NCBI RefSeq assembly: GCF_000820505.1
Contig: NZ_JWJD01000002.1
Span: 85,153-149,152 of the forward strand
Length of the DNA stretch: 64,000 nt
Source of the DNA: Geoalkalibacter ferrihydriticus DSM 17813
GTDB taxonomy: Bacteria > Desulfobacterota > Desulfuromonadia > Desulfuromonadales > Geoalkalibacteraceae
Direction of reading: 5' to 3'
Made by a program: the position numbers and the translations under genes. The notes beneath the pieces are model-generated. The model saw nothing but the letters and a program-made list of their open reading frames with translations, did no database searches and was not told the origin of the DNA. Each line of letters starts with the position of its first letter. Within the stretch, counting starts at the first letter, position 1. Positions 1 through 64,000 of this stretch are shown piece by piece.

Positions 1-118
1 ACCGCAGGGTACGGCGGCATCGCGTGCGGCAAAAACTCACCTGCGGCTCAAACATTTGCCGCAGCACTCAACCGCCGCACCCTGCGGTCCTGTCAGACGT
101 TGCCACTGAATAGTTACC
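1..118 (-). repeat. Palindromic intergenic repeat, copy A (cut by window edge)
   Basis: This stretch, read on the minus strand, matches 35971-36088 without gaps and with about nine differences over 118 positions by eye. It folds on itself: bases 1-17 pair with 72-88 (17 bp, one mismatch on the plus strand that becomes a G-U pair in a minus-strand RNA), and an inner arm TGCGGCAAA/TTTGCCGCA continues the stem. About 19 bases expected from the other copies lie outside the window to the left. Orientation is such that the element would precede a leftward gene beyond position 1. No coding frame is evident. Confidence 0.85.
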
Positions 119-180
119 TGAAAATGAGCTTAGTGGAGTTCGCGACAGAAAAGGTCAGAAAGTTCAGAAAAAAGGCTGGG

Positions 181-215
181 CAAAAAGCGTAGGGGGCGCA
201 ACCTGCTGCGCCCCC
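181..215 (-). terminator. Rho-independent terminator after the rubrerythrin-like gene
   Basis: GGGGGCGCA (192-200) and TGCGCCCCC (207-215) form a perfect 9-bp stem with a 6-base loop. On the minus strand the stem is followed within a few bases by TTTTT (186-182). It lies 15 bases beyond the stop codon at 230. Confidence 0.75.
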
Positions 216-229
216 ATCACGACATCATC

Positions 230-709
230 TCAATTTTCGGCCATGAAATGGCGCTCGTACATATCTTCAAGCTCTTGCAGATGGCGGGTTTCGTCATTGA
301 GCAGTTTTTCAAAGAGTTTGGCCATGGGTGCGCCTTCGCAGCCTTGCATCATCTTCTGGTAGAAATCGATGGCGTGTTTTTCCAGATGGATGGCAAAGGC
401 CAGTGCCTGACGCGCATCGGCATCGGGACTGAGTTCTTTTTGGTGCAGAACATAATCCAGATTCATGGTTGGAACCGGCCGCTCCATGGCATGCTCACCT
501 TCAATGGTCCCCTCGACCAGAGCGCGCTCCAAGGCATGCTTGTGTTCAAGCTCATCGAGAGCGGCATCTTTGAGGACCAGGCGCGCCTGCTTGTTTTTGA
601 GCTTGCGCATAGCTTCCAGATAACTGCGGAAGCCGTCGTTTTCCATTTTAACCGCCGCTTCGAGGGCGGCCTCATAGGTATAACAAGCTTTGGCTTTGTT
701 GGAACTCAT
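230..709 (-). CDS. Rubrerythrin/ferritin-like diiron domain protein
   Basis: This 159-residue, all-helical protein has the ferritin-like pattern: an early helix Glu (about residue 23), an E-x-x-H motif near residues 55-58, a second acidic helix around 117-120 and a second E-x-x-H (ETRH) near the C terminus. Such proteins (COG1633 type) bind two irons and are linked to peroxide or oxygen handling in anaerobes. There is no rubredoxin-like CxxC tail, so it is not a full rubrerythrin. The ATG at 709 is preceded by GGAGG at good spacing; an in-frame TTG at 727 lacks one. It lies 14 bases after the small gene at 724-888 and is likely cotranscribed with it. The exact substrate is unknown. Confidence 0.85.
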   Translation of the reverse strand: MSSNKAKACYTYEAALEAAVKMENDGFRSYLEAMRKLKNKQARLVLKDAALDELEHKHALERALVEGTIEGEHAMERPVPTMNLDYVLHQKELSPDADARQALAFAIHLEKHAIDFYQKMMQGCEGAPMAKLFEKLLNDETRHLQELEDMYERHFMAEN

Positions 710-723
710 GGCGTATCCTCCAC

Positions 724-888
724 TCAATAGATGACAATATAGCCGTGTTTTTCAGCGATGCGGGAGATTTCCAAAACGTCCTGAATGCGGTACTCGCTGC
801 CGTCGAGGCAAAACAGATAACTGCCGTCGTCCTGCTTTTCAGCTTTGTCGACCAGGTACTCAAACATGGCTGTCTTTATCGTTTCCAT
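724..888 (-). CDS. Small conserved-looking protein of 54 residues, function unknown
   Basis: An ATG at 888, with GGAGA nine bases upstream, opens a 54-codon frame ending in TGA at 724-726, just before the Shine-Dalgarno of the rubrerythrin-like gene. The product is acidic and soluble. It starts METIKTAMFEYLV and ends GYIVIY, with no signal peptide or membrane segment. Codon use resembles the neighbours. The tight spacing suggests a two-gene operon. I do not recognise the family, and the frame could still be fortuitous, but start, ribosome site and spacing all fit a real gene. Confidence 0.65.
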   Translation of the reverse strand: METIKTAMFEYLVDKAEKQDDGSYLFCLDGSEYRIQDVLEISRIAEKHGYIVIY

Positions 889-1451
889 GTCGATATCTCC
901 GCCAAGGTTTTGTTTTTTCTAGCACAGTTAAGTCGGAGGAACAAGTATATTGTATACTGTTCACCGGCACAGCGGCGCAATCCTGTGGGTGGTCAATGGG
1001 GAGCCCGTCCGCAACGACAGGGGGCATAAACCGCCAGGCAATCCGCGACCGACAGCCACCCTAAAACATCTTCTCAAAAAAAAGAATTGCTCCTTACTGA
1101 AAAGGCTTCAAAAGCAATTCGCCAAACACGAAAACTCCAAATAAAAAATTTAAACGTTGTTACCAAAACATTTTTTTTAAAAATTTAATGGCAAAAAGAT
1201 CAATCCCATTTCAGCGGTTCAATACCACAAATTCCACCCTAGACCCGCTCAGCCCTTAAAAAAAAGCGCAGAATCCTACCATCAAAGCCCGACATCTCTA
1301 CCCAAAAGAGTAAAAAATAACCCCTTGACCTTTGTAAAACACTGTATTATTTTTCCTTCCAAAATCAATCAAAACACCTCATCAGCAAGCTGCGCAAAAC
1401 CTCGGATAAAAAAATGGGGAGCTGACGGAGTTTCTTGCAAAGGAGTTCAAG
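889..1451. other. Intergenic region between the small gene and the IclR gene (divergent)
   Basis: No gene is supported here. The left part should hold the promoter of the leftward operon; 945-957 is a perfect inverted repeat, GTATA-TTG-TATAC, 57 bases from the start at 888 and a candidate operator. From about 1060 to 1360 the DNA is AT-rich, unlike the surrounding coding sequence, and leads into the rightward promoter at 1325-1353. Confidence 0.6.
1325..1353 (+). promoter_or_regulatory. Candidate sigma-70 promoter for the IclR gene
   Basis: TTGACC (1325-1330) is followed after 17 bases by TATTTT (1348-1353), about 100 bases upstream of the GTG start at 1452, within an AT-rich stretch. The -35 match is good and the -10 match is moderate. 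Confidence 0.5.
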
Positions 1452-2204
1452 GTGCCGGCCCGAGAAAAAGAGAGCTACAGCATCCGATCCGTTGATAACG
1501 CCCTGGCCCTGCTTGAAGCCCTCAGCGAAGAAGATGAGGAACTCAGCCTGTCCCGCCTGAGTGAGCGCATGGGACTGAACAAGGCGAGCGTTTTCCGCCT
1601 CCTTGCAACCTTCGAACGCCGGGGCTATGTCGAACGCCGCCAAGGATCGCGCGATTACCAACTTGGACCCTCGGCCTATGAAATCGGACAAAAACTTCTG
1701 TCGCGCATGGGGCTGCTTCGCAAGGCCCGACCCATTATGGAAAAACTGGTGCGCGAATGCGACGAAGCAGCCTACCTGGTGGTTCGCCGCAACGGCGATG
1801 CCCTTTTTCTTGACATGGTCGACAACATTCAGCAGGTCAAGGTTGTCTCGCTGGTCGGGCGGCGTTTGCCGCTGGACAGTTGCGCTGCGGGAAAAATCTT
1901 TCTCGCCTATGACGACAGTGACGAAGGAATGCAAGAGCAGGTGCTGAAAGAGGAACTGGAGGGGATTCGTCGGCAGGGCCATGCCGGCGACTGCCACGGC
2001 ATCGGCGAGGGCGGTGCCTGCCTGGCCGTGCCCCTGCTGGATGCCGCCGCGGATGTTGTGGGAGTTCTTGCGCTGGTGGGTCCGGAATTTCGCATGCCGC
2101 AGGAGCGCATTGAAAGCCAATTGCTGCCGGCTCTGAAAACCGCCGGCGAAGTCATTTCTTCGAAACTGGGCTACCTGGGCTATTCCCTGCAAAAAACTCA
2201 CTGA
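1452..2204 (+). CDS. IclR-family transcriptional regulator
   Basis: The 250-residue protein has the IclR plan: an N-terminal winged helix-turn-helix (about residues 10-75, with the recognition region near LNKASVFRLLATFERRGYV) and a C-terminal GAF-like effector domain (about 85-245). The effector domain carries the typical segment LPLDSCAAGKIFLA. IclR proteins bind small carboxylates or aromatics and control nearby catabolic genes. The start is GTG with AGGAG seven bases upstream. It converges on the DUF294 gene, which in turn diverges from the symporter pair, so control of acetate or organic-acid uptake is plausible, but this is inference from position only. Confidence 0.9.
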   Translation: MPAREKESYSIRSVDNALALLEALSEEDEELSLSRLSERMGLNKASVFRLLATFERRGYVERRQGSRDYQLGPSAYEIGQKLLSRMGLLRKARPIMEKLVRECDEAAYLVVRRNGDALFLDMVDNIQQVKVVSLVGRRLPLDSCAAGKIFLAYDDSDEGMQEQVLKEELEGIRRQGHAGDCHGIGEGGACLAVPLLDAAADVVGVLALVGPEFRMPQERIESQLLPALKTAGEVISSKLGYLGYSLQKTH

Positions 2205-2262
2205 GAAAAACAAGGCGAACCGCTTAAAAACCCGGACGACAAGGTGCGGACAACGAGAAATG

Positions 2263-3720
2263 CTAGCGCGCGATGGAATCGAGCTTGTAGCGAACCCTGA
2301 GGGTTTTCATCAACATATTGACCCCCCTGAGAGCATCGCGCAAGCGCTCGCGATCGCGAGGGCTCATCAACTCAGGGTCAACATGGTTATCGGGTTCGCT
2401 CCCGCTGGCGAGGGCGCGCAGTTGCCCCTCAAGGCGCAGACGCATGAGATAGGTAAAAGACTCCTGAAGGATCTGGGCGTCGCGAGCCGAAATGATGCCG
2501 CGCCTGCCGAGCTGTTCGATCTTATCCCAGGTCGTTCCGCTGGAGATTCCCAACTCCAGCGCCAGCAAACTGACTCCTTCGGTCAGGGCAAAGCTCCCGG
2601 ATTTTTTAATATCGACGGTCCCCCGGTGCTCACCCCGCCGCTCCACGCGGATGCGTCCGAACATTCCGAGGGGCGCACCGAAGCCCTCGATGTGCCGGGC
2701 CATATAGGGAAGATACAAAGTATTGCGCTGAATACAGGCAAACACATGGTCATGCAACGCCTGCTCCAGAGAAGTGTCGCCATAGAGCGCCCGGAAATCC
2801 TGAAACATACTGAAATTAACCATACTTTCAGGACGGGGCACGGCGATCCACCGCTCAAGGCGTTTACGCCAACCCGAGAGACTGTGACACCACTCAGGAT
2901 TACTGGCAAGAGTGTTACCGGGGCAACGCGGAATCCCGACTTCCTCAAGAGCATCGACCAAACGCCTGGCAAAGGCTTCAAGCTGAGGCAGCCTCTCACG
3001 CGGAAAATCATCCGCATAAACCATGGCACTGTCCTGGTCGGTGCGCAGTGTCTGCTCACCGCGCCCTTCACTACCGAGAATAAGGTAGGCTGCACCCGGC
3101 GGCAGACCGATGCCCTCTTCGTTCTCCATCAAGGCGATGATGCGCAACGTGAATGCATCGTTGAAATGGCAGATGAGCTGCACCAGACTTTTTGTGTCGG
3201 CGCCCCAGCGGGCCGCGCTGCCGATGGTTTCGAGTATTCGCTTATTGATGCCGCTCAACTGGCTGACAGAGGTCGAAGATTCGATTTCACGTGTCAGGTA
3301 AAGAGGACTGCGGGTCTGAAGGCCGAGCAGGTCGGTATCCGTAATGACCCCAAAGATTTTTTCGTTTTCATCAATAACGATTACGCGATGGATGTTGTGC
3401 TTGGCCATTTTAAAAAGGACATCGTAAACATAATCCTTTCGCCTTGTGGTGACCAGATCAGTTTTCATGATGTCCCTGGCGAGAAACCCGCCGACATTAC
3501 CGCCGGACCGCGCGATCAGGTCACGCAAATCCCGGATGGATACGATGCCGACGGGAACAGCCTCCTCGACCACGACCAGACCCGAGATATTGTGTTCGCT
3601 CATCTTTCCGGCAACGTCGACGACCGTCTCTTCAGGCCCACAGGCTACAACCGGCCCTTTACACAGAGTGTCGGCGTGGAGATAAAAAAATCCGTCTGCT
3701 CCAACCTCAGAATTCGGCAT
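2263..3720 (-). CDS. CBS-pair / DUF294 nucleotidyltransferase-like signalling protein
   Basis: The 485-residue protein has two CBS domains in its first part (about residues 20-135, with repeats ending GIVSIRDLRDLI and GVITDTDLLGL). These are followed by a GlnD-like putative nucleotidyltransferase domain, DUF294, with the motif GSEGRGEQTLRTDQD, and then by DUF294_C. CBS pairs usually sense adenine nucleotides. Genes of this type are often found next to DUF4212/symporter pairs in proteobacteria, and here it is divergent from exactly that pair, supporting a role in controlling acetate uptake or use. The ATG at 3720 follows GGGG at close spacing; longer in-frame starts exist but lack family similarity. 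The modified target, if any, is unknown. Confidence 0.85.
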   Translation of the reverse strand: MPNSEVGADGFFYLHADTLCKGPVVACGPEETVVDVAGKMSEHNISGLVVVEEAVPVGIVSIRDLRDLIARSGGNVGGFLARDIMKTDLVTTRRKDYVYDVLFKMAKHNIHRVIVIDENEKIFGVITDTDLLGLQTRSPLYLTREIESSTSVSQLSGINKRILETIGSAARWGADTKSLVQLICHFNDAFTLRIIALMENEEGIGLPPGAAYLILGSEGRGEQTLRTDQDSAMVYADDFPRERLPQLEAFARRLVDALEEVGIPRCPGNTLASNPEWCHSLSGWRKRLERWIAVPRPESMVNFSMFQDFRALYGDTSLEQALHDHVFACIQRNTLYLPYMARHIEGFGAPLGMFGRIRVERRGEHRGTVDIKKSGSFALTEGVSLLALELGISSGTTWDKIEQLGRRGIISARDAQILQESFTYLMRLRLEGQLRALASGSEPDNHVDPELMSPRDRERLRDALRGVNMLMKTLRVRYKLDSIAR

Positions 3721-3962
3721 GGCAACCCCGTTAAAGAAAAGGACACCGAGAGACACAAGAGGGCATTTTTCCCTGTTTTGCGTCAGGATGCAATCGAATC
3801 TCAAGGAAACAGCACCCCTCAATCATCACCAAAAGTTGGAACAAACACTGGTTTCCTGACAGGCATCCACCTAAACGAAAAAACCAAAAATAAAAAATAA
3901 ATAAACATTTCGGCAACCTGGAATTTTTTTTCATAAAATAAAAACACGGTTTTATTTTTTTG

Positions 3963-3992
3963 TTGACCTACTGTGGGTTTTTGGAATATGTT
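3963..3992 (+). promoter_or_regulatory. Candidate promoter for the DUF4212/symporter operon
   Basis: TTGACC (3963-3968) is followed after 18 bases by TATGTT (3987-3992). The match is moderate. If used, it would give a long leader before the gene at 4350. Confidence 0.3.
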
Positions 3993-4236
3993 TTCGCCTA
4001 GGTTTTCAAAATATCGTTTTATCAAATTCGCTGAACTGAAATGCTGGTAAGAATTTTTCATCCATCAGGTTTGATGCACATGAGAATTTATGTGGTATTT
4101 TTGAAATGGCATTTTACTGCGTCCCGCATGGGGAAGCGAAATTCGCACAGAATTGCCACCATGGAGGCGATTTCGGTGCTCGGATGATGAGGTGAATCGG
4201 TAAACGTGGAAACAAATTTTGGAGAAAGGGGAAGAC

Positions 4237-4266
4237 ATGACATTGGCTAAATCTTATGTCACTTAG
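4237..4266 (+). other. Possible 9-codon leader peptide
   Basis: ATG at 4237 follows GGAGAAAGGGGAAG at good spacing and encodes MTLAKSYVT before TAG at 4264. The ribosome site is as strong as those of real genes nearby, and the frame lies 84 bases before the DUF4212 start. It could be a regulatory leader peptide or chance. Confidence 0.25.
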
Positions 4267-4349
4267 AACAATCGGCATCAATGTTTTGATTCACGTCAAG
4301 GCTTCGCTGGCAATCATTATTTTTTTTGCTACACAGAGAGGAGGCTTTC

Positions 4350-4604
4350 ATGGACAGAAGTGGTAAAGCATATTGGCACGCAGTCTTGAAGCTGGTTGGG
4401 GTCATACTGGCCATATGGGCTTTGGTCTCCTACGGCTTCGGTATTATTTTTGCCTCGGCCCTCAACAACATCCACATCGGTGGCTATCCATTTGGATTCT
4501 GGTGGGCGCAGCAGGGCTCAATGTACGTATTTATCGTTCTGATCTTCGTTTACGCCAAGTTGATGGGCAATCTTGACAAAAAATTCGACGTTCACGAGCA
4601 ATAA
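4350..4604 (+). CDS. DUF4212 small subunit of a sodium:solute symporter
   Basis: This 84-residue membrane protein has two predicted transmembrane helices (about residues 12-36 and 51-70), separated by the segment GGYPFGFWWAQQGS that is typical of the DUF4212 / solute:sodium symporter small-subunit family (TIGR03647 type). Members are almost always encoded directly before a large SSS symporter, as here, with a 15-base gap. The ATG at 4350 has the strong site AGAGAGGAGG. It is thought to act with the large subunit in the cytoplasmic membrane; its exact contribution to transport is not established from the sequence. Confidence 0.9.
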   Translation: MDRSGKAYWHAVLKLVGVILAIWALVSYGFGIIFASALNNIHIGGYPFGFWWAQQGSMYVFIVLIFVYAKLMGNLDKKFDVHEQ

Positions 4605-4619
4605 GGGAGGCGACACTCA

Positions 4620-6425
4620 ATGGATCTGCAAGTACTTACATATCTCGTCGTGGGTGCCACCTTTGCGCTCTACATCGGCATCGCCATCTGGGCCCGCGCG
4701 GGCAGCACCAGCGACTTCTACGTTGCAGGCGGCGGCGTCAACCCCATAACCAACGGCATGGCCACTGCGGCGGACTGGATGTCCGCGGCATCCTTTATCT
4801 CCATGGCCGGCCTCATCTCCAACATGGGCTACGGCGGCGGGCTGTTCCTCATGGGTTGGACCGGCGGCTACGTTCTTATGGCCTGCCTGCTGGCCCCTTA
4901 CCTGCGCAAGTTCGGCAAGTTCACCGTGCCGGCCTTCATCGCCGATCGCTATTATTCCAAAGCCGCGGCAGCCACGGCGGTTATTTGTCTGCTGGTCGCG
5001 TCGATCACCTATATCATCGGCCAGATGACGGGTGTCGGCGTCACCTTTTCGCGTTTTCTCGGTGTCACCAACGAGATGGGGATCTACCTCGGCATGGGTA
5101 TCGTTTTCTGCTACGCGGTCTTCGGCGGCATGAAGGGCATCACCTACACCCAGGTTGCGCAGTACTGCGTGCTGATTTCTGCCTACACCATCCCGGCCAT
5201 TTTCATCTCCTTCCAGCTCACCGGCAATCCCATCCCACAGTTAGGCCTGGGCGGGTCTCTGGTGGGTGAGGACGTCAGCCTGCTGGCCAAGCTCGATCAG
5301 GTCGTCACCGACCTCGGCTTCAGCGAGTACACCACGGCTATCCCCGGCAGCAAGCTCAACATGTTTGTTTACACCATCTCGCTGATGATCGGTACCGCGG
5401 GTCTGCCCCACGTTATCATCCGTTTCTTCACCGTGCCCACGGTCGCAGCGGCGCGCTCTTCCGCCGGCTGGGCGCTGGTCTTCATCGCCATTCTCTACAC
5501 CACCGCACCCGCGGTGGCCGCCATGGCCCGCATGAACCTGCACGCAACCGTCAACCATGCGGTTATGGACGGCGGCGACATGTTCGCGCCCGAAAACAGT
5601 CTGATTTACGAAGAGCGCCCGGCCTGGATGGAGCGCTGGGAAGTCACCGGCCTGCTGCGCTGGGAAGACAAGAACAACGACGGCCGTATCCAGTACTACA
5701 ACGACAGAACCACCAATCCCGAAGTGCTGGCCAATGTTGAGCGCGCCGGCTGGGCCGGCAACGAGTTGACGGTCAACGCCGACATCATCGTTCTCGCCAA
5801 CCCGGAAATCGCCCTGCTGCCCAACTGGGTCATCGCCCTGGTTGCCGCCGGCGGTGTCGCCGCGGCGCTCTCCACCGCAGCGGGCCTGCTTCTGGCGATC
5901 TCTTCGGCAATCTCCCATGACCTAATGAAGAAAATCTGGTTCCCGGACATGAGCGAAAAGGCTGAACTGCTGTCCGGTAAAATCGCCATGGCCGGCTCCA
6001 TCGTCGTCGCCGGTTACCTGGGTCTTAATCCGCCAGGGTTTGCCGCGGGAACCGTGGCCCTGGCCTTCGGTATCGCCGCGTGCTCGATCTTCCCGGCGCT
6101 CATGATGGGTATCTTCAACAAGAACATGTGCAAGTACGGCGCTATTGCCGGTATGAGTGCCGGTCTGCTTGTCACCCTGTTCTACGTGTTTGCTCACAAG
6201 GGTATCTTCTTCGTCCGGGGCACGGAGTTCGTCGGGCTGATCGGCGGGCCCAACTCCTTCTTCGGCATTACCCCCGAGGCCTTCGGCGCCATCGGCGCGC
6301 TGATCAACTTCGGCACCGCCTATGTAGTGAGCAAGTTCACCCCGCCGCCGCCGGATCACATCCAGCACATGGTCGAAGACGTGCGTACACCGCGCGGCTC
6401 TAAGTCCATCACCGGCGCCCATTGA
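4620..6425 (+). CDS. Sodium:solute symporter, VC2705/acetate-permease type
   Basis: This 601-residue polytopic protein of the SSS family (ActP-like) probably imports acetate or another short monocarboxylate with Na+. The N terminus carries the usual SSS core, with TSDFYVAGGGVNPITNG and AADWMSAASFISMAGL. An extra soluble loop at about residues 325-385 separates the helix blocks and contains an EF-hand-like calcium loop, DKNNDGRIQYYN (about 350-361), whose last position is N rather than E. Length fits the larger VC2705 subfamily rather than classical ActP. The start at 4620 follows AAGGGAGG. It is paired with the DUF4212 gene and ends before a strong terminator. Desulfuromonadales depend on acetate uptake, so acetate is the likely substrate, but this is inferred. 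Confidence 0.9.
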   Translation: MDLQVLTYLVVGATFALYIGIAIWARAGSTSDFYVAGGGVNPITNGMATAADWMSAASFISMAGLISNMGYGGGLFLMGWTGGYVLMACLLAPYLRKFGKFTVPAFIADRYYSKAAAATAVICLLVASITYIIGQMTGVGVTFSRFLGVTNEMGIYLGMGIVFCYAVFGGMKGITYTQVAQYCVLISAYTIPAIFISFQLTGNPIPQLGLGGSLVGEDVSLLAKLDQVVTDLGFSEYTTAIPGSKLNMFVYTISLMIGTAGLPHVIIRFFTVPTVAAARSSAGWALVFIAILYTTAPAVAAMARMNLHATVNHAVMDGGDMFAPENSLIYEERPAWMERWEVTGLLRWEDKNNDGRIQYYNDRTTNPEVLANVERAGWAGNELTVNADIIVLANPEIALLPNWVIALVAAGGVAAALSTAAGLLLAISSAISHDLMKKIWFPDMSEKAELLSGKIAMAGSIVVAGYLGLNPPGFAAGTVALAFGIAACSIFPALMMGIFNKNMCKYGAIAGMSAGLLVTLFYVFAHKGIFFVRGTEFVGLIGGPNSFFGITPEAFGAIGALINFGTAYVVSKFTPPPPDHIQHMVEDVRTPRGSKSITGAH

Positions 6426-6471
6426 TCGTGGAGCCACAGTGCTGATCAGGATATGATGTCTGATCACCCGA

Positions 6472-6501
6472 CCCCGCCGGCCACCCCGGCGGGGTTTTTT
6501 T
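6472..6501 (+). terminator. Rho-independent terminator of the symporter operon
   Basis: CCCCGCCGG (6472-6480) pairs perfectly with CCGGCGGGG (6486-6494) and is followed by seven T residues (6495-6501). It lies about 46 bases after the symporter stop codon. Confidence 0.9.
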
Positions 6502-6551
6502 CCACAATTTTATTGATTGATTCGACAGGGTCGGGTAAAAGAACGGCAGGT

Positions 6552-6687
6552 GGTAACTATTCAACTGCAATGCCTATTCGCAGCTCAGGCCGCGGCGGTT
6601 GAATGCCGCAGTCTATGTCTAGGCCGCAGGCGAGCTTTTGCCGGAAGAGATGCCACCACGGCCTGAGGGTCATGCCAAGCAGTTGCC
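6552..6687 (+). repeat. Palindromic intergenic repeat, copy B (diverged)
   Basis: This copy aligns along its length with 35971-36107, sharing ACTATTCA near the left end, CGGCGGTTGA before the centre, GCCGCAGGCGAG-like bases in the loop and a right end ATGCCAAGCAGTTGCC. Its outer stem is CTCAGGCCGCGGCGG (6584-6598) against CCACCACGGCCTGAG (6653-6667). The stem bases differ from the other copies on both arms, yet pairing is kept apart from two C-A oppositions. The end GGTAACT mirrors AGTTGCC. It ends 27 bases before the start codon at 6715, in the same orientation as that gene. Confidence 0.75.
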
Positions 6688-6714
6688 ATCAATGATAAGG
6701 GAGAGTGTTTCAGA

Positions 6715-7101
6715 ATGGCTTTTGATGCCGGTATCGTCTTAATTTGGATTTTGTTTCTTGCGTTGTTCCCCTTGGCGTTTTTCTGGTTACGCCGGGCCTG
6801 GAGAATTTTTGTCAAGCGCGACTACTCGGAGGTCGCCCTCAAGCGCGGAGAATCTCCGCCAAACCCGAAGAAATGGGCCCCGGCGACGGGGATCCTCAAC
6901 TTGTTCGCGGGCGCGATCGCACTGTGGATCATTCTCGGCGTCCCCTTGTGGGTCGCGACCGGAATCAGCATCGGGCCTTTTCACGAATTTGATGTATGGA
7001 GCGCCGTGGCAGGCTCGACGATCTGGATCAAAATCTTTGCCGATTTCATTATCAGCCGTCAAGCGCACCCCTTTACCCTGGGCAAAAAAAAGAAGAAGTG
7101 A
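6715..7101 (+). CDS. Small membrane protein, function unknown
   Basis: The 128-residue protein has a clear hydrophobic helix at about residues 6-27 and a longer hydrophobic stretch at about 58-88, probably two helices in all, then a hydrophilic segment ending in five lysines. The start ATG follows GGGAGAG. Its leader includes the palindromic repeat at 6552-6687, directly upstream of the ribosome site. It follows the symporter operon beyond a strong terminator and converges on the next gene with only nine bases between stop codons. I do not recognise the family. A role connected with transport is only a guess from position. Confidence 0.75.
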   Translation: MAFDAGIVLIWILFLALFPLAFFWLRRAWRIFVKRDYSEVALKRGESPPNPKKWAPATGILNLFAGAIALWIILGVPLWVATGISIGPFHEFDVWSAVAGSTIWIKIFADFIISRQAHPFTLGKKKKK

Positions 7102-7110
7102 ACCTCTTCG

Positions 7111-7503
7111 TCAGCAACCGCAGCCACAATTGTGGCAGACGACCTTGTCGCTGCCTTCAGGCTCAATGGTTTCCGGAGCGAAGGCAACGCGGTTGATGCC
7201 GCGCTCTATATCCTCCACCAGGTTGAGATTGGCGCTCCGACCGATAATGTGGCCCAGGCACATGTTGCCGATGCCCTGTTGTGGACAACGGATCCGCACA
7301 CTGTTGAGCAGATCGCCATAGCCCTTGATGTCCATGGTGACACTGCCATCTTCAACCTGACGCAGAGCAAAGCCCAGGGATGCCAGTTCCTGAGTACAGT
7401 GCGCAAAAAACGCCGCAAGCTGCTGTTCATCCCAAGCCTTGCGCCATTCATCGTGCTTAAAACTGCGGCGATAAAACGCGACAGTAAGAGTCTTTTCAGC
7501 CAT
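7111..7503 (-). CDS. Small protein with C-terminal cysteine cluster, function unknown
   Basis: The 130-residue soluble protein ends in CHNCGCGC, five-residue spacing apart from two further cysteines near the middle (IRCPQQ and NMCLGH). The tail suggests a metal site, perhaps zinc or an iron-sulfur cluster. No signal peptide or membrane helix is seen. The ATG at 7503 follows GAGGT; longer upstream frames lack a ribosome site. It lies 19 bases after the PDZ-protein gene and probably belongs to the same leftward transcript. The central region has an alternating beta/alpha look, but I cannot assign a fold or function. Confidence 0.75.
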   Translation of the reverse strand: MAEKTLTVAFYRRSFKHDEWRKAWDEQQLAAFFAHCTQELASLGFALRQVEDGSVTMDIKGYGDLLNSVRIRCPQQGIGNMCLGHIIGRSANLNLVEDIERGINRVAFAPETIEPEGSDKVVCHNCGCGC

Positions 7504-7522
7504 TCCGACCTCACTTATCCAT

Positions 7523-7978
7523 TCAGCGTTGATTATTCTGCGGCTCACCCAGGGCGCCACCGCTGGAGGGCTCAAGCATTTCGATTCCAGGCAGAGCCTC
7601 AAGTGCTGCACCTTTGAGGCTTATGCGCTCGATCTGCATTTGCTCGATGCCTTCACGGCCGGGCCGCAAGAGAGTGATTGCCGCGGAACTACCCACCGGC
7701 CCCCATAAATGCCGGCTCACCACTTCGGCGAAATCACTGCCGCGCAGAGGAAACCCGTCAACGGCGATGATAAGATCACCGGGCAGCACTCCAGCAGCGG
7801 CAGCAGGAGAGTTCTCGACCAGCGCCAGGACCACTAATTCCCCCGTTGAGGTGGGCACCACCTGCAAACCTATCCCACCCCATGACTGTTCCTGCGCGGC
7901 CCACCCAGGCAGGGATGCTCCTGCTGCAAGGAGCACGACGATGAGCACCCTCGGCCACAGCCTTGTGAATCGCGTCAC
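7523..7978 (-). CDS. Secreted or periplasmic PDZ-domain protein
   Basis: A signal peptide is visible (RR-containing n-region, hydrophobic core at about residues 9-22, cleavage after GWA-A near residue 28). A PDZ domain follows, covering about 33-115: the carboxylate-binding loop region GGIGLQVV, then SPAAAAGVLPGDLIIAVDG, the hallmark PDZ segment. There is no protease domain, so it may act as a periplasmic adaptor or as an uncharacterised HtrA-like partner. The start is GTG at 7978, preceded by GAGGG. It lies ten bases after the YciO/Sua5-family gene, suggesting cotranscription. Confidence 0.8.
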   Translation of the reverse strand: MTRFTRLWPRVLIVVLLAAGASLPGWAAQEQSWGGIGLQVVPTSTGELVVLALVENSPAAAAGVLPGDLIIAVDGFPLRGSDFAEVVSRHLWGPVGSSAAITLLRPGREGIEQMQIERISLKGAALEALPGIEMLEPSSGGALGEPQNNQR

Positions 7979-7988
7979 AGCGGTTCCC

Positions 7989-8603
7989 TCAAAGTTGGTG
8001 AATCCAGGTCAGATCGCCCGCCCCTTCGCGCAACACTTCAATGCGGTCTCCGATCAGGCTGATGACGCTGGAGGGGTCGCCACGCAGTATGCCGCCGTCA
8101 ATGACGATATCGAGCATGCGTCCGAGCTTCTCTTCGATATCCAGGGGATCATGGTAGACATCCTCGCCGGAAATATTGGCGCTGGTGGTCACCAGGGGGT
8201 GCCCAAGCTCGCGCACGATGGAGAGCGCAATAGGGTTTTCGGGAATCCGAATCCCAACGGTTTTCTGCTTGGTCACCAGACTGTCAGGCACTATGCGCGT
8301 TGCCTCCAGAACAAAGGTGTAGGGCCCGGGCAGATGACGCTTCATGATTTTAAAGGCAAAGTTGCTGACCTGGGCATAGTTGGCGACATCAGACATATCC
8401 GCGCAGATAAAAGAAAAGGGCTTGCGCAGATCGCGTTTTTTGATCTGAAAAATATTCTTCACGCCCTTTTTATTGAAAATGTCGCAGCCGATGCCATAGG
8501 TGGTATCGGTGGGATAGGCGACTACGCCACCTTGTTTGAGGGTCTCAACCACCTGGTGAATCAGTCGTGCCTGAGGATTTTGCGAATTAATTGAAAGAAC
8601 CAT
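7989..8603 (-). CDS. Sua5/YciO/YrdC family protein
   Basis: The 204-residue protein is a single YrdC-like domain with the nucleotide-binding segments YPTDTTYGIGCDI near the start, KKRDLRKPFSFI at about residues 53-65 and TTSANISGED at about 138-147. Family members make threonylcarbamoyl-AMP for the t6A modification of tRNA (TsaC/Sua5) or are the less understood YciO paralogues. Length and overall layout fit YciO better than full-length Sua5. Whether this is the cell's t6A enzyme cannot be decided here. The ATG at 8603 follows GGAG. It heads a short leftward run with the PDZ gene. Confidence 0.85.
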   Translation of the reverse strand: MVLSINSQNPQARLIHQVVETLKQGGVVAYPTDTTYGIGCDIFNKKGVKNIFQIKKRDLRKPFSFICADMSDVANYAQVSNFAFKIMKRHLPGPYTFVLEATRIVPDSLVTKQKTVGIRIPENPIALSIVRELGHPLVTTSANISGEDVYHDPLDIEEKLGRMLDIVIDGGILRGDPSSVISLIGDRIEVLREGAGDLTWIHQL

Positions 8604-8691
8604 GAGGACACTCCATCAAAAAGGCCGTGGTGTGTTGTGCGAACGAAACTTCCATATTTTAACACATGAGACTAATTTACCGATGGACTTT

Positions 8692-8964
8692 TCAGAGGAG
8701 AAATTTAAGTTCATCGATCTTGCGTAAAGACGCATAAATCCGGGTGAGTTGATCGAAATTCTCCAGGTGCACCCGCACTGTGACCGAAAGATAGTTGCCC
8801 TTGGTGCTGGCCCGTGTCTTAACGGCGTCCTCGGCAATGGGAACGGTTTCGGCGACTGCACGGCGCACCTTTTCAATGAAAATCACACTATTGGGCCCCA
8901 TGGCTTTGAACAGGTGATCGCAGGGAAAATTCAACAGATCTTCGGCACGGGGCTGCTCAGGCAT
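8692..8964 (-). CDS. DUF493 (YbeD-like) family protein
   Basis: The 90-residue protein matches the DUF493/YbeD pattern: a ferredoxin-like alpha-beta fold with [11 protein letters not shown] near the N terminus and a middle strand [15 protein letters not shown]. coli YbeD is a small cytoplasmic protein of uncertain role. The start ATG at 8964 overlaps the dut stop by eight bases; a TTG at 8970 is an alternative. Overlap with dut implies translational coupling. Confidence 0.85.
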
Positions 8965-9421
8965 TATCAATCTCTATTCGAAAACCGGTATGGCCAAAGC
9001 CCCCGGAGTTACGTGGCGTTTCGTCCAGCAAAGGCACCTCTCGCAGACTGGCCTGCAACACCCGCGCGATGACCATTTGCGCAATACGGTCACCGGGCTT
9101 GAGATGAAAGGCCTCCTGCCCGTGGTTGATGAGAATAAGGCTGATTTCTCCACGATAATCGGCATCAATGGTTCCTGGAGAGTTCACCAGAGTGACCCCG
9201 TGTTTGAGGGCAAGGCCGGAGCGTGGCCGTACCTGCCCCTCGTACCCGGGAGGAATCGCCAAAGCCAGCCCGGTCGGCACCAGGATCCGCGCACCGGGAT
9301 CAAGCATCAGGGGGGCCGGGATCGCGGCATGAAGATCCATGCCGGCAGCCAGATTCGTCATATACCGAGGGAGTACCGCCTCGGAGCGCAAGACCTGAAC
9401 AGGAATATCAATTTTGCTCAT
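8957..9421 (-). CDS. dut: Deoxyuridine 5'-triphosphate nucleotidohydrolase (dUTPase)
   Basis: The 154-residue protein hydrolyses dUTP to dUMP and pyrophosphate, keeping uracil out of DNA and supplying dUMP for thymidylate. The five conserved trimeric-dUTPase motifs are present: [31 protein letters not shown] with the catalytic Asp, GDRIAQMVI and the C-terminal arm [11 protein letters not shown]. Length is standard. It overlaps the downstream DUF493 gene. It follows pnp after a strong terminator (9479-9523), so it probably has its own promoter in the short gap, although I see no clear one. Confidence 0.95.
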
Positions 9422-9478
9422 TTAGTTTTTCCGAATGATTGACAAAAGCGGTTTCTTAACCTTTGGCCGCGCCCCCTC

Positions 9479-9523
9479 AAAAAAAAAAGGCCCTTTCCTG
9501 GAATCTATCCCAGGAAAGGGCCT
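9479..9523 (-). terminator. Rho-independent terminator after pnp
   Basis: AGGCCCTTTCCTGG (9488-9501) pairs perfectly with its complement at 9510-9523 around an eight-base loop. On the minus strand the stem is followed by a run of about ten T residues (9488-9479). It lies about 95 bases beyond the pnp stop codon. Confidence 0.92.
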
Positions 9524-9618
9524 GCACGGATTTGAAACAGGAAGCTCAGCCGACCCCAGGCGAAACGAAGAGGCGACACCAGGCCGCTTTCATCCCACCC
9601 GTCGCGGAGCTTGAATCC

Positions 9619-11712
9619 TTATTCCGCCAAGCTCTGGCCCAGGGCCTCTTTGCGTGAAAGCTTGATTTTTCCCGACTTGTCGATACCGATGCACTTAACC
9701 AGTACCTGATCACCTTCTTTGAGAATATCGGTTACATTCTGGACCCGCTCTTTGGCCAATTCTGAGACATGAACAAGACCATCGGTGCCAGGGAAGATTT
9801 CAACAAACGCACCGAACTCCATGACTTTACGCACGGTGCCCATATACAGTTTGCCGACTTCAGCCTCCTGCGTCAGATCGCGAATCATCTGAATAGCCTG
9901 CTTAGCGGCCTCGCCGTCGGAAGAGGCAATATGGATACGCCCGTCGTCCTGGATGTCGATGGCGCAACCTGTCGCCTCAATAATCGCGCGCACGTTTTTG
10001 CCGCCGGTACCGATGACGGTGCGTACCTGATCGCTTTTAACTTGAATCGTGGTGATACGCGGCGCGTAAGGCGAGAGATCACCGCGAGGCGCCTCAATGG
10101 CCTTGGCCATTTCTCCGAGGATGTGCGTGATGCCTCCCCGCGCCTGGGCCAGGGCTTGCTTCATGATGTCCTTGTTGACTCCGGTGATCTTGATGTCCAT
10201 CTGCAGAGCCGTCACGCCGTCAGCCGTGCCGGTCACCTTAAAGTCCATATCACCGAGGTGATCTTCATCACCAAGGATATCGCTGAGCACAGCGACATCG
10301 TCACCTTCCTTGATCAATCCCATGGCGATGCCGGCGACCGGTTGCTTCACAGGCACACCGGCGTCCATAAGTGCCAGGGAGGAGCCGCACACCGAAGCCA
10401 TCGACGAGGACCCGTTGGATTCAAGGATGTCGGAAACAATGCGAATGGTGTACGGGAAGTCCTCATGCTTGGGCAGAATTTTCGCCACGGAGCGCTCGGC
10501 CAGGTAACCATGGCCGATTTCGCGCCGCCCGGGGAACAGGCGCATACTCGTTTCACCGACGCAGAACGGCGGAAAATTGTAATGCAGGAGGAACTTCTTG
10601 AATTCCATGCCCTGCACGTTGTCCATGCGCTGCTCATCGACAGCGGTACCCAGGGCCGCCGCCACCAGAGCCTGGGTTTCCCCACGCGTGAACAGGGCGC
10701 TGCCGTGGGCGCGAGGCAGCAGGCCGATATCGCAGGAAATGGGCCGTACGGTGGTCGTATCACGGCCGTCGATGCGCACCTTGTCGTCGAGGATCATGCG
10801 GCGGACCACACGCTTCTCCACCTTCCCGATCAGCCCGGAGATTTCATCCGCACGCTCAGGAAACTCTTCGGCAAGAGATTCCTTTACGGAGGTTTTAATT
10901 TCAGCCAGCGTCGCATAACGCTCTTGCTTGGTCTGGATTTTCATGGCAGCAAGAATCTTGTCGGCCGCCAGTTGATTGACTCGTTCCTCAAGCACCGAAT
11001 CAACAACGGGCGAGGCAAATTCACGCTTGGCATTCCCAACCATCTCACGCAGTTTGATCTGCGCGTCGATCAGTGGCTGGAGAGACTGATGACCAAAGAA
11101 AATGGCCTCCAGCATTTCTTCCTCGGAAAGGAAGTCGGCCTCCCCTTCGACCATAATTACCGCCTCACGGGAGCCGGCGACAGTGATATCCAAGTCACTC
11201 TCTCCCATTTGCTGCAGGGTCGGGTTGGCAACGAAATTGCCGTTGACGCGACCGACGCGCACAGCGGCAATGGGACCATTGAAAGGAATATCGGAAACCT
11301 CGACGGACGCCGAGGCGGCAACAATGGCCAAGGTGTCGGGATCATTGATCAGATCAGCGGAAATAACCGTTGGCATAATCTGGGTTTCATACAAGTAACC
11401 CTTGGGGAACAACGGTCGCATGGGACGATCGATAAGTCTGCAGATGAGAGTCTCACGCTCGGACGCGCCGCGCTCACGACGGAAAAAGGACCCGGGGATC
11501 TTGCCGGCGGCGTAGAATTTTTCCTGATAGTTGACAGTCAGGGGGAAGAAATCCTGGCCTTCGCGCATTTTTCTGGCCGACACCACAGTGCACAGCACTT
11601 TGGTGTCACCGTAAGTGATGACCACGGCGCCATCGGCCTGCCGCGCCATTTTTCCGGTTTCGATCGTCAGGGGTTGTCCGTTGAATTCAATTTCTACCTT
11701 GTGATGAGCCAT
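9619..11712 (-). CDS. pnp: Polyribonucleotide nucleotidyltransferase (PNPase)
   Basis: The 697-residue enzyme degrades RNA 3' to 5' by phosphorolysis and is a degradosome component. Two RNase PH-like domains (about residues 10-230 and 310-545) are separated by an all-helical linker. The second contains [21 protein letters not shown] with catalytic Asp residues. A KH domain (about 555-615, with [12 protein letters not shown]) and an S1 domain (about 620-690, with [15 protein letters not shown]) follow. Length is standard. The ATG at 11712 has GGAG upstream. As in many bacteria it lies just downstream of rpsO, with a hairpin between them that may limit read-through. Confidence 0.98.
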
Positions 11713-11861
11713 TCATGTTCTCCTTGCAAATACGGACGAGCGTGGTGCGTCCATTGGTTGTTCCGCGATCGCGCGGAAATGACCAAAGGAGGATGGCCCG
11801 AGACAGAACCCTCCCCAGGCGGGTGCTCTCTCCGGTCAGCCTCCTCAGTCATACAAATAAC

Positions 11862-11909
11862 CGAAAAACAAAGGCAGCATCCTCCTTAGGGCAAGAAGGC
11901 ATGCTGCCT
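11862..11909 (-). terminator. Hairpin with U-tract between rpsO and pnp
   Basis: AGGCAGCAT (11872-11880) pairs with ATGCTGCCT (11901-11909), with further short pairing in the loop. On the minus strand it is followed by TTTGTTTTT. It lies four bases after the rpsO stop. It can act as an rpsO terminator or attenuator, and possibly as an RNase III target, a regulatory theme known for rpsO-pnp in E. coli. Confidence 0.7.
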
Positions 11910-11913
11910 ATGA

Positions 11914-12180
11914 TTAACGGCGAATACCGAGTTCCGAGATGATCTTGCGGTACCGTTCGACATCCTTGCTCTTGAGATAATCGAGCAGGCGTCGTCTCTG
12001 TCCGACGATTTTCAACAGACCCCGACGGGAATGATGATCCTTCTTGTGGGTCTTGAAGTGATCGGTCAGATAAGTAATGCGCTGCGAAAGCAGGGCAATC
12101 TGGACTTCGGGTGAGCCGGTGTCCTTCTCATGGGTCTTGAACTGTTCGATGATTTCCTGTTTACGTTCCGTGGCCAACAC
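11914..12180 (-). CDS. rpsO: 30S ribosomal protein S15
   Basis: The 88-residue protein matches S15 throughout, including [19 protein letters not shown] and [22 protein letters not shown]15 binds 16S rRNA and helps nucleate the 30S platform. The start is GTG at 12180 with the strong site AAAGGAGGT; longer open frames upstream are not part of the family. It lies between truB and pnp, a common bacterial order. Confidence 0.96.
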
Positions 12181-12248
12181 TGTGCCACCTCCTTTCCGTA
12201 TTACGATATTATCCTGAATGTTCAGGGATTGTCCGCAAGCGTGAAGGT

Positions 12249-12278
12249 TTTCTACCACAATTGCCCAAGACCTGTAAA
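12249..12278 (-). promoter_or_regulatory. Candidate promoter for rpsO
   Basis: On the minus strand TTTACA (12278-12273) is followed after 18 bases by TAGAAA (12254-12249), just downstream of the truB stop and about 70 bases before the rpsO start. The match is moderate. Confidence 0.35.
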
Positions 12279-12285
12279 GCGCTAA

Positions 12286-13203
12286 TCACGCTGCCGCGGC
12301 CTCGGGAAAAACTCTTAACAATTCAAAATCGCCGCGCTTTTCCTGTAATCTCGCCGGCGCATAGCGAGCCACCGCAAGGAGCCGCTCATCCAACACCAGG
12401 GCAATCAGTTCACCCTCGCGACACGCAGACACACCGACCTGCTCAATCAATGGCGGGATACCAACAGAGAGGCGCGCAGCACCCTCATTATCGACCCTCA
12501 ATCGGGGACAATCACGTAAGATATCGACAAGTTTCAGAAACCCTGGGGCTTGTCCGGGCCGCGCATCCTCGGAAAGATCCTCCAGGGATATGCATTCATC
12601 CAGCAAGAAACTCCCCGAGCGGGTACGGCACAAACCTGTCAGATGGGCCCCCGAGCCGAGGACTTCCCCAAGGTCATGAGCAAGGGTGCGGATATAAGTA
12701 CCCTTTGAACAATCAATTTCCAAATCGACAAAGGGGAGATTCAACGAGTGCAGGACAATGCGCTCAATGTACACACTACGGGCGGCACGTTCCACCTCTA
12801 TCCCCTGACGCGCCAAACGGTAGAGGGGAACTCCATCTTTTTTGACAGCGGAGTACATAGGGGGAATCTGGGTGATCTCGCCGAGAAAACCCCGACAGGC
12901 GGAGACCACCTCATCCTGGGTGAGAGCGGGAACCTCACGGCGCTCGACAACCTGTCCGTCAGCATCCTGGGTGTCGGTGATCTCACCCAATTTGAGCGAT
13001 GCCTGATACGTCTTGCTGCCCGCCATGAGAAATTCAACAAGTCGGGTTGCGCGCCCCACCGCGACCGGTAAAACACCTGTGGCCATGGGATCAAGGGTGC
13101 CGGTGTGGCCGACCCGGCGGGTGCGCAGAATCCGTCGAACCCGCGCAACCACGTCGTGGGATGTCATCCCGCGCGGCTTATTGACCAGCAGCAGTCCGTC
13201 CAT
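12286..13203 (-). CDS. truB: tRNA pseudouridine(55) synthase
   Basis: The 305-residue enzyme makes pseudouridine at position 55 in the T-loop of tRNAs. The TruB core begins MDGLLLVNKPRGMTSHD and contains the catalytic segment GHTGTLDPMATGVLP with the nucleophilic Asp, the KxY-like segment GSKTYQASLKLG and a C-terminal PUA-like region. The start at 13203 lies four bases after the nrnA stop; in-frame codons further upstream overlap nrnA and are not part of the family. It belongs to the nusA-infB-rbfA cluster, as in many bacteria. Confidence 0.95.
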   Translation of the reverse strand: MDGLLLVNKPRGMTSHDVVARVRRILRTRRVGHTGTLDPMATGVLPVAVGRATRLVEFLMAGSKTYQASLKLGEITDTQDADGQVVERREVPALTQDEVVSACRGFLGEITQIPPMYSAVKKDGVPLYRLARQGIEVERAARSVYIERIVLHSLNLPFVDLEIDCSKGTYIRTLAHDLGEVLGSGAHLTGLCRTRSGSFLLDECISLEDLSEDARPGQAPGFLKLVDILRDCPRLRVDNEGAARLSVGIPPLIEQVGVSACREGELIALVLDERLLAVARYAPARLQEKRGDFELLRVFPEAAAA

Positions 13204-13207
13204 GCCT

Positions 13208-14179
13208 TTAATCGGCCGCGGACCCGATATGAAGTCGGGAAAAAACAAGACCCCGGACATCTTCAAGGGAACCCTGAACTTCTGCTCCGGCCGCATTGTG
13301 GTGCCCGCCGCCACCAAGTTGTCGCGCCAGAGCACCGACATCGACGCGGCCCTTGCTGCGAAATCCGACCTTGTAAACCTCCGGGCCAATCTGACGAAAC
13401 AAAATAGCCACTTCTACCCCACGAATGGAGCGGGGGTAGTTGACGAACCCATCGGTATGTTCGTGCCCGGCACCTGTGCGATGCATCATTTCATCAGTCA
13501 GCGTCAGACTGGCGAAGGAGCCACAGGGTGAAACATACAGAGTGGCCAGGGACAAGGCGAGCAGCCGTAACCTTTTCTCATCCTGACTCTCGTAGAGGCC
13601 CCCGGCGACATCCCAGGGATTGATGGCCCCCTGCTCCACCATTTCGGCGGCGATACGAAAGGCTTCGGGATCAGCATTGGAATAGCGGAAGGAACCCGTA
13701 TCGGAGAGGATTGCTGTATAGATGCACAGTGCAACTTCGGGCGAAATGGTATAACCGCCGGCCTTGAGCAGGCGATAAATCAAAGCGCCGGTAGCGCTGG
13801 CCTTCTCATCAACGTAGTTGATTTCGCCAAAAGACTCTGAATAGGGATGATGGTCAATATTGATCAGTGTACGGCAAATCTCGTCGAGGGGCGCTTCGGC
13901 GCGGCGCAATTCGCCGGCGTCGAGCAGAAAGCCCAGGTCAAAAGACGCGATCCCGGCGAGATCATGAACCATCGTTTCTGCACCAGGTAGAAATTGCAGC
14001 GGCTGCGGAACCGGGTCGGCATTGAAAGCGACCACGTCCCGCCCCATTTCACGCAGGGCGTTGGCCAAGGCGAGGGTTGAGGCGATGGCATCGCCATCGG
14101 GACTGGAATGAGAGACTACCAGAATCCGGCCTGCCTGCTCAATCTTTTCCAGAATCGCCCTGATCGTCCTGTTGTTCAT
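13208..14179 (-). CDS. nrnA: DHH/DHHA1 nanoRNase / bifunctional oligoribonuclease-pAp phosphatase
   Basis: The 323-residue protein has an N-terminal DHH phosphoesterase domain with [10 protein letters not shown], then FLLDAGE and NIDHHPYS giving the metal-binding Asp and His residues. A C-terminal DHHA1 domain carries [10 protein letters not shown]. NrnA-type enzymes degrade two- to five-base RNAs and dephosphorylate pAp. The ATG at 14179 overlaps the end of rbfA by 41 bases, so translation is probably coupled. Its position between rbfA and truB is common in Gram-positives and deltaproteobacteria. Confidence 0.92.
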
Positions 14180-14516
14180 CTTGAATGTCCTGCAGCAGTT
14201 TGTCGATACGATTGCCATAATCGACGGAGGTGTCATAACAGAAAAGCAGGTCAGGGGTATAGCGCATGCGAAGGCGCTTCCCGAGTTCGCGGCGGATGAA
14301 GGGAGTTGAGCTCTTCAGCCCGGCCTCCGATTCGCGCCGCGCTTTTTCATCACCCATTACGGTGAAAAAAACCCGCGCCAGATGGAGATCGGGAGTGACT
14401 TCAACACTGGTGATGGTAACAAATCCGATGCGGGGATCCTTCAAGCCCTTAACCAAAAGGACGGAAATTTCTTTATGGATCTGATCCCCGACCCGATGTG
14501 AGCGCTGAAATTCCAC
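14139..14516 (-). CDS. rbfA: Ribosome-binding factor A
   Basis: The 125-residue protein has the KH-like RbfA fold, with [14 protein letters not shown] at the start, [26 protein letters not shown] in the middle and [13 protein letters not shown] later. RbfA assists late 16S maturation and cold adaptation. The start is GTG at 14516 with AGGAG upstream. The hydrophilic Asp/Gln-rich tail overlaps the start of nrnA. Confidence 0.95.
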
Positions 14517-14528
14517 AGCAAAGAACTC

Positions 14529-14816
14529 CTAAAAATGAACTATTTCGCTTTCCCGATCGCAAATCTCAGCTAAGCCGATACGCTCGATTTCTTCTTCGAT
14601 ACGGCTGAACACGGACTCGACGGCCGAGGCATCCTGCGCGACCACAGCCACTCCGATCTGAGACCGTTGCCAGAGATCCTGGTGACCAACTTCCGCAGCG
14701 GATATGGGAAAGCGTTCGCGGCAGCGGCCCAAGATCTTACGCACAATGCCGCGTTTTTCCTTGAGGTTCTGCGGCGCATGCAGAACCAATTCAAATCTGG
14801 CAATCCCGACAACCAT
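14529..14816 (-). CDS. DUF503 / YlxP-like protein
   Basis: The 95-residue protein matches DUF503 (YlxP), a small ferredoxin-like fold with LKEKRGIVRKILGR and NLWQRSQIGVAVVA-like strands. Its genes commonly lie between infB and rbfA, as here. The role is thought to concern ribosome assembly or RNA, but it is not firmly known. The ATG at 14816 follows AGGTG. Confidence 0.88.
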   Translation of the reverse strand: MVVGIARFELVLHAPQNLKEKRGIVRKILGRCRERFPISAAEVGHQDLWQRSQIGVAVVAQDASAVESVFSRIEEEIERIGLAEICDRESEIVHF

Positions 14817-14839
14817 GCGGCACCTGGCGCGAATCAGAG

Positions 14840-17650
14840 TTACAGCAGGGTTTTGGTGGCTTCCATTTCGTAGGCCTCAATAATGTCGCCGATTTTAAGA
14901 TCGCTGAAGTTTTCTAGGCTGATACCGCATTCATAACCCGTTGCGACCTCACGAACATCATCCTTGAAGCGACGCAGCGAGGAGAGCTTGCCCTCCCAGA
15001 CGACGACGCTGTCGCGAACCAGACGAGCTTTCGCGTTACGCACGATTTTGCCATCAAGGACATAACAACCTGCGATGAGCCCGATTTTGGGAACAGAGAA
15101 GGTTTCGCGAACTTCGGCGCGCCCCAGGCCTTTTTCTTTCATGGTCGGAGCGAGCAGTCCCTCCATGGCATTTTTAATATCGGCGACTGCGTCATAGATA
15201 ATGTTGTACAGGCGAATATCGACCCCTTCGCTTTCGGCCAGTTGAGCGGCCTTGGGCTCGGGGCGCACATTGAAGCCGAGGACCACGGCATCGGACGCTG
15301 CTGCGAGATTGATATCGCTCTCGATGATACCGCCGACTCCGGTGTGAATGACCACGAGGCGACAGGCGTCGGTGGAAAGCTTGACCAAGGCGTCCTTGAC
15401 GGCTTCAACCGAGCCCTGAACATCGCCCTTGATGACCACCTTGAGTTCCTTGACATCGCCTTCTTGAATTTTGGCGAACAACTGTTCGAGGGAAATCTTG
15501 CTGGTTTTGGCCAGTTCGACTTCACGCAGCTTCTGCTGGCGGTGTTGAGCCACGTCCTTGGCTTTCTTTTCGTCCTCGACGGCGTGAAGCAGATCGCCGG
15601 CATCAGGCACCCCGCTGAGACCCGTCACCTCGACCGGCATCGACGGTCCCGCCTCTTCGACACGATTGCCGCGGTCATCGACCATGCTGCGAACACGACC
15701 GTAAAAGACCCCGCTGACAATGGGATCGCCGATGCGCAAAGTACCATCCTGAACAAGAACGGAGGCCACAGGACCACGGCCTTTATCCAACCGTGCTTCG
15801 ACGATGATGCCACGGCTGCGCTTGTTGGGGTTGGCCTTGAGTTCAAGAACCTCGGCCTGCAGAAGTACCATTTCGAGCAACTGGTCGATGTTGAGATGTT
15901 CCTTGGCCGACACTTCGGCAAAGATCGTCTCGCCGCCCCAATCTTCAGGCACCAAACCAAACTCTGTCAGCTCCTGCTTGACACGCTCGGGGTTGGCATC
16001 CGGTTTGTCCATCTTGTTGATGGCCACCACGATGGGTACCTCGGCGGCCTTGGCATGATTGATCGCCTCCTTGGTTTGAGGCATAACACCGTCGTCAGCC
16101 GCCACCACGAGAACCACAATATCAGTGGCCTTGGCGCCACGGGCACGCATGGCGGTAAACGCCTCATGGCCGGGCGTATCGAGGAAGGTGATCTTGCGTC
16201 CGTCGAGCTCGACATAATAGGCCCCGATATGCTGGGTAATCCCGCCGGCCTCACCGGCCGTGACGTTGGCGGCGCGGATGGCGTCAAGCAGACTGGTTTT
16301 GCCATGATCGACGTGACCCATGACGGTAACCACCGGGGGCCGGGGCTCAAGATCTTCAGGAGCCTCATCACCCTCCTTGAGGGCGGGAATTTCCTCCAAA
16401 ATCGTCGTCTCGTCAAATGCGACGTTTTCGACCTCATAATTATATTCGGAGGCCAAGAGGGCGGCGGTATCAAAATCCAGCGGGTGATTGATGGTCACCA
16501 TGCTGCCTTGCTGCATCAGCTCGCGGATCAGTTCGTTGGCCTTGATGCCCATTCGTTTGGCGAGTTCACCGACAGTGATGGAATCGGTAATGCGAATGAC
16601 ACGCTTGATCGCCTTGGAGATGGTCACTTCAGTCTTCTTGATTTGCTTGGCACCTTTTTTCGGCCGACGCATCCGCCCGCTACGATCAGGCTCGAAAACC
16701 TCAAGATTGCGCCCTTTACGCGCGGGACGCCCACCGGTTGGCTCACTACCCGGAGAATCATAGCCACCGCGGCTCTTTTTGTTTTTCTTGCCGCCGCGCA
16801 CTTCCTTGGGGGTAAATACCTCGTCAGGCGCCGCAGCAGGGGTGAAGGAGGGACGCCCCTTACCCGCGGGAGCAGGACGACCGGCAGGCGCAGGACGACC
16901 AGCCGGGGCGGGACGACCTGTAGGCGCAGGACGACCTTCGGTAGGCGCGCGGCCTCCAGGAGCGGGACGCGCACCGGCAGGCCGGGAAGCAGGACCTTCA
17001 CGACGCGCAGGCGCACGTTCGCGGCGCTGGGACTCTTCAGTACGACCGGGAGGACTTGAAAGGCGCGAGAGATCCACGCGCCCAAGGACCTTGGCTCGAC
17101 CGGGAGTCGCCTTTTCTTCACGCCGTTCGGGACGAGGCGTCGGTTTTGCGGCAGCGGGTTTTTCCGTTGGAGTTTCTTCGGCGGAGACTTCTTGCTTCTC
17201 GACCTTGTCCGTTGTCGTAGGCGGCTCTTCAGCGGCAGGAGGTTCGGCCACAGGCGCCTCTGTCCTGGCAGGAGATGGGATGTCGACGGGCTCTTCGACG
17301 GGGGGTGGCGACTTGGGGCGCGCCGCTTCCTCTTGAGGCGCGCGTGCGGCAACGGGCGCTTCGGTCTTAACCGGCTCCTCTTTCACGCTTTCTGCAGCAG
17401 CAACCGGCTCCTCAGCGGCCTCGGCGGGGACTTCACGGCGGCGACGGCGAATGATGCCGGGCTTGACACGCTCTTCCTCGATCTGAGCCACAACAGGAGC
17501 GCTAGCCGCTTCCAGCTTTTTCAGATCGCCTTCTTCAAGAACACTCATGTGGTTGGCCACGGAGACTCCCGCCGCATCGAGTTTCTCAAGAAGTTCCTTG
17601 CTTTCCAGCCCCATCTGTTTGGCCAGTTCAAAAACCCGTGTTTTTCCCAT
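14840..17650 (-). CDS. infB: Translation initiation factor IF-2
   Basis: The 936-residue GTPase places initiator fMet-tRNA on the 30S subunit and promotes subunit joining. Residues 1-52 form the N-terminal IF2 helix domain. About 53-330 is a low-complexity Glu/Pro/Ala/Arg-rich linker, with four near-perfect GRPAPxG repeats around 240-270. A second IF2_N domain follows (about 355-405). The G domain starts near residue 445, with [20 protein letters not shown] and NKMDKPD. Domains II, III and IV follow to the end. The ATG at 17650 overlaps the stop of the ylxR gene (TAATG), so the two are coupled. Confidence 0.98.
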
Positions 17651-18243
17651 TAAATCTCCCCTACGAATCGCTCGTATCGCGCAAGCCCCTCCTGAAGGGC
17701 CATTGCCAGTTTTCCTTGCTTGACTCCGATGACGCTACGCTCTTCGCGTCCCATACAACGGCCGAGGGATTGTTTCTCACCCCAGGTGTAAAGAGGAACG
17801 CCAAAAGCCTGAGTCCTGCGTCGAATTTTTTCCAGAACACCTTCGGAAATATCTCGGGCGACAATGACCAAGGCCAGCCCCCCCTCTTTTTCCAAAGCTG
17901 AAAGCACTAGATTGCCACCGCCGAGGGCAAATCCGGCTTTGCGTACCATGCCGAGCAGATTATCAACCTTTTCCGCCAATTGCCGCTCAAGCTCTGCGGC
18001 CAAAACCGGTTCGACAGTCGCCTGATTGCGTCCACGAAAAGCGCGGCGGAACTGCTCACGACGCACCGCCTCGCGCAGACACTTGCGGCTCACACAGGTA
18101 TAGGCGCCACGCCCCGGCAGTTTCTGCCGAAAATCGACCGTCACTTGACCATCGGCTGCAAGAACATAGCGAACAAGAGAACTTTTGTCCAGAGCCTTGC
18201 GACAGCCAAGGCAGCTCCGTTGTGCTCCGTTGCGCTCAGGCAT
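17650..18243 (-). CDS. YlxR (DUF448) fused to an L7Ae-like domain
   Basis: The 197-residue protein joins two domains that are often separate genes. Residues 1-80 are YlxR/DUF448, with [19 protein letters not shown] and [16 protein letters not shown], containing four cysteines. About 90-195 is an L7Ae/YlxQ-like RNA-binding domain, with [20 protein letters not shown] and the [15 protein letters not shown] helix. YlxR of Gram-positives has been linked to RNase P and YlxQ to RNA binding. The ATG at 18243 overlaps the nusA stop (TGATG) and the stop overlaps the infB start. Domain order matches the gene order ylxR-ylxQ between nusA and infB elsewhere. Confidence 0.9.
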
Positions 18244-19457
18244 CACTCCTTGTCTCTGTCCTCCGGTACAACCTCCACGTCGGCGTCGGACGCATCCCCC
18301 GCTTCCGCCAAGAGTTCGGAATCCGGTGTTTCAAGAAGCTCTTCAGCTTCTCCGAGAGCCGGCGCTTCGTCCAAACCTTCGACATCGAGGTCGCCTTCAG
18401 CTTCAGCAGCCTCCTGAGCTTCCGCCTCCTCGGCGCGAGATTCGCTCTTAATGTCAATCTTCCACCCCGTCAGGCGCGCGGCCAGGCGTACGTTCTGCCC
18501 TTTTTTGCCGATCGCCAGGGACAACTGGTCGTCGGGCACAATGATTTCGAGCGCTTTCTCCTCACTGTCGACATAAACCCGAGTCACTTCGGCCGGAGCA
18601 ATGGCCGCGCAAGCGAAGCGCCCGATGTCCATGGTCCAGGGAATGATATCGATTTTCTCTCCGCGCAACTCCGAAACGACATTCTGTACGCGCGAACCGC
18701 GCATGCCAACACACGCCCCGACGGGATCGATATCAGGGTCGTGAGAAACCACGGCGATTTTAGCGCGACTCCCAGGCTCACGCGAACAAGCTTTAATCTC
18801 AACCAATCCTTCGCTGATCTCGGGAACCTCAACCTTGAACAACTCAACCACAAGCCCCGGATGGGTGCGCGAAAGAATGACTTGCGGCCCCTTGGGAGAG
18901 AGCTTGACATCGGCAATATAGGCCCGCACCCGGTCACCCTGGCGGTAAGTTTCGCGCGGCACCTGCTCCCGGTGGGGCAGCAATGCTTCGGCACGACCGA
19001 GATCGACGATGAGGTCGCCGCGCTCGTAGCGTCGCACGATACCATTGACTAACTCACCAAGCCGATCCTTGAATTCATTATAGACCCATTCACGTTCGGC
19101 CTCGCGAACCTTCTGAATGATAACCTGCTTTGCGGTCTGAGCGGCAATGCGGCTGAAACTTCCCGAGTCGAGCTGCATGCCGAGCGAGTCGCCGATCTCC
19201 ACGTCTGGATCGGCTTCGCGCGCCTCGTCAAGACCGATCTCCTTATAGCTATCCTGGACTTCCTCGACAACGGTCACGAATTCGAACAATTCGACTTCGC
19301 CGATTTCATCGTTGTAGTGGGCCTCAAGGTCGCGCGTATTGCGATACTTCTTGTTGGCCGCGGACAAAACCGCTGACTCCAGAGCTTCAACCAGTATAGC
19401 CCGGTCGATTCCCTTATCCTTGACGACCTGATCGATGATGTGGTTGAGATTGGTCAA
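18243..19457 (-). CDS. nusA: Transcription termination/antitermination factor NusA
   Basis: The 404-residue protein binds RNA polymerase and modulates pausing, termination and antitermination. An N-terminal domain (about 1-125) is followed by S1 (about 135-200, with [15 protein letters not shown]), KH1 (about 230-280) and KH2 (about 300-345, with [19 protein letters not shown]). The last 55 residues are strongly acidic and replace the C-terminal AR repeats of E. coli NusA. The start is TTG at 19457 after GGGGG; family similarity begins here (TNLNHIIDQ). It is coupled to the ylxR gene by a one-base overlap. Confidence 0.96.
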
Positions 19458-19563
19458 CTCATCCCCCTGTCTTACCTGCTGAGATGGGCGTCAACACCGC
19501 CCATGTGCTGTTATTGCGTATGCCTGACGCGGTCGACGGGCGCCTGAGCCCGAACCGCTTCAA

Positions 19564-20058
19564 CTAGAAGTCGAATTCCGGATCGAGATGCGCCTTGGCA
19601 ACGGCGTCAAGTGGAATCTCGACGACCCCGCCCTTTTTGTCGAGTTGGCGCAACCTGACACAGCCCTGCTCCAACCCGAGAAGCTCGCCCGAAAAAGTTT
19701 TGCGCAAATGGTTGCGCCCATCCGGATCCATTTTCTCAAAGGTTTTGACCTTGACCCGTTCGCCCCGAAAGCGTTCGAAGTCTTCGGCACCCTTTAACGG
19801 TCGATCAAGCCCCGGAGAACTGACTTCGAGATGATAGGCGCGATGGATGAAATCATCAACATCCAGCGCCAGACTGATTTCGCGGCTGAAAGAAGCACAA
19901 TCGTCAAGCAACAGACCACCGGGCTTATCGATGAAGAAGCGCAACACCCAGCCCTGTCCTTCGCGCTTGAATTCAAGGTCAACCAATTCGAAGCCGAGGT
20001 CTTGCAAAATGGGGCGAGAAAGCTCCCTGACCTGGTCGACAACGGAGGCGTCGTTCAC
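19564..20058 (-). CDS. rimP: Ribosome maturation factor RimP
   Basis: The 164-residue protein assists 30S assembly. It has the RimP layout: an N-terminal alpha/beta domain (LGFELVDLEFKREGQGWVLRFFID) with the conserved DCASFSREISLALD and YHLEVSSPGLDRPL segments, then a C-terminal Sm-like barrel. The start is GTG at 20058 with GGAG upstream; the open frame continues upstream but without similarity. It is the first gene of the nusA-infB operon, as in most bacteria, and lies just downstream of a hairpin with a U-tract. Confidence 0.93.
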   Translation of the reverse strand: MNDASVVDQVRELSRPILQDLGFELVDLEFKREGQGWVLRFFIDKPGGLLLDDCASFSREISLALDVDDFIHRAYHLEVSSPGLDRPLKGAEDFERFRGERVKVKTFEKMDPDGRNHLRKTFSGELLGLEQGCVRLRQLDKKGGVVEIPLDAVAKAHLDPEFDF

Positions 20059-20071
20059 GAAAATAAACTCC

Positions 20072-20106
20072 GGAAAAATAAAAAAAGTGAGCTGAAAGCC
20101 CACTTT
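20072..20106 (-). terminator. Hairpin with U-tract between rlmD-like gene and rimP
   Basis: On the minus strand AAAGTGGGC pairs with GCTCACTTT around TTTCA, followed by T-rich sequence (TTTTTTTATTTTT). It lies 117 bases after the upstream gene stop and only about 15-20 bases before the rimP ribosome site. It may simply end the upstream transcript or, if the rimP promoter lies further upstream, act as an attenuator of the translation operon. Confidence 0.75.
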
Positions 20107-20222
20107 GTAGTGAACGAATAAAACTGAACTACTTAACTAACACGGGAACCACGGAAATGCAAGTCCAAAATCAACAGACCTTTCCTCTCCCACGCCTCTG
20201 GGCAGGCCTTACACAGGCGATT

Positions 20223-21515
20223 CTAACCGGTTTGCAGACAGGTAAGGCTCTCAAGGTGATAGGTCTGAGGAAAGAGATCAATACCGCGCGCACCAGTCAC
20301 TCGATAGCCATTATGTACCAGCGGTTTGAGATCGCGAACGAGTGTTGCCGGGTCGCAAGACACATAGAGAATGCGCGCCGGCCGCAAACGCAGCAACTCG
20401 GGCACGATATCCCGGGCACCGGCACGAGGCGGATCAAGCACGACCAGATCGAAGCGTTCCGTGCGTAAGTCATGGGTCAATGCCCGCAGAGCAGGACGGC
20501 TCAAAAAACGTGCTGACAAACCGTTTGCGACAGCATTGCGCTCGGCCTGCACGATGGCTGGGGAAAAATCTTCCACACCGACCACTTCGGCACCGGCCAG
20601 GGCAAGCGGCAGAGAGAAGTTTCCCATACCGCAATAAAGATCGAGAATCCGTTTACCGGACAACTCCCCCGCGGCATGCAGCAGCGCATCAACCAGGCGG
20701 CGGTTCTGTGCCAGATTGACCTGGGCGAAACCTCCTATGGCATAAGCCAGTCGCAAAGAGGACTGAGGCAGCGGATGGATATACAACTCTTCGGGCCCCT
20801 GAACCTCGGCCAGGGTATCCTTGCGGCCCCGTTGCAGGTACAAAGCCATGCCCTGTTCACGCACCCGGGGAGCGAGATAGTCCGCCAGGGGTTGCGGATC
20901 CGCGGCCAGACAGTGCACAACTGCGGCAAGATGTCCTTCGTCGTCCACGGCCAGATCGACCTGGGGAATGGCGTCCGGACAGGGCGAAGCGGGCAGCCAG
21001 GTTCGAAACAGGGTCAGGGCCCGGTTGATTTCGGGGGCGGCGATGGGACAAGCGGCGACATCGATGACAAAATGACTGCCACGGCGATAAAAACCCATGA
21101 CGAAACCAGTCGGAGTTTGGCGGCACTTGAACTGCACCCGGCTGCGGTATCCCCATTCATCTTCGGCCGCCAACAGCGGTTTTACGAGATCAGCGGAAAC
21201 GCCTGCCTGACGACTGAGAAAATCAGCGATTATCCGGTCCTTCCAATAAACCTGGCGTGTATAGAGCAAATGTTGCCACTGGCAACCGCCGCAGCGGCCG
21301 AAAACCGGACAGGGGGCCACCCGGCGCTCGGAGGACGGTTGCAGCAGCGTGATGAGTTCACCTTCAATGAATTGTTTTTTCTCGCGAATAGTGCGAAAGC
21401 GCAGCACATCACCGGGGGCGGCGCCCGCCACGAACACGACCTTGCCCTCCAGTCGCCCGACCCCGCTGCCGCCATAGGCAAGCGCCTCTATGCGCACCTC
21501 TGCTTCTCTCAGCAT
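20223..21515 (-). CDS. RumA/TrmA-family RNA (uracil-5-)-methyltransferase
   Basis: The 430-residue protein matches the RlmD/RlmC/TrmA family. A TRAM domain covers about residues 1-58. Four cysteines for a 4Fe-4S cluster follow, at about 69-78 (CPVFGRCGGC) and near residue 157 (ACPI). The Rossmann methyltransferase domain has LDLYCGMGNFSLPLA, the catalytic region LDPPRAG and the nucleophilic Cys in YVSCDPATL. It methylates C5 of a uridine in 23S rRNA (most likely U1939, RlmD) using S-adenosylmethionine. Exact site specificity cannot be read from sequence alone. Its start overlaps the preceding gene by seven bases. Confidence 0.9.
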   Translation of the reverse strand: MLREAEVRIEALAYGGSGVGRLEGKVVFVAGAAPGDVLRFRTIREKKQFIEGELITLLQPSSERRVAPCPVFGRCGGCQWQHLLYTRQVYWKDRIIADFLSRQAGVSADLVKPLLAAEDEWGYRSRVQFKCRQTPTGFVMGFYRRGSHFVIDVAACPIAAPEINRALTLFRTWLPASPCPDAIPQVDLAVDDEGHLAAVVHCLAADPQPLADYLAPRVREQGMALYLQRGRKDTLAEVQGPEELYIHPLPQSSLRLAYAIGGFAQVNLAQNRRLVDALLHAAGELSGKRILDLYCGMGNFSLPLALAGAEVVGVEDFSPAIVQAERNAVANGLSARFLSRPALRALTHDLRTERFDLVVLDPPRAGARDIVPELLRLRPARILYVSCDPATLVRDLKPLVHNGYRVTGARGIDLFPQTYHLESLTCLQTG

Positions 21516-21910
21516 AGGGCGCGCAGATGCCGACCCGCCTGGTGCCGCTGCGCCTGAAGGCGACGCAGCATACGCACCGGATAGTCGGGGCGCTGCATAT
21601 AAGCCAGGGTAGTTGTGGTAAAGGAGTCCCAGAGAGCGCCCCTAACCGCCTCCAGAGTGTCGCCGGCCACACCCATGCGCTCCAGGCGAACAATGCTGCG
21701 GGCTTCCTCGCCAAAAACCGCCTGGGCCGCAGCCAATGCTTGGGTCGGATCAACTTCGCCGGCAAACAATGCCGCCTCCAGCGGCAAACGGCAGCTCACC
21801 TCGAGGACGACCTTATGGTAGTCACCGAAGTAGCGGCGACTCAGGTCGCGAACTTCGATAATCAGACGATTAGCTAAAGTCTGGTGAAAAAACAGTGTAT
21901 CCCGACTCAT
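21509..21910 (-). CDS. Conserved-looking hypothetical protein between trmJ and the RumA gene
   Basis: The 133-residue soluble protein is rich in Ala, Arg and Leu, mostly helical in the second half, and begins MSRDTLFFHQTLANRLIIEV. It has no signal peptide, no membrane helix and no metal-binding motif. The ATG at 21910 overlaps the trmJ stop (ATGA), and its stop overlaps the start of the RumA-like gene, so it sits within a tightly coupled RNA-methylation operon. I do not recognise a family. A role in RNA modification or ribosome work is suggested only by neighbours. Confidence 0.75.
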   Translation of the reverse strand: MSRDTLFFHQTLANRLIIEVRDLSRRYFGDYHKVVLEVSCRLPLEAALFAGEVDPTQALAAAQAVFGEEARSIVRLERMGVAGDTLEAVRGALWDSFTTTTLAYMQRPDYPVRMLRRLQAQRHQAGRHLRALC

Positions 21911-22686
21911 GACACCTTCTCGCTTTCCTGCTCCCGATCCGCAAGGCAGCGGCGCTGCCCCTCAATAAAGTCGATTCGCCTCCACAATCCACGCAGAATC
22001 CGGACCTCGCGTTCATTGAGTCCGGCCCGTCCGAATATGCGGCGAAAACTACGCAAAATATGATCAGGATTGTCCGGGTTGAGAAACTCGATGTCGAGCA
22101 GAGTTTGCCGCATGTGACCGAACATGCCTTCCACATCCTCGCTGGGGGCAAGCTTTTTTCTCCCCGCAACCCGCCCCGCCGCGACCTCGCGACGCAGAAC
22201 CCGCACGGTATCGTACAGGCACAGAGCTACCGCCTGGGCAAGATTCATGGACGGCAGCTCATCACTGGTGGGGATGGTGATGAAGCGCTGACAGAGATCC
22301 AACTCGGCAGTGAGCAGGCCGCGATCCTCGCGACCGAAGACCAGTGCGACCCGGCCCTCTTGCGTCAAGGGCAGGAAAAATTCGGCAGCCTCGTCGGGAT
22401 GCAGAAAGTCTTCCCGGTATTTGCCGAAGCGCCGGGTGGTGCCCAGCACCAAGCGGCAATCGCTCAGAGCCGCTTCCAGGCTCTCGTAAATCCCGGCCTG
22501 CTCAAGCACCGCGGTGGCCTTCACCGCCATTTGCCGTGCTTCGTGGGTAAGGTGATCGGTCTGCGGGCATACCAGGCGCAGATCATTAAAGCCGAAATTC
22601 ATCATGGCTCGGCATACCGAACCGATGTTGCGATCGCCCTGGGGCTCGACCAATACAACAGAGATATTTTGCGGATCAGGATTCAT
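21907..22686 (-). CDS. trmJ: tRNA (Cm32/Um32) methyltransferase TrmJ-like
   Basis: The 259-residue protein is a SPOUT (TrmH-type) 2'-O-methyltransferase. Motif 1, PQGDRNIGSVCRAMMNFGF, lies near the start. Motifs 2 and 3, LVFGREDRGL and ITIPTSDELPSMNLAQAVAL, form the knotted SAM site at about residues 118-165. A C-terminal helical extension of about 90 residues is typical of TrmJ, which methylates position 32 of tRNA. The ATG at 22686 was chosen on similarity; a GTG at 22701 with a nearby GGAA is possible. It overlaps the next gene by four bases. Confidence 0.88.
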   Translation of the reverse strand: MNPDPQNISVVLVEPQGDRNIGSVCRAMMNFGFNDLRLVCPQTDHLTHEARQMAVKATAVLEQAGIYESLEAALSDCRLVLGTTRRFGKYREDFLHPDEAAEFFLPLTQEGRVALVFGREDRGLLTAELDLCQRFITIPTSDELPSMNLAQAVALCLYDTVRVLRREVAAGRVAGRKKLAPSEDVEGMFGHMRQTLLDIEFLNPDNPDHILRSFRRIFGRAGLNEREVRILRGLWRRIDFIEGQRRCLADREQESEKVS

Positions 22687-22718
22687 AGGGAGAAAAAGCA
22701 CTTCCGAAAAAAATAATG

Positions 22719-22822
22719 GGACGCAGATTGACAGGACCGAATCGGGATGGGCAGGATCAACCCTGATCTAGCGTCAGGAAAGATCTGCCAGGATCCGGAA
22801 TTTTCCGCCTGTATCTGCGTCC
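22719..22822. repeat. Inverted-repeat intergenic element
   Basis: The ends GGACGCAGAT (22719-22728) and ATCTGCGTCC (22813-22822) are perfect 10-base inverted repeats, with weaker complementarity further in. The interior holds GGATCAACCCTGATC (22754-22768), which matches 14 of 15 bases of 27995-28009 inside the second inverted-repeat element. It fills the gap between rsmE and trmJ. No frame or transposase is present. It could be a non-autonomous mobile element or a transcript-processing structure. Confidence 0.6.
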
Positions 22823-22841
22823 GAATTTATTCACTGCCAGG

Positions 22842-23609
22842 CTAATACAAATCACCCAACACATGCTGCACGATGGCGGCACCCACGATGGCTGCGGTTT
22901 CAGTGCGCAAAATACGCGGCCCGAGCGAAACGGGCAACATGTCCAAGGCGCGCATTTCAGTGAATTCGTCGGCGCTGAAACCACCTTCGGGACCAACCAT
23001 CAAAGCCAGGCGCCGCGGTCGCTCACCATTGAGGGCTTCACGCAGGGACCAGGTGGCGCTGCCTTCGTAAAAGAAAAAGCGCAGATCGGCATGGTGTGCC
23101 TCATACAGGGCGGCATCCCAGGAATGAAAAGCCAGCAGCTCTGGAATCATGCCTCGCCGGCACTGCTTGGCCGCCTTGAGCACAACTTCGGGCCAACGAT
23201 GGGATTTTTTCTGTCCAACATCGCGCTCCTGCTGGGTAATGGAGCGGCTGGATTCAAAAGGAACGATGCGCGCCACACCGATTTCGGTGAGTTTCTGTAA
23301 AATAAGCTCGAAACGCTCGCGCTGCGGGAGTGCCTGATAGACTTCGATACGCACGGGACTTTCCGGCGCCCGCTCGAGTTCTTCAAAGGGCAGCAGCACA
23401 GCATGTGCGTCATCGTATTCCAGAATCCGGGCGCGAAACCCCCGGCCTGCGGCATCTTCAACGGTGAGGGCTTCACCGCGACGCGGACGCCAGCAGTCAA
23501 GGGCGTGGCGCGCAACGCCTTCGATCGAAACCGGCTGGCCTAATTGCGCGGAAACGCCAAGTTGAACGCGCGTGGCCGCGCCGCCGCCATTAACGCATGC
23601 GGGGGGCAA
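22842..23609 (-). CDS. rsmE: 16S rRNA (uracil(1498)-N3)-methyltransferase RsmE
   Basis: The 255-residue protein has an N-terminal PUA-like domain and a C-terminal SPOUT domain, with the RsmE signatures LTEIGVARIVPFESSRSI, WPEVVLKAAKQCRR, LMVGPEGGFSADEF and SLGPRILRTETAAI. It methylates N3 of U1498 in 16S rRNA. No ATG or GTG lies near the expected N terminus. The TTG at 23609, with GGGAGG at good spacing, fits best and overlaps the preceding gene by 20 bases. It is the last gene of the run that starts with korD. Confidence 0.9.
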   Translation of the reverse strand: MPPACVNGGGAATRVQLGVSAQLGQPVSIEGVARHALDCWRPRRGEALTVEDAAGRGFRARILEYDDAHAVLLPFEELERAPESPVRIEVYQALPQRERFELILQKLTEIGVARIVPFESSRSITQQERDVGQKKSHRWPEVVLKAAKQCRRGMIPELLAFHSWDAALYEAHHADLRFFFYEGSATWSLREALNGERPRRLALMVGPEGGFSADEFTEMRALDMLPVSLGPRILRTETAAIVGAAIVQHVLGDLY

Positions 23610-24012
23610 GGCCGGCCTCCCGGTAAGCGGCAAAGCGTCGTCGTGAAGCCTGCAGCAGATTCTCGTCGTAGCTTTCGGCAAAGTCGATGACCTGGTCGAA
23701 GCTGCGGACAAAATTCAACGAAGTCGGCTTGCCCTGGATCAGAATGCGCGCGCCGTTGCCGTTGCGCTCCTCGGTGGCGATGACCACCGGTTCGTCCAGG
23801 CAATCGACGGCACCATTGTCGAAACAGTGTGGAACAAACGTGCCCTTGCGCCAGGTCCACATGAAACGATCCAGGGTGACGCCCTGGTTATCGTCATGAA
23901 CGGTGATCAGAACGCGCTGTCCCTGAGCGAAAAACTCTTCCGCGAGTTCGCACAGATAGCGGGCTTTTTCAGGCTTCTTAAGTTTGATGAATTCAATAAC
24001 CGGGGCCGCCAT
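23590..24012 (-). CDS. holC: HolC-like DNA polymerase III chi subunit
   Basis: The 140-residue protein resembles chi: it opens APVIEFIKLKKPEKARYLCELAEEF-like (positions 4-28), then RVLITVHDD, LDRFMWTWRKGTFVPHCF and late strand and helix segments including RSFDQVIDFAESYD. Chi links the clamp loader to SSB during replication. No psi subunit gene is visible, as is usual outside gamma-proteobacteria. The ATG at 24012 lies 16 bases after the korC stop. Its place between korC and rsmE is odd for a replication protein and suggests a read-through operon. Identity is from pattern only. Confidence 0.75.
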   Translation of the reverse strand: MAAPVIEFIKLKKPEKARYLCELAEEFFAQGQRVLITVHDDNQGVTLDRFMWTWRKGTFVPHCFDNGAVDCLDEPVVIATEERNGNGARILIQGKPTSLNFVRSFDQVIDFAESYDENLLQASRRRFAAYREAGLAPRMR

Positions 24013-24028
24013 GAAATTCAAAAGCCCT

Positions 24029-24574
24029 TCATCGTTCAGCGACAAAGGCGGCGCCACGCCTCATCGCTTCGACATTCAGAGGGATGAAACGATGATTGCG
24101 CTCGGGCAGCACCTCGCGCAAAGCCTGCTCCATGGAGGCAACCGTCAGCGCGCCTGTTTTAAGCGCCCAGGCACCGGCGGCGACCATATTCACCAGTCGC
24201 GCGTCGCCGACCTCCAGAGCCACCTCGTTCATGGGAATTGCGAGCACCTCGACGTCGCCGGACCGCGGCAGAGCGCCATCAACCAGAGAAGTGTTGACCA
24301 GGGCAAAACCACCGGAGCGAATGCGGGCAAAGTATTTGTCCAGGGATAACTGATTGAGCAGAATCGCAGCTTGCGGCCGCCCAACCACCGGTGAGCCGAC
24401 TTCCTCAGCGCTGATCACCACCGTGCAGGTGGCCGCGCCGCCACGCTTCTCCACGCCGTAGGCCGGAAAATAAGAAACGTTTTTCCCCTCGCGAATCGCG
24501 GCACAGGCGAGCAGATTGCCCAGCAGAAGCACCCCCTGCCCACCGAATCCGGCAATAAAGACATCAAGATTCAT
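24029..24574 (-). CDS. korC: 2-oxoacid:acceptor oxidoreductase gamma subunit
   Basis: The 181-residue protein is the gamma domain of 2-oxoacid:ferredoxin oxidoreductases, with AGFGGQGVLLLGNLLA near the start and EKRGGAATCTVVIS at about residues 41-54. With KorA, KorB and KorD it forms the enzyme that converts 2-oxoglutarate and CoA to succinyl-CoA and CO2 with reduction of ferredoxin. The reaction can run in reverse. The ATG at 24574 overlaps the korB stop (ATGA). Confidence 0.92.
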   Translation of the reverse strand: MNLDVFIAGFGGQGVLLLGNLLACAAIREGKNVSYFPAYGVEKRGGAATCTVVISAEEVGSPVVGRPQAAILLNQLSLDKYFARIRSGGFALVNTSLVDGALPRSGDVEVLAIPMNEVALEVGDARLVNMVAAGAWALKTGALTVASMEQALREVLPERNHRFIPLNVEAMRRGAAFVAER

Positions 24575-25347
24575 TTCGCCCCCGTCCCAGGCGCATCGAG
24601 TGCCCAGTCCTTGAACGTGCCCAGGGGAAAGCACGGAATCATCTCCGTGGCGATCCGCTCATTGGCCTCCAGGGGACTCACCCCCCAGTTGGTGGGACAG
24701 GTCGAAAGAATTTCCACAAAAGAGAAGCCACGGCCCTCGATCTGAGTCTGGAAAGCCTTGCGCACCGCCTTGCCGGCAGCAAGAACATTGCGCGGCGTGT
24801 TGACCGCAACCCGGGCACTATAGGAGGTTCCATCGAGTTGGGTAAGCAACTCAGCCATGCGAATAGGACGACCATCATTGGCGATATCCCGACCATAGGG
24901 TGAGGTCGAGGTCTTCTGCCCCGGCAGAGTGGTCGGGGCCATCTGGCCGCCGGTCATGCCGTAAGTGCTGTTGTTGACGAATATCACCGTCATGCCTTCG
25001 CCGCGATTGGCGGCATGAATAATTTCGCTGGTTCCGATAGCCGCCAGGTCGCCGTCGCCCTGATAAGTGAAAACGATGCGATCAGGCAGCGCGCGCTTGA
25101 CCCCGGTGGCCACCGCCGGTGCCCGGCCGTGAGGCGCTTCGACCACGTCGATATCGAAATACTCGTAGAGAAAGACACTGCAACCCACGGAGGCCACGCC
25201 GATGGTGCGTGCCTGAACTGCAAAATGATCCAGAGCTTCGGCAACCAGGCGATGAACGGTGCCATGCTGGCAGCCCGGGCAGAAGTGGGTGACGACCTTC
25301 TTGAGAGAGCGAGGCGCGGTAAACACCGGCGTATCAACCTTGGTCAT
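24571..25347 (-). CDS. korB: 2-oxoacid:acceptor oxidoreductase beta subunit (TPP-binding)
   Basis: The 258-residue beta subunit holds the thiamine-diphosphate site: HFCPGCQHG at about residues 21-29, GVASVGCSVF, then YQGDGDLAAIGTSE and NNSTYGMTGGQM, which form the TPP/Mg2+-binding motif. Cys residues near the start are typical of the family. The substrate is most likely 2-oxoglutarate, because subunit order is delta-alpha-beta-gamma as in KorDABC, but branched-chain 2-oxoacid enzymes look similar. It overlaps korA and korC by four bases on each side. Confidence 0.93.
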   Translation of the reverse strand: MTKVDTPVFTAPRSLKKVVTHFCPGCQHGTVHRLVAEALDHFAVQARTIGVASVGCSVFLYEYFDIDVVEAPHGRAPAVATGVKRALPDRIVFTYQGDGDLAAIGTSEIIHAANRGEGMTVIFVNNSTYGMTGGQMAPTTLPGQKTSTSPYGRDIANDGRPIRMAELLTQLDGTSYSARVAVNTPRNVLAAGKAVRKAFQTQIEGRGFSFVEILSTCPTNWGVSPLEANERIATEMIPCFPLGTFKDWALDAPGTGAK

Positions 25348-26414
25348 GCGCTTCTCCCATGGTGCCTTTCGATCTGTTCGCACAATTCTTCCGGAGTCGG
25401 CAACGAACCGGCCCCAGGCGGGCGACCATAAAAAAACACCTCTGCATCGCGCGCCGCGCTCAGGCGCACATCCTCAACCATCTGCCCGGTATTGAGTTCA
25501 AAACACAGCACCTTCTTGACCACCCCAGTTGCCTTGAAGAACGCCTTTTGCGGAAAAGGGAACAACGTAATCGGCCGGATCATGCCAACCTTCAAGCCTC
25601 CTTCGCGTGCCATGCGCACGGCGCTTCTGGCGATGCGGGCAGTGACCCCGAAAGCGGTGACGATCAGCTCGGCATCATCCAGGTACAAGGCTTCCCAGCG
25701 CGATTCGCGCTCCTGCAACAATTGATAGCGGTGGTACAGCTTCCAGTTGTGCGCTTCAAGTTCCCCGTCGCCGAGAAAAAGGGATTTGACGATGCGTTGT
25801 TCGGAACGAGAGCCTTTGCCTGACACCACCCAATCCTTGGCGGGCAGTTCGATCTGCGGACGAGGATGGGGGACCAGCGCCTCTTTCATCTGGCCGATGA
25901 CCGAATCACCGAGAAGCATGGCAGGCATTCGATAAAGATCAGAGAGATCAAAGGCGAGCATGGCCAGATCGTACATTTCCTGCACCGAATGAGGTGCGAG
26001 TACGATCAGGCGATAGCCGCCATGACCGCCGCCCTTGACCGCCTGAAAGTAATCGGCCTGCGAGGCATCGATACCGCCGAGACCCGGGCCGGAGCGACAG
26101 ATATTGACCACCAGGCCGGGCAGTTCGCTGCCGGCCATGTAGGAGAGGCCCTCCTGCTTGAGAGAAATGCCGGGACTCGATGAGGAGGTCATGGCGCGCA
26201 TGCCGCAGGCGCTGGCACCGAGCAGCATGTTGATGGAGGCAATTTCGCTTTCGGCCTGAATAAAGGTGCCGCCCAGGCGAGGCAACTCACGGGCCATGTA
26301 CTCAGGGATGTCGCTCTGGGGAGTAATGGGATAGCCGAAATAAAAACGGCAACCGGCGGCCAGAGCGCCCATGGCGACGGCCTCATTGCCTTTGACGAAC
26401 AGACGCTGATCCAA
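25344..26414 (-). CDS. korA: 2-oxoacid:acceptor oxidoreductase alpha subunit
   Basis: The 356-residue alpha subunit has the N-terminal pyruvate:ferredoxin-oxidoreductase-like domain (GNEAVAMGALAAGCRFYFGYPITPQSD-type segment at about 9-36; QAESEIASINMLLGAS following) and domain II at the C terminus (LKVGMIRPITLFPFP). The TTG at 26414 has CAGGAG eight bases upstream; frames further upstream overlap korD. It is cotranscribed with korD, 22 bases upstream, and overlaps korB. Confidence 0.92.
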   Translation of the reverse strand: MDQRLFVKGNEAVAMGALAAGCRFYFGYPITPQSDIPEYMARELPRLGGTFIQAESEIASINMLLGASACGMRAMTSSSSPGISLKQEGLSYMAGSELPGLVVNICRSGPGLGGIDASQADYFQAVKGGGHGGYRLIVLAPHSVQEMYDLAMLAFDLSDLYRMPAMLLGDSVIGQMKEALVPHPRPQIELPAKDWVVSGKGSRSEQRIVKSLFLGDGELEAHNWKLYHRYQLLQERESRWEALYLDDAELIVTAFGVTARIARSAVRMAREGGLKVGMIRPITLFPFPQKAFFKATGVVKKVLCFELNTGQMVEDVRLSAARDAEVFFYGRPPGAGSLPTPEELCEQIERHHGRSA

Positions 26415-26436
26415 CGGCGTGACTCCTGACGGGGCG

Positions 26437-26661
26437 TTATTCGGATTTTTTTTTGCGAAACACGCTGATGGCCAGATCCGGACACATCTGCGCGCACAGC
26501 GCACAGGACGTGCACCGATCCTGCTTGTCAGAGCTCAATTCAACGGGAAAAAACCCCTGACGGCTGATTGTGCGCCGCAACTGCAGAAGACCATGTGGGC
26601 AGGCTGCGGTGCACAGGGCGCATCCCTTACATCTCAATTCATCAATGACGACTTTGGCCAT
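26437..26661 (-). CDS. korD: Ferredoxin-like delta subunit of 2-oxoacid oxidoreductase
   Basis: The 74-residue protein carries two 4Fe-4S motifs, CKGCALCTAACP and CTSCALCAQMCP, the dicluster ferredoxin pattern. It passes electrons from the KorAB TPP centre to free ferredoxin. It is the first gene of korDABC. A basic tail of KKK follows the second cluster. Only a weak ribosome site (CAGGT) is seen before the ATG at 26661. Confidence 0.93.
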   Translation of the reverse strand: MAKVVIDELRCKGCALCTAACPHGLLQLRRTISRQGFFPVELSSDKQDRCTSCALCAQMCPDLAISVFRKKKSE

Positions 26662-26740
26662 ACCTGTATTCCGCTAAAAAAGGCGATTGCGCCCCTTGTT
26701 CGGGCAGAAATTCTAATCTTACAGAACTCCTCCCACAGCG

Positions 26741-27952
26741 TCAACTTGCCCCACGAATCATTCGCTCAAACAACCGCCAACCCTCGGCCACATGGACTCC
26801 GGAAGCCTTGGCCGCCGCCTCGCTGTAGACGTGGGTATCACTGGCCTGCCGCCTCACAGCGGTGGAGTCGAACAAGGCAAAAGGCACCGGCTGGTCCGTA
26901 TGGGTTTTCTTGCGCACCGGAGTGGCGTGATCGGGCAGCACCAGAATCCGATGAGGTCCGAGCGCTTCAAGTCCGGCACGCACGGGCCCGACAACCTCGT
27001 GGTCAAAGGATTCGATTGCTCGTATCTTTTCGTCGAGCAACCCACTGTGGGCGGCCTCATCGGGCGCCTCCACATGCAAATAGACAAAATCGCGCGTCTT
27101 GAGCGCCTCCAAGGCGTATTCGGCCTTGCCACGATAATTGGTGTCGAGATAGCCGGTGGCGCCGGGCACCTTTATGACTTCGAGGCCTGCATAAATTCCG
27201 ATGCCCTTAATCAGATCAACCGCGGCCACAACCGCCCCGCTCAGATTGAAACGCTCCTGCAGGGTTGCCATGCGCGGCGCCTTGCCGTGGCCCCAGAGCC
27301 AGATGGAGTTGGCCGGAACCTTGCGTTCTTTTTCGCGACGAACGTTGACCGGATGATTGTTCAACAGCATCTGCGCGGAATTCATCAGATGGATGAGCTC
27401 AGCGGCGCCTTCGCCTCGGGGCAGGTGGTTTTCCACGCTCTGTCCACTAAGGTCGTGGGGCGGCGTGAAGCTCATCTGGTCGCGCCCGCCGCGCCACACC
27501 ATGAGATGCCGATAGGAAACTCCGGCATGGAACTCGAAAGGCCCGCCGCCCAATTCTTCTTCCAATAACTGGATCAGTTCACGCGCCTCGGCGGTGGAAA
27601 TGTGACCTGCGGAAAAATCCTCCATATAGAGCTTGCCGTAATGGGGTGTCAGGCACACCAGGTTGAGACGAAAAGCGACATCGTCCACATCCAGATGAAT
27701 CCCCATACTGGCCGCCTCCAGAGGCGAACGGCCGCTGTAGCAAGTCGCCGGGTCATAACCGAAAACGCTCAGGTTGGCGACGTCGCTGCCCGGGTGAAAG
27801 CCAGGCGGCACGGTCTGCACCAATCCGAGCTCACCCGCCCCGGCCAGGGCGTCCATGTTAGGGGTTTGGGCGACTTCCAGCGGTGTGCGTCCACCCAATT
27901 CGGAAATCGGCTCATCGGACATGCCGTCACCGAGCAGAATGATGTATTTCAT
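26741..27952 (-). CDS. apgM: Archaeal-type 2,3-bisphosphoglycerate-independent phosphoglycerate mutase
   Basis: The 403-residue protein belongs to the alkaline-phosphatase superfamily. It has the metal-binding segments MKYIILLGDGMSDEP, the phosphorylated-residue region VANLSVFGYDP with the catalytic Ser, and LPDHATPV near the C terminus. It interconverts 2- and 3-phosphoglycerate in glycolysis and gluconeogenesis. A subgroup of this family in deltaproteobacteria has been proposed to act as homoserine kinase, and I cannot separate the two here; no threonine genes lie nearby. The ATG at 27952 has GAGG five bases upstream. Confidence 0.88.
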   Translation of the reverse strand: MKYIILLGDGMSDEPISELGGRTPLEVAQTPNMDALAGAGELGLVQTVPPGFHPGSDVANLSVFGYDPATCYSGRSPLEAASMGIHLDVDDVAFRLNLVCLTPHYGKLYMEDFSAGHISTAEARELIQLLEEELGGGPFEFHAGVSYRHLMVWRGGRDQMSFTPPHDLSGQSVENHLPRGEGAAELIHLMNSAQMLLNNHPVNVRREKERKVPANSIWLWGHGKAPRMATLQERFNLSGAVVAAVDLIKGIGIYAGLEVIKVPGATGYLDTNYRGKAEYALEALKTRDFVYLHVEAPDEAAHSGLLDEKIRAIESFDHEVVGPVRAGLEALGPHRILVLPDHATPVRKKTHTDQPVPFALFDSTAVRRQASDTHVYSEAAAKASGVHVAEGWRLFERMIRGAS

Positions 27953-27991
27953 GAAAACCTCAAAAAATGATGGACAGAAACCCTCATGGGA

Positions 27992-28153
27992 CACGGATCA
28001 AACCTGATCAAAGCCGATCAGGCTATGTCAAACTCAAAAACATAGGCCAAACATTGAAAAATAACCACAATTGCGTCTCCACCAAAATTTGGATCAATAT
28101 TTCAGTAGTCGGCATTGCCGTCTCTGATCCGCCTTTATCAGATTCGATCCGTG
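27992..28153. repeat. Inverted-repeat intergenic element between apgM and xerD
   Basis: The 30-base arms at 27992-28021 and 28124-28153 are inverted copies matching at 25 of 30 positions by eye. They begin CACGGATC and end GATCAG. A second inverted pair, AAAAACATAGGCC, occurs at 28036-28048 and 28153-28165. The left arm shares GGATCAAnCCTGATC with the element at 22719-22822. The enclosed 102 bases are AT-rich and non-coding. Confidence 0.65.
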
Positions 28154-28187
28154 GCCTATGTTTTTAGTTTGGTTTTTGACTTTGCGC

Positions 28188-29075
28188 CTATCCCCGCGGA
28201 TGATACTGCTCGTGAAGCCGGCGCAGGCGCTCGCGGGTCACGTGCGTGTAAATCTGCGTGGTGGAGATATCCGCATGGCCGAGCATGGCCTGAACCGCCC
28301 TGAGATCGGCGCCATTTTCCAGCAGATGGGTCGCAAACGAATGACGAAGGGTATGCGGCGTAATGTTTTTTCGGATTCCCGCCTGTAGCGCACGGCGCTT
28401 AATAATCTTCCAGAACCCCTGGCGTGTCAACCCATTGCCTGACCGATTGAGAAACAGATGGAGGCTCGCAGCCTTTTTTCCCAGCAGCGGTCTGCCTTCG
28501 CGCAGATAGACATCAAGCTCCGACAGGGCGGTTTCTCCGACCGGCACGAGCCGCTCCTTGCGCCCCTTGCCCAGAGTGCGCACGCATCCCATCAAGACCT
28601 GGACGTCGCCCAGCCTCAGTCCTACCAGTTCGGACACCCTCAGGCCGGTGGCGTAGAGTAATTCCAGCATGGCCCTGTCACGCAGTCCCATAGGCGTCGG
28701 TTCCACCGGTGCCGCGAGCAGTCGCTCCACCTCGCGGGGTGAAAGGGTATCGGGCAGCGACTGCATCAGGCGCATGGACTCAATGCGGTCGGCGGGATTG
28801 GCGACGGCGATTTTTTCAGCCACCATGAATTTATGAAAGGTACGTACCGCCACCAGGGAGCGCGCGCGGCTGCGCGGTGCCAGTCCGGCGTTTTTCAAGG
28901 CGCCGAGAAACCCCAAAACATGCGTTGCGCTTATATCCGCAACCGCTGCCACCTCATGCTTCTCGAGAAAATCGAGATAGCGTGTCAGATCGCGACCGTA
29001 GGCTTCCAGGGTATTGACGGCCAGGCCGCGCTCCACCGTCAGGTAGTTCATGAAGTGATCGAGGTATTGCTCCAT
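28188..29075 (-). CDS. xerD: Site-specific tyrosine recombinase XerD-like
   Basis: The 295-residue protein has the SAM-like core-binding domain (residues 1-90) and the catalytic domain with the conserved R (ATGLRVSELVGLRLGD), K (LGKGRKERLVP), HxLR (HTLRHSFATHLLE), H (LGHADISTTQIYTHV) and terminal Tyr. Xer recombinases resolve chromosome dimers at dif. The match to XerD rather than XerC is a judgement. No mobile element is attached. It lies 27 bases after glnD and is likely cotranscribed. Confidence 0.92.
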   Translation of the reverse strand: MEQYLDHFMNYLTVERGLAVNTLEAYGRDLTRYLDFLEKHEVAAVADISATHVLGFLGALKNAGLAPRSRARSLVAVRTFHKFMVAEKIAVANPADRIESMRLMQSLPDTLSPREVERLLAAPVEPTPMGLRDRAMLELLYATGLRVSELVGLRLGDVQVLMGCVRTLGKGRKERLVPVGETALSELDVYLREGRPLLGKKAASLHLFLNRSGNGLTRQGFWKIIKRRALQAGIRKNITPHTLRHSFATHLLENGADLRAVQAMLGHADISTTQIYTHVTRERLRRLHEQYHPRG

Positions 29076-29102
29076 AAATTCGTGCCTTTTTGAAACTTTA
29101 TG

Positions 29103-31805
29103 TCAGCCATCATCCAGGCAGGTCAGCAGCCGCTGTTTGATCTCGGCAATTTTCTCCTCCTGCACGATTTTCTGGCAGAAGATATCCTGAACATAGAAAA
29201 CGTCGGCCGCCTGATCAACCTTGGTGGAAATTTTCGCGACGCCGATGTAAAGACCCAAATCCTTGAGGGTCTTGGTAATGGTGTAAAGCAAACCAACCTT
29301 GTCGTGCGCAAACACATCAATAACCGTGTACTGCGCCGAGATCTCATTGCTCACATCCACCCGATTGGGAAATCGCGGCCGCGGTCGCTCGGTCATGAAC
29401 GCCGGGGGGCGACGCTTGGCCACCAATTCACCGACCTGCGCCCGACCTTCGAAAACTGCCGTTAACTCCTCCTCGACCCGCTGCCACTTTTGTGGATTTT
29501 CAATCGAGCCGCCGCTGCTTGCCACCTGCAGGATATCAAGCGCCTCGCCGTTGCTGCGGGTGTGAATCTGGGCACCGAGGATATTGATTCCATTGGCGGC
29601 CATGACTCCAGTGATCTTGGAAAAAAGTCCGGGGATATCGAGGGTCGAGATAGTCACCTCGGAAAATCCACGCCTGGTTTCGTGTTCGACGTGCAGAGCC
29701 AGAGTTCTTTTACCGCGCCCGAGGGAGAGCCGCAGATGTTCAACGATCTCAGCGGAGCGATAACTCATGAGGTAGCGGGGACTCAGGGCGCGCAATTGCT
29801 CGCGCACCATGCGCGGGTCGAATTCTTCGGTCAGCGCTTCAAGAACATTGCGTTTGCGCTTGCGCAATTTTTCCGAACGCTTTTCCAATTCGAAGTCGCC
29901 CTTTTCGAGCACCTGGTAGGTCTTTTCGTAGAGTTCCTGGAGCAGCATCCCCTTCCAGTCGTTCCACACGTCGGGCCCTACCGCCTTGAGGTCGGCAAAG
30001 GTCAGCAGATAAAGCATTTTGAGATTTTCGCTCATGCCCATGCTGCGAGCGAACTGCAGGATAAGATCCTCATCGTGCAGATCGCGACGCTGGGAGATAT
30101 GTGTCATGTCCAGGTGATGACGCACCAGAAATTCAAGGCGCCGACTGTCTTCGCGGTTGAGACCGAAGCGCCGGGCGATGGTCGGCATCATATCGGCACC
30201 CTTGTTGGAATGGTCTTTCCCCTCCCCCTTGCCGATATCATGGAACAGCACGGCAAGCAGAAGCAGTTCGGGTTTTTCGATATCGCCGGCCAGACCGGTG
30301 AGCACCGGATGCTTGTCGCGATAAAGCCCGGCGCGCAGTTTGAGAACCTCCTCTACGGCAAAGATGGAATGGGTATCCACCGTATAGGTGTGGTAAAGGT
30401 CATGCTGAACCTTGCAGAAAATACGGCCGAATTCGGGAATGTAGCGATTGAGGAACTGCAGATGGTGCATCACGCGCAAGGTTTTGCCGACATCGCGGGG
30501 AGAACGCAGAATTTCGAAGAACATCTCGTTCATCGTCCGATCGCGACGCACCTTGTCGTTAATCAGCCCCAGATTGTCGCGAATCAGGCCTTTGAGTTCC
30601 AGACTCAAGGGCGCCTGATGGCGCTGCGCCAGGAAAAAAGCACGCATGATCATTGGTGGATCCCGCCGAAAAATCTCAGGACCGGAAACGCGCAGTTCCC
30701 CGCGCAGAATATAGAACCCCGCCTCGATCTGGCGGCGCGTCAGATAACCCAGAGCATGCGTCGAAGGTTTCTCCTGCTGCGTGATGCGGGCGATGAGGGA
30801 GGAAGAAAGATGCTCCACCCGGGTGGCATGATAGTAATAATCCTGCATGAACTGTTCAACAGCCAAACCCTTGCGGCTGTTCTGGTAGCCCAGAAATTCA
30901 GCGATTTTTTCCTGATGATTGAATTGCATCTGGTCGCTTTTGCGGGTCGTCAGGTAATGGAGTTCGTTGCGGATGCGCCAGAGATAGTCTAAGGCGTCTT
31001 CAAATTCCTGCCGCTCACGCTCGGAAATCACCCCCCTGATCACCAGATCCTTGAGGTTGTGGGCCTTGTACTTGACTTGGGCGACCCAAAGGGCTGAATG
31101 CAGATCCCGCAATCCGCCCTCACCCTCCTTGATATTGGGCTCAAGAAGGTACACCGAGCTGCCGTATTTTTGCAGCCGCTTATCGTTTTCTTCAATTTTC
31201 GCGCGGATAAATGCCTGACTATTGCGCCCGAAAACGACGGTGAGTACCTCTTTGCGATATCCCTCGTAAAGTGTCGCGTCGCCGGCAAGGTAGCGTGAAT
31301 CAAGCAGGGCGGTACGCGCTGTAACATCCTTCTCGACAATGTCGAGGCAGTCTTGTTGAGTGCGTACGCTATAGCCGACATCGAGACCCAGATCCCAGAG
31401 CAGATACAGCATGCGCTCGGAAACTTTCTCGGCATAGGCCCGGTCACGGCCGCTGTAGTAAAACATGATGTCGATATCAGAGCGCGGGTTGAGTTCAAGA
31501 CGCCCATATCCACCCAGGGCGATCAGGGTGCACTTGCCAAAGCGCCCCTGGTTGAGATCAGCGGCTACCGCCTCAAACAGCGTCGTGATGAGCACATCGA
31601 ACATGTGCGTGGTATCGGCAACCACCCGACGCCCGCCGGCACCGGCCTGATGCAATTCGCGGATGATTTTCTGGTAATGATCCAGATAGTCGCGGGCTGC
31701 CTGTAGAAGATGCGGGCGCTGGTGGTCAAAATCCGCGGGCCCCTCAAGGGGCAATGAGATGGGGAAAAAGGGTTCCGTATGAATCGCAGTCGCCTGACAA
31801 ATCAT
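29103..31805 (-). CDS. glnD: PII uridylyltransferase / uridylyl-removing enzyme
   Basis: The 900-residue protein senses glutamine and uridylylates or deuridylylates PII proteins. Domains in order are the nucleotidyltransferase (about 75-230, with GGYGRLELNPRSDIDIMF), the GlnD helical linker, the HD domain (about 480-610, with VLFHDIGKGEGKDHSN) and two ACT domains at the C terminus (about 715-790 and 825-900). All key residues are present, so it should be active in both directions. The ATG at 31805 is preferred over a TTG six bases upstream. No PII gene lies in the window. Confidence 0.96.
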   Translation of the reverse strand: MICQATAIHTEPFFPISLPLEGPADFDHQRPHLLQAARDYLDHYQKIIRELHQAGAGGRRVVADTTHMFDVLITTLFEAVAADLNQGRFGKCTLIALGGYGRLELNPRSDIDIMFYYSGRDRAYAEKVSERMLYLLWDLGLDVGYSVRTQQDCLDIVEKDVTARTALLDSRYLAGDATLYEGYRKEVLTVVFGRNSQAFIRAKIEENDKRLQKYGSSVYLLEPNIKEGEGGLRDLHSALWVAQVKYKAHNLKDLVIRGVISERERQEFEDALDYLWRIRNELHYLTTRKSDQMQFNHQEKIAEFLGYQNSRKGLAVEQFMQDYYYHATRVEHLSSSLIARITQQEKPSTHALGYLTRRQIEAGFYILRGELRVSGPEIFRRDPPMIMRAFFLAQRHQAPLSLELKGLIRDNLGLINDKVRRDRTMNEMFFEILRSPRDVGKTLRVMHHLQFLNRYIPEFGRIFCKVQHDLYHTYTVDTHSIFAVEEVLKLRAGLYRDKHPVLTGLAGDIEKPELLLLAVLFHDIGKGEGKDHSNKGADMMPTIARRFGLNREDSRRLEFLVRHHLDMTHISQRRDLHDEDLILQFARSMGMSENLKMLYLLTFADLKAVGPDVWNDWKGMLLQELYEKTYQVLEKGDFELEKRSEKLRKRKRNVLEALTEEFDPRMVREQLRALSPRYLMSYRSAEIVEHLRLSLGRGKRTLALHVEHETRRGFSEVTISTLDIPGLFSKITGVMAANGINILGAQIHTRSNGEALDILQVASSGGSIENPQKWQRVEEELTAVFEGRAQVGELVAKRRPPAFMTERPRPRFPNRVDVSNEISAQYTVIDVFAHDKVGLLYTITKTLKDLGLYIGVAKISTKVDQAADVFYVQDIFCQKIVQEEKIAEIKQRLLTCLDDG

Positions 31806-31855
31806 GAACAAATATCCAAAGCAGCAAAGGTTTTCGAATCAGACTCCTGGAAAAA

Positions 31856-33100
31856 TCACCGCTGTGCAAGCAAATTGAGGGCGACTCCGTAATTGCGCAC
31901 CGCCCGCGCAATGGCCTGCGCACTGCGTTCCTGGAAGCGACGATCAATCAGAAGAGCCTCCTCGCGCGGATTGCTGATAAAAGCGACCTCCACCAGCACC
32001 GAGGGCATGGTGGCACCCAGAAGCACGAAGAAGGGTCCCTGGCGCACCCCCAGATCCCGGACGTTGGAATAGTTGCGACTCAGATCCGCAACCAGGGCCT
32101 TTTGAATTTCCGTCGCCAATCGGCTCGATTCGTTTATCTTCGAGTTGGCCATGAGGTCAAAAAGAATCGCCTCCAGGTCGCCCAACTCCTTGAGAGTCAT
32201 GCCGTTTTCTCGAGCTGCGACCGCCGCGGCCTGCTCGCTGCGCGCCAGGTTCAGGAAATAGGTTTCGGTGCCGTAGGCGCGCCGGTCATTGCTGGCGTTG
32301 GCATGCAGAGAGATAAACAGATCGGCCTCGGCCCGATTGGCAATGGCGGTGCGTTCTTGCAGGGGCAGGTAAATATCGCGATCTCGGGTGAGGATGACTT
32401 CGACGCCAAGCTCCTTTTCGAGATACTGCTTCAACAGCTTGGCCATGGCCAGATTGACATCCTTTTCCAGAACCCCATTGGGGCCGACGGCACCGGGATC
32501 CTTGCCGCCATGCCCCGGATCCACGACAATCCGACGCAGACCCGGGCGGCCATCGCCGCTCGGCAAGCGCACACGCAAAGGTGCACTCTCGGGAGCGCTA
32601 CCGAGAACGGCGGCGATCCCATCGTCTTTGCCGGCTGGGGAAGAGGCCGAAGCGGTAGGATTGTCGCGCGGCACGGCCTGACCGCTGCCGCCGACATCGA
32701 CCACGATACGAAAGGGATCACTGAGATGAAAAACCTTGTGTTCGCCCAGGGCTGCCAGGTCAAAAACCACGCGGGTCGTGCCCGGCTGAGGGGTACCGGT
32801 ACGCACCTTTTTGACCACGCCATCCCTGACGTTCACCACGGAATTCAGGTCGGCGGCGCGCTCGGATGAGGAAATATCGACATAAAGACGGGGCCCGACG
32901 CCACTTTTGGTGTCGGCGGGGAGCGTCGCAAAGCGGTAATCCGTTTCCCGAGACACATCGAGCACCACCCGTGTGTAGCCCGGATTGGTCCAGAAGCGTA
33001 GCCCTTCAACCTGAGCCAGGGAGCGCGCCTCTGCTAAGCCGAGGAAGGGCATGAGAACAAGAAGGGAAAGGAGGACAGAAAATAGTTTAAGTTTCTGCAT
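31856..33100 (-). CDS. N-acetylmuramoyl-L-alanine amidase with AMIN domain
   Basis: The 414-residue exported enzyme cleaves the amide bond between MurNAc and the peptide stem. A signal peptide covers residues 1-25. An AMIN domain (about 28-130) targets it to peptidoglycan or the envelope. The Amidase_3 domain (about 185-405) has the zinc ligands in VDPGHGGKDPGA, LEKDVNLAMA and ISLHANA, plus the catalytic Glu in VLVEVAFISN. The layout matches AmiC. The ATG at 33100 has GAGG at good spacing; the longer frame upstream has no export signal. It follows mutS. Confidence 0.92.
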   Translation of the reverse strand: MQKLKLFSVLLSLLVLMPFLGLAEARSLAQVEGLRFWTNPGYTRVVLDVSRETDYRFATLPADTKSGVGPRLYVDISSSERAADLNSVVNVRDGVVKKVRTGTPQPGTTRVVFDLAALGEHKVFHLSDPFRIVVDVGGSGQAVPRDNPTASASSPAGKDDGIAAVLGSAPESAPLRVRLPSGDGRPGLRRIVVDPGHGGKDPGAVGPNGVLEKDVNLAMAKLLKQYLEKELGVEVILTRDRDIYLPLQERTAIANRAEADLFISLHANASNDRRAYGTETYFLNLARSEQAAAVAARENGMTLKELGDLEAILFDLMANSKINESSRLATEIQKALVADLSRNYSNVRDLGVRQGPFFVLLGATMPSVLVEVAFISNPREEALLIDRRFQERSAQAIARAVRNYGVALNLLAQR

Positions 33101-33191
33101 GACAACCTCGTTTTTTCGGTTTGCGGACATTGCTTGCGCTCTTTTCGGTCCTGTCCCTGCCTCCGGCACGCCAAACCGCCAGAGCTTGTCC

Positions 33192-35804
33192 TTATACCAT
33201 TTTCTTAAGTCTATCCAGAACATTCAATGCCTCCAGCGGCGTCAGAACCGACACATCGACTTCGGCAAGCTTGCGGCGTAACTCATCCGCCGCCGAATCA
33301 AACAGCGAAAGTTGCGGACTGGGCACCTGTTCGCGGGCGCGCCCGCGGGCCAGGGCCGGCTGCCCTTCGCCACTGAATTCACCCGCCTCAAGATTGCGCA
33401 GGACCTCTTTGGCCCGCTCCACTACGGCAGGGGGTATTCCCGCCAGGCGCGCCACCTGGATCCCGTAACTGTGACTGGCGCCGCCCTTGACGATCTTACG
33501 CAGAAAAATGACCTGATCGTTCCACTCACGCACGGCGACATTCCAATTCTTGACCCGTTTGCACGTCAGAGCCAGATCAGCCAATTCGTGATAATGTGTC
33601 GCAAATAACGTCTTGGCGGCCACGGAGGCATGCTCATGCAAATACTCGGCCACCGCCCAGGCGATGCTGACCCCGTCGAAAGTCGAGGTACCGCGTCCGA
33701 TTTCATCCAGAATGATGAGGCTGCGCGGCGTGGCGTTGTGCAGAATGTTGGCCGTCTCCGTCATCTCGACCATGAAGGTCGACTGCCCGGAGGCAAGATT
33801 ATCGCTGGCGCCGACCCGGGTAAAAATCCGATCCACAAGGCCGATGCGCGCGGCCCGGGCGGGAACAAAGCTGCCCAGGTGTGCCATCAGGGTGATCAAG
33901 GCCACCTGACGCATAAAGGTCGACTTGCCGGCCATGTTGGGGCCGGTGATGATGAGCAACTGATTGTCCGTAGTATCCAGCAGCACATCGTTAGGTACGA
34001 ACCGCTCACCCAGATTCATGCGCTCAACCACCGGATGACGCCCCTCCTCAATGTGCAGCATCGTGCTCTCGTCGATCTGCGGGCAGACATAGTCGGCTTC
34101 ATGGGCGAGATCGGCAAGCCCAAGCAGCACATCGAGTTCGGCCAGGGCATCGGCCGTCGCCAGCAAGCGCCGGCCCTGCAAGGCAACCTGCTGCCGCACC
34201 TCCTGAAAGAGGTCGTATTCCAGAGCCTGGATGCGCTCCTCGGCCCCCAGCACTTTGTCCTCATATTCCTTGAGGGCGGGCGTGATAAAACGCTCGGCAT
34301 TAACCAGGGTCTGCTTGCGCTGGTAGTCCTCGGGCACCCGCGCCAGATGTGTCCTGGTAATTTCGATATAGTAACCGAATACCTTGTTGTAGCGCACCTT
34401 GAGCGATCCGATCCCGGTGCGCTCGCGCTCCTGCTGTTCGAGGCGCACAATCCAACCCTTGCCTTCACGGCTGATAAGGCGCAGATCGTCAAGTTCGGCG
34501 CTGAACCCGTCGCGAATCAAGCCGCCTTCACGCAACACAAAGGGCGGATCGTCCACCAATGCCTCGGCAATCAGGTCACGCACATCCTCCAAAGGGTCGA
34601 TGACCTGGCCCAGTTGGCAAAGTAGCGGTGCCTCCAGATCGGAAAAAAGGGCGAGGATGCCCGGCACCTTCCCCAGAGACACGCGCAGCGCCGCCAAGTC
34701 CTTGGCGCCGGCGCCGGCCATGGCAATCCGTGCGCCGAGACGCTCCAGGTCATAAACCCCATCAAGACATTCGCGCAGGTCTTCCCGCAGAAGACTTTTC
34801 TCGCGCAACTCGCCCACCGCCTGTAAACGGGCTCGAATCTGCACGGCAACATTGAGCGGATAGTTGATCCAATGGCGCAGTTTGCGCCCGCCCATGGCGG
34901 TGAGGGTGCGATCCATCACCCCCAGCAACGAACCTTTTTTGCGCCCCTCTCCCTGGGTTGCGGTCAATTCAAGATTGCGGCGCGTCGCGGCATCGAGAAT
35001 CAGATAGTCGGCACAGGCATAGGGAGCCAGGCTGCGAATATGCTCCAACCCGCCCTGACGGGTCTGCTGAAGGTAATGCAGAACCGCGCCGGCGGCGCGC
35101 ACCCCGACGACCAGATGTTCGCATCCAAATCCCTGCAGGTTTGAAACCGCGAAAAAATCATGGAGCAAACGCCGCGCCCGGTCCTCCTCGAACACCCATT
35201 CGGGCAGGCGATTAACCAGGCGCTCGGCCAACACCGACTGCAGTTGGGTGGATAAGGACTCAGAGATACCGTCGGCGGAGACCAGAATTTCTCGGGGGTT
35301 GAGTGAAATGATTTCGCTGCGCAACTCATCAAGACCACGGCACTCGGTGACGCGAAACGCGCCCGTGGTGATGTCGACGCACGACAACCCGTACAACTCC
35401 TGTTCACCAGCCGCCAGTGCCAGGAGAAAATTATTTTCCTTGGGTTGTAGATTTTCGCTATCGACCACCAGACCCGGGGTAACCACCTGCACCACTTCGC
35501 GCTTGACGATTCCCTTGGCTTCCCGGGGATCTTCAACCTGCTCGCAAATCGCAACCTTGAAGCCATTGTCCACCAGGCGCGCGATGTAGCCCTGGCTGCT
35601 GTGATAAGGAATACCGCACAGAGGAACCTGCTCGACGGCACCCTTGTTGCGCGAGGTCAGAGTGAGTCCGAGAACCCGCGAAGCGGTCACGGCGTCTTCC
35701 ATGAACATCTCATAAAAGTCGCCGAGCCGAAAAAAGAGGATGGCGTCAGGATGCTGGGACTTGATTTCCAGATACTGACGCATCATGGGGGTGCTGCTTG
35801 ACAT
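33192..35804 (-). CDS. mutS: DNA mismatch repair protein MutS
   Basis: The 870-residue ATPase recognises mismatches. The N-terminal mismatch-binding domain has the Phe-x-Glu motif in LGDFYEMF (about residues 28-35). Connector, core, clamp and lever domains follow. The ATPase contains [13 protein letters not shown] near 620 and [12 protein letters not shown]. The C-terminal region is present, so this is full-length MutS1. The nearby mutL is not in this window. A good promoter lies 39-67 bases upstream. Confidence 0.97.
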
Positions 35805-35842
35805 GTGAAAAAATCCTGTAAAAAAAGATCCGTAACCGGATT

Positions 35843-35871
35843 ATGTTAACAAACCACCAGAAATATGTAAA
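35843..35871 (-). promoter_or_regulatory. Candidate sigma-70 promoter for mutS
   Basis: On the minus strand TTTACA (35871-35866) and TAACAT (35848-35843) are separated by exactly 17 bases. This would place the transcript start about 30 bases before the ATG at 35804. The gap 35805-36120 also holds repeat copy C and otherwise AT-rich, non-coding DNA. Confidence 0.6.
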
Positions 35872-35970
35872 CCAATGAAATCGCCTTAAATCTTCACAAA
35901 TAAGGCAAAAGACTTGACCCTTTTCCATGGCCTAAGCAAAATAGCCGCACCGACAAAAAAATTCAGGAGT

Positions 35971-36107
35971 TGTCACTATTCAGCGGCAACATCCGACAGC
36001 ACCGCAGGGTGCGGCGGTTGAGTGCTGCGGCAAATGTTTGAGCCGTAGGTGAGTTTTTGCCGCACGCGATGCCGCCGTACTTTGCGGTGCATGCTAAACA
36101 GTCACCA
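35971..36107 (+). repeat. Palindromic intergenic repeat, copy C (complete)
   Basis: This is the most complete copy here. Outer arms ACCGCAGGGTGCGGCGG (36001-36017) and its near complement at 36072-36088 (mismatches are G-U in RNA) enclose inner arms TGCGGCAAA (36026-36034) and TTTGCCGCA (36056-36064) with a 21-base loop. A leader with CACTATTCAGCGGCAAC precedes the hairpin, and ATGCTAAACAGTCACC follows it. The copy ends 13 bases before the ATG at 36121, so its last bases abut the AGGAG ribosome site. Confidence 0.85.
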
Positions 36108-36120
36108 GGAGTTTAACTTT

Positions 36121-36621
36121 ATGAGCGACGCCCGAGACCCGGAGTTCGCGGCAGACAACTTCAACCTGCACGATTTGGACGACGAAATTCGCGTCGACGC
36201 TCTCTGCCGGCGTTTTTTGCGCCTGTTCTACGAGGACTTGACGCAAAACCAGGGGCTGGTCGCCGAACAGGCCGCCGCCCTCACCTACGGCGCCGACTAT
36301 TTTCTGCGTGATTTTGTGATTTCCGAACGCCAGGAGAACATCTTTCACATCCCTGCGCAGCGCGTGCGTCAGTTTGCGGGCAACTGGTATATCATCAAGA
36401 ATCTTGAGCCCAACATGAGTGAGCTGAGTGTGCAATTGCAGGGTGTGGCCGCCTTCTATCATTTCTGTGCCCGAGCGGGCCGTGTTTCTGCCGAGCTGGC
36501 GCGGGAAATCGCCCGCCAGTGCGAGGATCTGCCCTTTTACCAGGAGCGCATCGAATCTTTCTGGGACATCAGCGGCGACGGCTATCAACGCTGGGACCAG
36601 GCCTGCAGCTTCAAGGACTGA
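36121..36621 (+). CDS. Hypothetical soluble protein, function unknown
   Basis: The 166-residue protein is acidic at the start and mostly helical, with the segment LCRRFLRLFYEDLTQNQGLVAEQAAALTYG spread over about 30-60. It has no signal peptide, membrane helix or metal motif. The ATG at 36121 has AGGAG nine bases upstream. That site directly follows the hairpin repeat (35971-36107), so the mRNA leader would carry a long stem-loop next to the ribosome site. The gene is followed after six bases by the cation efflux gene. I do not recognise the family. Confidence 0.8.
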   Translation: MSDARDPEFAADNFNLHDLDDEIRVDALCRRFLRLFYEDLTQNQGLVAEQAAALTYGADYFLRDFVISERQENIFHIPAQRVRQFAGNWYIIKNLEPNMSELSVQLQGVAAFYHFCARAGRVSAELAREIARQCEDLPFYQERIESFWDISGDGYQRWDQACSFKD

Positions 36622-36627
36622 TTTCTC

Positions 36628-37572
36628 ATGCCCCGTGCTAACCGCAAAATCAAGGCTGCGCGCATTTCGGTGGCCACCGCGACGGGACTCTCCGTCATCA
36701 AGCTGATTGCCGGTCTGGCCACTGGGTCCATGGCGATTCTCTCCTCGGCCATCGACTCGCTGCTCGACATTTTCATGTCGGGCGTCAACCTGGTCGCCAT
36801 CACCAAGGCTGAGAAACCCGCCGACAAAGCACACCCCTTCGGCCATGGCAAATATGAAACCCTGGCCACCCTCATTCAGAGTTCCATCATCGCGCTCTCG
36901 GGTCTGGCAATCATCGCCGAATCGGTGCGACGACTTTATCTGGGCAGCGAACTGCGCGGGCTTGAAGGCGGCATTTTCATCCTGGGTTTTTCTATTATCG
37001 CCTCTTGGCTCATCAGCCGCTACCTGCTGCGCGTCGCCCGGGAAACCGACTCCTCGGCTCTCAAGGCCGACTCCCTGCACTTTTCCATGGATGTCTACAC
37101 CAACGCCGGGCTTCTGCTCGGGCTGGTTGTGATCCGCCTTTTCGATATTCCCTGGCTCGACCCGATCCTGTCTATCGCCATAGCCTGCTACATTCTGTTC
37201 GAGGCCGCGCGCCTGGTACGTCACGGTCTACGCGACGTGCTCGACGAGGAGCTGCCTGAGTCTATTCGTGGGGAGGTCGAAAACCTGGTCCGCGCCCATA
37301 GCGATCTGCATCTCGATTTTCACAATCTGCGCACCCGCCGCGCAGGCTCACAGAAAATCATGGACTTTCACCTGACCCTCTGCCGGCATCTTACCGTGGA
37401 GGAAGCCCACAGAGTCGCCGATCATCTCGAAAAACGCATCGAGGAGGAGATCCCCGGTTCCGATGTGACCATTCACATCGAGCCCTGCGAAAGTGAGAAC
37501 TGCGACCACGAGCGCGAACACTGTCCCCATCGGGAAAAAATCTTGCCCCTGATCGACGGCTTTTCGCACTAA
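36628..37572 (+). CDS. Cation diffusion facilitator (FieF-like) transporter
   Basis: The 314-residue membrane protein exports divalent metal ions such as Fe2+ or Zn2+ in exchange for protons. Six transmembrane helices span about residues 10-195. Metal ligands appear in SSAIDSLLDIF and DSLHFSMDVYTN, with HPFGHGKYE between. A cytoplasmic C-terminal domain (about 205-290) carries a His/Cys-rich tail, CESENCDHEREHCPH, which may add a metal-sensing site. AAGGA lies nine bases before the ATG at 36628. It is probably cotranscribed with the hypothetical gene before it and ends at a clear terminator. Confidence 0.9.
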   Translation: MPRANRKIKAARISVATATGLSVIKLIAGLATGSMAILSSAIDSLLDIFMSGVNLVAITKAEKPADKAHPFGHGKYETLATLIQSSIIALSGLAIIAESVRRLYLGSELRGLEGGIFILGFSIIASWLISRYLLRVARETDSSALKADSLHFSMDVYTNAGLLLGLVVIRLFDIPWLDPILSIAIACYILFEAARLVRHGLRDVLDEELPESIRGEVENLVRAHSDLHLDFHNLRTRRAGSQKIMDFHLTLCRHLTVEEAHRVADHLEKRIEEEIPGSDVTIHIEPCESENCDHEREHCPHREKILPLIDGFSH

Positions 37573-37590
37573 CCCACTCACCCGGACAAA

Positions 37591-37626
37591 ACAAACCCCA
37601 CCTCATGCGAAGCGGGGTTTGTTTTT
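37591..37626 (+). terminator. Rho-independent terminator after the cation efflux gene
   Basis: ACAAACCCC (37591-37599) pairs with GGGGTTTGT (37614-37622) and is followed by TTTT. The A-rich left flank means it may also serve leftward transcripts from valS, which converges here. Confidence 0.85.
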
Positions 37627-37730
37627 ATTCTGCATTCTTCATTCTACTTAACTGTCCAGCAGAGAGGCCCCTGGTCCGCGCGTCTCGGGACAGTCGAAGG
37701 GGATGCTGAATAGCCGGCCTGCGCCAAACG

Positions 37731-40388
37731 TTACTTCCAGCTTAGAATGCGCTCGAGGCTGCGCTGCAGAATGCCCAGCTTCTCTTCGGCCTCGGCCATT
37801 TTGCCACGGTCTTTTTCGAGGATCTCTGGGGGCGCATTGGCGACAAACTTCTCGTTCGCCAGTTTTTTGCGGAAAAAATCGACATCTTTCTGCGCCTTGG
37901 CGATTTCTTTGTTCAGGCGTTTTTCTTCCTCGTCCACATCGATGAGCCCTGCCATGGGCAGCAACACCTCGACATCGCCCGCCACCTGGGTGGCCGCCTT
38001 GTCGGGACGCGCTACGCCAACACCAAACTGCAACTCGCCCAGACCGGCCAGGGCGCGAATGGCGGATTCGCCTTGGGCGATAATCCGCGCCGCCGCATCG
38101 TTCCTGCAATCAAGCACGGCACTGATCTTACGCCCCGGCGCCACATCCATTTCACCGCGAATATTGCGGATCGCGCGGATGGCATCCATGATGGCGTCCA
38201 TCTGTGCCGCGGCGGCCTGATTTTCCGGCAGATCGGCTCCCAGGGGATAGGCGGCGGACATGAGAAATGCGGCCGGCCGCTTGCCCGGCAGAGACTGCCA
38301 GATTTCTTCGGTAATGAAGGGCATGACCGGATGCAGCAGACGCAGCAGTTGTTCGAGGACCGTAAAGAGCACGGCCTGCACGCGTGCTTTGCGCGGCGCG
38401 TCGTCTCCATAGAGGTCCTCCTTGATGAGTTCGATGTACCAGTCGCAGAAGCTGTGCCAGGTGAAGGCATACAGGGTATTGGCTGCCTCGTTGAACTTGT
38501 AATCGGCAAGCGCCTTGTTGACGGCACGGGCCGTTTCGGACAGGCGCACCAGAATCCACTGATCGGCCAGGGACAAATCAAGTCGCCCGAGGTCGATGTC
38601 GGCGGGATCGAAATCCTCAAGATTCATGAGGGCGAAACGCGCCGCGTTCCACAGTTTGTTGGCAAAGGATTTGTAGCCGGCGATGCGCTCGGGCGCCAGC
38701 TTGATGTCGCGTCCCATGGCGGCGAAAGCGGCCAGGGTGAAGCGAAAGGCGTCGGCGCCGTATTCATCGATAACCCCCAGAGGGTCGATGACGTTGCCTT
38801 TGCTCTTGCTCATCTTCTGTCCCTGGGCGTCGCGCACCAGGGCATGGATGTAGACCTCGCGGAAGGGTACCTCGCCCCCGAACTTGAGGCCCATCATCAT
38901 CATGCGCGCGACCCAGAAAAACAGAATATCGAAGCCGGTCACCAGACAGGACGTCGGATAGAACTTGCGCAGCGTTTCCGTATCCTGGGGCCAACCCATG
39001 GTAGAAAAAGGCCACAGCGCCGAGGAAAACCAGGTGTCGAGAACATCGCTTTCCTGGCGCAGGCTGCGACTGCCGCAGTGGGCGCAGGCGCTGAGATCCT
39101 CGCGCGCAACGCTGATCTGATCACAGTCGTCGCAGAACCAGGCGGGAATACGATGTCCCCACCAGATCTGGCGGCTGATGCACCAATCCTGAATGTTGAA
39201 CATCCACTCGAAGTAGGTCTTTTCCCACTGCGCGGGGACGATGCGCGTGTCGCCCTGCTGCACCGCCTTGATGGCTTGTTCGGCCAGGGGCGCCACTTTG
39301 ACGTACCACTGCTTGCTCAGGTAGGGCTCGATCACCGTCTTGCAGCGATAGCACTCGCCCACCGCCAGTTTGTAGTCCTCGATGCGCTCGAGCAAGCCCA
39401 GGGCCTCAAGGTCATCGACCACCGCTTTGCGCGCGCGGCTTCGTTCCTGACCCCGGTAGCGGCCGCCGTTTTCGTTAATCTGGCCTGACTCATCGAAAAT
39501 ATTGATGAATTCGAGCTGATGGCGCTTACCGATTTCAAAGTCGTTGAAATCATGGGCAGGGGTGATTTTCACCGCGCCGCTGCCAAACTGAGGATCGACG
39601 TATTCATCGGCGATAATCGGAATTTCGCGGCCGATGAGCGGCAGCAGGACACTCTTACCGATGAGATCGCGATAGCGCTCATCTTCAGGATGCACCGCCA
39701 CTGCGGTATCGCCGAGCATGGTTTCCGGGCGGGTGGTGGCCACCACGACAAAGCGATCCGTGCCCTTTACCGGATAACGCATGTGCCAGAGATGGCCTTT
39801 TTTTTCATCGTGCTCCACTTCCAGGTCGGACAGGGCGGTATGGCAGCGCGGACACCAGTTGATGAGGCGGTTGTCGCGATAGATCAGACCCTCTTCGTAG
39901 AGGCGCACAAACACTTCGCGCACCGCTTTCGACAGGCCCTCGTCCATGGTGAAGCGCTCCCGCTCCCAGTCGCAGGAGGCGCCGAGCCGCTTGAGCTGAT
40001 TGATGATCTGCCCGCCGGATTCCTCGCGCCATTGCCAGACGCGGGCGACAAATTCCTCGCGCCCCAGTTCATGGCGATCCTTGCCCTGGGCGGCAAGCTG
40101 TTTTTCCACCACATTCTGGGTGGCGATGCCGGCATGATCGGTGCCGGGCATCCACAGCACCTCGTGTCCAGTCATGCGTTTCCAGCGCACAAGGATGTCC
40201 TGCAGGGTGTTGTTGAGCGCGTGCCCCATGTGCAAAACGCCGGTCACGTTGGGCGGCGGGATGACAATGGAATAATGCGGCTTGGGCGAATTTTCATCGG
40301 CATGAAAACAGCCGTTTTCCTCCCACTGGCGGTACCATTTATCTTCCACCTGGGCCGGCTCATATCCTTTAGACAGTTTGGGTTCCAT
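37731..40388 (-). CDS. valS: Valyl-tRNA synthetase
   Basis: The 885-residue class I synthetase charges tRNA-Val. The HIGH motif appears as PPNVTGVLHMGHALN near residue 50 and KMSKS as KMSKSKGN near 526. Between them is the editing (CP1) domain with TTRPETMLGDTAV. Zinc-type Cys pairs (WCPRCH and ACAHCGS) are present, and a C-terminal coiled-coil arm (about 820-885) is rich in Glu and Lys. Length is typical for bacteria. The ATG at 40388 or the GTG at 40394 (better spaced from AAGGA) could be the start. It converges on the cation efflux gene. Confidence 0.97.
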   Translation of the reverse strand: MEPKLSKGYEPAQVEDKWYRQWEENGCFHADENSPKPHYSIVIPPPNVTGVLHMGHALNNTLQDILVRWKRMTGHEVLWMPGTDHAGIATQNVVEKQLAAQGKDRHELGREEFVARVWQWREESGGQIINQLKRLGASCDWERERFTMDEGLSKAVREVFVRLYEEGLIYRDNRLINWCPRCHTALSDLEVEHDEKKGHLWHMRYPVKGTDRFVVVATTRPETMLGDTAVAVHPEDERYRDLIGKSVLLPLIGREIPIIADEYVDPQFGSGAVKITPAHDFNDFEIGKRHQLEFINIFDESGQINENGGRYRGQERSRARKAVVDDLEALGLLERIEDYKLAVGECYRCKTVIEPYLSKQWYVKVAPLAEQAIKAVQQGDTRIVPAQWEKTYFEWMFNIQDWCISRQIWWGHRIPAWFCDDCDQISVAREDLSACAHCGSRSLRQESDVLDTWFSSALWPFSTMGWPQDTETLRKFYPTSCLVTGFDILFFWVARMMMMGLKFGGEVPFREVYIHALVRDAQGQKMSKSKGNVIDPLGVIDEYGADAFRFTLAAFAAMGRDIKLAPERIAGYKSFANKLWNAARFALMNLEDFDPADIDLGRLDLSLADQWILVRLSETARAVNKALADYKFNEAANTLYAFTWHSFCDWYIELIKEDLYGDDAPRKARVQAVLFTVLEQLLRLLHPVMPFITEEIWQSLPGKRPAAFLMSAAYPLGADLPENQAAAAQMDAIMDAIRAIRNIRGEMDVAPGRKISAVLDCRNDAAARIIAQGESAIRALAGLGELQFGVGVARPDKAATQVAGDVEVLLPMAGLIDVDEEEKRLNKEIAKAQKDVDFFRKKLANEKFVANAPPEILEKDRGKMAEAEEKLGILQRSLERILSWK

Positions 40389-40454
40389 CGACACTCTGTT
40401 CCTTAGGCTGGAAGTGACATTTCATCCCCGCATGCGGGGGCATTGAGAACTCGT

Positions 40455-40489
40455 GGAAAAAGAAACGGGGATTGTAACAATCCCCGTTT
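40455..40489 (-). terminator. Rho-independent terminator after the response regulator gene
   Basis: AAACGGGGATTG (40463-40474) pairs perfectly with CAATCCCCGTTT (40478-40489) around three bases. On the minus strand it is followed by CTTTTTCC. It separates the chemotaxis-like operon from valS. Confidence 0.88.
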
Positions 40490-40516
40490 CATCCGTCAAT
40501 AAAGTGATTTTACTGG

Positions 40517-41665
40517 TTATTTGAGTGCTTCCTTGATCTTGCGGATTTCGTCCTTGATCAGGCTCTCGGCAAGATCCGGAACCACGTCCCACGCGATTTT
40601 CTCCAGGATAGTGCCCGCCAGGCGATTAACCACTTCGCCGGCGACGCGCTCGACCACCGCTTCAATGGCTTCTTCGCTGAGCCCGGTGGATGCCGCAACG
40701 GAAGCTTCCGTGATCCGTTCCGACTCGGGGGAAAGCTCAAAGACCGCCGGCGAAGAAGAAACCGGTTCAGCCACGGAGCTTGCAAGCCCACGCCATTCGG
40801 TTGGAATCTCTTCCTGAATGGCGTCATCGGCAACAAATCCTGGTTCCGGAACCGTTTCGGTCTCTTCCTGCGACACCTCGCTGGAGAACCAATCATCAAC
40901 GACGGCCGGACGCTCCTCAACTTCCTCGTCGGGCTGAGTGGAGACATCCGCGAAATCACCCTCGGTCGCGCTCGAAAGCGTTTCATCTTCTTCCAGGATG
41001 TCGCCTTCATCAAGGTCGAGAATATCTTCTTCGTCAAGATCAAGGATGCCCTCATCCTCGTCGGATTGAGCCTCGGAAAAAGGAGCACCCTCATCCGGCA
41101 CCGGAGCCCCATCACCGCTCATATCTTCTTCATCAAGGGTAAAATCAGCCCAGAGACTCTCGTCGGCATCCACCGCTTCAGCCTCACCCGCAAGGACTGA
41201 CTCCTCAGAGGGTGGAGGCTGCTCCGCGGGATTTTCCCGCCACATATCGGCCTGCGGGACCTTCGTTGCCGACGCGGGCCGCGCCAGTTTGTCCGGAGTC
41301 AAACCCAGCAGGCTCTGCACCCGGTCAATGAGGGCCTGAGATTCAAACGGCTTGGCAATCCAGTCATCGGCGCCGGCCGCCCTTGCCTTGTCCTCCTCGA
41401 AGGGCTCGAAGGTCCCAGTGAGCAACAGCACCGGGATATCGGCCAAACCGGGTTCGGACTTGATCGCTTCACAGAGTTCGTATCCGTTGAGACCGGGCAT
41501 AAGCACATCGGCCAGAAGCAGATCGGGGGGCTCGGCGCGCGCCATATCCAGGGCGGTATCGCCATTGTCGGCGATGGCCAAGGTGACATCTTCGTTCGCA
41601 AAAGTGATACCGATCACCTTTTGAATGGTGATGCTGTCATCGGCGAGCAGTAATTTTTTGCTCAT
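40517..41665 (-). CDS. Response regulator with acidic linker and conserved C-terminal helix domain
   Basis: The 382-residue protein starts with a CheY-like receiver (about 1-120) with DD at 9-10, phosphoacceptor Asp53 in LLADVLMPG and Lys in WIAKPF. A 200-residue Asp/Glu-rich linker follows, including an internal repeat ILDLDE-x-DILDLDEGDIL near 215-235. The last 50 residues form an amphipathic helical block (VVERVAGEVVNRL, EKIAWDVVPDLAE). This layout recalls RomR/FrzZ-type polarity or motility regulators of deltaproteobacteria; I infer that from layout only. It overlaps tightly with two CheW genes upstream, in one operon, with no CheA kinase in view. Confidence 0.8.
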   Translation of the reverse strand: MSKKLLLADDSITIQKVIGITFANEDVTLAIADNGDTALDMARAEPPDLLLADVLMPGLNGYELCEAIKSEPGLADIPVLLLTGTFEPFEEDKARAAGADDWIAKPFESQALIDRVQSLLGLTPDKLARPASATKVPQADMWRENPAEQPPPSEESVLAGEAEAVDADESLWADFTLDEEDMSGDGAPVPDEGAPFSEAQSDEDEGILDLDEEDILDLDEGDILEEDETLSSATEGDFADVSTQPDEEVEERPAVVDDWFSSEVSQEETETVPEPGFVADDAIQEEIPTEWRGLASSVAEPVSSSPAVFELSPESERITEASVAASTGLSEEAIEAVVERVAGEVVNRLAGTILEKIAWDVVPDLAESLIKDEIRKIKEALK

Positions 41666-42121
41666 TCATGCCTCCTTGGGGCCACACACGGATACCGCGC
41701 CGGGCATCTGCGGAAAAACGTTCAAAAGCCGCTCAATATCCAGGAAAGAATAACGTTGTTCAGCAAAAAGGAAGTCTTCATCACAGCCGATCAGATCCTT
41801 GCGCTCCGCCGCAACCAGAATCCCGGCAGCAGGATCAACGACTTTTAACACCCGGTCGACGGGGAGTCCCACCAGGCCCCGATGACTGCGCGCGACCAGA
41901 ACAAAGCAAACATCCTGCCTAAAATCCGATTCTCCTGCAAGTAAACTCTCAAACGGCAGCAGAGGCACCAGCTCATCCTGATAGAAAAAAACTCTTGTCA
42001 CCCCGAAATTCGTGGGCGGAAGAGGGAAAATCCGCGGTGCCTGGAGAACTTTGCGGACCTGAGCGGTACTCAGAGCCATGAGCCGGCCACCCCAGGAAAT
42101 CAAACAGATTTTCTGCGTCAC
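41666..42121 (-). CDS. CheW-domain protein (second)
   Basis: The 151-residue protein is a single diverged CheW-like beta-barrel, recognised by LMALSTAQVRKVLQAPRIFPLPP, the middle VCFVLVARSHRGLVGLPVDRVLKVV and late VAAERKDLIG. CheW proteins couple receptors to CheA. The start is GTG at 42121, overlapping the upstream CheW stop (GTGA), and its stop touches the start of the response regulator. It shares only weak similarity with its partner. Confidence 0.75.
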   Translation of the reverse strand: MTQKICLISWGGRLMALSTAQVRKVLQAPRIFPLPPTNFGVTRVFFYQDELVPLLPFESLLAGESDFRQDVCFVLVARSHRGLVGLPVDRVLKVVDPAAGILVAAERKDLIGCDEDFLFAEQRYSFLDIERLLNVFPQMPGAVSVCGPKEA

Positions 42122-42570
42122 AAGCCACCCCGCACGGGCATCATTCGCGCAACATCGCAGACCACCAGGGGCTCGCCGCGCCACACATCGAGAGTCTGGT
42201 ATAGGGGGAAAGGCTCTTGAGCTGCCAGCAAAGGCGGCAATGGACGCAGAGCGAATTCACTGCCCGGGAAAATCCCTTGAACGCGATCCACGGCCAAACC
42301 GAACGGACTCTCACCGACGGTAATGACGAGGACCGTCAGCCGCGATCGGCCTTCTCGCGGAGCAAGGTCGAACAATCGCCGCCCATCGAAAACCTCAAAA
42401 TCCCACCCACGATGGGCAATACGTCCCAGACTCAGGCGGGGCAGCGGTGCGTCGCCGAGTACCAAATCGCTGAACCCGCAATCCAGGATCTCCAAAACGT
42501 GCGAAACCCCGACGGAAAAACCCATACCGCCAAGGCGGAAAACCAATTTCATGTCTTGCGCGACGATCAC
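42118..42570 (-). CDS. CheW-domain protein (first)
   Basis: The 150-residue protein has the CheW pattern, with VFRLGGMGFSVGVSHVLEILD at about residues 11-31, LPRLSLGRIAHRGWDFEVFDGRRLFDL and VLVITVGESPFGLAVDRVQGIF further on. The chosen start is GTG at 42570, preceded by AAGGGG five bases upstream; an in-frame ATG at 42552 is possible. It is the first gene of a three-gene operon with a second CheW and a response regulator. Confidence 0.78.
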   Translation of the reverse strand: MIVAQDMKLVFRLGGMGFSVGVSHVLEILDCGFSDLVLGDAPLPRLSLGRIAHRGWDFEVFDGRRLFDLAPREGRSRLTVLVITVGESPFGLAVDRVQGIFPGSEFALRPLPPLLAAQEPFPLYQTLDVWRGEPLVVCDVARMMPVRGGL

Positions 42571-42620
42571 CCGTTCCCCTTGCGGTGACAAAATCTTTAT
42601 GAGGACGTCTCAACGTCTCA

Positions 42621-42649
42621 AGCTAACACAGCCATTCCCCGGATGTCAA
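42621..42649 (-). promoter_or_regulatory. Candidate promoter of the CheW-CheW-response regulator operon
   Basis: On the minus strand a perfect TTGACA (42649-42644) is followed after 17 bases by TTAGCT (42626-42621). Immediately downstream two tandem copies of ACGTCTCA (42605-42612, 42613-42620 on the plus strand) could be an operator. Confidence 0.5.
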
Positions 42650-42696
42650 CGTCAATAGCTGGGAAATTCAAGGGGTTAGCACTGCTGTAAGGACTT

Positions 42697-43737
42697 CTAT
42701 AAAATCTTCCAGGACTGCGGCAAAAATAGTTTCCCGTAAAGGTTCAGGGCAAAACGATCCGTCATGCCGGCAATGAAATCGCCGACGGAAATTTCCAGGG
42801 AATCCCCCGGTGTACGTCGCCCCCCAAAGCAGATCAAGGCATTTTCATCGGCGAGAAAATACTGATAAAGTTCACGCAGAATCCTGGAGGCCTTGTCGAA
42901 CTCTTCGCGCACCCTTCTGGCCTGATACACATGGGTATAAAGCCAGTCGCGCAGTGCCAGAATGGCCGCTTCCACCTCTGCGGACTGACAGATGTGCGCC
43001 CCTCCGGCCGCCAAGGATTCGTCGATCATGTCGCGAACCATCCGGTCGATACGCCGTCCGTGCGTTTTGCCGAGCAGGTCCAGGATCTCGCGTGGCACCT
43101 GGTCCAGCGCAATCACTCCCGCACGCTGGGCATCGTCAAGATCGTGATTGACATAGGCGATCATATCGCAGCGCCGCACCAGATGGCCCTCAAGGGTCGC
43201 CGGCATGGCCTGGGGATCGTCCGCCTGCAGAGGGCCGCCGCCCTTGGAATGCTTGATGATGCCGTCGCGCACCTCCCAGGTCAGATTGAGTCCGGCCCCC
43301 GATTTTTCGACCATGTCAACAACCCGCAAACTTTGCCGTACATGGTGAAACCCCTGTGACATCAACTCGTTGAGAACCCGCTCGCCGGCATGGCCGAATG
43401 GCGTGTGCCCCAGATCATGCCCGAGGGCAATGGCTTCAGTGAGGTCCTCATTGAGCGCCAGGGCACGGGCCACGGTGCGGGCAATCTGCGCGACTTCGAG
43501 CGTATGGGTCAGACGGGTACGGTAATGATCGCCCTCGGGGGAGAGAAAAACCTGAGTTTTATGTTTGAGTCGGCGAAAAGATTTGGAATGAAGAATTTTG
43601 TCGCGATCATGCTGATACACTGTGCGCACCCGACATAGCTCCTCGGGACGATTGCGTCCCTTTGAGCAAGAACTGAAGGCTGCATGCCGAGAAAGCGCCT
43701 TCAGCTCACGATCCTCAATTATTGTTCTCACGTTCAT
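42697..43737 (-). CDS. dgt: dGTPase-like HD-domain triphosphohydrolase
   Basis: The 346-residue protein is an HD hydrolase of the deoxynucleoside-triphosphate triphosphohydrolase-like group. It has RTRLTHTLEVAQIA and GHDLGHTPFGHAGE with the metal ligands, and NHDLDDAQRAGVI later. The family removes triphosphate from dNTPs, controlling dNTP pools and sometimes limiting phage. Length fits the short dGTPase-like type rather than E. coli Dgt. The ATG at 43737 has no strong ribosome site. It diverges from the zinc-finger regulator gene at 43884. Confidence 0.9.
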   Translation of the reverse strand: MNVRTIIEDRELKALSRHAAFSSCSKGRNRPEELCRVRTVYQHDRDKILHSKSFRRLKHKTQVFLSPEGDHYRTRLTHTLEVAQIARTVARALALNEDLTEAIALGHDLGHTPFGHAGERVLNELMSQGFHHVRQSLRVVDMVEKSGAGLNLTWEVRDGIIKHSKGGGPLQADDPQAMPATLEGHLVRRCDMIAYVNHDLDDAQRAGVIALDQVPREILDLLGKTHGRRIDRMVRDMIDESLAAGGAHICQSAEVEAAILALRDWLYTHVYQARRVREEFDKASRILRELYQYFLADENALICFGGRRTPGDSLEISVGDFIAGMTDRFALNLYGKLFLPQSWKIL

Positions 43738-43792
43738 CAGAAAACTTTCCGTTCTTTTTTACAGCTGTCCAGGGTTGGATCGGGTTTTTCCC

Positions 43793-43820
43793 TTGATTTT
43801 AATTTTTTTTCTTGTATTAC
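43793..43820 (+). promoter_or_regulatory. Candidate promoter for the Ros/MucR-type gene
   Basis: TTGATT (43793-43798) and TATTAC (43815-43820) are 16 bases apart within T-rich DNA, about 60 bases before the ATG at 43884. Confidence 0.45.
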
Positions 43821-43883
43821 TGCTGTTCAACATAAACGGAAAACGTCATCGAAAAGCGTATTTAATTACACGGAGGTAAAAAA

Positions 43884-44315
43884 ATGCCGACTCTTCTCGA
43901 AATGGCCGCGGAAATTGTTGCCGCCCATGCTTCAACCACTCCCATGTCAAAAGAAGAACTTCTTTCGGAGTTGGCCGAAATCTATAAAACACTCGACGCC
44001 ATGGAAAAAGGCGAGGCCGTGATCGCCGAAAGCTCCGAAGCCGGGCAGGCGGAACCCGCGGTATCACGTAAAAAAGCCTTCGGCCGCGACAAAATAACCT
44101 GCATGCTTTGCGGCAAAGAGATGAAAACCCTTTCCCGCCATCTCAAAACGGCTCATGATCTCAAGCCGGCCGAATATCGCAAGAAGTTCGACATTCCCCG
44201 CACCCAGCCCCTGGCGGCCCGTGCTTACTCCGAGAAGCGGCGTCAGATGGCCAAGGACCGCGGCCTCGGCGAGAACCTGGCCAAGGCCCGCGCGGCGCGC
44301 AAATCGAAAAAATAA
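43884..44315 (+). CDS. Ros/MucR-family zinc-finger transcriptional regulator
   Basis: The 143-residue protein has the Ros/MucR fold. An N-terminal helical region (about 1-55) serves for oligomerisation in the family. The zinc finger C-x2-C-x9-H-x4-H (CMLCGKEMKTLSRHLKTAH, about 73-91) is followed by the signature HDLKPAEYRKKFDIP and a basic tail ending in KSKK. Members bind AT-rich DNA and repress exopolysaccharide, virulence or motility genes, partly in an H-NS-like way. The start has ACGGAGG. The AT-rich gap upstream could be a target for autoregulation. It ends at a bidirectional terminator. Confidence 0.92.
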   Translation: MPTLLEMAAEIVAAHASTTPMSKEELLSELAEIYKTLDAMEKGEAVIAESSEAGQAEPAVSRKKAFGRDKITCMLCGKEMKTLSRHLKTAHDLKPAEYRKKFDIPRTQPLAARAYSEKRRQMAKDRGLGENLAKARAARKSKK

Positions 44316-44334
44316 CCCCGGCATGAGCGCCTAC

Positions 44335-44367
44335 AAAAAAAGCGTCCCCCTTCGGGCCGCTTTTTTT
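44335..44367. terminator. Bidirectional terminator between Ros/MucR gene and DUF2914 gene
   Basis: AAAAAAAGCG (44335-44344) and a complementary right arm ending in GCTTTTTTT (44359-44367) enclose CCC-CTTC-GGG pairing. Both strands read stem then T-run, and the flanking genes converge on it. Confidence 0.85.
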
Positions 44368-44389
44368 GTGGGACAGCGCAGGCTGCCGG

Positions 44390-44776
44390 TTAAAACAGTG
44401 TAAAGGTCACTTCGTGCAGAACATAGCCCTTAGCATCAATGACCTCCACCCGCCAGTTGCCGGTCCAATCGGGCAATACGTTCTTGGACGACCAGGTACG
44501 CCAGTTCGAAGAGCGCACCGGCAAAGTCACCCGGGCGACCTCTTCATCCTCATAAAACCAGACATGCGACACGGCGGTTTCCTCAACAGCACCGACGATC
44601 CGGGTAAAAAAGTAAAGCCGGCCAACCGTTGTCGAATAACTTTCCACGGCATCCACCGGGACCCGCTCAACGATTCCCGTAGTAACCACCCCTTCGGCAA
44701 TCTCAAGACGTTGCGCAAAAGCAACACTGCTCCCGAGAAGTAAAACCACCGCAGCAAACAAAATCGTCCTGAACAT
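44390..44776 (-). CDS. DUF2914-domain exported protein
   Basis: The 128-residue protein has a signal peptide (hydrophobic core at about residues 5-16, cleavage after VAFA-Q near 20). A DUF2914 domain fills the rest, with LYFFTRIVGA, SHVWFYEDEEVARVTLPV and the C-terminal WRTWSSKN and GNWRVEVID segments. The function of DUF2914 is unknown; it is often found on the periplasmic side. The ATG at 44776 follows GGGGG. It is divergent from the PilZ gene and converges with the Ros/MucR gene. Confidence 0.82.
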   Translation of the reverse strand: MFRTILFAAVVLLLGSSVAFAQRLEIAEGVVTTGIVERVPVDAVESYSTTVGRLYFFTRIVGAVEETAVSHVWFYEDEEVARVTLPVRSSNWRTWSSKNVLPDWTGNWRVEVIDAKGYVLHEVTFTLF

Positions 44777-44930
44777 AAGCAGCCCCCTTGCTACAAGAAA
44801 ATTCAGAAGAAATCCTCCCCTATCACACCTTTTTAAAACCTGAACCCGTTCGGATCTCACGGATCCAGGTATAACACAGGAAAGACCAATCCGCCAGAAG
44901 TTAGCGGAAACCAATGAATTATTTTTCTCC

Positions 44931-44959
44931 TTGACGACCGGATCAAAAGTAACTAAAAT
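44931..44959 (+). promoter_or_regulatory. Candidate sigma-70 promoter of the PilZ gene
   Basis: TTGACG (44931-44936) and TAAAAT (44954-44959) are separated by exactly 17 bases. The predicted transcript start is about 22 bases before the ATG at 44989. Confidence 0.65.
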
Positions 44960-44988
44960 TTAATAAATTTTCTCATAAGGGAACATCT

Positions 44989-45762
44989 ATGAAGCGCGTC
45001 CTGATCGCCTCGGGCCAGAGAGGCCTCATGAGCAACCTCGACATGGTGCTGAAGCACTGGGGGTATCGCCCCTTAAGCTCTTCTCACCGCGACGATATCT
45101 GCGGGCTTCTCCAGGCGACCGACCCTGAGTTGGTGATCTTTGACGCGCCCTGGTTGCGCAAACATGCCTCTGATCTTTTGCATCTGGTGCCGCAGATGGA
45201 GCAGCAGGCGACGCGCCTCGCGGTACTGGACGATTGCAAAGAGGTGCTGCCGCATCTCTCCGCCTGTCTGCCCTACCAGAAAATCCCTTCAGATATTTTT
45301 TCCCTTTACGGCCTCACGCAGGCCGTGTTGCAGAACCACCCCCGCCGCCGCCTGCGCACCGGCGTTCATCTGCCCGGCATGTTACGCCGCGACGGGCGGC
45401 CCTGGGACTTGACCCAAATTCAGACCCTGGGGACCGGCGGCATGTTTATCCGCTCGGGATACCGTCTCCACCACAGCGAAACCCTTCGCCTGTGCGTGCC
45501 CTTGTTCGGCATGAAGGAAGAGCTTGAGGCCTTGGGTCGCGTTGTCTACGAAATTCATCCGACCATGGAAAACAACTATATGCAGGGTTATGGGATTGAA
45601 TTTACCAGCCTGTCTGCGCAAAGCCGGCAATCCCTAAGCCGTTTTGTCGCCGGTTGCTTCGTGCGCGAACTTGAACACCCCCACCCCCAAAGCCAGCCAA
45701 GATTTCAAGCCTTTTCCAACGCACGCCGGATTGACTATTCCCTCGACGCCTTTGCGCTCTAA
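44989..45762 (+). CDS. Receiver-like plus PilZ-domain protein
   Basis: The 257-residue protein has an N-terminal pseudo-receiver-like alpha/beta domain (about 1-115) without the usual acidic pocket, and a PilZ domain (about 118-225). The PilZ arginine motif is present as RRRLR (about 119-123). The second c-di-GMP motif, normally D/N-x-S-x-x-G, appears as QTLGTGG and lacks the Asp/Asn and Ser, so binding may be weak or lost. Several such two-part proteins occur in deltaproteobacteria, where they influence motility or surface polymer production. Its stop codon overlaps the convergent deoB stop. Confidence 0.78.
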   Translation: MKRVLIASGQRGLMSNLDMVLKHWGYRPLSSSHRDDICGLLQATDPELVIFDAPWLRKHASDLLHLVPQMEQQATRLAVLDDCKEVLPHLSACLPYQKIPSDIFSLYGLTQAVLQNHPRRRLRTGVHLPGMLRRDGRPWDLTQIQTLGTGGMFIRSGYRLHHSETLRLCVPLFGMKEELEALGRVVYEIHPTMENNYMQGYGIEFTSLSAQSRQSLSRFVAGCFVRELEHPHPQSQPRFQAFSNARRIDYSLDAFAL

Positions 45763-46979
45763 GTTTTCTCCCCTGCCTTGGCACAGATGCGGGTTTTCAA
45801 AGGCAGCAGCTTTAGAAAGCTGCTGCCGGCTTGCGGCGGACAGCAGCCGAAAAAATCAGCCAGGGTTGCCGCCACGTCCGCGAAACTCTCACGTCGACCG
45901 AGGTCGCAGCCGGTCTCCAGGCCGGGACTCCATACCAGTAAGGGCACGTATTCGCGCGTATGGTCAGTGCCCGCAGCGGTAGGATCGCAGCCATGGTCGG
46001 CCGTGATCAACAACAGGTCGCGCTCACCCATGATCTCTTTCATGCGCGGCAACCATCCATCAAAATCCTTCAGCGCCCGCGCAAAGCCCTCGGCATCACG
46101 GCGATGACCGTAAAGCATGTCGAAATCGACGAGGTTGGCAAACACCAAGCCTTTGTGCATGCCCCTGAACGCATCCAGAATTTTCTCCATGCCGTCGCGA
46201 TTATTGTGGCTCGGCAGTGATTTGCTCAAACCCTGACCAGCGAAAATATCTCCGATTTTGCCCACTCCGACAACACTCAGGCCTCGTTCCTGCAAGTGAT
46301 CAAGAAGCGTGGGAGCAAAGGGCGGCAGGGAAAAATCATGGCGACGAGCCGTGCGACGAAAATCTCCCGCGCCCTCTCCGACAAAAGGCCGAGCGATAAC
46401 GCGCCCCACACGGTAAGGATCGAGAATGCGGCGCGCGATACGGCAAATCTCGTAAAGACGCTCAACCGGAATGACATCTTCGTGGGCGGCAATCTGAAAA
46501 ACCGAATCGACACTTGTATAAACGATGGGGCGGCCGGACCGGACATGTTCTTCGCCCAGGCGCGTCAGGATTTCGGTACCGCTGGCGGCAAGGTTGCCAA
46601 GGGGCTCGAGACCGGTTTCCCGTTGGAAAGCCTTGATGATATCCGGTGGAAACCCCTGCGGAAAGGTGGCCAGGGGCTGGTGCTGAATGAGACCGGCCAG
46701 TTCCCAGTGACCAACGGTGGAGTCTTTTCCCGCCGCGCGCTCAGCCATGCGCCCGAAGCAAGCCTGGGGCCGCGAGCTGGCCACTATGCCACTGTCGGGA
46801 TGCAGATTGCCCAGCCCCATTTCTTGCATTTGTGGCAACCGCAATTCGGGGCACGCAGCTTTGATATGCCCGAGGGTATCGACGCCCGCATCGCCATAAG
46901 CCGCGGCATCGGACAAGGCGCCGACGCCCAGACCATCGAGGGTAATCAAGACTGCCCGCAGCGGCCCCGGCCCTTTCAA
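45759..46979 (-). CDS. deoB: Phosphopentomutase
   Basis: The 406-residue protein (E. coli length is 407) converts ribose-1-phosphate or deoxyribose-1-phosphate to the 5-phosphate. It has the alkaline-phosphatase superfamily metal motifs ITLDGLGVGAL, HWELAG with DSTVGHWELAG before it, VGVGKIGDIFAG and LLITADHGCDP with DHTRE. The start is TTG at 46979, overlapping the deoC stop (TTGA), which gives the standard family length. It is downstream of argJ and deoC in a leftward run and supports nucleoside salvage together with DeoC. Confidence 0.93.
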   Translation of the reverse strand: MKGPGPLRAVLITLDGLGVGALSDAAAYGDAGVDTLGHIKAACPELRLPQMQEMGLGNLHPDSGIVASSRPQACFGRMAERAAGKDSTVGHWELAGLIQHQPLATFPQGFPPDIIKAFQRETGLEPLGNLAASGTEILTRLGEEHVRSGRPIVYTSVDSVFQIAAHEDVIPVERLYEICRIARRILDPYRVGRVIARPFVGEGAGDFRRTARRHDFSLPPFAPTLLDHLQERGLSVVGVGKIGDIFAGQGLSKSLPSHNNRDGMEKILDAFRGMHKGLVFANLVDFDMLYGHRRDAEGFARALKDFDGWLPRMKEIMGERDLLLITADHGCDPTAAGTDHTREYVPLLVWSPGLETGCDLGRRESFADVAATLADFFGCCPPQAGSSFLKLLPLKTRICAKAGEKT

Positions 46980-47656
46980 GAATCCCGCGCCAGACGCCAC
47001 TGGTTCATGATCGCGACCCCATTGCTTGTGCCGATGCGGCCTACCCCCATTTGCAGATATTCGCGGCAAGTCGGCCAATCGCGAATGCCACCGGCAGCCT
47101 TAACACCTGCATTGGTTCCCGCCACATCAAGCAACAGCCGCACATCCTCAACCCTGGCTCCGCCGGGGGCGAACCCGGTCGAGGTTTTGAGCCAGCGCGC
47201 GCCGGCTTTCAGCGCTGATTCGGCTACTCGGCGTAACTGCTCGGGAGCAAAGTAGCAGCACTCGAGGATCACCTTGACATCCGCTCCTTCGGCAGCCCGC
47301 ACCACCTGTTCGATATCCGCCTCGACCTGCTGCAAGTCACCGTCGCGAGCAGCGCCCAGCGGAATGACCATGTCGATTTCGCGGGCACCCTGCTGCACCG
47401 CCTGCCCCGCTTCATAGGCTTTAACTTCAGAAGTCTGATAACCCAATGGAAAACCAATCACGGTAGCCACGCCAACACCTGAGCCGTAAACCAGCTCAGA
47501 AGCCAGGCGAACGTACACCGGCGCAACACACACCGCGGCGAACTGATATTCCACCGCTTCCTCGCACAGGGAATGCACTTCCCCCATGCCCGCGTCGGGC
47601 TTGAGCAGAGTATGATCGATGAAGGAAGCGGGATTCAAAAATGAGTTCTTGGGCAT
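46976..47656 (-). CDS. deoC: Deoxyribose-phosphate aldolase
   Basis: The 226-residue TIM-barrel aldolase splits deoxyribose-5-phosphate to acetaldehyde and glyceraldehyde-3-phosphate. The Schiff-base lysine is in WLKTSTGF and the second lysine in GVKAAGGIRD; the strand DMVIPLGAARDGD is also typical. The start is the ATG at 47656, just after the argJ stop; an ATG at 47683 inside argJ is an alternative. It is coupled to deoB. Confidence 0.94.
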   Translation of the reverse strand: MPKNSFLNPASFIDHTLLKPDAGMGEVHSLCEEAVEYQFAAVCVAPVYVRLASELVYGSGVGVATVIGFPLGYQTSEVKAYEAGQAVQQGAREIDMVIPLGAARDGDLQQVEADIEQVVRAAEGADVKVILECCYFAPEQLRRVAESALKAGARWLKTSTGFAPGGARVEDVRLLLDVAGTNAGVKAAGGIRDWPTCREYLQMGVGRIGTSNGVAIMNQWRLARDS

Positions 47657-47663
47657 ACCGGCA

Positions 47664-48863
47664 TCAGGTCCGATAATCGGCATTGATTTTTATGTAATCG
47701 TAATTCAGGTCCGATGTGTAATACACGCCCTCGCCACTGCCGAGATGCAAATCAATAAGAACCTGAAACTCCGGTTTTTTCAGCACCTCGCTCGCTTGTT
47801 CCTCGAGATCTTTGCCGGTGCCGACGCCCTGGCGAACAACGGCAACCTCATCGAAAAAGATATCTATGCGATCCGGATCGACCTCGACCCCGGCATAACC
47901 AACCGCGGCAATAATCCGGCCCCAATTGGCATCTTCTCCGAAAAAAGCGGTTTTGACCAGATTCGAGGTGGCTACACTGCGCGCAACTTGCACGGCTCCG
48001 TCAGAATCGGCGGCGCCCCGCACCCGGATTTCGACAACCTTGGTGGCCCCCTCGCCGTCCCGCACGATCATCTTGGCCAGATCGACCAACAGGTCATTAA
48101 GCAAACCGGCAAACTCATCACCCTCAGGTGTATTCCCACAAATCTCAGGCGTATTGGCCTGGCCGTTGCTTAGAATCAACACCATGTCGTTGGTGGAGGT
48201 ATCTCCGTCTACGCTAATGGCGTTAAAGGAACCCGCCACCGCCCGCCGCAGGCAGACATCAAGAAAAGTCTGTTCGACCTGGGCGTCGGTGACCACATAG
48301 GCAAGCATGGTTGCCATATTGGGATGAATCATACCGGCACCCTTGGCTATGCCCAAAAGATGGTACGGCTGACCGGCCACACAAGCCTCGCGCCATCCGG
48401 TCTTGACAAAGGCATCGGTCGTGCGGATCGCTTCGGCGACCTGGGCCGCGCCGCCGGACTCAAGCTGAGCCGGCAGCAAGGGAATATGCTGTTCGAATTT
48501 GTTCATGGGCAAGGGCGCACCGATCACCCCGGTGGAGGCTACCGCCACCAGATCCTCGGAAATGCCCAGCGCCTGGGCCGCCAGGGCATTGCAGGCCAGG
48601 GCGTCACGCAACCCCTGCTCGCCGGTACAGGCATTGGCGTTGCCGCTGTTGACCAGGACGGCTTGGCACAGCCCCTGACGAATGCGGGGGATGGTGACCA
48701 CCAAGGGCGCGGCCATGACCTTGTTCGTAGTAAAAACTCCGGCGCAACGGGCCGGCACCTCAGAATAAATAAGCGCCAAATCGAGCCGCCCCGATTTTTT
48801 TATACCGGCACTTCGAGCGGCGAATTTGAAACCCCGGACACGGGGAAGATCTTGAGAACTCAT
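47664..48863 (-). CDS. argJ: Glutamate N-acetyltransferase / amino-acid acetyltransferase ArgJ
   Basis: The 399-residue precursor cleaves itself into alpha and beta chains before the nucleophilic Thr in GMIHPNMATMLA (around residue 188). It recycles acetyl groups from N-acetylornithine to glutamate in arginine biosynthesis. The N-terminal RGFKFAARSAGIKKSGRLDLALI and C-terminal signature segments are present. Whether it is mono- or bifunctional cannot be told by eye. A separate short N-acetylglutamate synthase-like gene lies at 54606. The ATG at 48863 follows GGAG at a wide spacing. Confidence 0.94.
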   Translation of the reverse strand: MSSQDLPRVRGFKFAARSAGIKKSGRLDLALIYSEVPARCAGVFTTNKVMAAPLVVTIPRIRQGLCQAVLVNSGNANACTGEQGLRDALACNALAAQALGISEDLVAVASTGVIGAPLPMNKFEQHIPLLPAQLESGGAAQVAEAIRTTDAFVKTGWREACVAGQPYHLLGIAKGAGMIHPNMATMLAYVVTDAQVEQTFLDVCLRRAVAGSFNAISVDGDTSTNDMVLILSNGQANTPEICGNTPEGDEFAGLLNDLLVDLAKMIVRDGEGATKVVEIRVRGAADSDGAVQVARSVATSNLVKTAFFGEDANWGRIIAAVGYAGVEVDPDRIDIFFDEVAVVRQGVGTGKDLEEQASEVLKKPEFQVLIDLHLGSGEGVYYTSDLNYDYIKINADYRT

Positions 48864-48909
48864 GAAGGGCAGACTCCGCGAAAGGGCATGGCGATCATGC
48901 CGAAATTCT

Positions 48910-50589
48910 TTATCCGGTGGGCAAATAAACGCCGAAGGTGGTACCTTCACCGATGGTTTTTTCCAGAGCGATGCGCCCACCCATGCGACCTAAAATGGCC
49001 TTGCAGATGGCCAGGCCGATTCCGACCCCGGTGGGCTTTTCGGTATTGATGTCGCCAAGCTGCGTGTATTCGTTGAAAATGTCCTCCCCCGCCTCGACGG
49101 GGACAGCCAGCCCATCGTTGTGAATCCTCATGTAGATGTAGGGCTTGCCATCGATTTCTTGATTTTCCAGTTGAACTTGAATGCGCCCACCGTCGCGATT
49201 GAACTTTACGGCATTATCGACCAGCGCATTGATGAGAATGCCGGTTTTTTCAGGATCGCCCAGAACATCATGAAGATCTTCGGCAGCCTGGATAACCGGC
49301 TGCAGATCTTTTTCGGCGATATCGGAGCCCCTGCGGGTCAAGGCCTCGCTGAGCAGACCCTCGACGGAGAAGGTGCGCCAGTCCCAGCGCTCACCGCCCG
49401 AGTCGATGGAGAACAGGCGCAGCATGCCCGTGATCAGCTTCTCCATATGCAGACTCTCAGAGTGAACCTTGCCGAGATAATCGCGCAATTCTTCCCTTTC
49501 GATGTGATCGAAGAAGTTGATGATCAGATCGACGAAACCAAGGATTGAAGTCAGTGGTGTTTTGAGTTCGTGGGAGAGGTTGCACACCAGTTGCGAGCGA
49601 GCTTTGTTGAACTTGACCAGATGCCGGTTGGCCTCTTCGAGCTCGCGCGCCTGCTGACGCAGGCTGGAAACCAGCTTGAAGTTTTCGATGGCCAGAGCCA
49701 CCTGGTGGGCGATGGTGGTAAGCAGGTTCTGGTCTTCGGCCTTGAAGGTATTACCGGTGCGCTTATTGTTGACGTTGATGACACCGAGAACCCGATCCTT
49801 GATGCGAATCGGCACGGAGAGCAACGACTGGTTTTTGTAGCGGTCACCGTCGCCTGCGGAATGAAAGCGCTGGTCGCGGGAAAGGTCGGTAATCAGTATC
49901 GGACGACCGGTCGCCAGGACATGGCCGGAGATGCCTTCCCCGGGAGCAACCTTGGCGCGATTCATAATGTCCGAGGACAGGCCACGGGCGGCGGCAATGG
50001 AGAGGTTGCCGGCATCATCGCGCAGCATCAGCGATACCATCTCCACATCGGCGGAAAGAGTGATGGAGTCGACGATTTTGTCAAAGAGGATCTGAAGATC
50101 GGCGCCGTTGCTGGCCGTTTCGCCGATCTGCTTGAGCAAAATCAGATCGGAAAGACGTCGCTGGGCTTCACGCTGGGCAGACGCTTCGCGAAGTGAAGCG
50201 CGGTAAGTGTTTAAAGCGCGCTGCACCGATTCAGCCAACTCCTCGTCATCAACCGGTTTTACCAGATAGTCGAGGGCGCCGTGGCGCAAGACCTGGCGCG
50301 CGGCGGAAAAATCTTCATGGGACGAAATGATGATGACAGGAAGCTCGGGGCGCAACTCCTTGACGGTTTGCAGCAACTCGATGCCGCTCATATCGGGCAT
50401 GTGCAGGTCGGTGAGCACCACGCATATTTCGTCGGTACTCAGAACCGCGGGAACCTCGCTGCCGTTGCCGGTAGCAACCACGCGATAACCGCGCCCTTCA
50501 AGCATCTCCCGGGCATGCTGGCGGAAAAAAGGTGTATCATCCACCAGGAGGATGCCCGGAGCGGCGTCATTCCTGTCAGGCAGGTCCAT
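48910..50589 (-). CDS. Cytoplasmic receiver-GAF-histidine kinase
   Basis: The 559-residue protein runs receiver (about 8-125, phosphoacceptor in VLTDLHMPDMSG), coiled coil (about 125-165), GAF (about 170-310, with GEGISGHVLATGRPILITD), HisKA (about 325-390, with phosphorylated His in LSHELKTPLTS) and HATPase_c (about 430-555, with NALVDNAVKFN and GVGIGLAICKAI). No transmembrane segment is seen. The N-terminal receiver suggests it is itself controlled by another kinase. The target regulator is not in the window. It lies between secA and argJ, with 37 and 46 bases to its neighbours. Confidence 0.9.
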   Translation of the reverse strand: MDLPDRNDAAPGILLVDDTPFFRQHAREMLEGRGYRVVATGNGSEVPAVLSTDEICVVLTDLHMPDMSGIELLQTVKELRPELPVIIISSHEDFSAARQVLRHGALDYLVKPVDDEELAESVQRALNTYRASLREASAQREAQRRLSDLILLKQIGETASNGADLQILFDKIVDSITLSADVEMVSLMLRDDAGNLSIAAARGLSSDIMNRAKVAPGEGISGHVLATGRPILITDLSRDQRFHSAGDGDRYKNQSLLSVPIRIKDRVLGVINVNNKRTGNTFKAEDQNLLTTIAHQVALAIENFKLVSSLRQQARELEEANRHLVKFNKARSQLVCNLSHELKTPLTSILGFVDLIINFFDHIEREELRDYLGKVHSESLHMEKLITGMLRLFSIDSGGERWDWRTFSVEGLLSEALTRRGSDIAEKDLQPVIQAAEDLHDVLGDPEKTGILINALVDNAVKFNRDGGRIQVQLENQEIDGKPYIYMRIHNDGLAVPVEAGEDIFNEYTQLGDINTEKPTGVGIGLAICKAILGRMGGRIALEKTIGEGTTFGVYLPTG

Positions 50590-50626
50590 GCCGGCTCCCT
50601 TTTCATTCAAAATCACTGCAAGAGGA

Positions 50627-53320
<2,694 letters not shown>

Positions 53321-53485
53321 CAAAAGCACTCCCAGTCCGCCGTGAAAAAATCACGCGCGGACAAATGATTAAGATTGGAAAAAAACTTGGAAACAACAGA
53401 GCTTTTCCGACACCCTTCAGCAGCTGAGAAACAAACTCAAGCAGGCTGGCGAAACGAACGACCTCTGAGGTTGTCCGGGCGAAGG

Positions 53486-53514
53486 ATTTTACCATAACCC
53501 TTATTCGCCCACAA
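53486..53514 (-). promoter_or_regulatory. Candidate promoter for secA
   Basis: On the minus strand TTGTGG (53514-53509) and TAAAAT (53491-53486) are 17 bases apart, giving a leader of about 160 bases. The remainder of 53321-53622 shows no gene, only the terminator of the M23 gene. Confidence 0.45.
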
Positions 53515-53549
53515 GAACATATACTGCGAAAACAGCCTGTATTTCTAAT

Positions 53550-53571
53550 AAAAAAAGCTCCACTAAGGAGC
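53550..53571 (-). terminator. Rho-independent terminator after the M23 peptidase gene
   Basis: GCTCC (53557-53561) and GGAGC (53567-53571) form a short stem. On the minus strand it is followed by seven T residues (53556-53550). It lies about 50 bases after the peptidase stop and upstream of the secA promoter. Confidence 0.82.
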
Positions 53572-53622
53572 AAGGCGGATTTCAAAAAAATTCGCGGAAA
53601 AGCAACTCCGCAAGAAGGGGAA

Positions 53623-54492
53623 TCAGAGAAAATTGCGGGGGTTCAGTGGAACATTGTTAAGGCGCACTTCGTAATGGACATGCGGCCCCGTGGAGCTTCC
53701 CGTGCTGCCGACCTCGGCGATTTTCTGTCCGCGTCGCACCCGCTCGCCGACTTTGACCAGATTACGGGAGTTGTGAGCGTAGTAGGTTTGATAGCCGTAC
53801 CCATGATCGATGACGACCAACTTACCATAGCCGGGAGCGGTCCCGGAACGGCTTACAATACCATCTGCGGTGACATTAATGGGCGTACCGGTGCGCGCCG
53901 CGATATCAAGTCCTTCATGCATCCTGGGCCGGCCGCTGAAGGGCGACTTGCGCATGCCGAAACTCGACGACACCCATCCACGCGTCGGCCATCCGGAAGG
54001 TTTGGCGGCGGACAAGGAGCGCTGATCGTTGAGAAAACCCTGAATTTCTTCCTGACTGACGCGCCGCACCTCGATGGCCGCGCGAACCTGATCGATCTGA
54101 CGCTGAAGATCGGAAACTTCATCCCAGGCAGTGTCTTCCGGGGGGCCGCCAACTCCGGCAAATGCGTCACTTTTGGGTTTTGTGAGCTGGGCCATGACCC
54201 GTACCTTGGCGTCATTTTGCGCCAGAACCACCAATTCCTGGCGCAAATCGTCCAGGCGTTGAGAGAGGACCTGCAACTCCTTGTCCTGTGCAAAGTTCGC
54301 CAGACGCAAATGTGCAAGTTCCTCATAATCTACCCGTGTGCGGGCAATCTCCCAGCTCAGAAACCCCAGTGCGCCGAAAATCACGACCATCAGACCAGCG
54401 ACAAGTCGCAGCGTCCACAAGCGCAGCACGAGACGGCGCACATGATGGGAGCCTTCGGGAATAATCAGTAGCGTAAATTTTCCTGCAGCCAA
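53623..54492 (-). CDS. M23/LytM family peptidase, membrane-anchored
   Basis: The 289-residue protein has an N-terminal membrane anchor (about 24-46), a coiled-coil stalk (about 55-155) and a C-terminal LytM domain (about 170-289). The zinc ligands are in RMHEGLDIAA and GPHVHYEV, so it should be an active endopeptidase. Such enzymes cut peptidoglycan cross-links or regulate amidases. The start is TTG at 54492 with AAGGAG upstream. It is not obviously part of a division operon here. Confidence 0.88.
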   Translation of the reverse strand: MAAGKFTLLIIPEGSHHVRRLVLRLWTLRLVAGLMVVIFGALGFLSWEIARTRVDYEELAHLRLANFAQDKELQVLSQRLDDLRQELVVLAQNDAKVRVMAQLTKPKSDAFAGVGGPPEDTAWDEVSDLQRQIDQVRAAIEVRRVSQEEIQGFLNDQRSLSAAKPSGWPTRGWVSSSFGMRKSPFSGRPRMHEGLDIAARTGTPINVTADGIVSRSGTAPGYGKLVVIDHGYGYQTYYAHNSRNLVKVGERVRRGQKIAEVGSTGSSTGPHVHYEVRLNNVPLNPRNFL

Positions 54493-54605
54493 GCACTTCT
54501 CCTTAGGAAATTCCGAGCATCAAGGCAACCCCTGTTCCTTACTAAGAGAAAAACCCCCTGACTGTCAAGGTCTTTTCCCGCCAAATGGCCTACCTGGACG
54601 AGACA

Positions 54606-55055
54606 TCAGAGGTCAATACAGACGGCAATCTCATCACAATCGGGAAATTTGGCGCACTTGAGGCAATCGCTCCAGATCTTGTGGGGCAGTTCACTTTTTT
54701 CAATTTCGTAAAACCCGAGGCGGGTGAAAAAGTCGCGCTGATAGGTCAATGCAAAAACCCGTCGCAAGCTGAACCGGCGAGCTTCTTCCAGGCAGGCTTC
54801 GACCAATTGGCGGCCGATGCCCTGGCCGAAATGCCCCGCGGCCACGGCCAGTGAGCGCACCTCGGCAAGGTCTTCCCAACAGATGGTGAGACACACTGTG
54901 CCCACGACCGCACCCTGATCTTCATAGACATAGATATCTCTGATATTTTCATAGATTTCCGAAAGGGAGCGCGGCAACATCTGCCCATCCTTGGCATATC
55001 CCATCAAAAGCTTGTGAATGGCCTTGGCGTCAGAGATCAAGGCTTTGCGAATCAT
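54606..55055 (-). CDS. argA: Short-form N-acetylglutamate synthase (GNAT only)
   Basis: The 149-residue GNAT-fold acetyltransferase has the CoA-binding motif GHFGQGIGRQLVEACLEEA and the end segment RDFFTRLGFYEIEKSELPHKIWSDC of the stand-alone N-acetylglutamate synthase type (COG1246). It lacks the N-terminal kinase-like regulatory domain of E. coli ArgA. Cys residues near the C terminus (CLKCAKFPDC) are a family feature. It would feed arginine synthesis, complementing argJ. An alternative reading is a general GNAT acetyltransferase. Confidence 0.82.
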   Translation of the reverse strand: MIRKALISDAKAIHKLLMGYAKDGQMLPRSLSEIYENIRDIYVYEDQGAVVGTVCLTICWEDLAEVRSLAVAAGHFGQGIGRQLVEACLEEARRFSLRRVFALTYQRDFFTRLGFYEIEKSELPHKIWSDCLKCAKFPDCDEIAVCIDL

Positions 55056-55173
55056 CGAATGAGTTCCTTTCCCGAAGGGGCGCAGGTGCGCAGCGCTATC
55101 CCGATGTAGCTATCCATGCAATATATAAACCATGAGAAACTGCAAAAATCGCGGCGAACGCCAATCCCTGGAT

Positions 55174-56856
55174 TCACAGCGGCGCGCAAGACGACTGATC
55201 AATGAGTTCGCGCGCATGTTCCAGGGTTCGCTCGGTAATCCGCGCGCCGCCGAGCATCCGCGCCATTTCATGGATGCGCGCCTCTCCCTCCAGCAAAGCG
55301 ATACTGGTGCGGGTACGACCATCATGTTCGCGCTTTTCGATGTGATACTGACGGTCACCAAAGGCGGCAACCTGAGGCAGATGAGTAACGCACAACACCT
55401 GGCGCTCATGCGCTAGACCGCGCAGCTTTTCGCCCACACGGGTCGCGGTGGCGCCTCCGATTCCGGCATCGACCTCATCAAAAATCAGAGTGGCGACCCC
55501 TTCCTGCTGGGGCGCGGCGCGGCGCAGGGCCAACATAATGCGCGAAAGTTCACCGCCCGAAGCAATCCGCGCCAAGGGCCGCGGTTCTTCACCAGGGTTG
55601 GGGGCGAGAAAAAATTCGGCCTTCTCCAGACCAACCGCGGAAGGTTCGGCGAGGGGCTGAAACACCACCCGAAAACGGGCCTCCGTCATGGCCAGATCGG
55701 CAAGCTCCGTCTCGACTCGCTGTTCCAATCGCCGTGCCGCCTCAAGGCGACGCGCCGAAAGAGTATCGCCGCTCTGTCGTAGAAGCTTCTCGAGCCGAGA
55801 GATTTCAGCATTAAGATCTTGCCGCGCGCTATCGACATTTTCCATCTGCTCCAGTTCGGCCAGCAGCTTATCGCGAAAGGTAAGGATATCCTCAATACTC
55901 GTGCCGTATTTGCGCTTGAGTGCCGCCAACGAGGACAGGCGGGTTTCCACCTCGTCCTGGCGCCCGGGATCAAAGGAGAGTCCCGAGGCGTAATTACGCA
56001 ACTGCGCGGCGACATCTTCCAGTGTGTAAAGGGCCTCTCGCAACATCCCGGCAAGATCGCCCAGACTCCGATCAACGACGGTAAGCGCCTCAAGCTCGGC
56101 GGCGGTTTGTTCGATCAGCTCGCAGGCAGCACCTTCCTGGCCGTAGAGACGGTCAAAGCCGCCGGTCGTGGCGGCGGTCAGCCGCTCAGCGTGCTGCAGC
56201 AGACGGCGCTCGGCCTCCAACGCATCATCCTCGCCCGCCGCAAGATTGGCGGCAGCGATTTCCTGAGCCTGATAATTGAGGAGATCCAGGCGACTTTGCC
56301 GTTCACGCGCGTCGATCTGCAAGGACCGAAGCTCTTCTCGGCGCTGCTGAAGTTGTCGATAACTCCCAAGATATTCAGTCAGCACCGCGCCATTGTCGGC
56401 AAAGGTGTCCAATGCCGTGAGATGCGTTTCGGCGCGCAGGAGGCTTTGGTGCTCATGCTGGCCGTAAATAGTCACCAGCATTTCGGCAATCGGCTGCAAT
56501 TGTGCCAGAGTCACCAGGGCACCGTTGACAAAAATACGGTTCTTGCCCGATCGGCTGAGCAGGCGGCGGACGAGAATCTCATCGCCCTCGCAGCTAATTC
56601 CGGCATCGGCCAAAAGAACCTTCACCGCTTCATGATCCGTCCCGCTAAGGTCAAAAACCGCCTCCACACTGGCCTCGTCCTCCCCGCTGCGAACCACGTC
56701 ACTGCGGGCGCGCTCCCCCAGAAGCAGTCCCACCGCACCAAGCAGGATCGATTTACCAGCACCGGTCTCGCCGGTCAACACATTAAAGCCCGGTCCGAAA
56801 CTCACATGGAGTTGATCGATGATGGCAAAATTGCGAATGTTGAGATCGGTCAGCAT
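55174..56856 (-). CDS. recN: DNA repair protein RecN
   Basis: The 560-residue SMC-like ATPase acts in double-strand break repair. Walker A GETGAGKS lies at residues 29-36. Long coiled coils (about 155-365) surround a central hinge-like region. The signature ASGGELSRIMLALR and Walker B LIFDEVDAGIGG sit near 440-475. The ATG at 56856 begins the family N terminus MLTDLNIRNFAIID; the longer frame upstream overlaps nadK. No strong ribosome site is seen. Confidence 0.95.
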   Translation of the reverse strand: MLTDLNIRNFAIIDQLHVSFGPGFNVLTGETGAGKSILLGAVGLLLGERARSDVVRSGEDEASVEAVFDLSGTDHEAVKVLLADAGISCEGDEILVRRLLSRSGKNRIFVNGALVTLAQLQPIAEMLVTIYGQHEHQSLLRAETHLTALDTFADNGAVLTEYLGSYRQLQQRREELRSLQIDARERQSRLDLLNYQAQEIAAANLAAGEDDALEAERRLLQHAERLTAATTGGFDRLYGQEGAACELIEQTAAELEALTVVDRSLGDLAGMLREALYTLEDVAAQLRNYASGLSFDPGRQDEVETRLSSLAALKRKYGTSIEDILTFRDKLLAELEQMENVDSARQDLNAEISRLEKLLRQSGDTLSARRLEAARRLEQRVETELADLAMTEARFRVVFQPLAEPSAVGLEKAEFFLAPNPGEEPRPLARIASGGELSRIMLALRRAAPQQEGVATLIFDEVDAGIGGATATRVGEKLRGLAHERQVLCVTHLPQVAAFGDRQYHIEKREHDGRTRTSIALLEGEARIHEMARMLGGARITERTLEHARELIDQSSCAPL

Positions 56857-56914
56857 CGGTGACACATCGGGAATATTTTCGGGTTTGTGTGCTCGCCCGG
56901 CGGCGCAATGGCCA

Positions 56915-57769
56915 TCAACGCTCGCCCCAGCGCAGCTTGGCGCGCAGCACGGCGAAATAATCCTTGGTAGGGCTTTCCACCAGCAAGGTGCGCACCTCGG
57001 AGCGGCGCAACTCGACGACATCGCCGCCCTTGAGCGGCATACCCACCTGACCATCGGCGGTCAGAACCACATGCTGGTCCTCAAACTTGACCTCAATGCG
57101 GATCACCGCCCGATCGGAAACGATCAACGGGCGGTTGGTGAGCATGTGCGGGCAGATGGGCGAAATGACCAGACAACTGAGCCCGGGGTAGATAATCGGC
57201 CCGCCAGCGGCCAGGTTGTAGGCGGTTGATCCGGTGGGAGTCGCAACGATCAGACCGTCAGCCTTGAAATTGGTCAGGAAAACACCATCGACGGAGGTTT
57301 CCATGTCGATGATGCGGGCCAGAGCCCCCTTGTTGATGACCGCGTCGTTGAGCACCACGTAACGGGCAACTTCACGGCCACCGCGCAGCACCACGGCATC
57401 AAGCATCATACGGCTTGACACCTCAAAGTCGCCGGACAGGACACGTTCGAGGGTGACGAAGGTCTCATCCTGGGTGATCTCTGTGAGAAACCCGAGGCTG
57501 CCGAGATTCACGCCGAGAATCGGTTTCATGCGGCTGCCGACATGCCGGGCCACGGAAATCAGGGTGCCGTCGCCGCCAAGTACGACGATCAGGTCGGCCA
57601 ACTCCGGGATTTCACTGTCGACATAATCCCGCGACTGCCCCAGCCATTTGGCCAAATCTTCTTCGAGGTAGACCTCAAGTCCACGCTCCAGCAGCCAGTT
57701 CATGACCTCACGCCCGAAGCTCACCGCATCGGGGTGATGCTTCTTGGCATATACGCCCACGCTTTTCAT
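56915..57769 (-). CDS. nadK: NAD kinase
   Basis: The 284-residue enzyme phosphorylates NAD to NADP. The nucleotide motif VVLGGDGTLISVAR lies at about 62-75, NLGSLGFLTEI at about 89-99, and the conserved DGLIVATPTGSTAYNLAAGGPI later. The ATG at 57769 has AAGGAGT. It is followed by recN, a frequent neighbour in bacteria, and diverges from rarA. Confidence 0.96.
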   Translation of the reverse strand: MKSVGVYAKKHHPDAVSFGREVMNWLLERGLEVYLEEDLAKWLGQSRDYVDSEIPELADLIVVLGGDGTLISVARHVGSRMKPILGVNLGSLGFLTEITQDETFVTLERVLSGDFEVSSRMMLDAVVLRGGREVARYVVLNDAVINKGALARIIDMETSVDGVFLTNFKADGLIVATPTGSTAYNLAAGGPIIYPGLSCLVISPICPHMLTNRPLIVSDRAVIRIEVKFEDQHVVLTADGQVGMPLKGGDVVELRRSEVRTLLVESPTKDYFAVLRAKLRWGER

Positions 57770-57841
57770 GTCCGACTCCTTAGAAAAAATTGCCTTGGGA
57801 AATTACCACACCTCAAGACCAGAGTCCATCCCCGCCGACGG

Positions 57842-57871
57842 TTGTTCCCGGCGGGGCGCCTGTGCTAAAGT
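57842..57871 (+). promoter_or_regulatory. Candidate promoter for rarA
   Basis: TTGTTC (57842-57847) and TAAAGT (57866-57871) are 18 bases apart, about 28 bases before the ATG at 57899. The -35 lies in the loop of an inverted repeat formed by CCCCGCC and GGCGGGG. The match is moderate. Confidence 0.35.
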
Positions 57872-57898
57872 TCGCTCACCGATTATGGGAGGACTCCG

Positions 57899-59215
57899 AT
57901 GGATCTTTTTGAACAAAGTGCGCAACATGCCCTCGATGCCCCCTTGGCGGAGCGCATGCGTCCGCGTACCCTGGCGGAGGTGGTCGGCCAACCCCAGCTT
58001 CTGGCTGAGGGCAAACTCCTGCGGCGCCTGATCGAAAACGACCAGATCACCTCCGCGATCCTCTGGGGCCCACCCGGCACCGGTAAAACTACTCTCGCCC
58101 AAGTCATCGCGAACTCGACTCGCAGTCTTTTTGTTTCATTTTCGGCCGTTCTGCAAGGAGTCAAGGACGTGCGCGAAATTGTCGCCCGCGCACGTGAAGA
58201 AAAGGGCTATCACGGCCGCAAGACGCTGCTTTTCGTCGATGAAATCCACCGCTTCAACAAGGCCCAACAGGATGCATTCCTACCACATGTGGAACGCGGC
58301 GACATCATTCTCATCGGCGCCACCACCGAGAACCCATCCTTTGAAATCAATGCGGCGTTGCTGTCGCGTTCACGGGTCTTTGTTCTCGAGCCTCTGCAAC
58401 CCGCCGACATCCGTCAATTACTCGAACGCGCCCTGAGTGACCCACGAGCGCTGGGCGAACGCAAACTCAGTGCCACGGACGAGGCCCTTGATTTTCTCGC
58501 GGAGACCGCCGACGGCGATGCGCGAGTGGCGCTCAACACCCTGGAGGTTGCCGCCCTTTCCCTACAGAAGGGATGCATCACCAAGGAGGGCCTGGCCGAA
58601 AGCCTGCAAAAAAAACCGCTGCTTTACGACAAGGGCGGCGATGAGCACTACAACGTCATCTCGGCGTTCATCAAAAGCCTGCGCGGCTCTGATCCCGACG
58701 CTGCCCTTTATTGGCTGGCACGCATGCTCGAAGCAGGCGAAGATCCGCTCTTCATCGCGCGGCGCCTGGTGATTTTTGCGTCCGAGGATGTCGGCAACGC
58801 CGACCCGCGCGGCCTGCAGATCGCCGTGGCCGCCATGCAGGCGGTGCATTTCGTCGGTTTACCCGAAGGCCGCATCAACCTGGCGCAGGCCGTCACCTAT
58901 CTGGCCGGTGCCCCCAAAAGCAACGCCTCTTATGCGGGGATCGACGCGGCCCTGGCCGAGGTACGCAAGAGCGGTGCGCTCGCTGTGCCCCTGCACATCC
59001 GCAACGCCCCGACCCGTCTCATGAAAGATCTGGGCTACGGCCGAGGCTATCGCTATGCCCACGATGCGCCCCAGGGCGTCGTGGCGCAAACCCATCTGCC
59101 CGAGGAACTCAGGGGGCGAAATTTTTATCGCCCGACGGATCAGGGCTACGAAAAAACCATCGGCGAGCGGCTGCGCTATTGGGAGAACCTGCGCTCGCCG
59201 TCCGACGAAAAATAG
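57899..59215 (+). CDS. rarA: Replication-associated recombination protein RarA (MgsA)
   Basis: The 438-residue AAA+ ATPase acts at stalled replication forks. Walker [10 protein letters not shown] is near residue 57, Walker [21 protein letters not shown] near 117, sensor 1 GATTENPSF near 140, and the C-terminal tetramerisation domain contains [22 protein letters not shown]. Full length. The start has GGGAGGA. It is divergent from nadK and converges on the radical SAM gene, with 18 bases between stops. Confidence 0.96.
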
Positions 59216-59233
59216 CGCTGGACTCCTCCCGCC

Positions 59234-60250
59234 CTAAAGCCCGACACCGGCAATCAAAGTCGCGCAGGCTTTGCACCGCCCCTGCTCGAGGCTCATCCGT
59301 CCCAACCGAAATCCCCGCCGTTCGATGACCCTATCACCGCACCCTGGACAAAAGGTGCTCTCGCCCTGCTCGCCGGGAATATTGCCCGTATAGACGTAGC
59401 GCAAACCAGCTTCGTGCCCTATTTTTCGCGCCTTGTGCAGTGTTTCAGGCGGTGTCGGGGGCACATCCATGAGTTTATAGGTCGGATAAAAGGCGGTGAC
59501 GTGCCAGGGTGTGTCAGCACCGAGTTCGTCGGCGATGAAGGCGGCAAGCTTGCGCAACTCACCCGCACGGTCATTGCGACCGGGGATAAGCAAGGTCGTC
59601 ACCTCGAGCCAGATTCCCAGGCGGTGATATTCGCGCAGCGTTTCGAGCACTCCATCCAATGTCGCACCCACAACCTCGCGATAGAATTGCTCCGAAAAAC
59701 CCTTGAGATCGACATTGGCGGCGTCCAGGAAGGGGGCAATCGCGCCCAGGGCCTCCGGTGTGGTATATCCGTTGGTGACAAAGACATTCTTGAGGCCTTC
59801 GCGGTGCGCGAGAACCGCCGTATCGTAGGCATATTCGAAAAAAATGGTGGGTTCGGTATAGGTGTAGGCGATGCTGCGACAGCCACTCTCCCGAGCGCGC
59901 CGCACAATATCCTGCGGCGACAGAGGATGTCCGGCCAGAGCCTGTCGATAATCACGCGGCACTTGGGAAATCTGGTAATTCTGGCAGTGCAGACAGCGAA
60001 AATTGCACCCGACCGTGGCCACCGAAAAGCTCAATGAGCCGGGGTGAAAGTGGAACAGGGGTTTTTTCTCGATGGGATCACTATTTTCGGCGACGCTCTG
60101 GCCGTAAACCAGGGTGTAGAGCACCCCTCCACGGTTTTCGCGTACGCCGCAAATTCCGCGCTGCCCTTCGACGATCAGGCAGCGAAAGCGACACAAACCG
60201 CAGCGCACCCGCTGCTCCTCGGCCTTTTCCCAGAACATGGCTTCCTTCAT
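59234..60250 (-). CDS. amrS: AmmeMemoRadiSam system radical SAM enzyme
   Basis: The 338-residue protein has an N-terminal Cys cluster (C17, C20, C24, C34), the radical SAM motif C82-x3-C86-x2-C89 (GCNFRCLHCQN) and SAM-binding TYTEPTIFFEYAYD-like region. Two Cys pairs near the C terminus (CPGCG and CKAC) suggest a zinc ribbon. It belongs to the PflA-like AmmeMemoRadiSam family, named for co-occurrence with AMMECR1 and Memo proteins; neither is in the window. The chemical function is unknown. The ATG at 60250 has GGGGAGG. Confidence 0.9.
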   Translation of the reverse strand: MKEAMFWEKAEEQRVRCGLCRFRCLIVEGQRGICGVRENRGGVLYTLVYGQSVAENSDPIEKKPLFHFHPGSLSFSVATVGCNFRCLHCQNYQISQVPRDYRQALAGHPLSPQDIVRRARESGCRSIAYTYTEPTIFFEYAYDTAVLAHREGLKNVFVTNGYTTPEALGAIAPFLDAANVDLKGFSEQFYREVVGATLDGVLETLREYHRLGIWLEVTTLLIPGRNDRAGELRKLAAFIADELGADTPWHVTAFYPTYKLMDVPPTPPETLHKARKIGHEAGLRYVYTGNIPGEQGESTFCPGCGDRVIERRGFRLGRMSLEQGRCKACATLIAGVGL

Positions 60251-60287
60251 GGCACAACCCTCCCCTTCTCAGTGAACCATGCAGGAG

Positions 60288-60296
60288 AGTATAACA
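60288..60296 (-). promoter_or_regulatory. Extended -10 promoter candidate for the radical SAM gene
   Basis: On the minus strand TGTTATACT (60296-60288) is an extended -10 (TG-n-TATACT) without a good -35. It would start transcripts about 30 bases before the ATG at 60250. Confidence 0.5.
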
Positions 60297-60353
60297 GGTG
60301 GAGCTTGTTCTGAAGTGAACGCGAAGGTCGCCAAAAAGAAAAGAGCGGTGGAT

Positions 60354-61451
60354 TCAGAACATAAATCGCCGCATGCTGACATTGAGCAGCAATCCCGTAC
60401 CGATCATGGTCGTCACCATGCTTGTCCCCCCGTAGGAAAACAGCGGCAGAGGCACGCCCACCACCGGCAGCAAACCGATCACCATACCGAGGTTGATCAC
60501 GATATGCCAAAAAAACATGGCGGTGACACCGACAGCGAGAAGCATGCCGAAGCGGTCAGCCGCGCGCCGCGCGATGGAGATACCCCACATGACAAGGAAG
60601 AGGTAGAGCAGCAGAAGCACAAGGCAGCCGGCGAAACCCCATTCTTCGGCAAAAACCGAGAAAGCAAAATCCGTATGCCGCTCGGGGAGAAACGAGAGTT
60701 GCGACTGGGTTCCCTGCATAAAGCCCTTACCCAAGGTGCCGCCCGAACCGATGGCAATCTTGGATTGGATAATGTGGTAACCCGACCCCAACGGATCGCG
60801 TTCGGGATTGAGGAAAGTATAAATTCGCTCTTTCTGGTAATCATGGAGCATGAACCAGCCGCCGCCGGCGCCCAGGATTGCGAGCAGCAACAAAAACACC
60901 AGGACGCCGCGACTGATTCCGGCGAACAGAACCATGACCACGGCAATGAAGAGAATAAGCAATGAGGTTCCAAGGTCCGGCTGCTTCAGGACCAGCACCA
61001 CCGGAAGCACCAGAAGCGCGAAGGGGATGGCAAGCTCGCGCAGGCGGTGGCCGCGAAAATGTCCATGCCGGCTGAAATAGCGGGCAAAGGCGATAATGAT
61101 CACCACCTTCATGACTTCGCTCGGTTGCAGGTTGAATAAGCCGAGATCCAACCAGCGCGTTGCGCCCATGGTCTTCTTGCCGAAAAACAAAACGGCAACC
61201 AGCAGGGCTAGATTAATGACAAAAAAATGAGAGCCCAGGTGTTCAAGATGGCGGTAGTCAAAACAGCAGATCAGCAGAGCGAGAAACAGCCCGATCCCAA
61301 ACCAGGATAGCTGTTTCAGATAGAGCGGTGTTCCACCGCCCATCCATCCGGAGGTGGCGCTGTGCAGGCTGGCGGTGCCGATGAGGGCCAGGGCGCTCAC
61401 CGTAATCAGCAAAGTCCAGTCGAAATTGAGCAACAAGCGTCGATCAAACAT
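60354..61451 (-). CDS. rodA: Rod-shape SEDS peptidoglycan polymerase RodA
   Basis: The 365-residue polytopic protein (about ten helices) is the SEDS glycosyltransferase that works with PBP2 in side-wall elongation. Typical segments are GATRWLDLGLFNLQPSEVMK, FAEEWGFAGCLVLLLLYLFL-like (split across helices) and the C-terminal LPLFSYGGTSM. The ATG at 61451 lies six bases after the mrdA stop; a TTG at 61460 overlapping it is possible. Confidence 0.95.
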   Translation of the reverse strand: MFDRRLLLNFDWTLLITVSALALIGTASLHSATSGWMGGGTPLYLKQLSWFGIGLFLALLICCFDYRHLEHLGSHFFVINLALLVAVLFFGKKTMGATRWLDLGLFNLQPSEVMKVVIIIAFARYFSRHGHFRGHRLRELAIPFALLVLPVVLVLKQPDLGTSLLILFIAVVMVLFAGISRGVLVFLLLLAILGAGGGWFMLHDYQKERIYTFLNPERDPLGSGYHIIQSKIAIGSGGTLGKGFMQGTQSQLSFLPERHTDFAFSVFAEEWGFAGCLVLLLLYLFLVMWGISIARRAADRFGMLLAVGVTAMFFWHIVINLGMVIGLLPVVGVPLPLFSYGGTSMVTTMIGTGLLLNVSMRRFMF

Positions 61452-61456
61452 TCTGT

Positions 61457-63316
61457 TCAATCCCCGTAATGCCCTGCCGGAGCCACAGGCTCGGAAACCG
61501 GCAGGCCCAAATAGGCCTCGATCATGGCTCGCGCGATAGGCGCCGCCGTTGCGCCGCCCGATTGCCCGTGCTCGACCACGACGGCCACGGCAATCTCAGG
61601 ATCATCAGCCGGAGCATACGCAACAAAAAGCGCATGATCACGAAAACGATAAGGGGTCTCTCTGACAATCTTGTCTTTGTCGTCTCTGAGCCTCACCACC
61701 TGGGCGGTGCCGGTCTTGCCCGCAACCCTAACCCCCTCAATGCGGCTGGCGCGCCCAGTGGCCTGGGGTTCGTTGACCGCGGCATCAAGACTGCGGCGCA
61801 CCGCAGCCAGGTTGCCGTCGCCGAAATCAATTTGACGAATGACCTCGGGCTGGGCCTCACGAAAAACCTGCCCGTCCCATCCCTCGACACGCTTGACGAT
61901 CTGCGGTTGTAACAACGCGCCGCCATTGGCTACGGCGGCGGTCATAACCGCAAGCTGCAAAGGAGTGGTCAGCACGAAGCCCTGCCCGATGGCGGCAATA
62001 ACCGTCTCGCCGTCATACCAGGGCTGGCCCATGCGCTGCCGCTTCCAAGCCCGCGTCGGCATAAGTCCTTGTTTCTCGCCGGCCAGTTCAAATCCAAGGG
62101 ATTGGCCCAGACCGAACTCTTGACCCATCTCAGCGAGCCGCTCGATACCGAGATCTAGCCCGACCTTATAAAACCATATATCGCAACTCTCGCGCATGGC
62201 CTTGCGCATATCAGTCACTCCGTGGCCGGTTCTTTTCCAGCAACGAAATACATGGTTGCCGAGGGTAAAGCTGCCGGAACAAGTGACTTGAGTATTGGGG
62301 GTCGCAACCCCGGCGCGCAACGCGGCCAGAGCTGTGACAATCTTGAAAGTCGATGCGGGGGGATACTGCCCTTTGATGGCTTTATTTTGCAGAGGGTGGC
62401 GGGGATTCTGCAACAATTCGATCCACTCGGTGCCGGTAATCCCGCGTGCAAACAGGGCCGGGTTGAACGAAGGTACGCTGGCCAAAGCAAGGACCTCACC
62501 GGTGCGAACGTCAAGGGCTACAGCCGACCCGGCATGGCCGCGCAGCGCGCGCTCGGCGGCAAGCTGGACATCGCGCTTCAGCGTCAGATAAACCTTGTTG
62601 CCGGGGACTGGATCCTGAACCTGAAGAACCCGCAACTCCTTGCCGAGAACGTCGACCTCCACCAGGCGCTGCCCCGCGGCACCGCGCAGATAGTCCTCCA
62701 AGGTCTGTTCCATGCCGGTCTTGCCGACGAAATCTCCGGGACGATAGCCGAGGCCCTGCAACCGCGCCAGGTCGCGCTCAGTAACCTCGCCGAGATAGCC
62801 GAAAATGTGAGCGGCCGCGTCCTCATAGGGATAGGAGCGCAAGGGCTGCACATCAATCAGAACCCCGTGCAAATCGAGGGAATTTTCCTGAACCCGCTCC
62901 AGCATTTCGCGGCTGACGTCATCGGCAAGAGGAACGGGACGGTAGAAGGGAAAGCGCCGCCCTGCCTCTAAACGTGCTTCCAATTGCGCGCGATCGGTTT
63001 CCAGATGAAACGACAAGCGCTCCAATAGACGATCTCGATCGTCAACATCCTGACGCATGACCGAAACACCGAAGGACGGCCGATTATCGACCAGAAGATG
63101 GCCGTCTCGATCGAAAATAGGCCCGCGCGGGGCGGCGATAGGCATGTAGCGGATCCGGTTTCTCTCCGACAGTGCCTGGTAGCGCTCGGCATTGATCACC
63201 TGCAGATACCATAGACGCAGCAGCAGCAGCAGAAAAACGACCACCGCCACCAACGACAAAGCAACAAATCTTTTTGTCAGATCGGGCTTGCCCGACCAGT
63301 CTGAATCAGAATTCAT
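61457..63316 (-). CDS. mrdA: Penicillin-binding protein 2 (elongation transpeptidase)
   Basis: The 619-residue class B PBP has one N-terminal transmembrane helix (about 17-39), a dimerisation or pedestal domain and the transpeptidase domain. Active-site motifs are S-x-x-K in PPASTFKIVTA (around residue 320), SCD in ESCDIWFYK and KTGT in AGKTGTAQV (around 533). With RodA it cross-links wall peptidoglycan during rod elongation. It lies between mreD and rodA. Confidence 0.97.
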   Translation of the reverse strand: MNSDSDWSGKPDLTKRFVALSLVAVVVFLLLLLRLWYLQVINAERYQALSERNRIRYMPIAAPRGPIFDRDGHLLVDNRPSFGVSVMRQDVDDRDRLLERLSFHLETDRAQLEARLEAGRRFPFYRPVPLADDVSREMLERVQENSLDLHGVLIDVQPLRSYPYEDAAAHIFGYLGEVTERDLARLQGLGYRPGDFVGKTGMEQTLEDYLRGAAGQRLVEVDVLGKELRVLQVQDPVPGNKVYLTLKRDVQLAAERALRGHAGSAVALDVRTGEVLALASVPSFNPALFARGITGTEWIELLQNPRHPLQNKAIKGQYPPASTFKIVTALAALRAGVATPNTQVTCSGSFTLGNHVFRCWKRTGHGVTDMRKAMRESCDIWFYKVGLDLGIERLAEMGQEFGLGQSLGFELAGEKQGLMPTRAWKRQRMGQPWYDGETVIAAIGQGFVLTTPLQLAVMTAAVANGGALLQPQIVKRVEGWDGQVFREAQPEVIRQIDFGDGNLAAVRRSLDAAVNEPQATGRASRIEGVRVAGKTGTAQVVRLRDDKDKIVRETPYRFRDHALFVAYAPADDPEIAVAVVVEHGQSGGATAAPIARAMIEAYLGLPVSEPVAPAGHYGD

Positions 63317-63321
63317 AACGC

Positions 63322-63834
63322 TTATCTCAGACCGGGAATGATCTGTTTCAAGCCGGTACGGCGCTGCAACCAGAACATCAGCGCCAACAACGCACAGGCC
63401 ACGGCAGAACTAACCAAGGCCTGCATGGGTATATGGCGTAGAATGATTTGCCAGCTGCGCCCGACATCATCAAGAATCAGCAGAGTTACCGCGGTCAATC
63501 CCCCCTCAATGAGAACTCCGGCAAAAACCAGCAGAACCAGAAGCAGTGAACTTTCCGTATTGAGACGTCGCTCAGTACCTTTGATCAAGAAGAATGTAAT
63601 CAGAAACACAAAACCATGCAGACCCAGGGTCTGTCCCGCAAAAACATCCTTGAGTCCCCCCAGACCCCAGGCAATAAGAGCTCCGCGCAGGGTATTCTGG
63701 CTGAGGCTGAGGCAGACAATGAGAAGGATAAACAAATCAGGCCGGGTGGAGAGTGGAAGAAACCTGGGGAAAAGCGCCGTCTGAACAAAGGCGCAAACAA
63801 ATCCGGCAAGAATAAAGCCCAAAGCCGATTTCAC
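63322..63834 (-). CDS. mreD: Rod shape-determining protein MreD
   Basis: The 170-residue membrane protein has about five helices and little soluble sequence, with RPDLFILLIVCLSLSQN and GALIAWGLGGLKDVFAGQTLG. It is part of the MreBCD/RodA/PBP2 elongasome. The start is GTG at 63834, overlapping the mreC stop (GTGA). It is five bases upstream of mrdA. Confidence 0.92.
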   Translation of the reverse strand: MKSALGFILAGFVCAFVQTALFPRFLPLSTRPDLFILLIVCLSLSQNTLRGALIAWGLGGLKDVFAGQTLGLHGFVFLITFFLIKGTERRLNTESSLLLVLLVFAGVLIEGGLTAVTLLILDDVGRSWQIILRHIPMQALVSSAVACALLALMFWLQRRTGLKQIIPGLR

Positions 63835-64000
63835 GGCAGCTCCTCAATGAGAATCAGGACCTCTTCCAGACGGGAAAAATCCGTCGCCGGCGCCACCTCG
63901 ACCGTTTGGAAAAGTCCATAATCACCACGCACGACCCGGACCACTTCGCCCACCAGCAGCCCCTTGGGAAACACGCCGCCGGTGCCGGAAGTCACCAGGC
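63831..64000 (-). CDS. mreC: Rod shape-determining protein MreC, C-terminal part (cut by window edge)
   Basis: The last 56 codons of a gene running in from the right end of the window are visible. They include the MreC signature TSGTGGVFPKGLLVGEV and end VLILIEELP before TGA at 63831-63833, overlapping the mreD start. Order mreC-mreD-mrdA-rodA is standard. Confidence 0.92.
   Translation of the reverse strand, partial: LVTSGTGGVFPKGLLVGEVVRVVRGDYGLFQTVEVAPATDFSRLEEVLILIEELP

Follow-up and report, generated by a model that had tools for sequence, protein, structure and literature searches.

Insertion sequences of the ISBst12 group, IS66 family, include ISDge4 of Deinococcus geothermalis, an element which has been observed transposing and whose ends are described as GTGACTACTCAGCA/GTAACTGCTCAGCA, with an 8-bp repeat CCTCGATG (PMC12898284). 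Among bacteria more closely related to the organism studied here, Geobacter uraniireducens carries the MITE Chunjie (Chen et al., 2008, as presented in the review PMC10969869), which is 178–235 bp long, is present in about 38 copies and has also been reported inside an operon. Multicopy sequences have been described in Geobacter metallireducens, G. bemidjiensis and Pelobacter carbinolicus, and some of those in G. metallireducens have been called putative regulatory elements (PMC2700814, PMC2996986, PMC3543383). The G. bemidjiensis paper comments that the implications of the abundance of its multicopy repeats remain to be elucidated (PMC2996986). Correia elements and ERIC are bacterial MITEs that occur in transcripts and alter transcript processing (PMC10969869).

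We analysed a palindromic repeat of 134 bp which occurs in a 64 000-nucleotide stretch of DNA from Geoalkalibacter ferrihydriticus DSM 17813 (the window). The repeat is a bacterial MITE: it is short, non-coding and multicopy, has inverted ends and a fixed 8-bp target duplication, and is missing from empty sites in relatives. The best explanation, to which we give a probability of about 0.9, is that an ISBst12-like transposase of the IS66 family would have mobilised this non-autonomous transposon, whose copies would have grown to about 117 places in the lineage, duplicating 8 bp of target at each insertion. The repeat shares terminal repeats of the GTAACTATTCAGC type and 8-bp target duplications with the ISBst12 group of the IS66 family (ISDge4 and the loci L251, L252, L253 and L256 described below). 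Unlike these insertion sequences it measures only 134 bp and has no room for a transposase gene. Chunjie, from a related bacterium, is likewise a MITE; the 134-bp repeat differs from it in size and copy number, the properties on which the two were compared. With the multicopy sequences of Geobacter and Pelobacter it has in common, by description rather than by alignment, many copies, a largely intergenic location and a partly palindromic sequence. Correia elements and ERIC belong to other hosts, their ends differ from those of the 134-bp MITE, and it is for them, not for this MITE, that an effect on RNA has been shown. A literature search found no paper on the 134-bp element, although an earlier listing in supplements is possible, and nothing relevant was retrieved with short sequence strings.

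The window contains three copies of one palindromic unit, as the first-pass annotation had noticed. The positions it gave were in essence correct, with limits 1–2 bases off those of the genome-wide model. Copy C, at 35972..36105 on the + strand, is a full-length 134-bp MITE with a central hairpin and inverted-repeat ends (genome model match C2:121124-121257, 153.2 bits), and the segment 35970-36108 folds with a z of −4.39 (+ strand). Copy B (6553..6686, + strand, 111.3 bits) is a divergent full-length copy that matches the other copies found at 69–78% and has no recognisable target duplication at its ends. Copy A (1..117, − strand, by the genome-wide model) matches copy C at 93% and is the right-hand part of a copy that is interrupted by a single N, the base directly left of the window. 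The whole stretch is C2:85059-85269, and past the N the copy continues to C2:85059 with redundant sequence. The target duplication of copy A (118..125, CTGAAAAT) agrees in 7/8 positions with CTAAAAAT at the opposite end of the copy, which lies outside the window. The same single-N pattern is found at other copies too. Such apparent tandem doublets contain one N and duplicate one stretch of sequence, and we therefore read them as scaffold joins and probably not as biology; the N in copy A would be a scaffold join inside the repeat.

Copies B and C share the strand of their following gene, and copy A precedes a called leftward gene, as had been claimed. The distances to the ATG, previously put at 27 (B) and 13 (C) bases, were measured as 28 and 15, with slightly different ends used. 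The genes behind copy B (6715..7101, + strand, 128 aa) and copy C (36121..36621, + strand, 166 aa) each have orthologs in all five genomes searched, and neither belongs to a Pfam family. A search of the window against Rfam at the gathering threshold gave no match.

The size of the family was determined in the host genome (3.84 Mb, a draft of 23 contigs) with a search model made from 17 copies. It gave 135 matches at E up to 0.01, which merged to 117 places; the weakest of these matches are uncertain, and 130 of them reach E 1e-4. The unit has 13-bp terminal inverted repeats, GTAACTATTCAGC at one end and GTAACTGTTCAGC at the other. With at most one mismatch, the 13-bp end was found 167 times (86 + 81) in the host compared with three times (1 + 2) for the reversed control. 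These end matches, together with the 135 matches at 117 places, exclude chance. Among the matches listed, at least nine exact 13-bp ends fall in none of the 117 places; two of them (C2:73487 and C2:301006) were inspected and are short forms. Such shorter forms, 56–76 bp in length, have kept the ends, and the central hairpin is absent. Sequences of about 60–65 bp with the same ends and without the central hairpin were seen at L222, L196, L185 and L233, and at C2:301006 in L176.

Target duplications were counted for the 99 matches without N in the element or its flanks, the other 36 being excluded; C7:121091-121222, which matched on both strands, is counted twice among the 99. Direct repeats of 8 bp adjoin both ends perfectly in 15 and with at most one mismatch in 35 of the 99 matches, while after shuffling of the flanks the mean was 0.22 for the former (maximum 2) and 0.68 for the latter (maximum 5). 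Repeats of other lengths (4–7 and 9–12) were perfect in 0–3 of the 99 only. The 64 clean matches that show no duplication at this tolerance are taken as older copies or as copies with misplaced ends. In the relatives, an 8-bp repeat matching in 7/8 positions was present at four of the 17 copies tabulated.

A search for PF03050 over 58 genomes, host included, gave 14 matches in seven genomes. Four of these 14 IS66-transposase loci carry the 13-bp ends of the MITE on both sides, namely L251 in G031, L252 in G005, and L253 and L256 in G049. Each of the four elements is about 1.72 kb long. L252 has one mismatch at one of its two ends, and two elements (L251 and L256) are flanked by perfect 8-bp duplications. 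At the remaining ten loci, some of which are cut short, the 13-bp ends were not both seen, a point against the best explanation. The protein of G005 matches DDE_Tnp_IS66. The 23-contig draft of the host genome contains no match to PF03050 and none to the G005 transposase. Since the host assembly thus holds no autonomous partner, we infer mobilisation by an ISBst12-type insertion sequence from the ends and the length of the duplication, and the present copies are probably stranded or only occasionally mobilised. A MITE need not have such a partner in its own genome, but the lack of one counts against the best explanation. Other short repeats with IS66-like ends, GTATCTGTTCAGC and GTAATTATTCAGC, were observed at L104, L105 and L125 (G032 and G041); they have a different inner sequence and are possibly further MITE families.

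Relatives of the host were examined for copies and empty sites. G001, G002 and G003 belong to the same genus as the host and G005 to the same family. At E up to 1e-4 the model matched three times in G001, five times in G002, 13 times in G003 and three times in G005, far fewer than the 130 of the host at this limit, some of these matches in the relatives being the core module alone or another repeat class. G001 and G003 carry no element ahead of the start at the site of copy C. The sites orthologous to those of copies A and B are short in G002, from which copy B is absent, and the C site of G002 (L260) holds a different repeat. Together with the 8-bp target duplications and the IS66-type ends, the empty sites strongly support the earlier suggestion that the element is mobile. 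The repeat at the C site of G002 and at the B site of G003 (L266) is a different small palindromic repeat around TTCAGCATGGGG, which was not found in the window. When the 24 matches of the relatives were compared with the host copies, 17 had no aligned flank of at least 150 bp and three (L277, L282 and L126) were at sites other than those of the host; an insertion site common to host and relative was shown for none of the 24, with four (L113, L115, L272 and L278) giving no clear assignment. L122 (G002) and L279 (G003) are one old copy at the same site (93.6% over 3.1 kb), with decayed ends and a core that has been kept. In a named sequence collection, from which the host's own records may be absent, the core pattern had exact matches in two contigs belonging to a single Geoalkalibacter MAG.

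Copy C has inserted into a Shine-Dalgarno sequence. Its left target-site duplication (35964..35971) is CAGGAGTT and holds the original AGGAG; the right one (36106..36113) is a perfect 8/8 repeat, whose AGGAG at 36107-36111 is the Shine-Dalgarno now standing before the gene, 9 nt from the ATG at 36121. Joining the flanks of copy C in silico gives a normal leader with one CAGGAGTT, and the orthologs in G001 and G003, where the element is absent, have a GGGAG site directly before the start. Copy C thus adjoins the ribosome site because the insertion went into the Shine-Dalgarno, as seen from CAGGAGTT on both sides, and this adjacency merely follows from the place of insertion. Since the target duplication spans the Shine-Dalgarno, the insertion rebuilt the ribosome site. 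With a fresh Shine-Dalgarno between element and start codon, gene 36121 could have stayed translatable after the insertion. Copy C also supplies an upstream in-frame ATG at 36091. As side observations, mutS (33192-35804, − strand) is divergent to the gene behind copy C, and L237 (C9:18618-18689), a short and weakly scoring copy, seems to have duplicated a Shine-Dalgarno as well, with CAGGAG on both sides before an ATG.

A consensus scan revealed a promoter-like site (35914..35942, + strand, TTGACC-17-CAAAAT) upstream of the insertion, and similar sequence is visible by alignment in the orthologous upstream regions of relatives; copy C is therefore probably transcribed. The description of the repeat as a 5'-UTR element is accordingly likely to hold for copy C, on the basis of this predicted site. 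A copy inside a transcription unit, as copy C probably is, would add a stable hairpin to the RNA, and this would most likely affect how stable the RNA is or how it is processed, rather than occlude the ribosome site. In predicted leader folds, the hairpin of copy C stands by itself, and the unpaired probability of the Shine-Dalgarno is 0.27 with the element compared with 0.16 in the joined empty site. Occlusion of the Shine-Dalgarno by the hairpin was therefore rejected, the site being predicted to be at least as accessible as in the joined flanks.

Change in the hairpin core is slower than at the ends of the MITE. In those 41 of the 58 copies whose ends are intact, private changes per site amount to 0.023 in the apex (columns 64–84) compared with 0.062–0.066 at the ends; conservation climbs from the ends to the centre, and the apical loop, not just the stems, is most conserved. 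Across all 58 copies there are 12 private double changes at core pairs, and every one of them restores pairing (300 shuffles gave a mean of 1.41 and at most 6, slid pairings 0–2). The 41 intact copies contain three such changes, all compensated, which is not beyond shuffles (mean 0.83, maximum 4). With only three cases there, the private pairing signal rests on older copies. When all double changes in the 41 copies are considered, 44 of 49 restore pairing (shuffle mean 12.9, maximum 21), which is partly subfamily inheritance. Wobble asymmetry was tried as a proof of RNA-level selection and discarded: the ratio of GU to AC among private stem changes was 30:22, like the control spectrum (p 0.71). 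The slow core and the paired changes are not needed by a purely selfish, decaying MITE and count against the best explanation.

Selection, gene conversion and template switching are all possible causes of the core conservation. Instead of functional selection, gene conversion among the copies together with template switching inside the palindrome may have kept the core, a reading which we consider plausible at somewhat less than even odds and which, as it concerns the core only, is compatible with transposition as a MITE. Conversion would give conservation rising toward the centre, and template switching in palindromes also yields paired changes. It fits that the private compensated changes of the intact copies stay within shuffles and that compensated pairs are present in the outer repeats too, where four of six private double changes among the 58 copies are compensated (shuffles reach 6). 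This reading does not account well for the apical loop, which is conserved beyond the stems, nor for the recurrence of the apex in a different repeat class of other genera, where conversion with the MITE is unlikely.

Selection at the level of the following gene is the claim of another reading, in which the repeat is a regulatory RNA that has spread as a 5'-UTR control hairpin and is kept because it regulates that gene. We regard it as improbable. To place the copies, genes were called by a simple hexamer caller trained on 32 window genes, the starts being predictions. All 117 places lie between called genes (70 co-directional, 28 divergent and 19 convergent), and not one called gene spans a place. 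These location classes occur as expected from intergenic DNA at these loci (p 0.26 by length and 0.39 by count), and starts are not preferred over stops: of the 70 co-directional places, 34 lie closer to the start of the downstream gene and 35 closer to the stop of the upstream one.

Orientation speaks for a regulatory RNA, since 48 sense copies stand against 21 antisense copies among the 69 scorable co-directional ones (p 0.0016), or 43:18 after thinning of neighbouring copies. The ratio is 28:8 for copies of at least 100 bits and 13:7 below 60 bits. However, the bias is gone in copies of 60–100 bits (7:6) and in the relatives (7:6 in 13 co-directional copies, of 17 tabulated, of 24 matches), so that it is shown for the host only. 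There, antisense copies seem to be retained less frequently where the neighbouring genes are co-directional. In relation to the nearer gene, and with few cases, the orientation of divergent copies matches in 16 and does not in 12, and that of convergent copies is the same in 12 and opposite in seven. Also in favour of a regulatory RNA, the + strand folds more stably as RNA than its complement in 47 of 58 full-length copies, the private double core changes of the 58 copies keep pairing well beyond the shuffles, and copy C has its promoter-like site. On the other side, no insertion site is shown to be shared by host and relative, the element leaves the Shine-Dalgarno of copy C no more buried than before, and neither the window nor the nine loci searched gave an Rfam match. 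The first-pass annotation had proposed a spreading translation-control hairpin and a genome-wide tabulation of orientation and distance to the next start. Orientation did prove non-random in the host, while nearness to starts was absent. With 19 of 117 places convergent, no preference for starts and a Shine-Dalgarno that stays open, the proposal is not supported as a general role.

Movement by a Y1 (RAYT) transposase, in the manner of a REP or BIME-like palindrome, as the palindromic, intergenic and high-copy repeat with its apparent doublets might suggest, is highly improbable, since 8-bp target duplications and 13-bp inverted terminal repeats are IS66-like and are not known from REPs, and the doublets with a single N and a repeated stretch look like scaffold joins.

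The apical hairpin module of copy C, ATGTTTGAGCCGTAGGTGAGTTTT (36034..36057, + strand), is a pattern match with one mismatch, for which a mean of 0.00 is expected. The apex has the form ATGTYTGA-(mini-stem)-GAGTTT and lies inside an outer stem of free sequence. Several weak model matches in other genera proved to be a larger repeat which shares the apex alone with the MITE. This repeat is conserved near GTGTGACGCAGCCGG and GGAGGGAACCCG, has a long central hairpin with the apex ATGTYTGA..GAGTTT, and is multicopy in several genera of the host's order. It was seen at L106, L107, L109, L110, L112, L274, L276, L286, L287, L289-L294 and L297-L304. The labels ‘big’ and ‘mite’ on module instances are rough, as at least L101 and L281, which are full-length model matches, are labelled ‘big’.

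The gapped apex pattern was found in 67 of 277 genomes of the class: in 58 of 136 within the host's order and in nine of 141 outside it, with a single match each. The reversed-pattern control hit seven of the 277, once each. In 33 of 35 distinct apex instances, taken from fetched loci outside the host, the mini-stem is fully paired, and its sequence varies freely (GCC/GGC, GGC/GCC, GC/GC). The pattern fixed the conserved parts and not the pairing of the mini-stem; some of the loci of these 35 instances were first found by the pairing-aware model, and the instances are partly related. Rfam gave no match for nine loci at E up to 1, among them the six loci of the larger class that were searched (L106, L109, L110, L112, L274 and L276). 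The module had no match in viral contigs by exact pattern, or in plasmids or phages by BLAST. Similar repeats may exist in other proteobacteria.

The apex could be an undescribed sequence-and-structure module of the Desulfuromonadales, present in at least two repeat classes, selected through recognition by the cell and spread by the MITE with a preference for the sense orientation. We put this forward tentatively, as a possibility that we hold to be on the whole rather unlikely. The recogniser would be a protein, a nuclease or the transposition system, its target would be RNA or single-stranded DNA, and the MITE would be a vehicle spreading this site between genes, with a preference for the transcribed sense.

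The 134-bp element itself is an ordinary kind of mobile element, with one instructive insertion and a moderate orientation bias in the host genome. Copy C illustrates cleanly how a transposon can enter a ribosome-binding site without loss of that site: duplication of the target restores it, and the same single event provides the gene with a hairpin leader. A hairpin module common to separate repeat families across a bacterial order, with a sense-strand bias in the host, merits follow-up.
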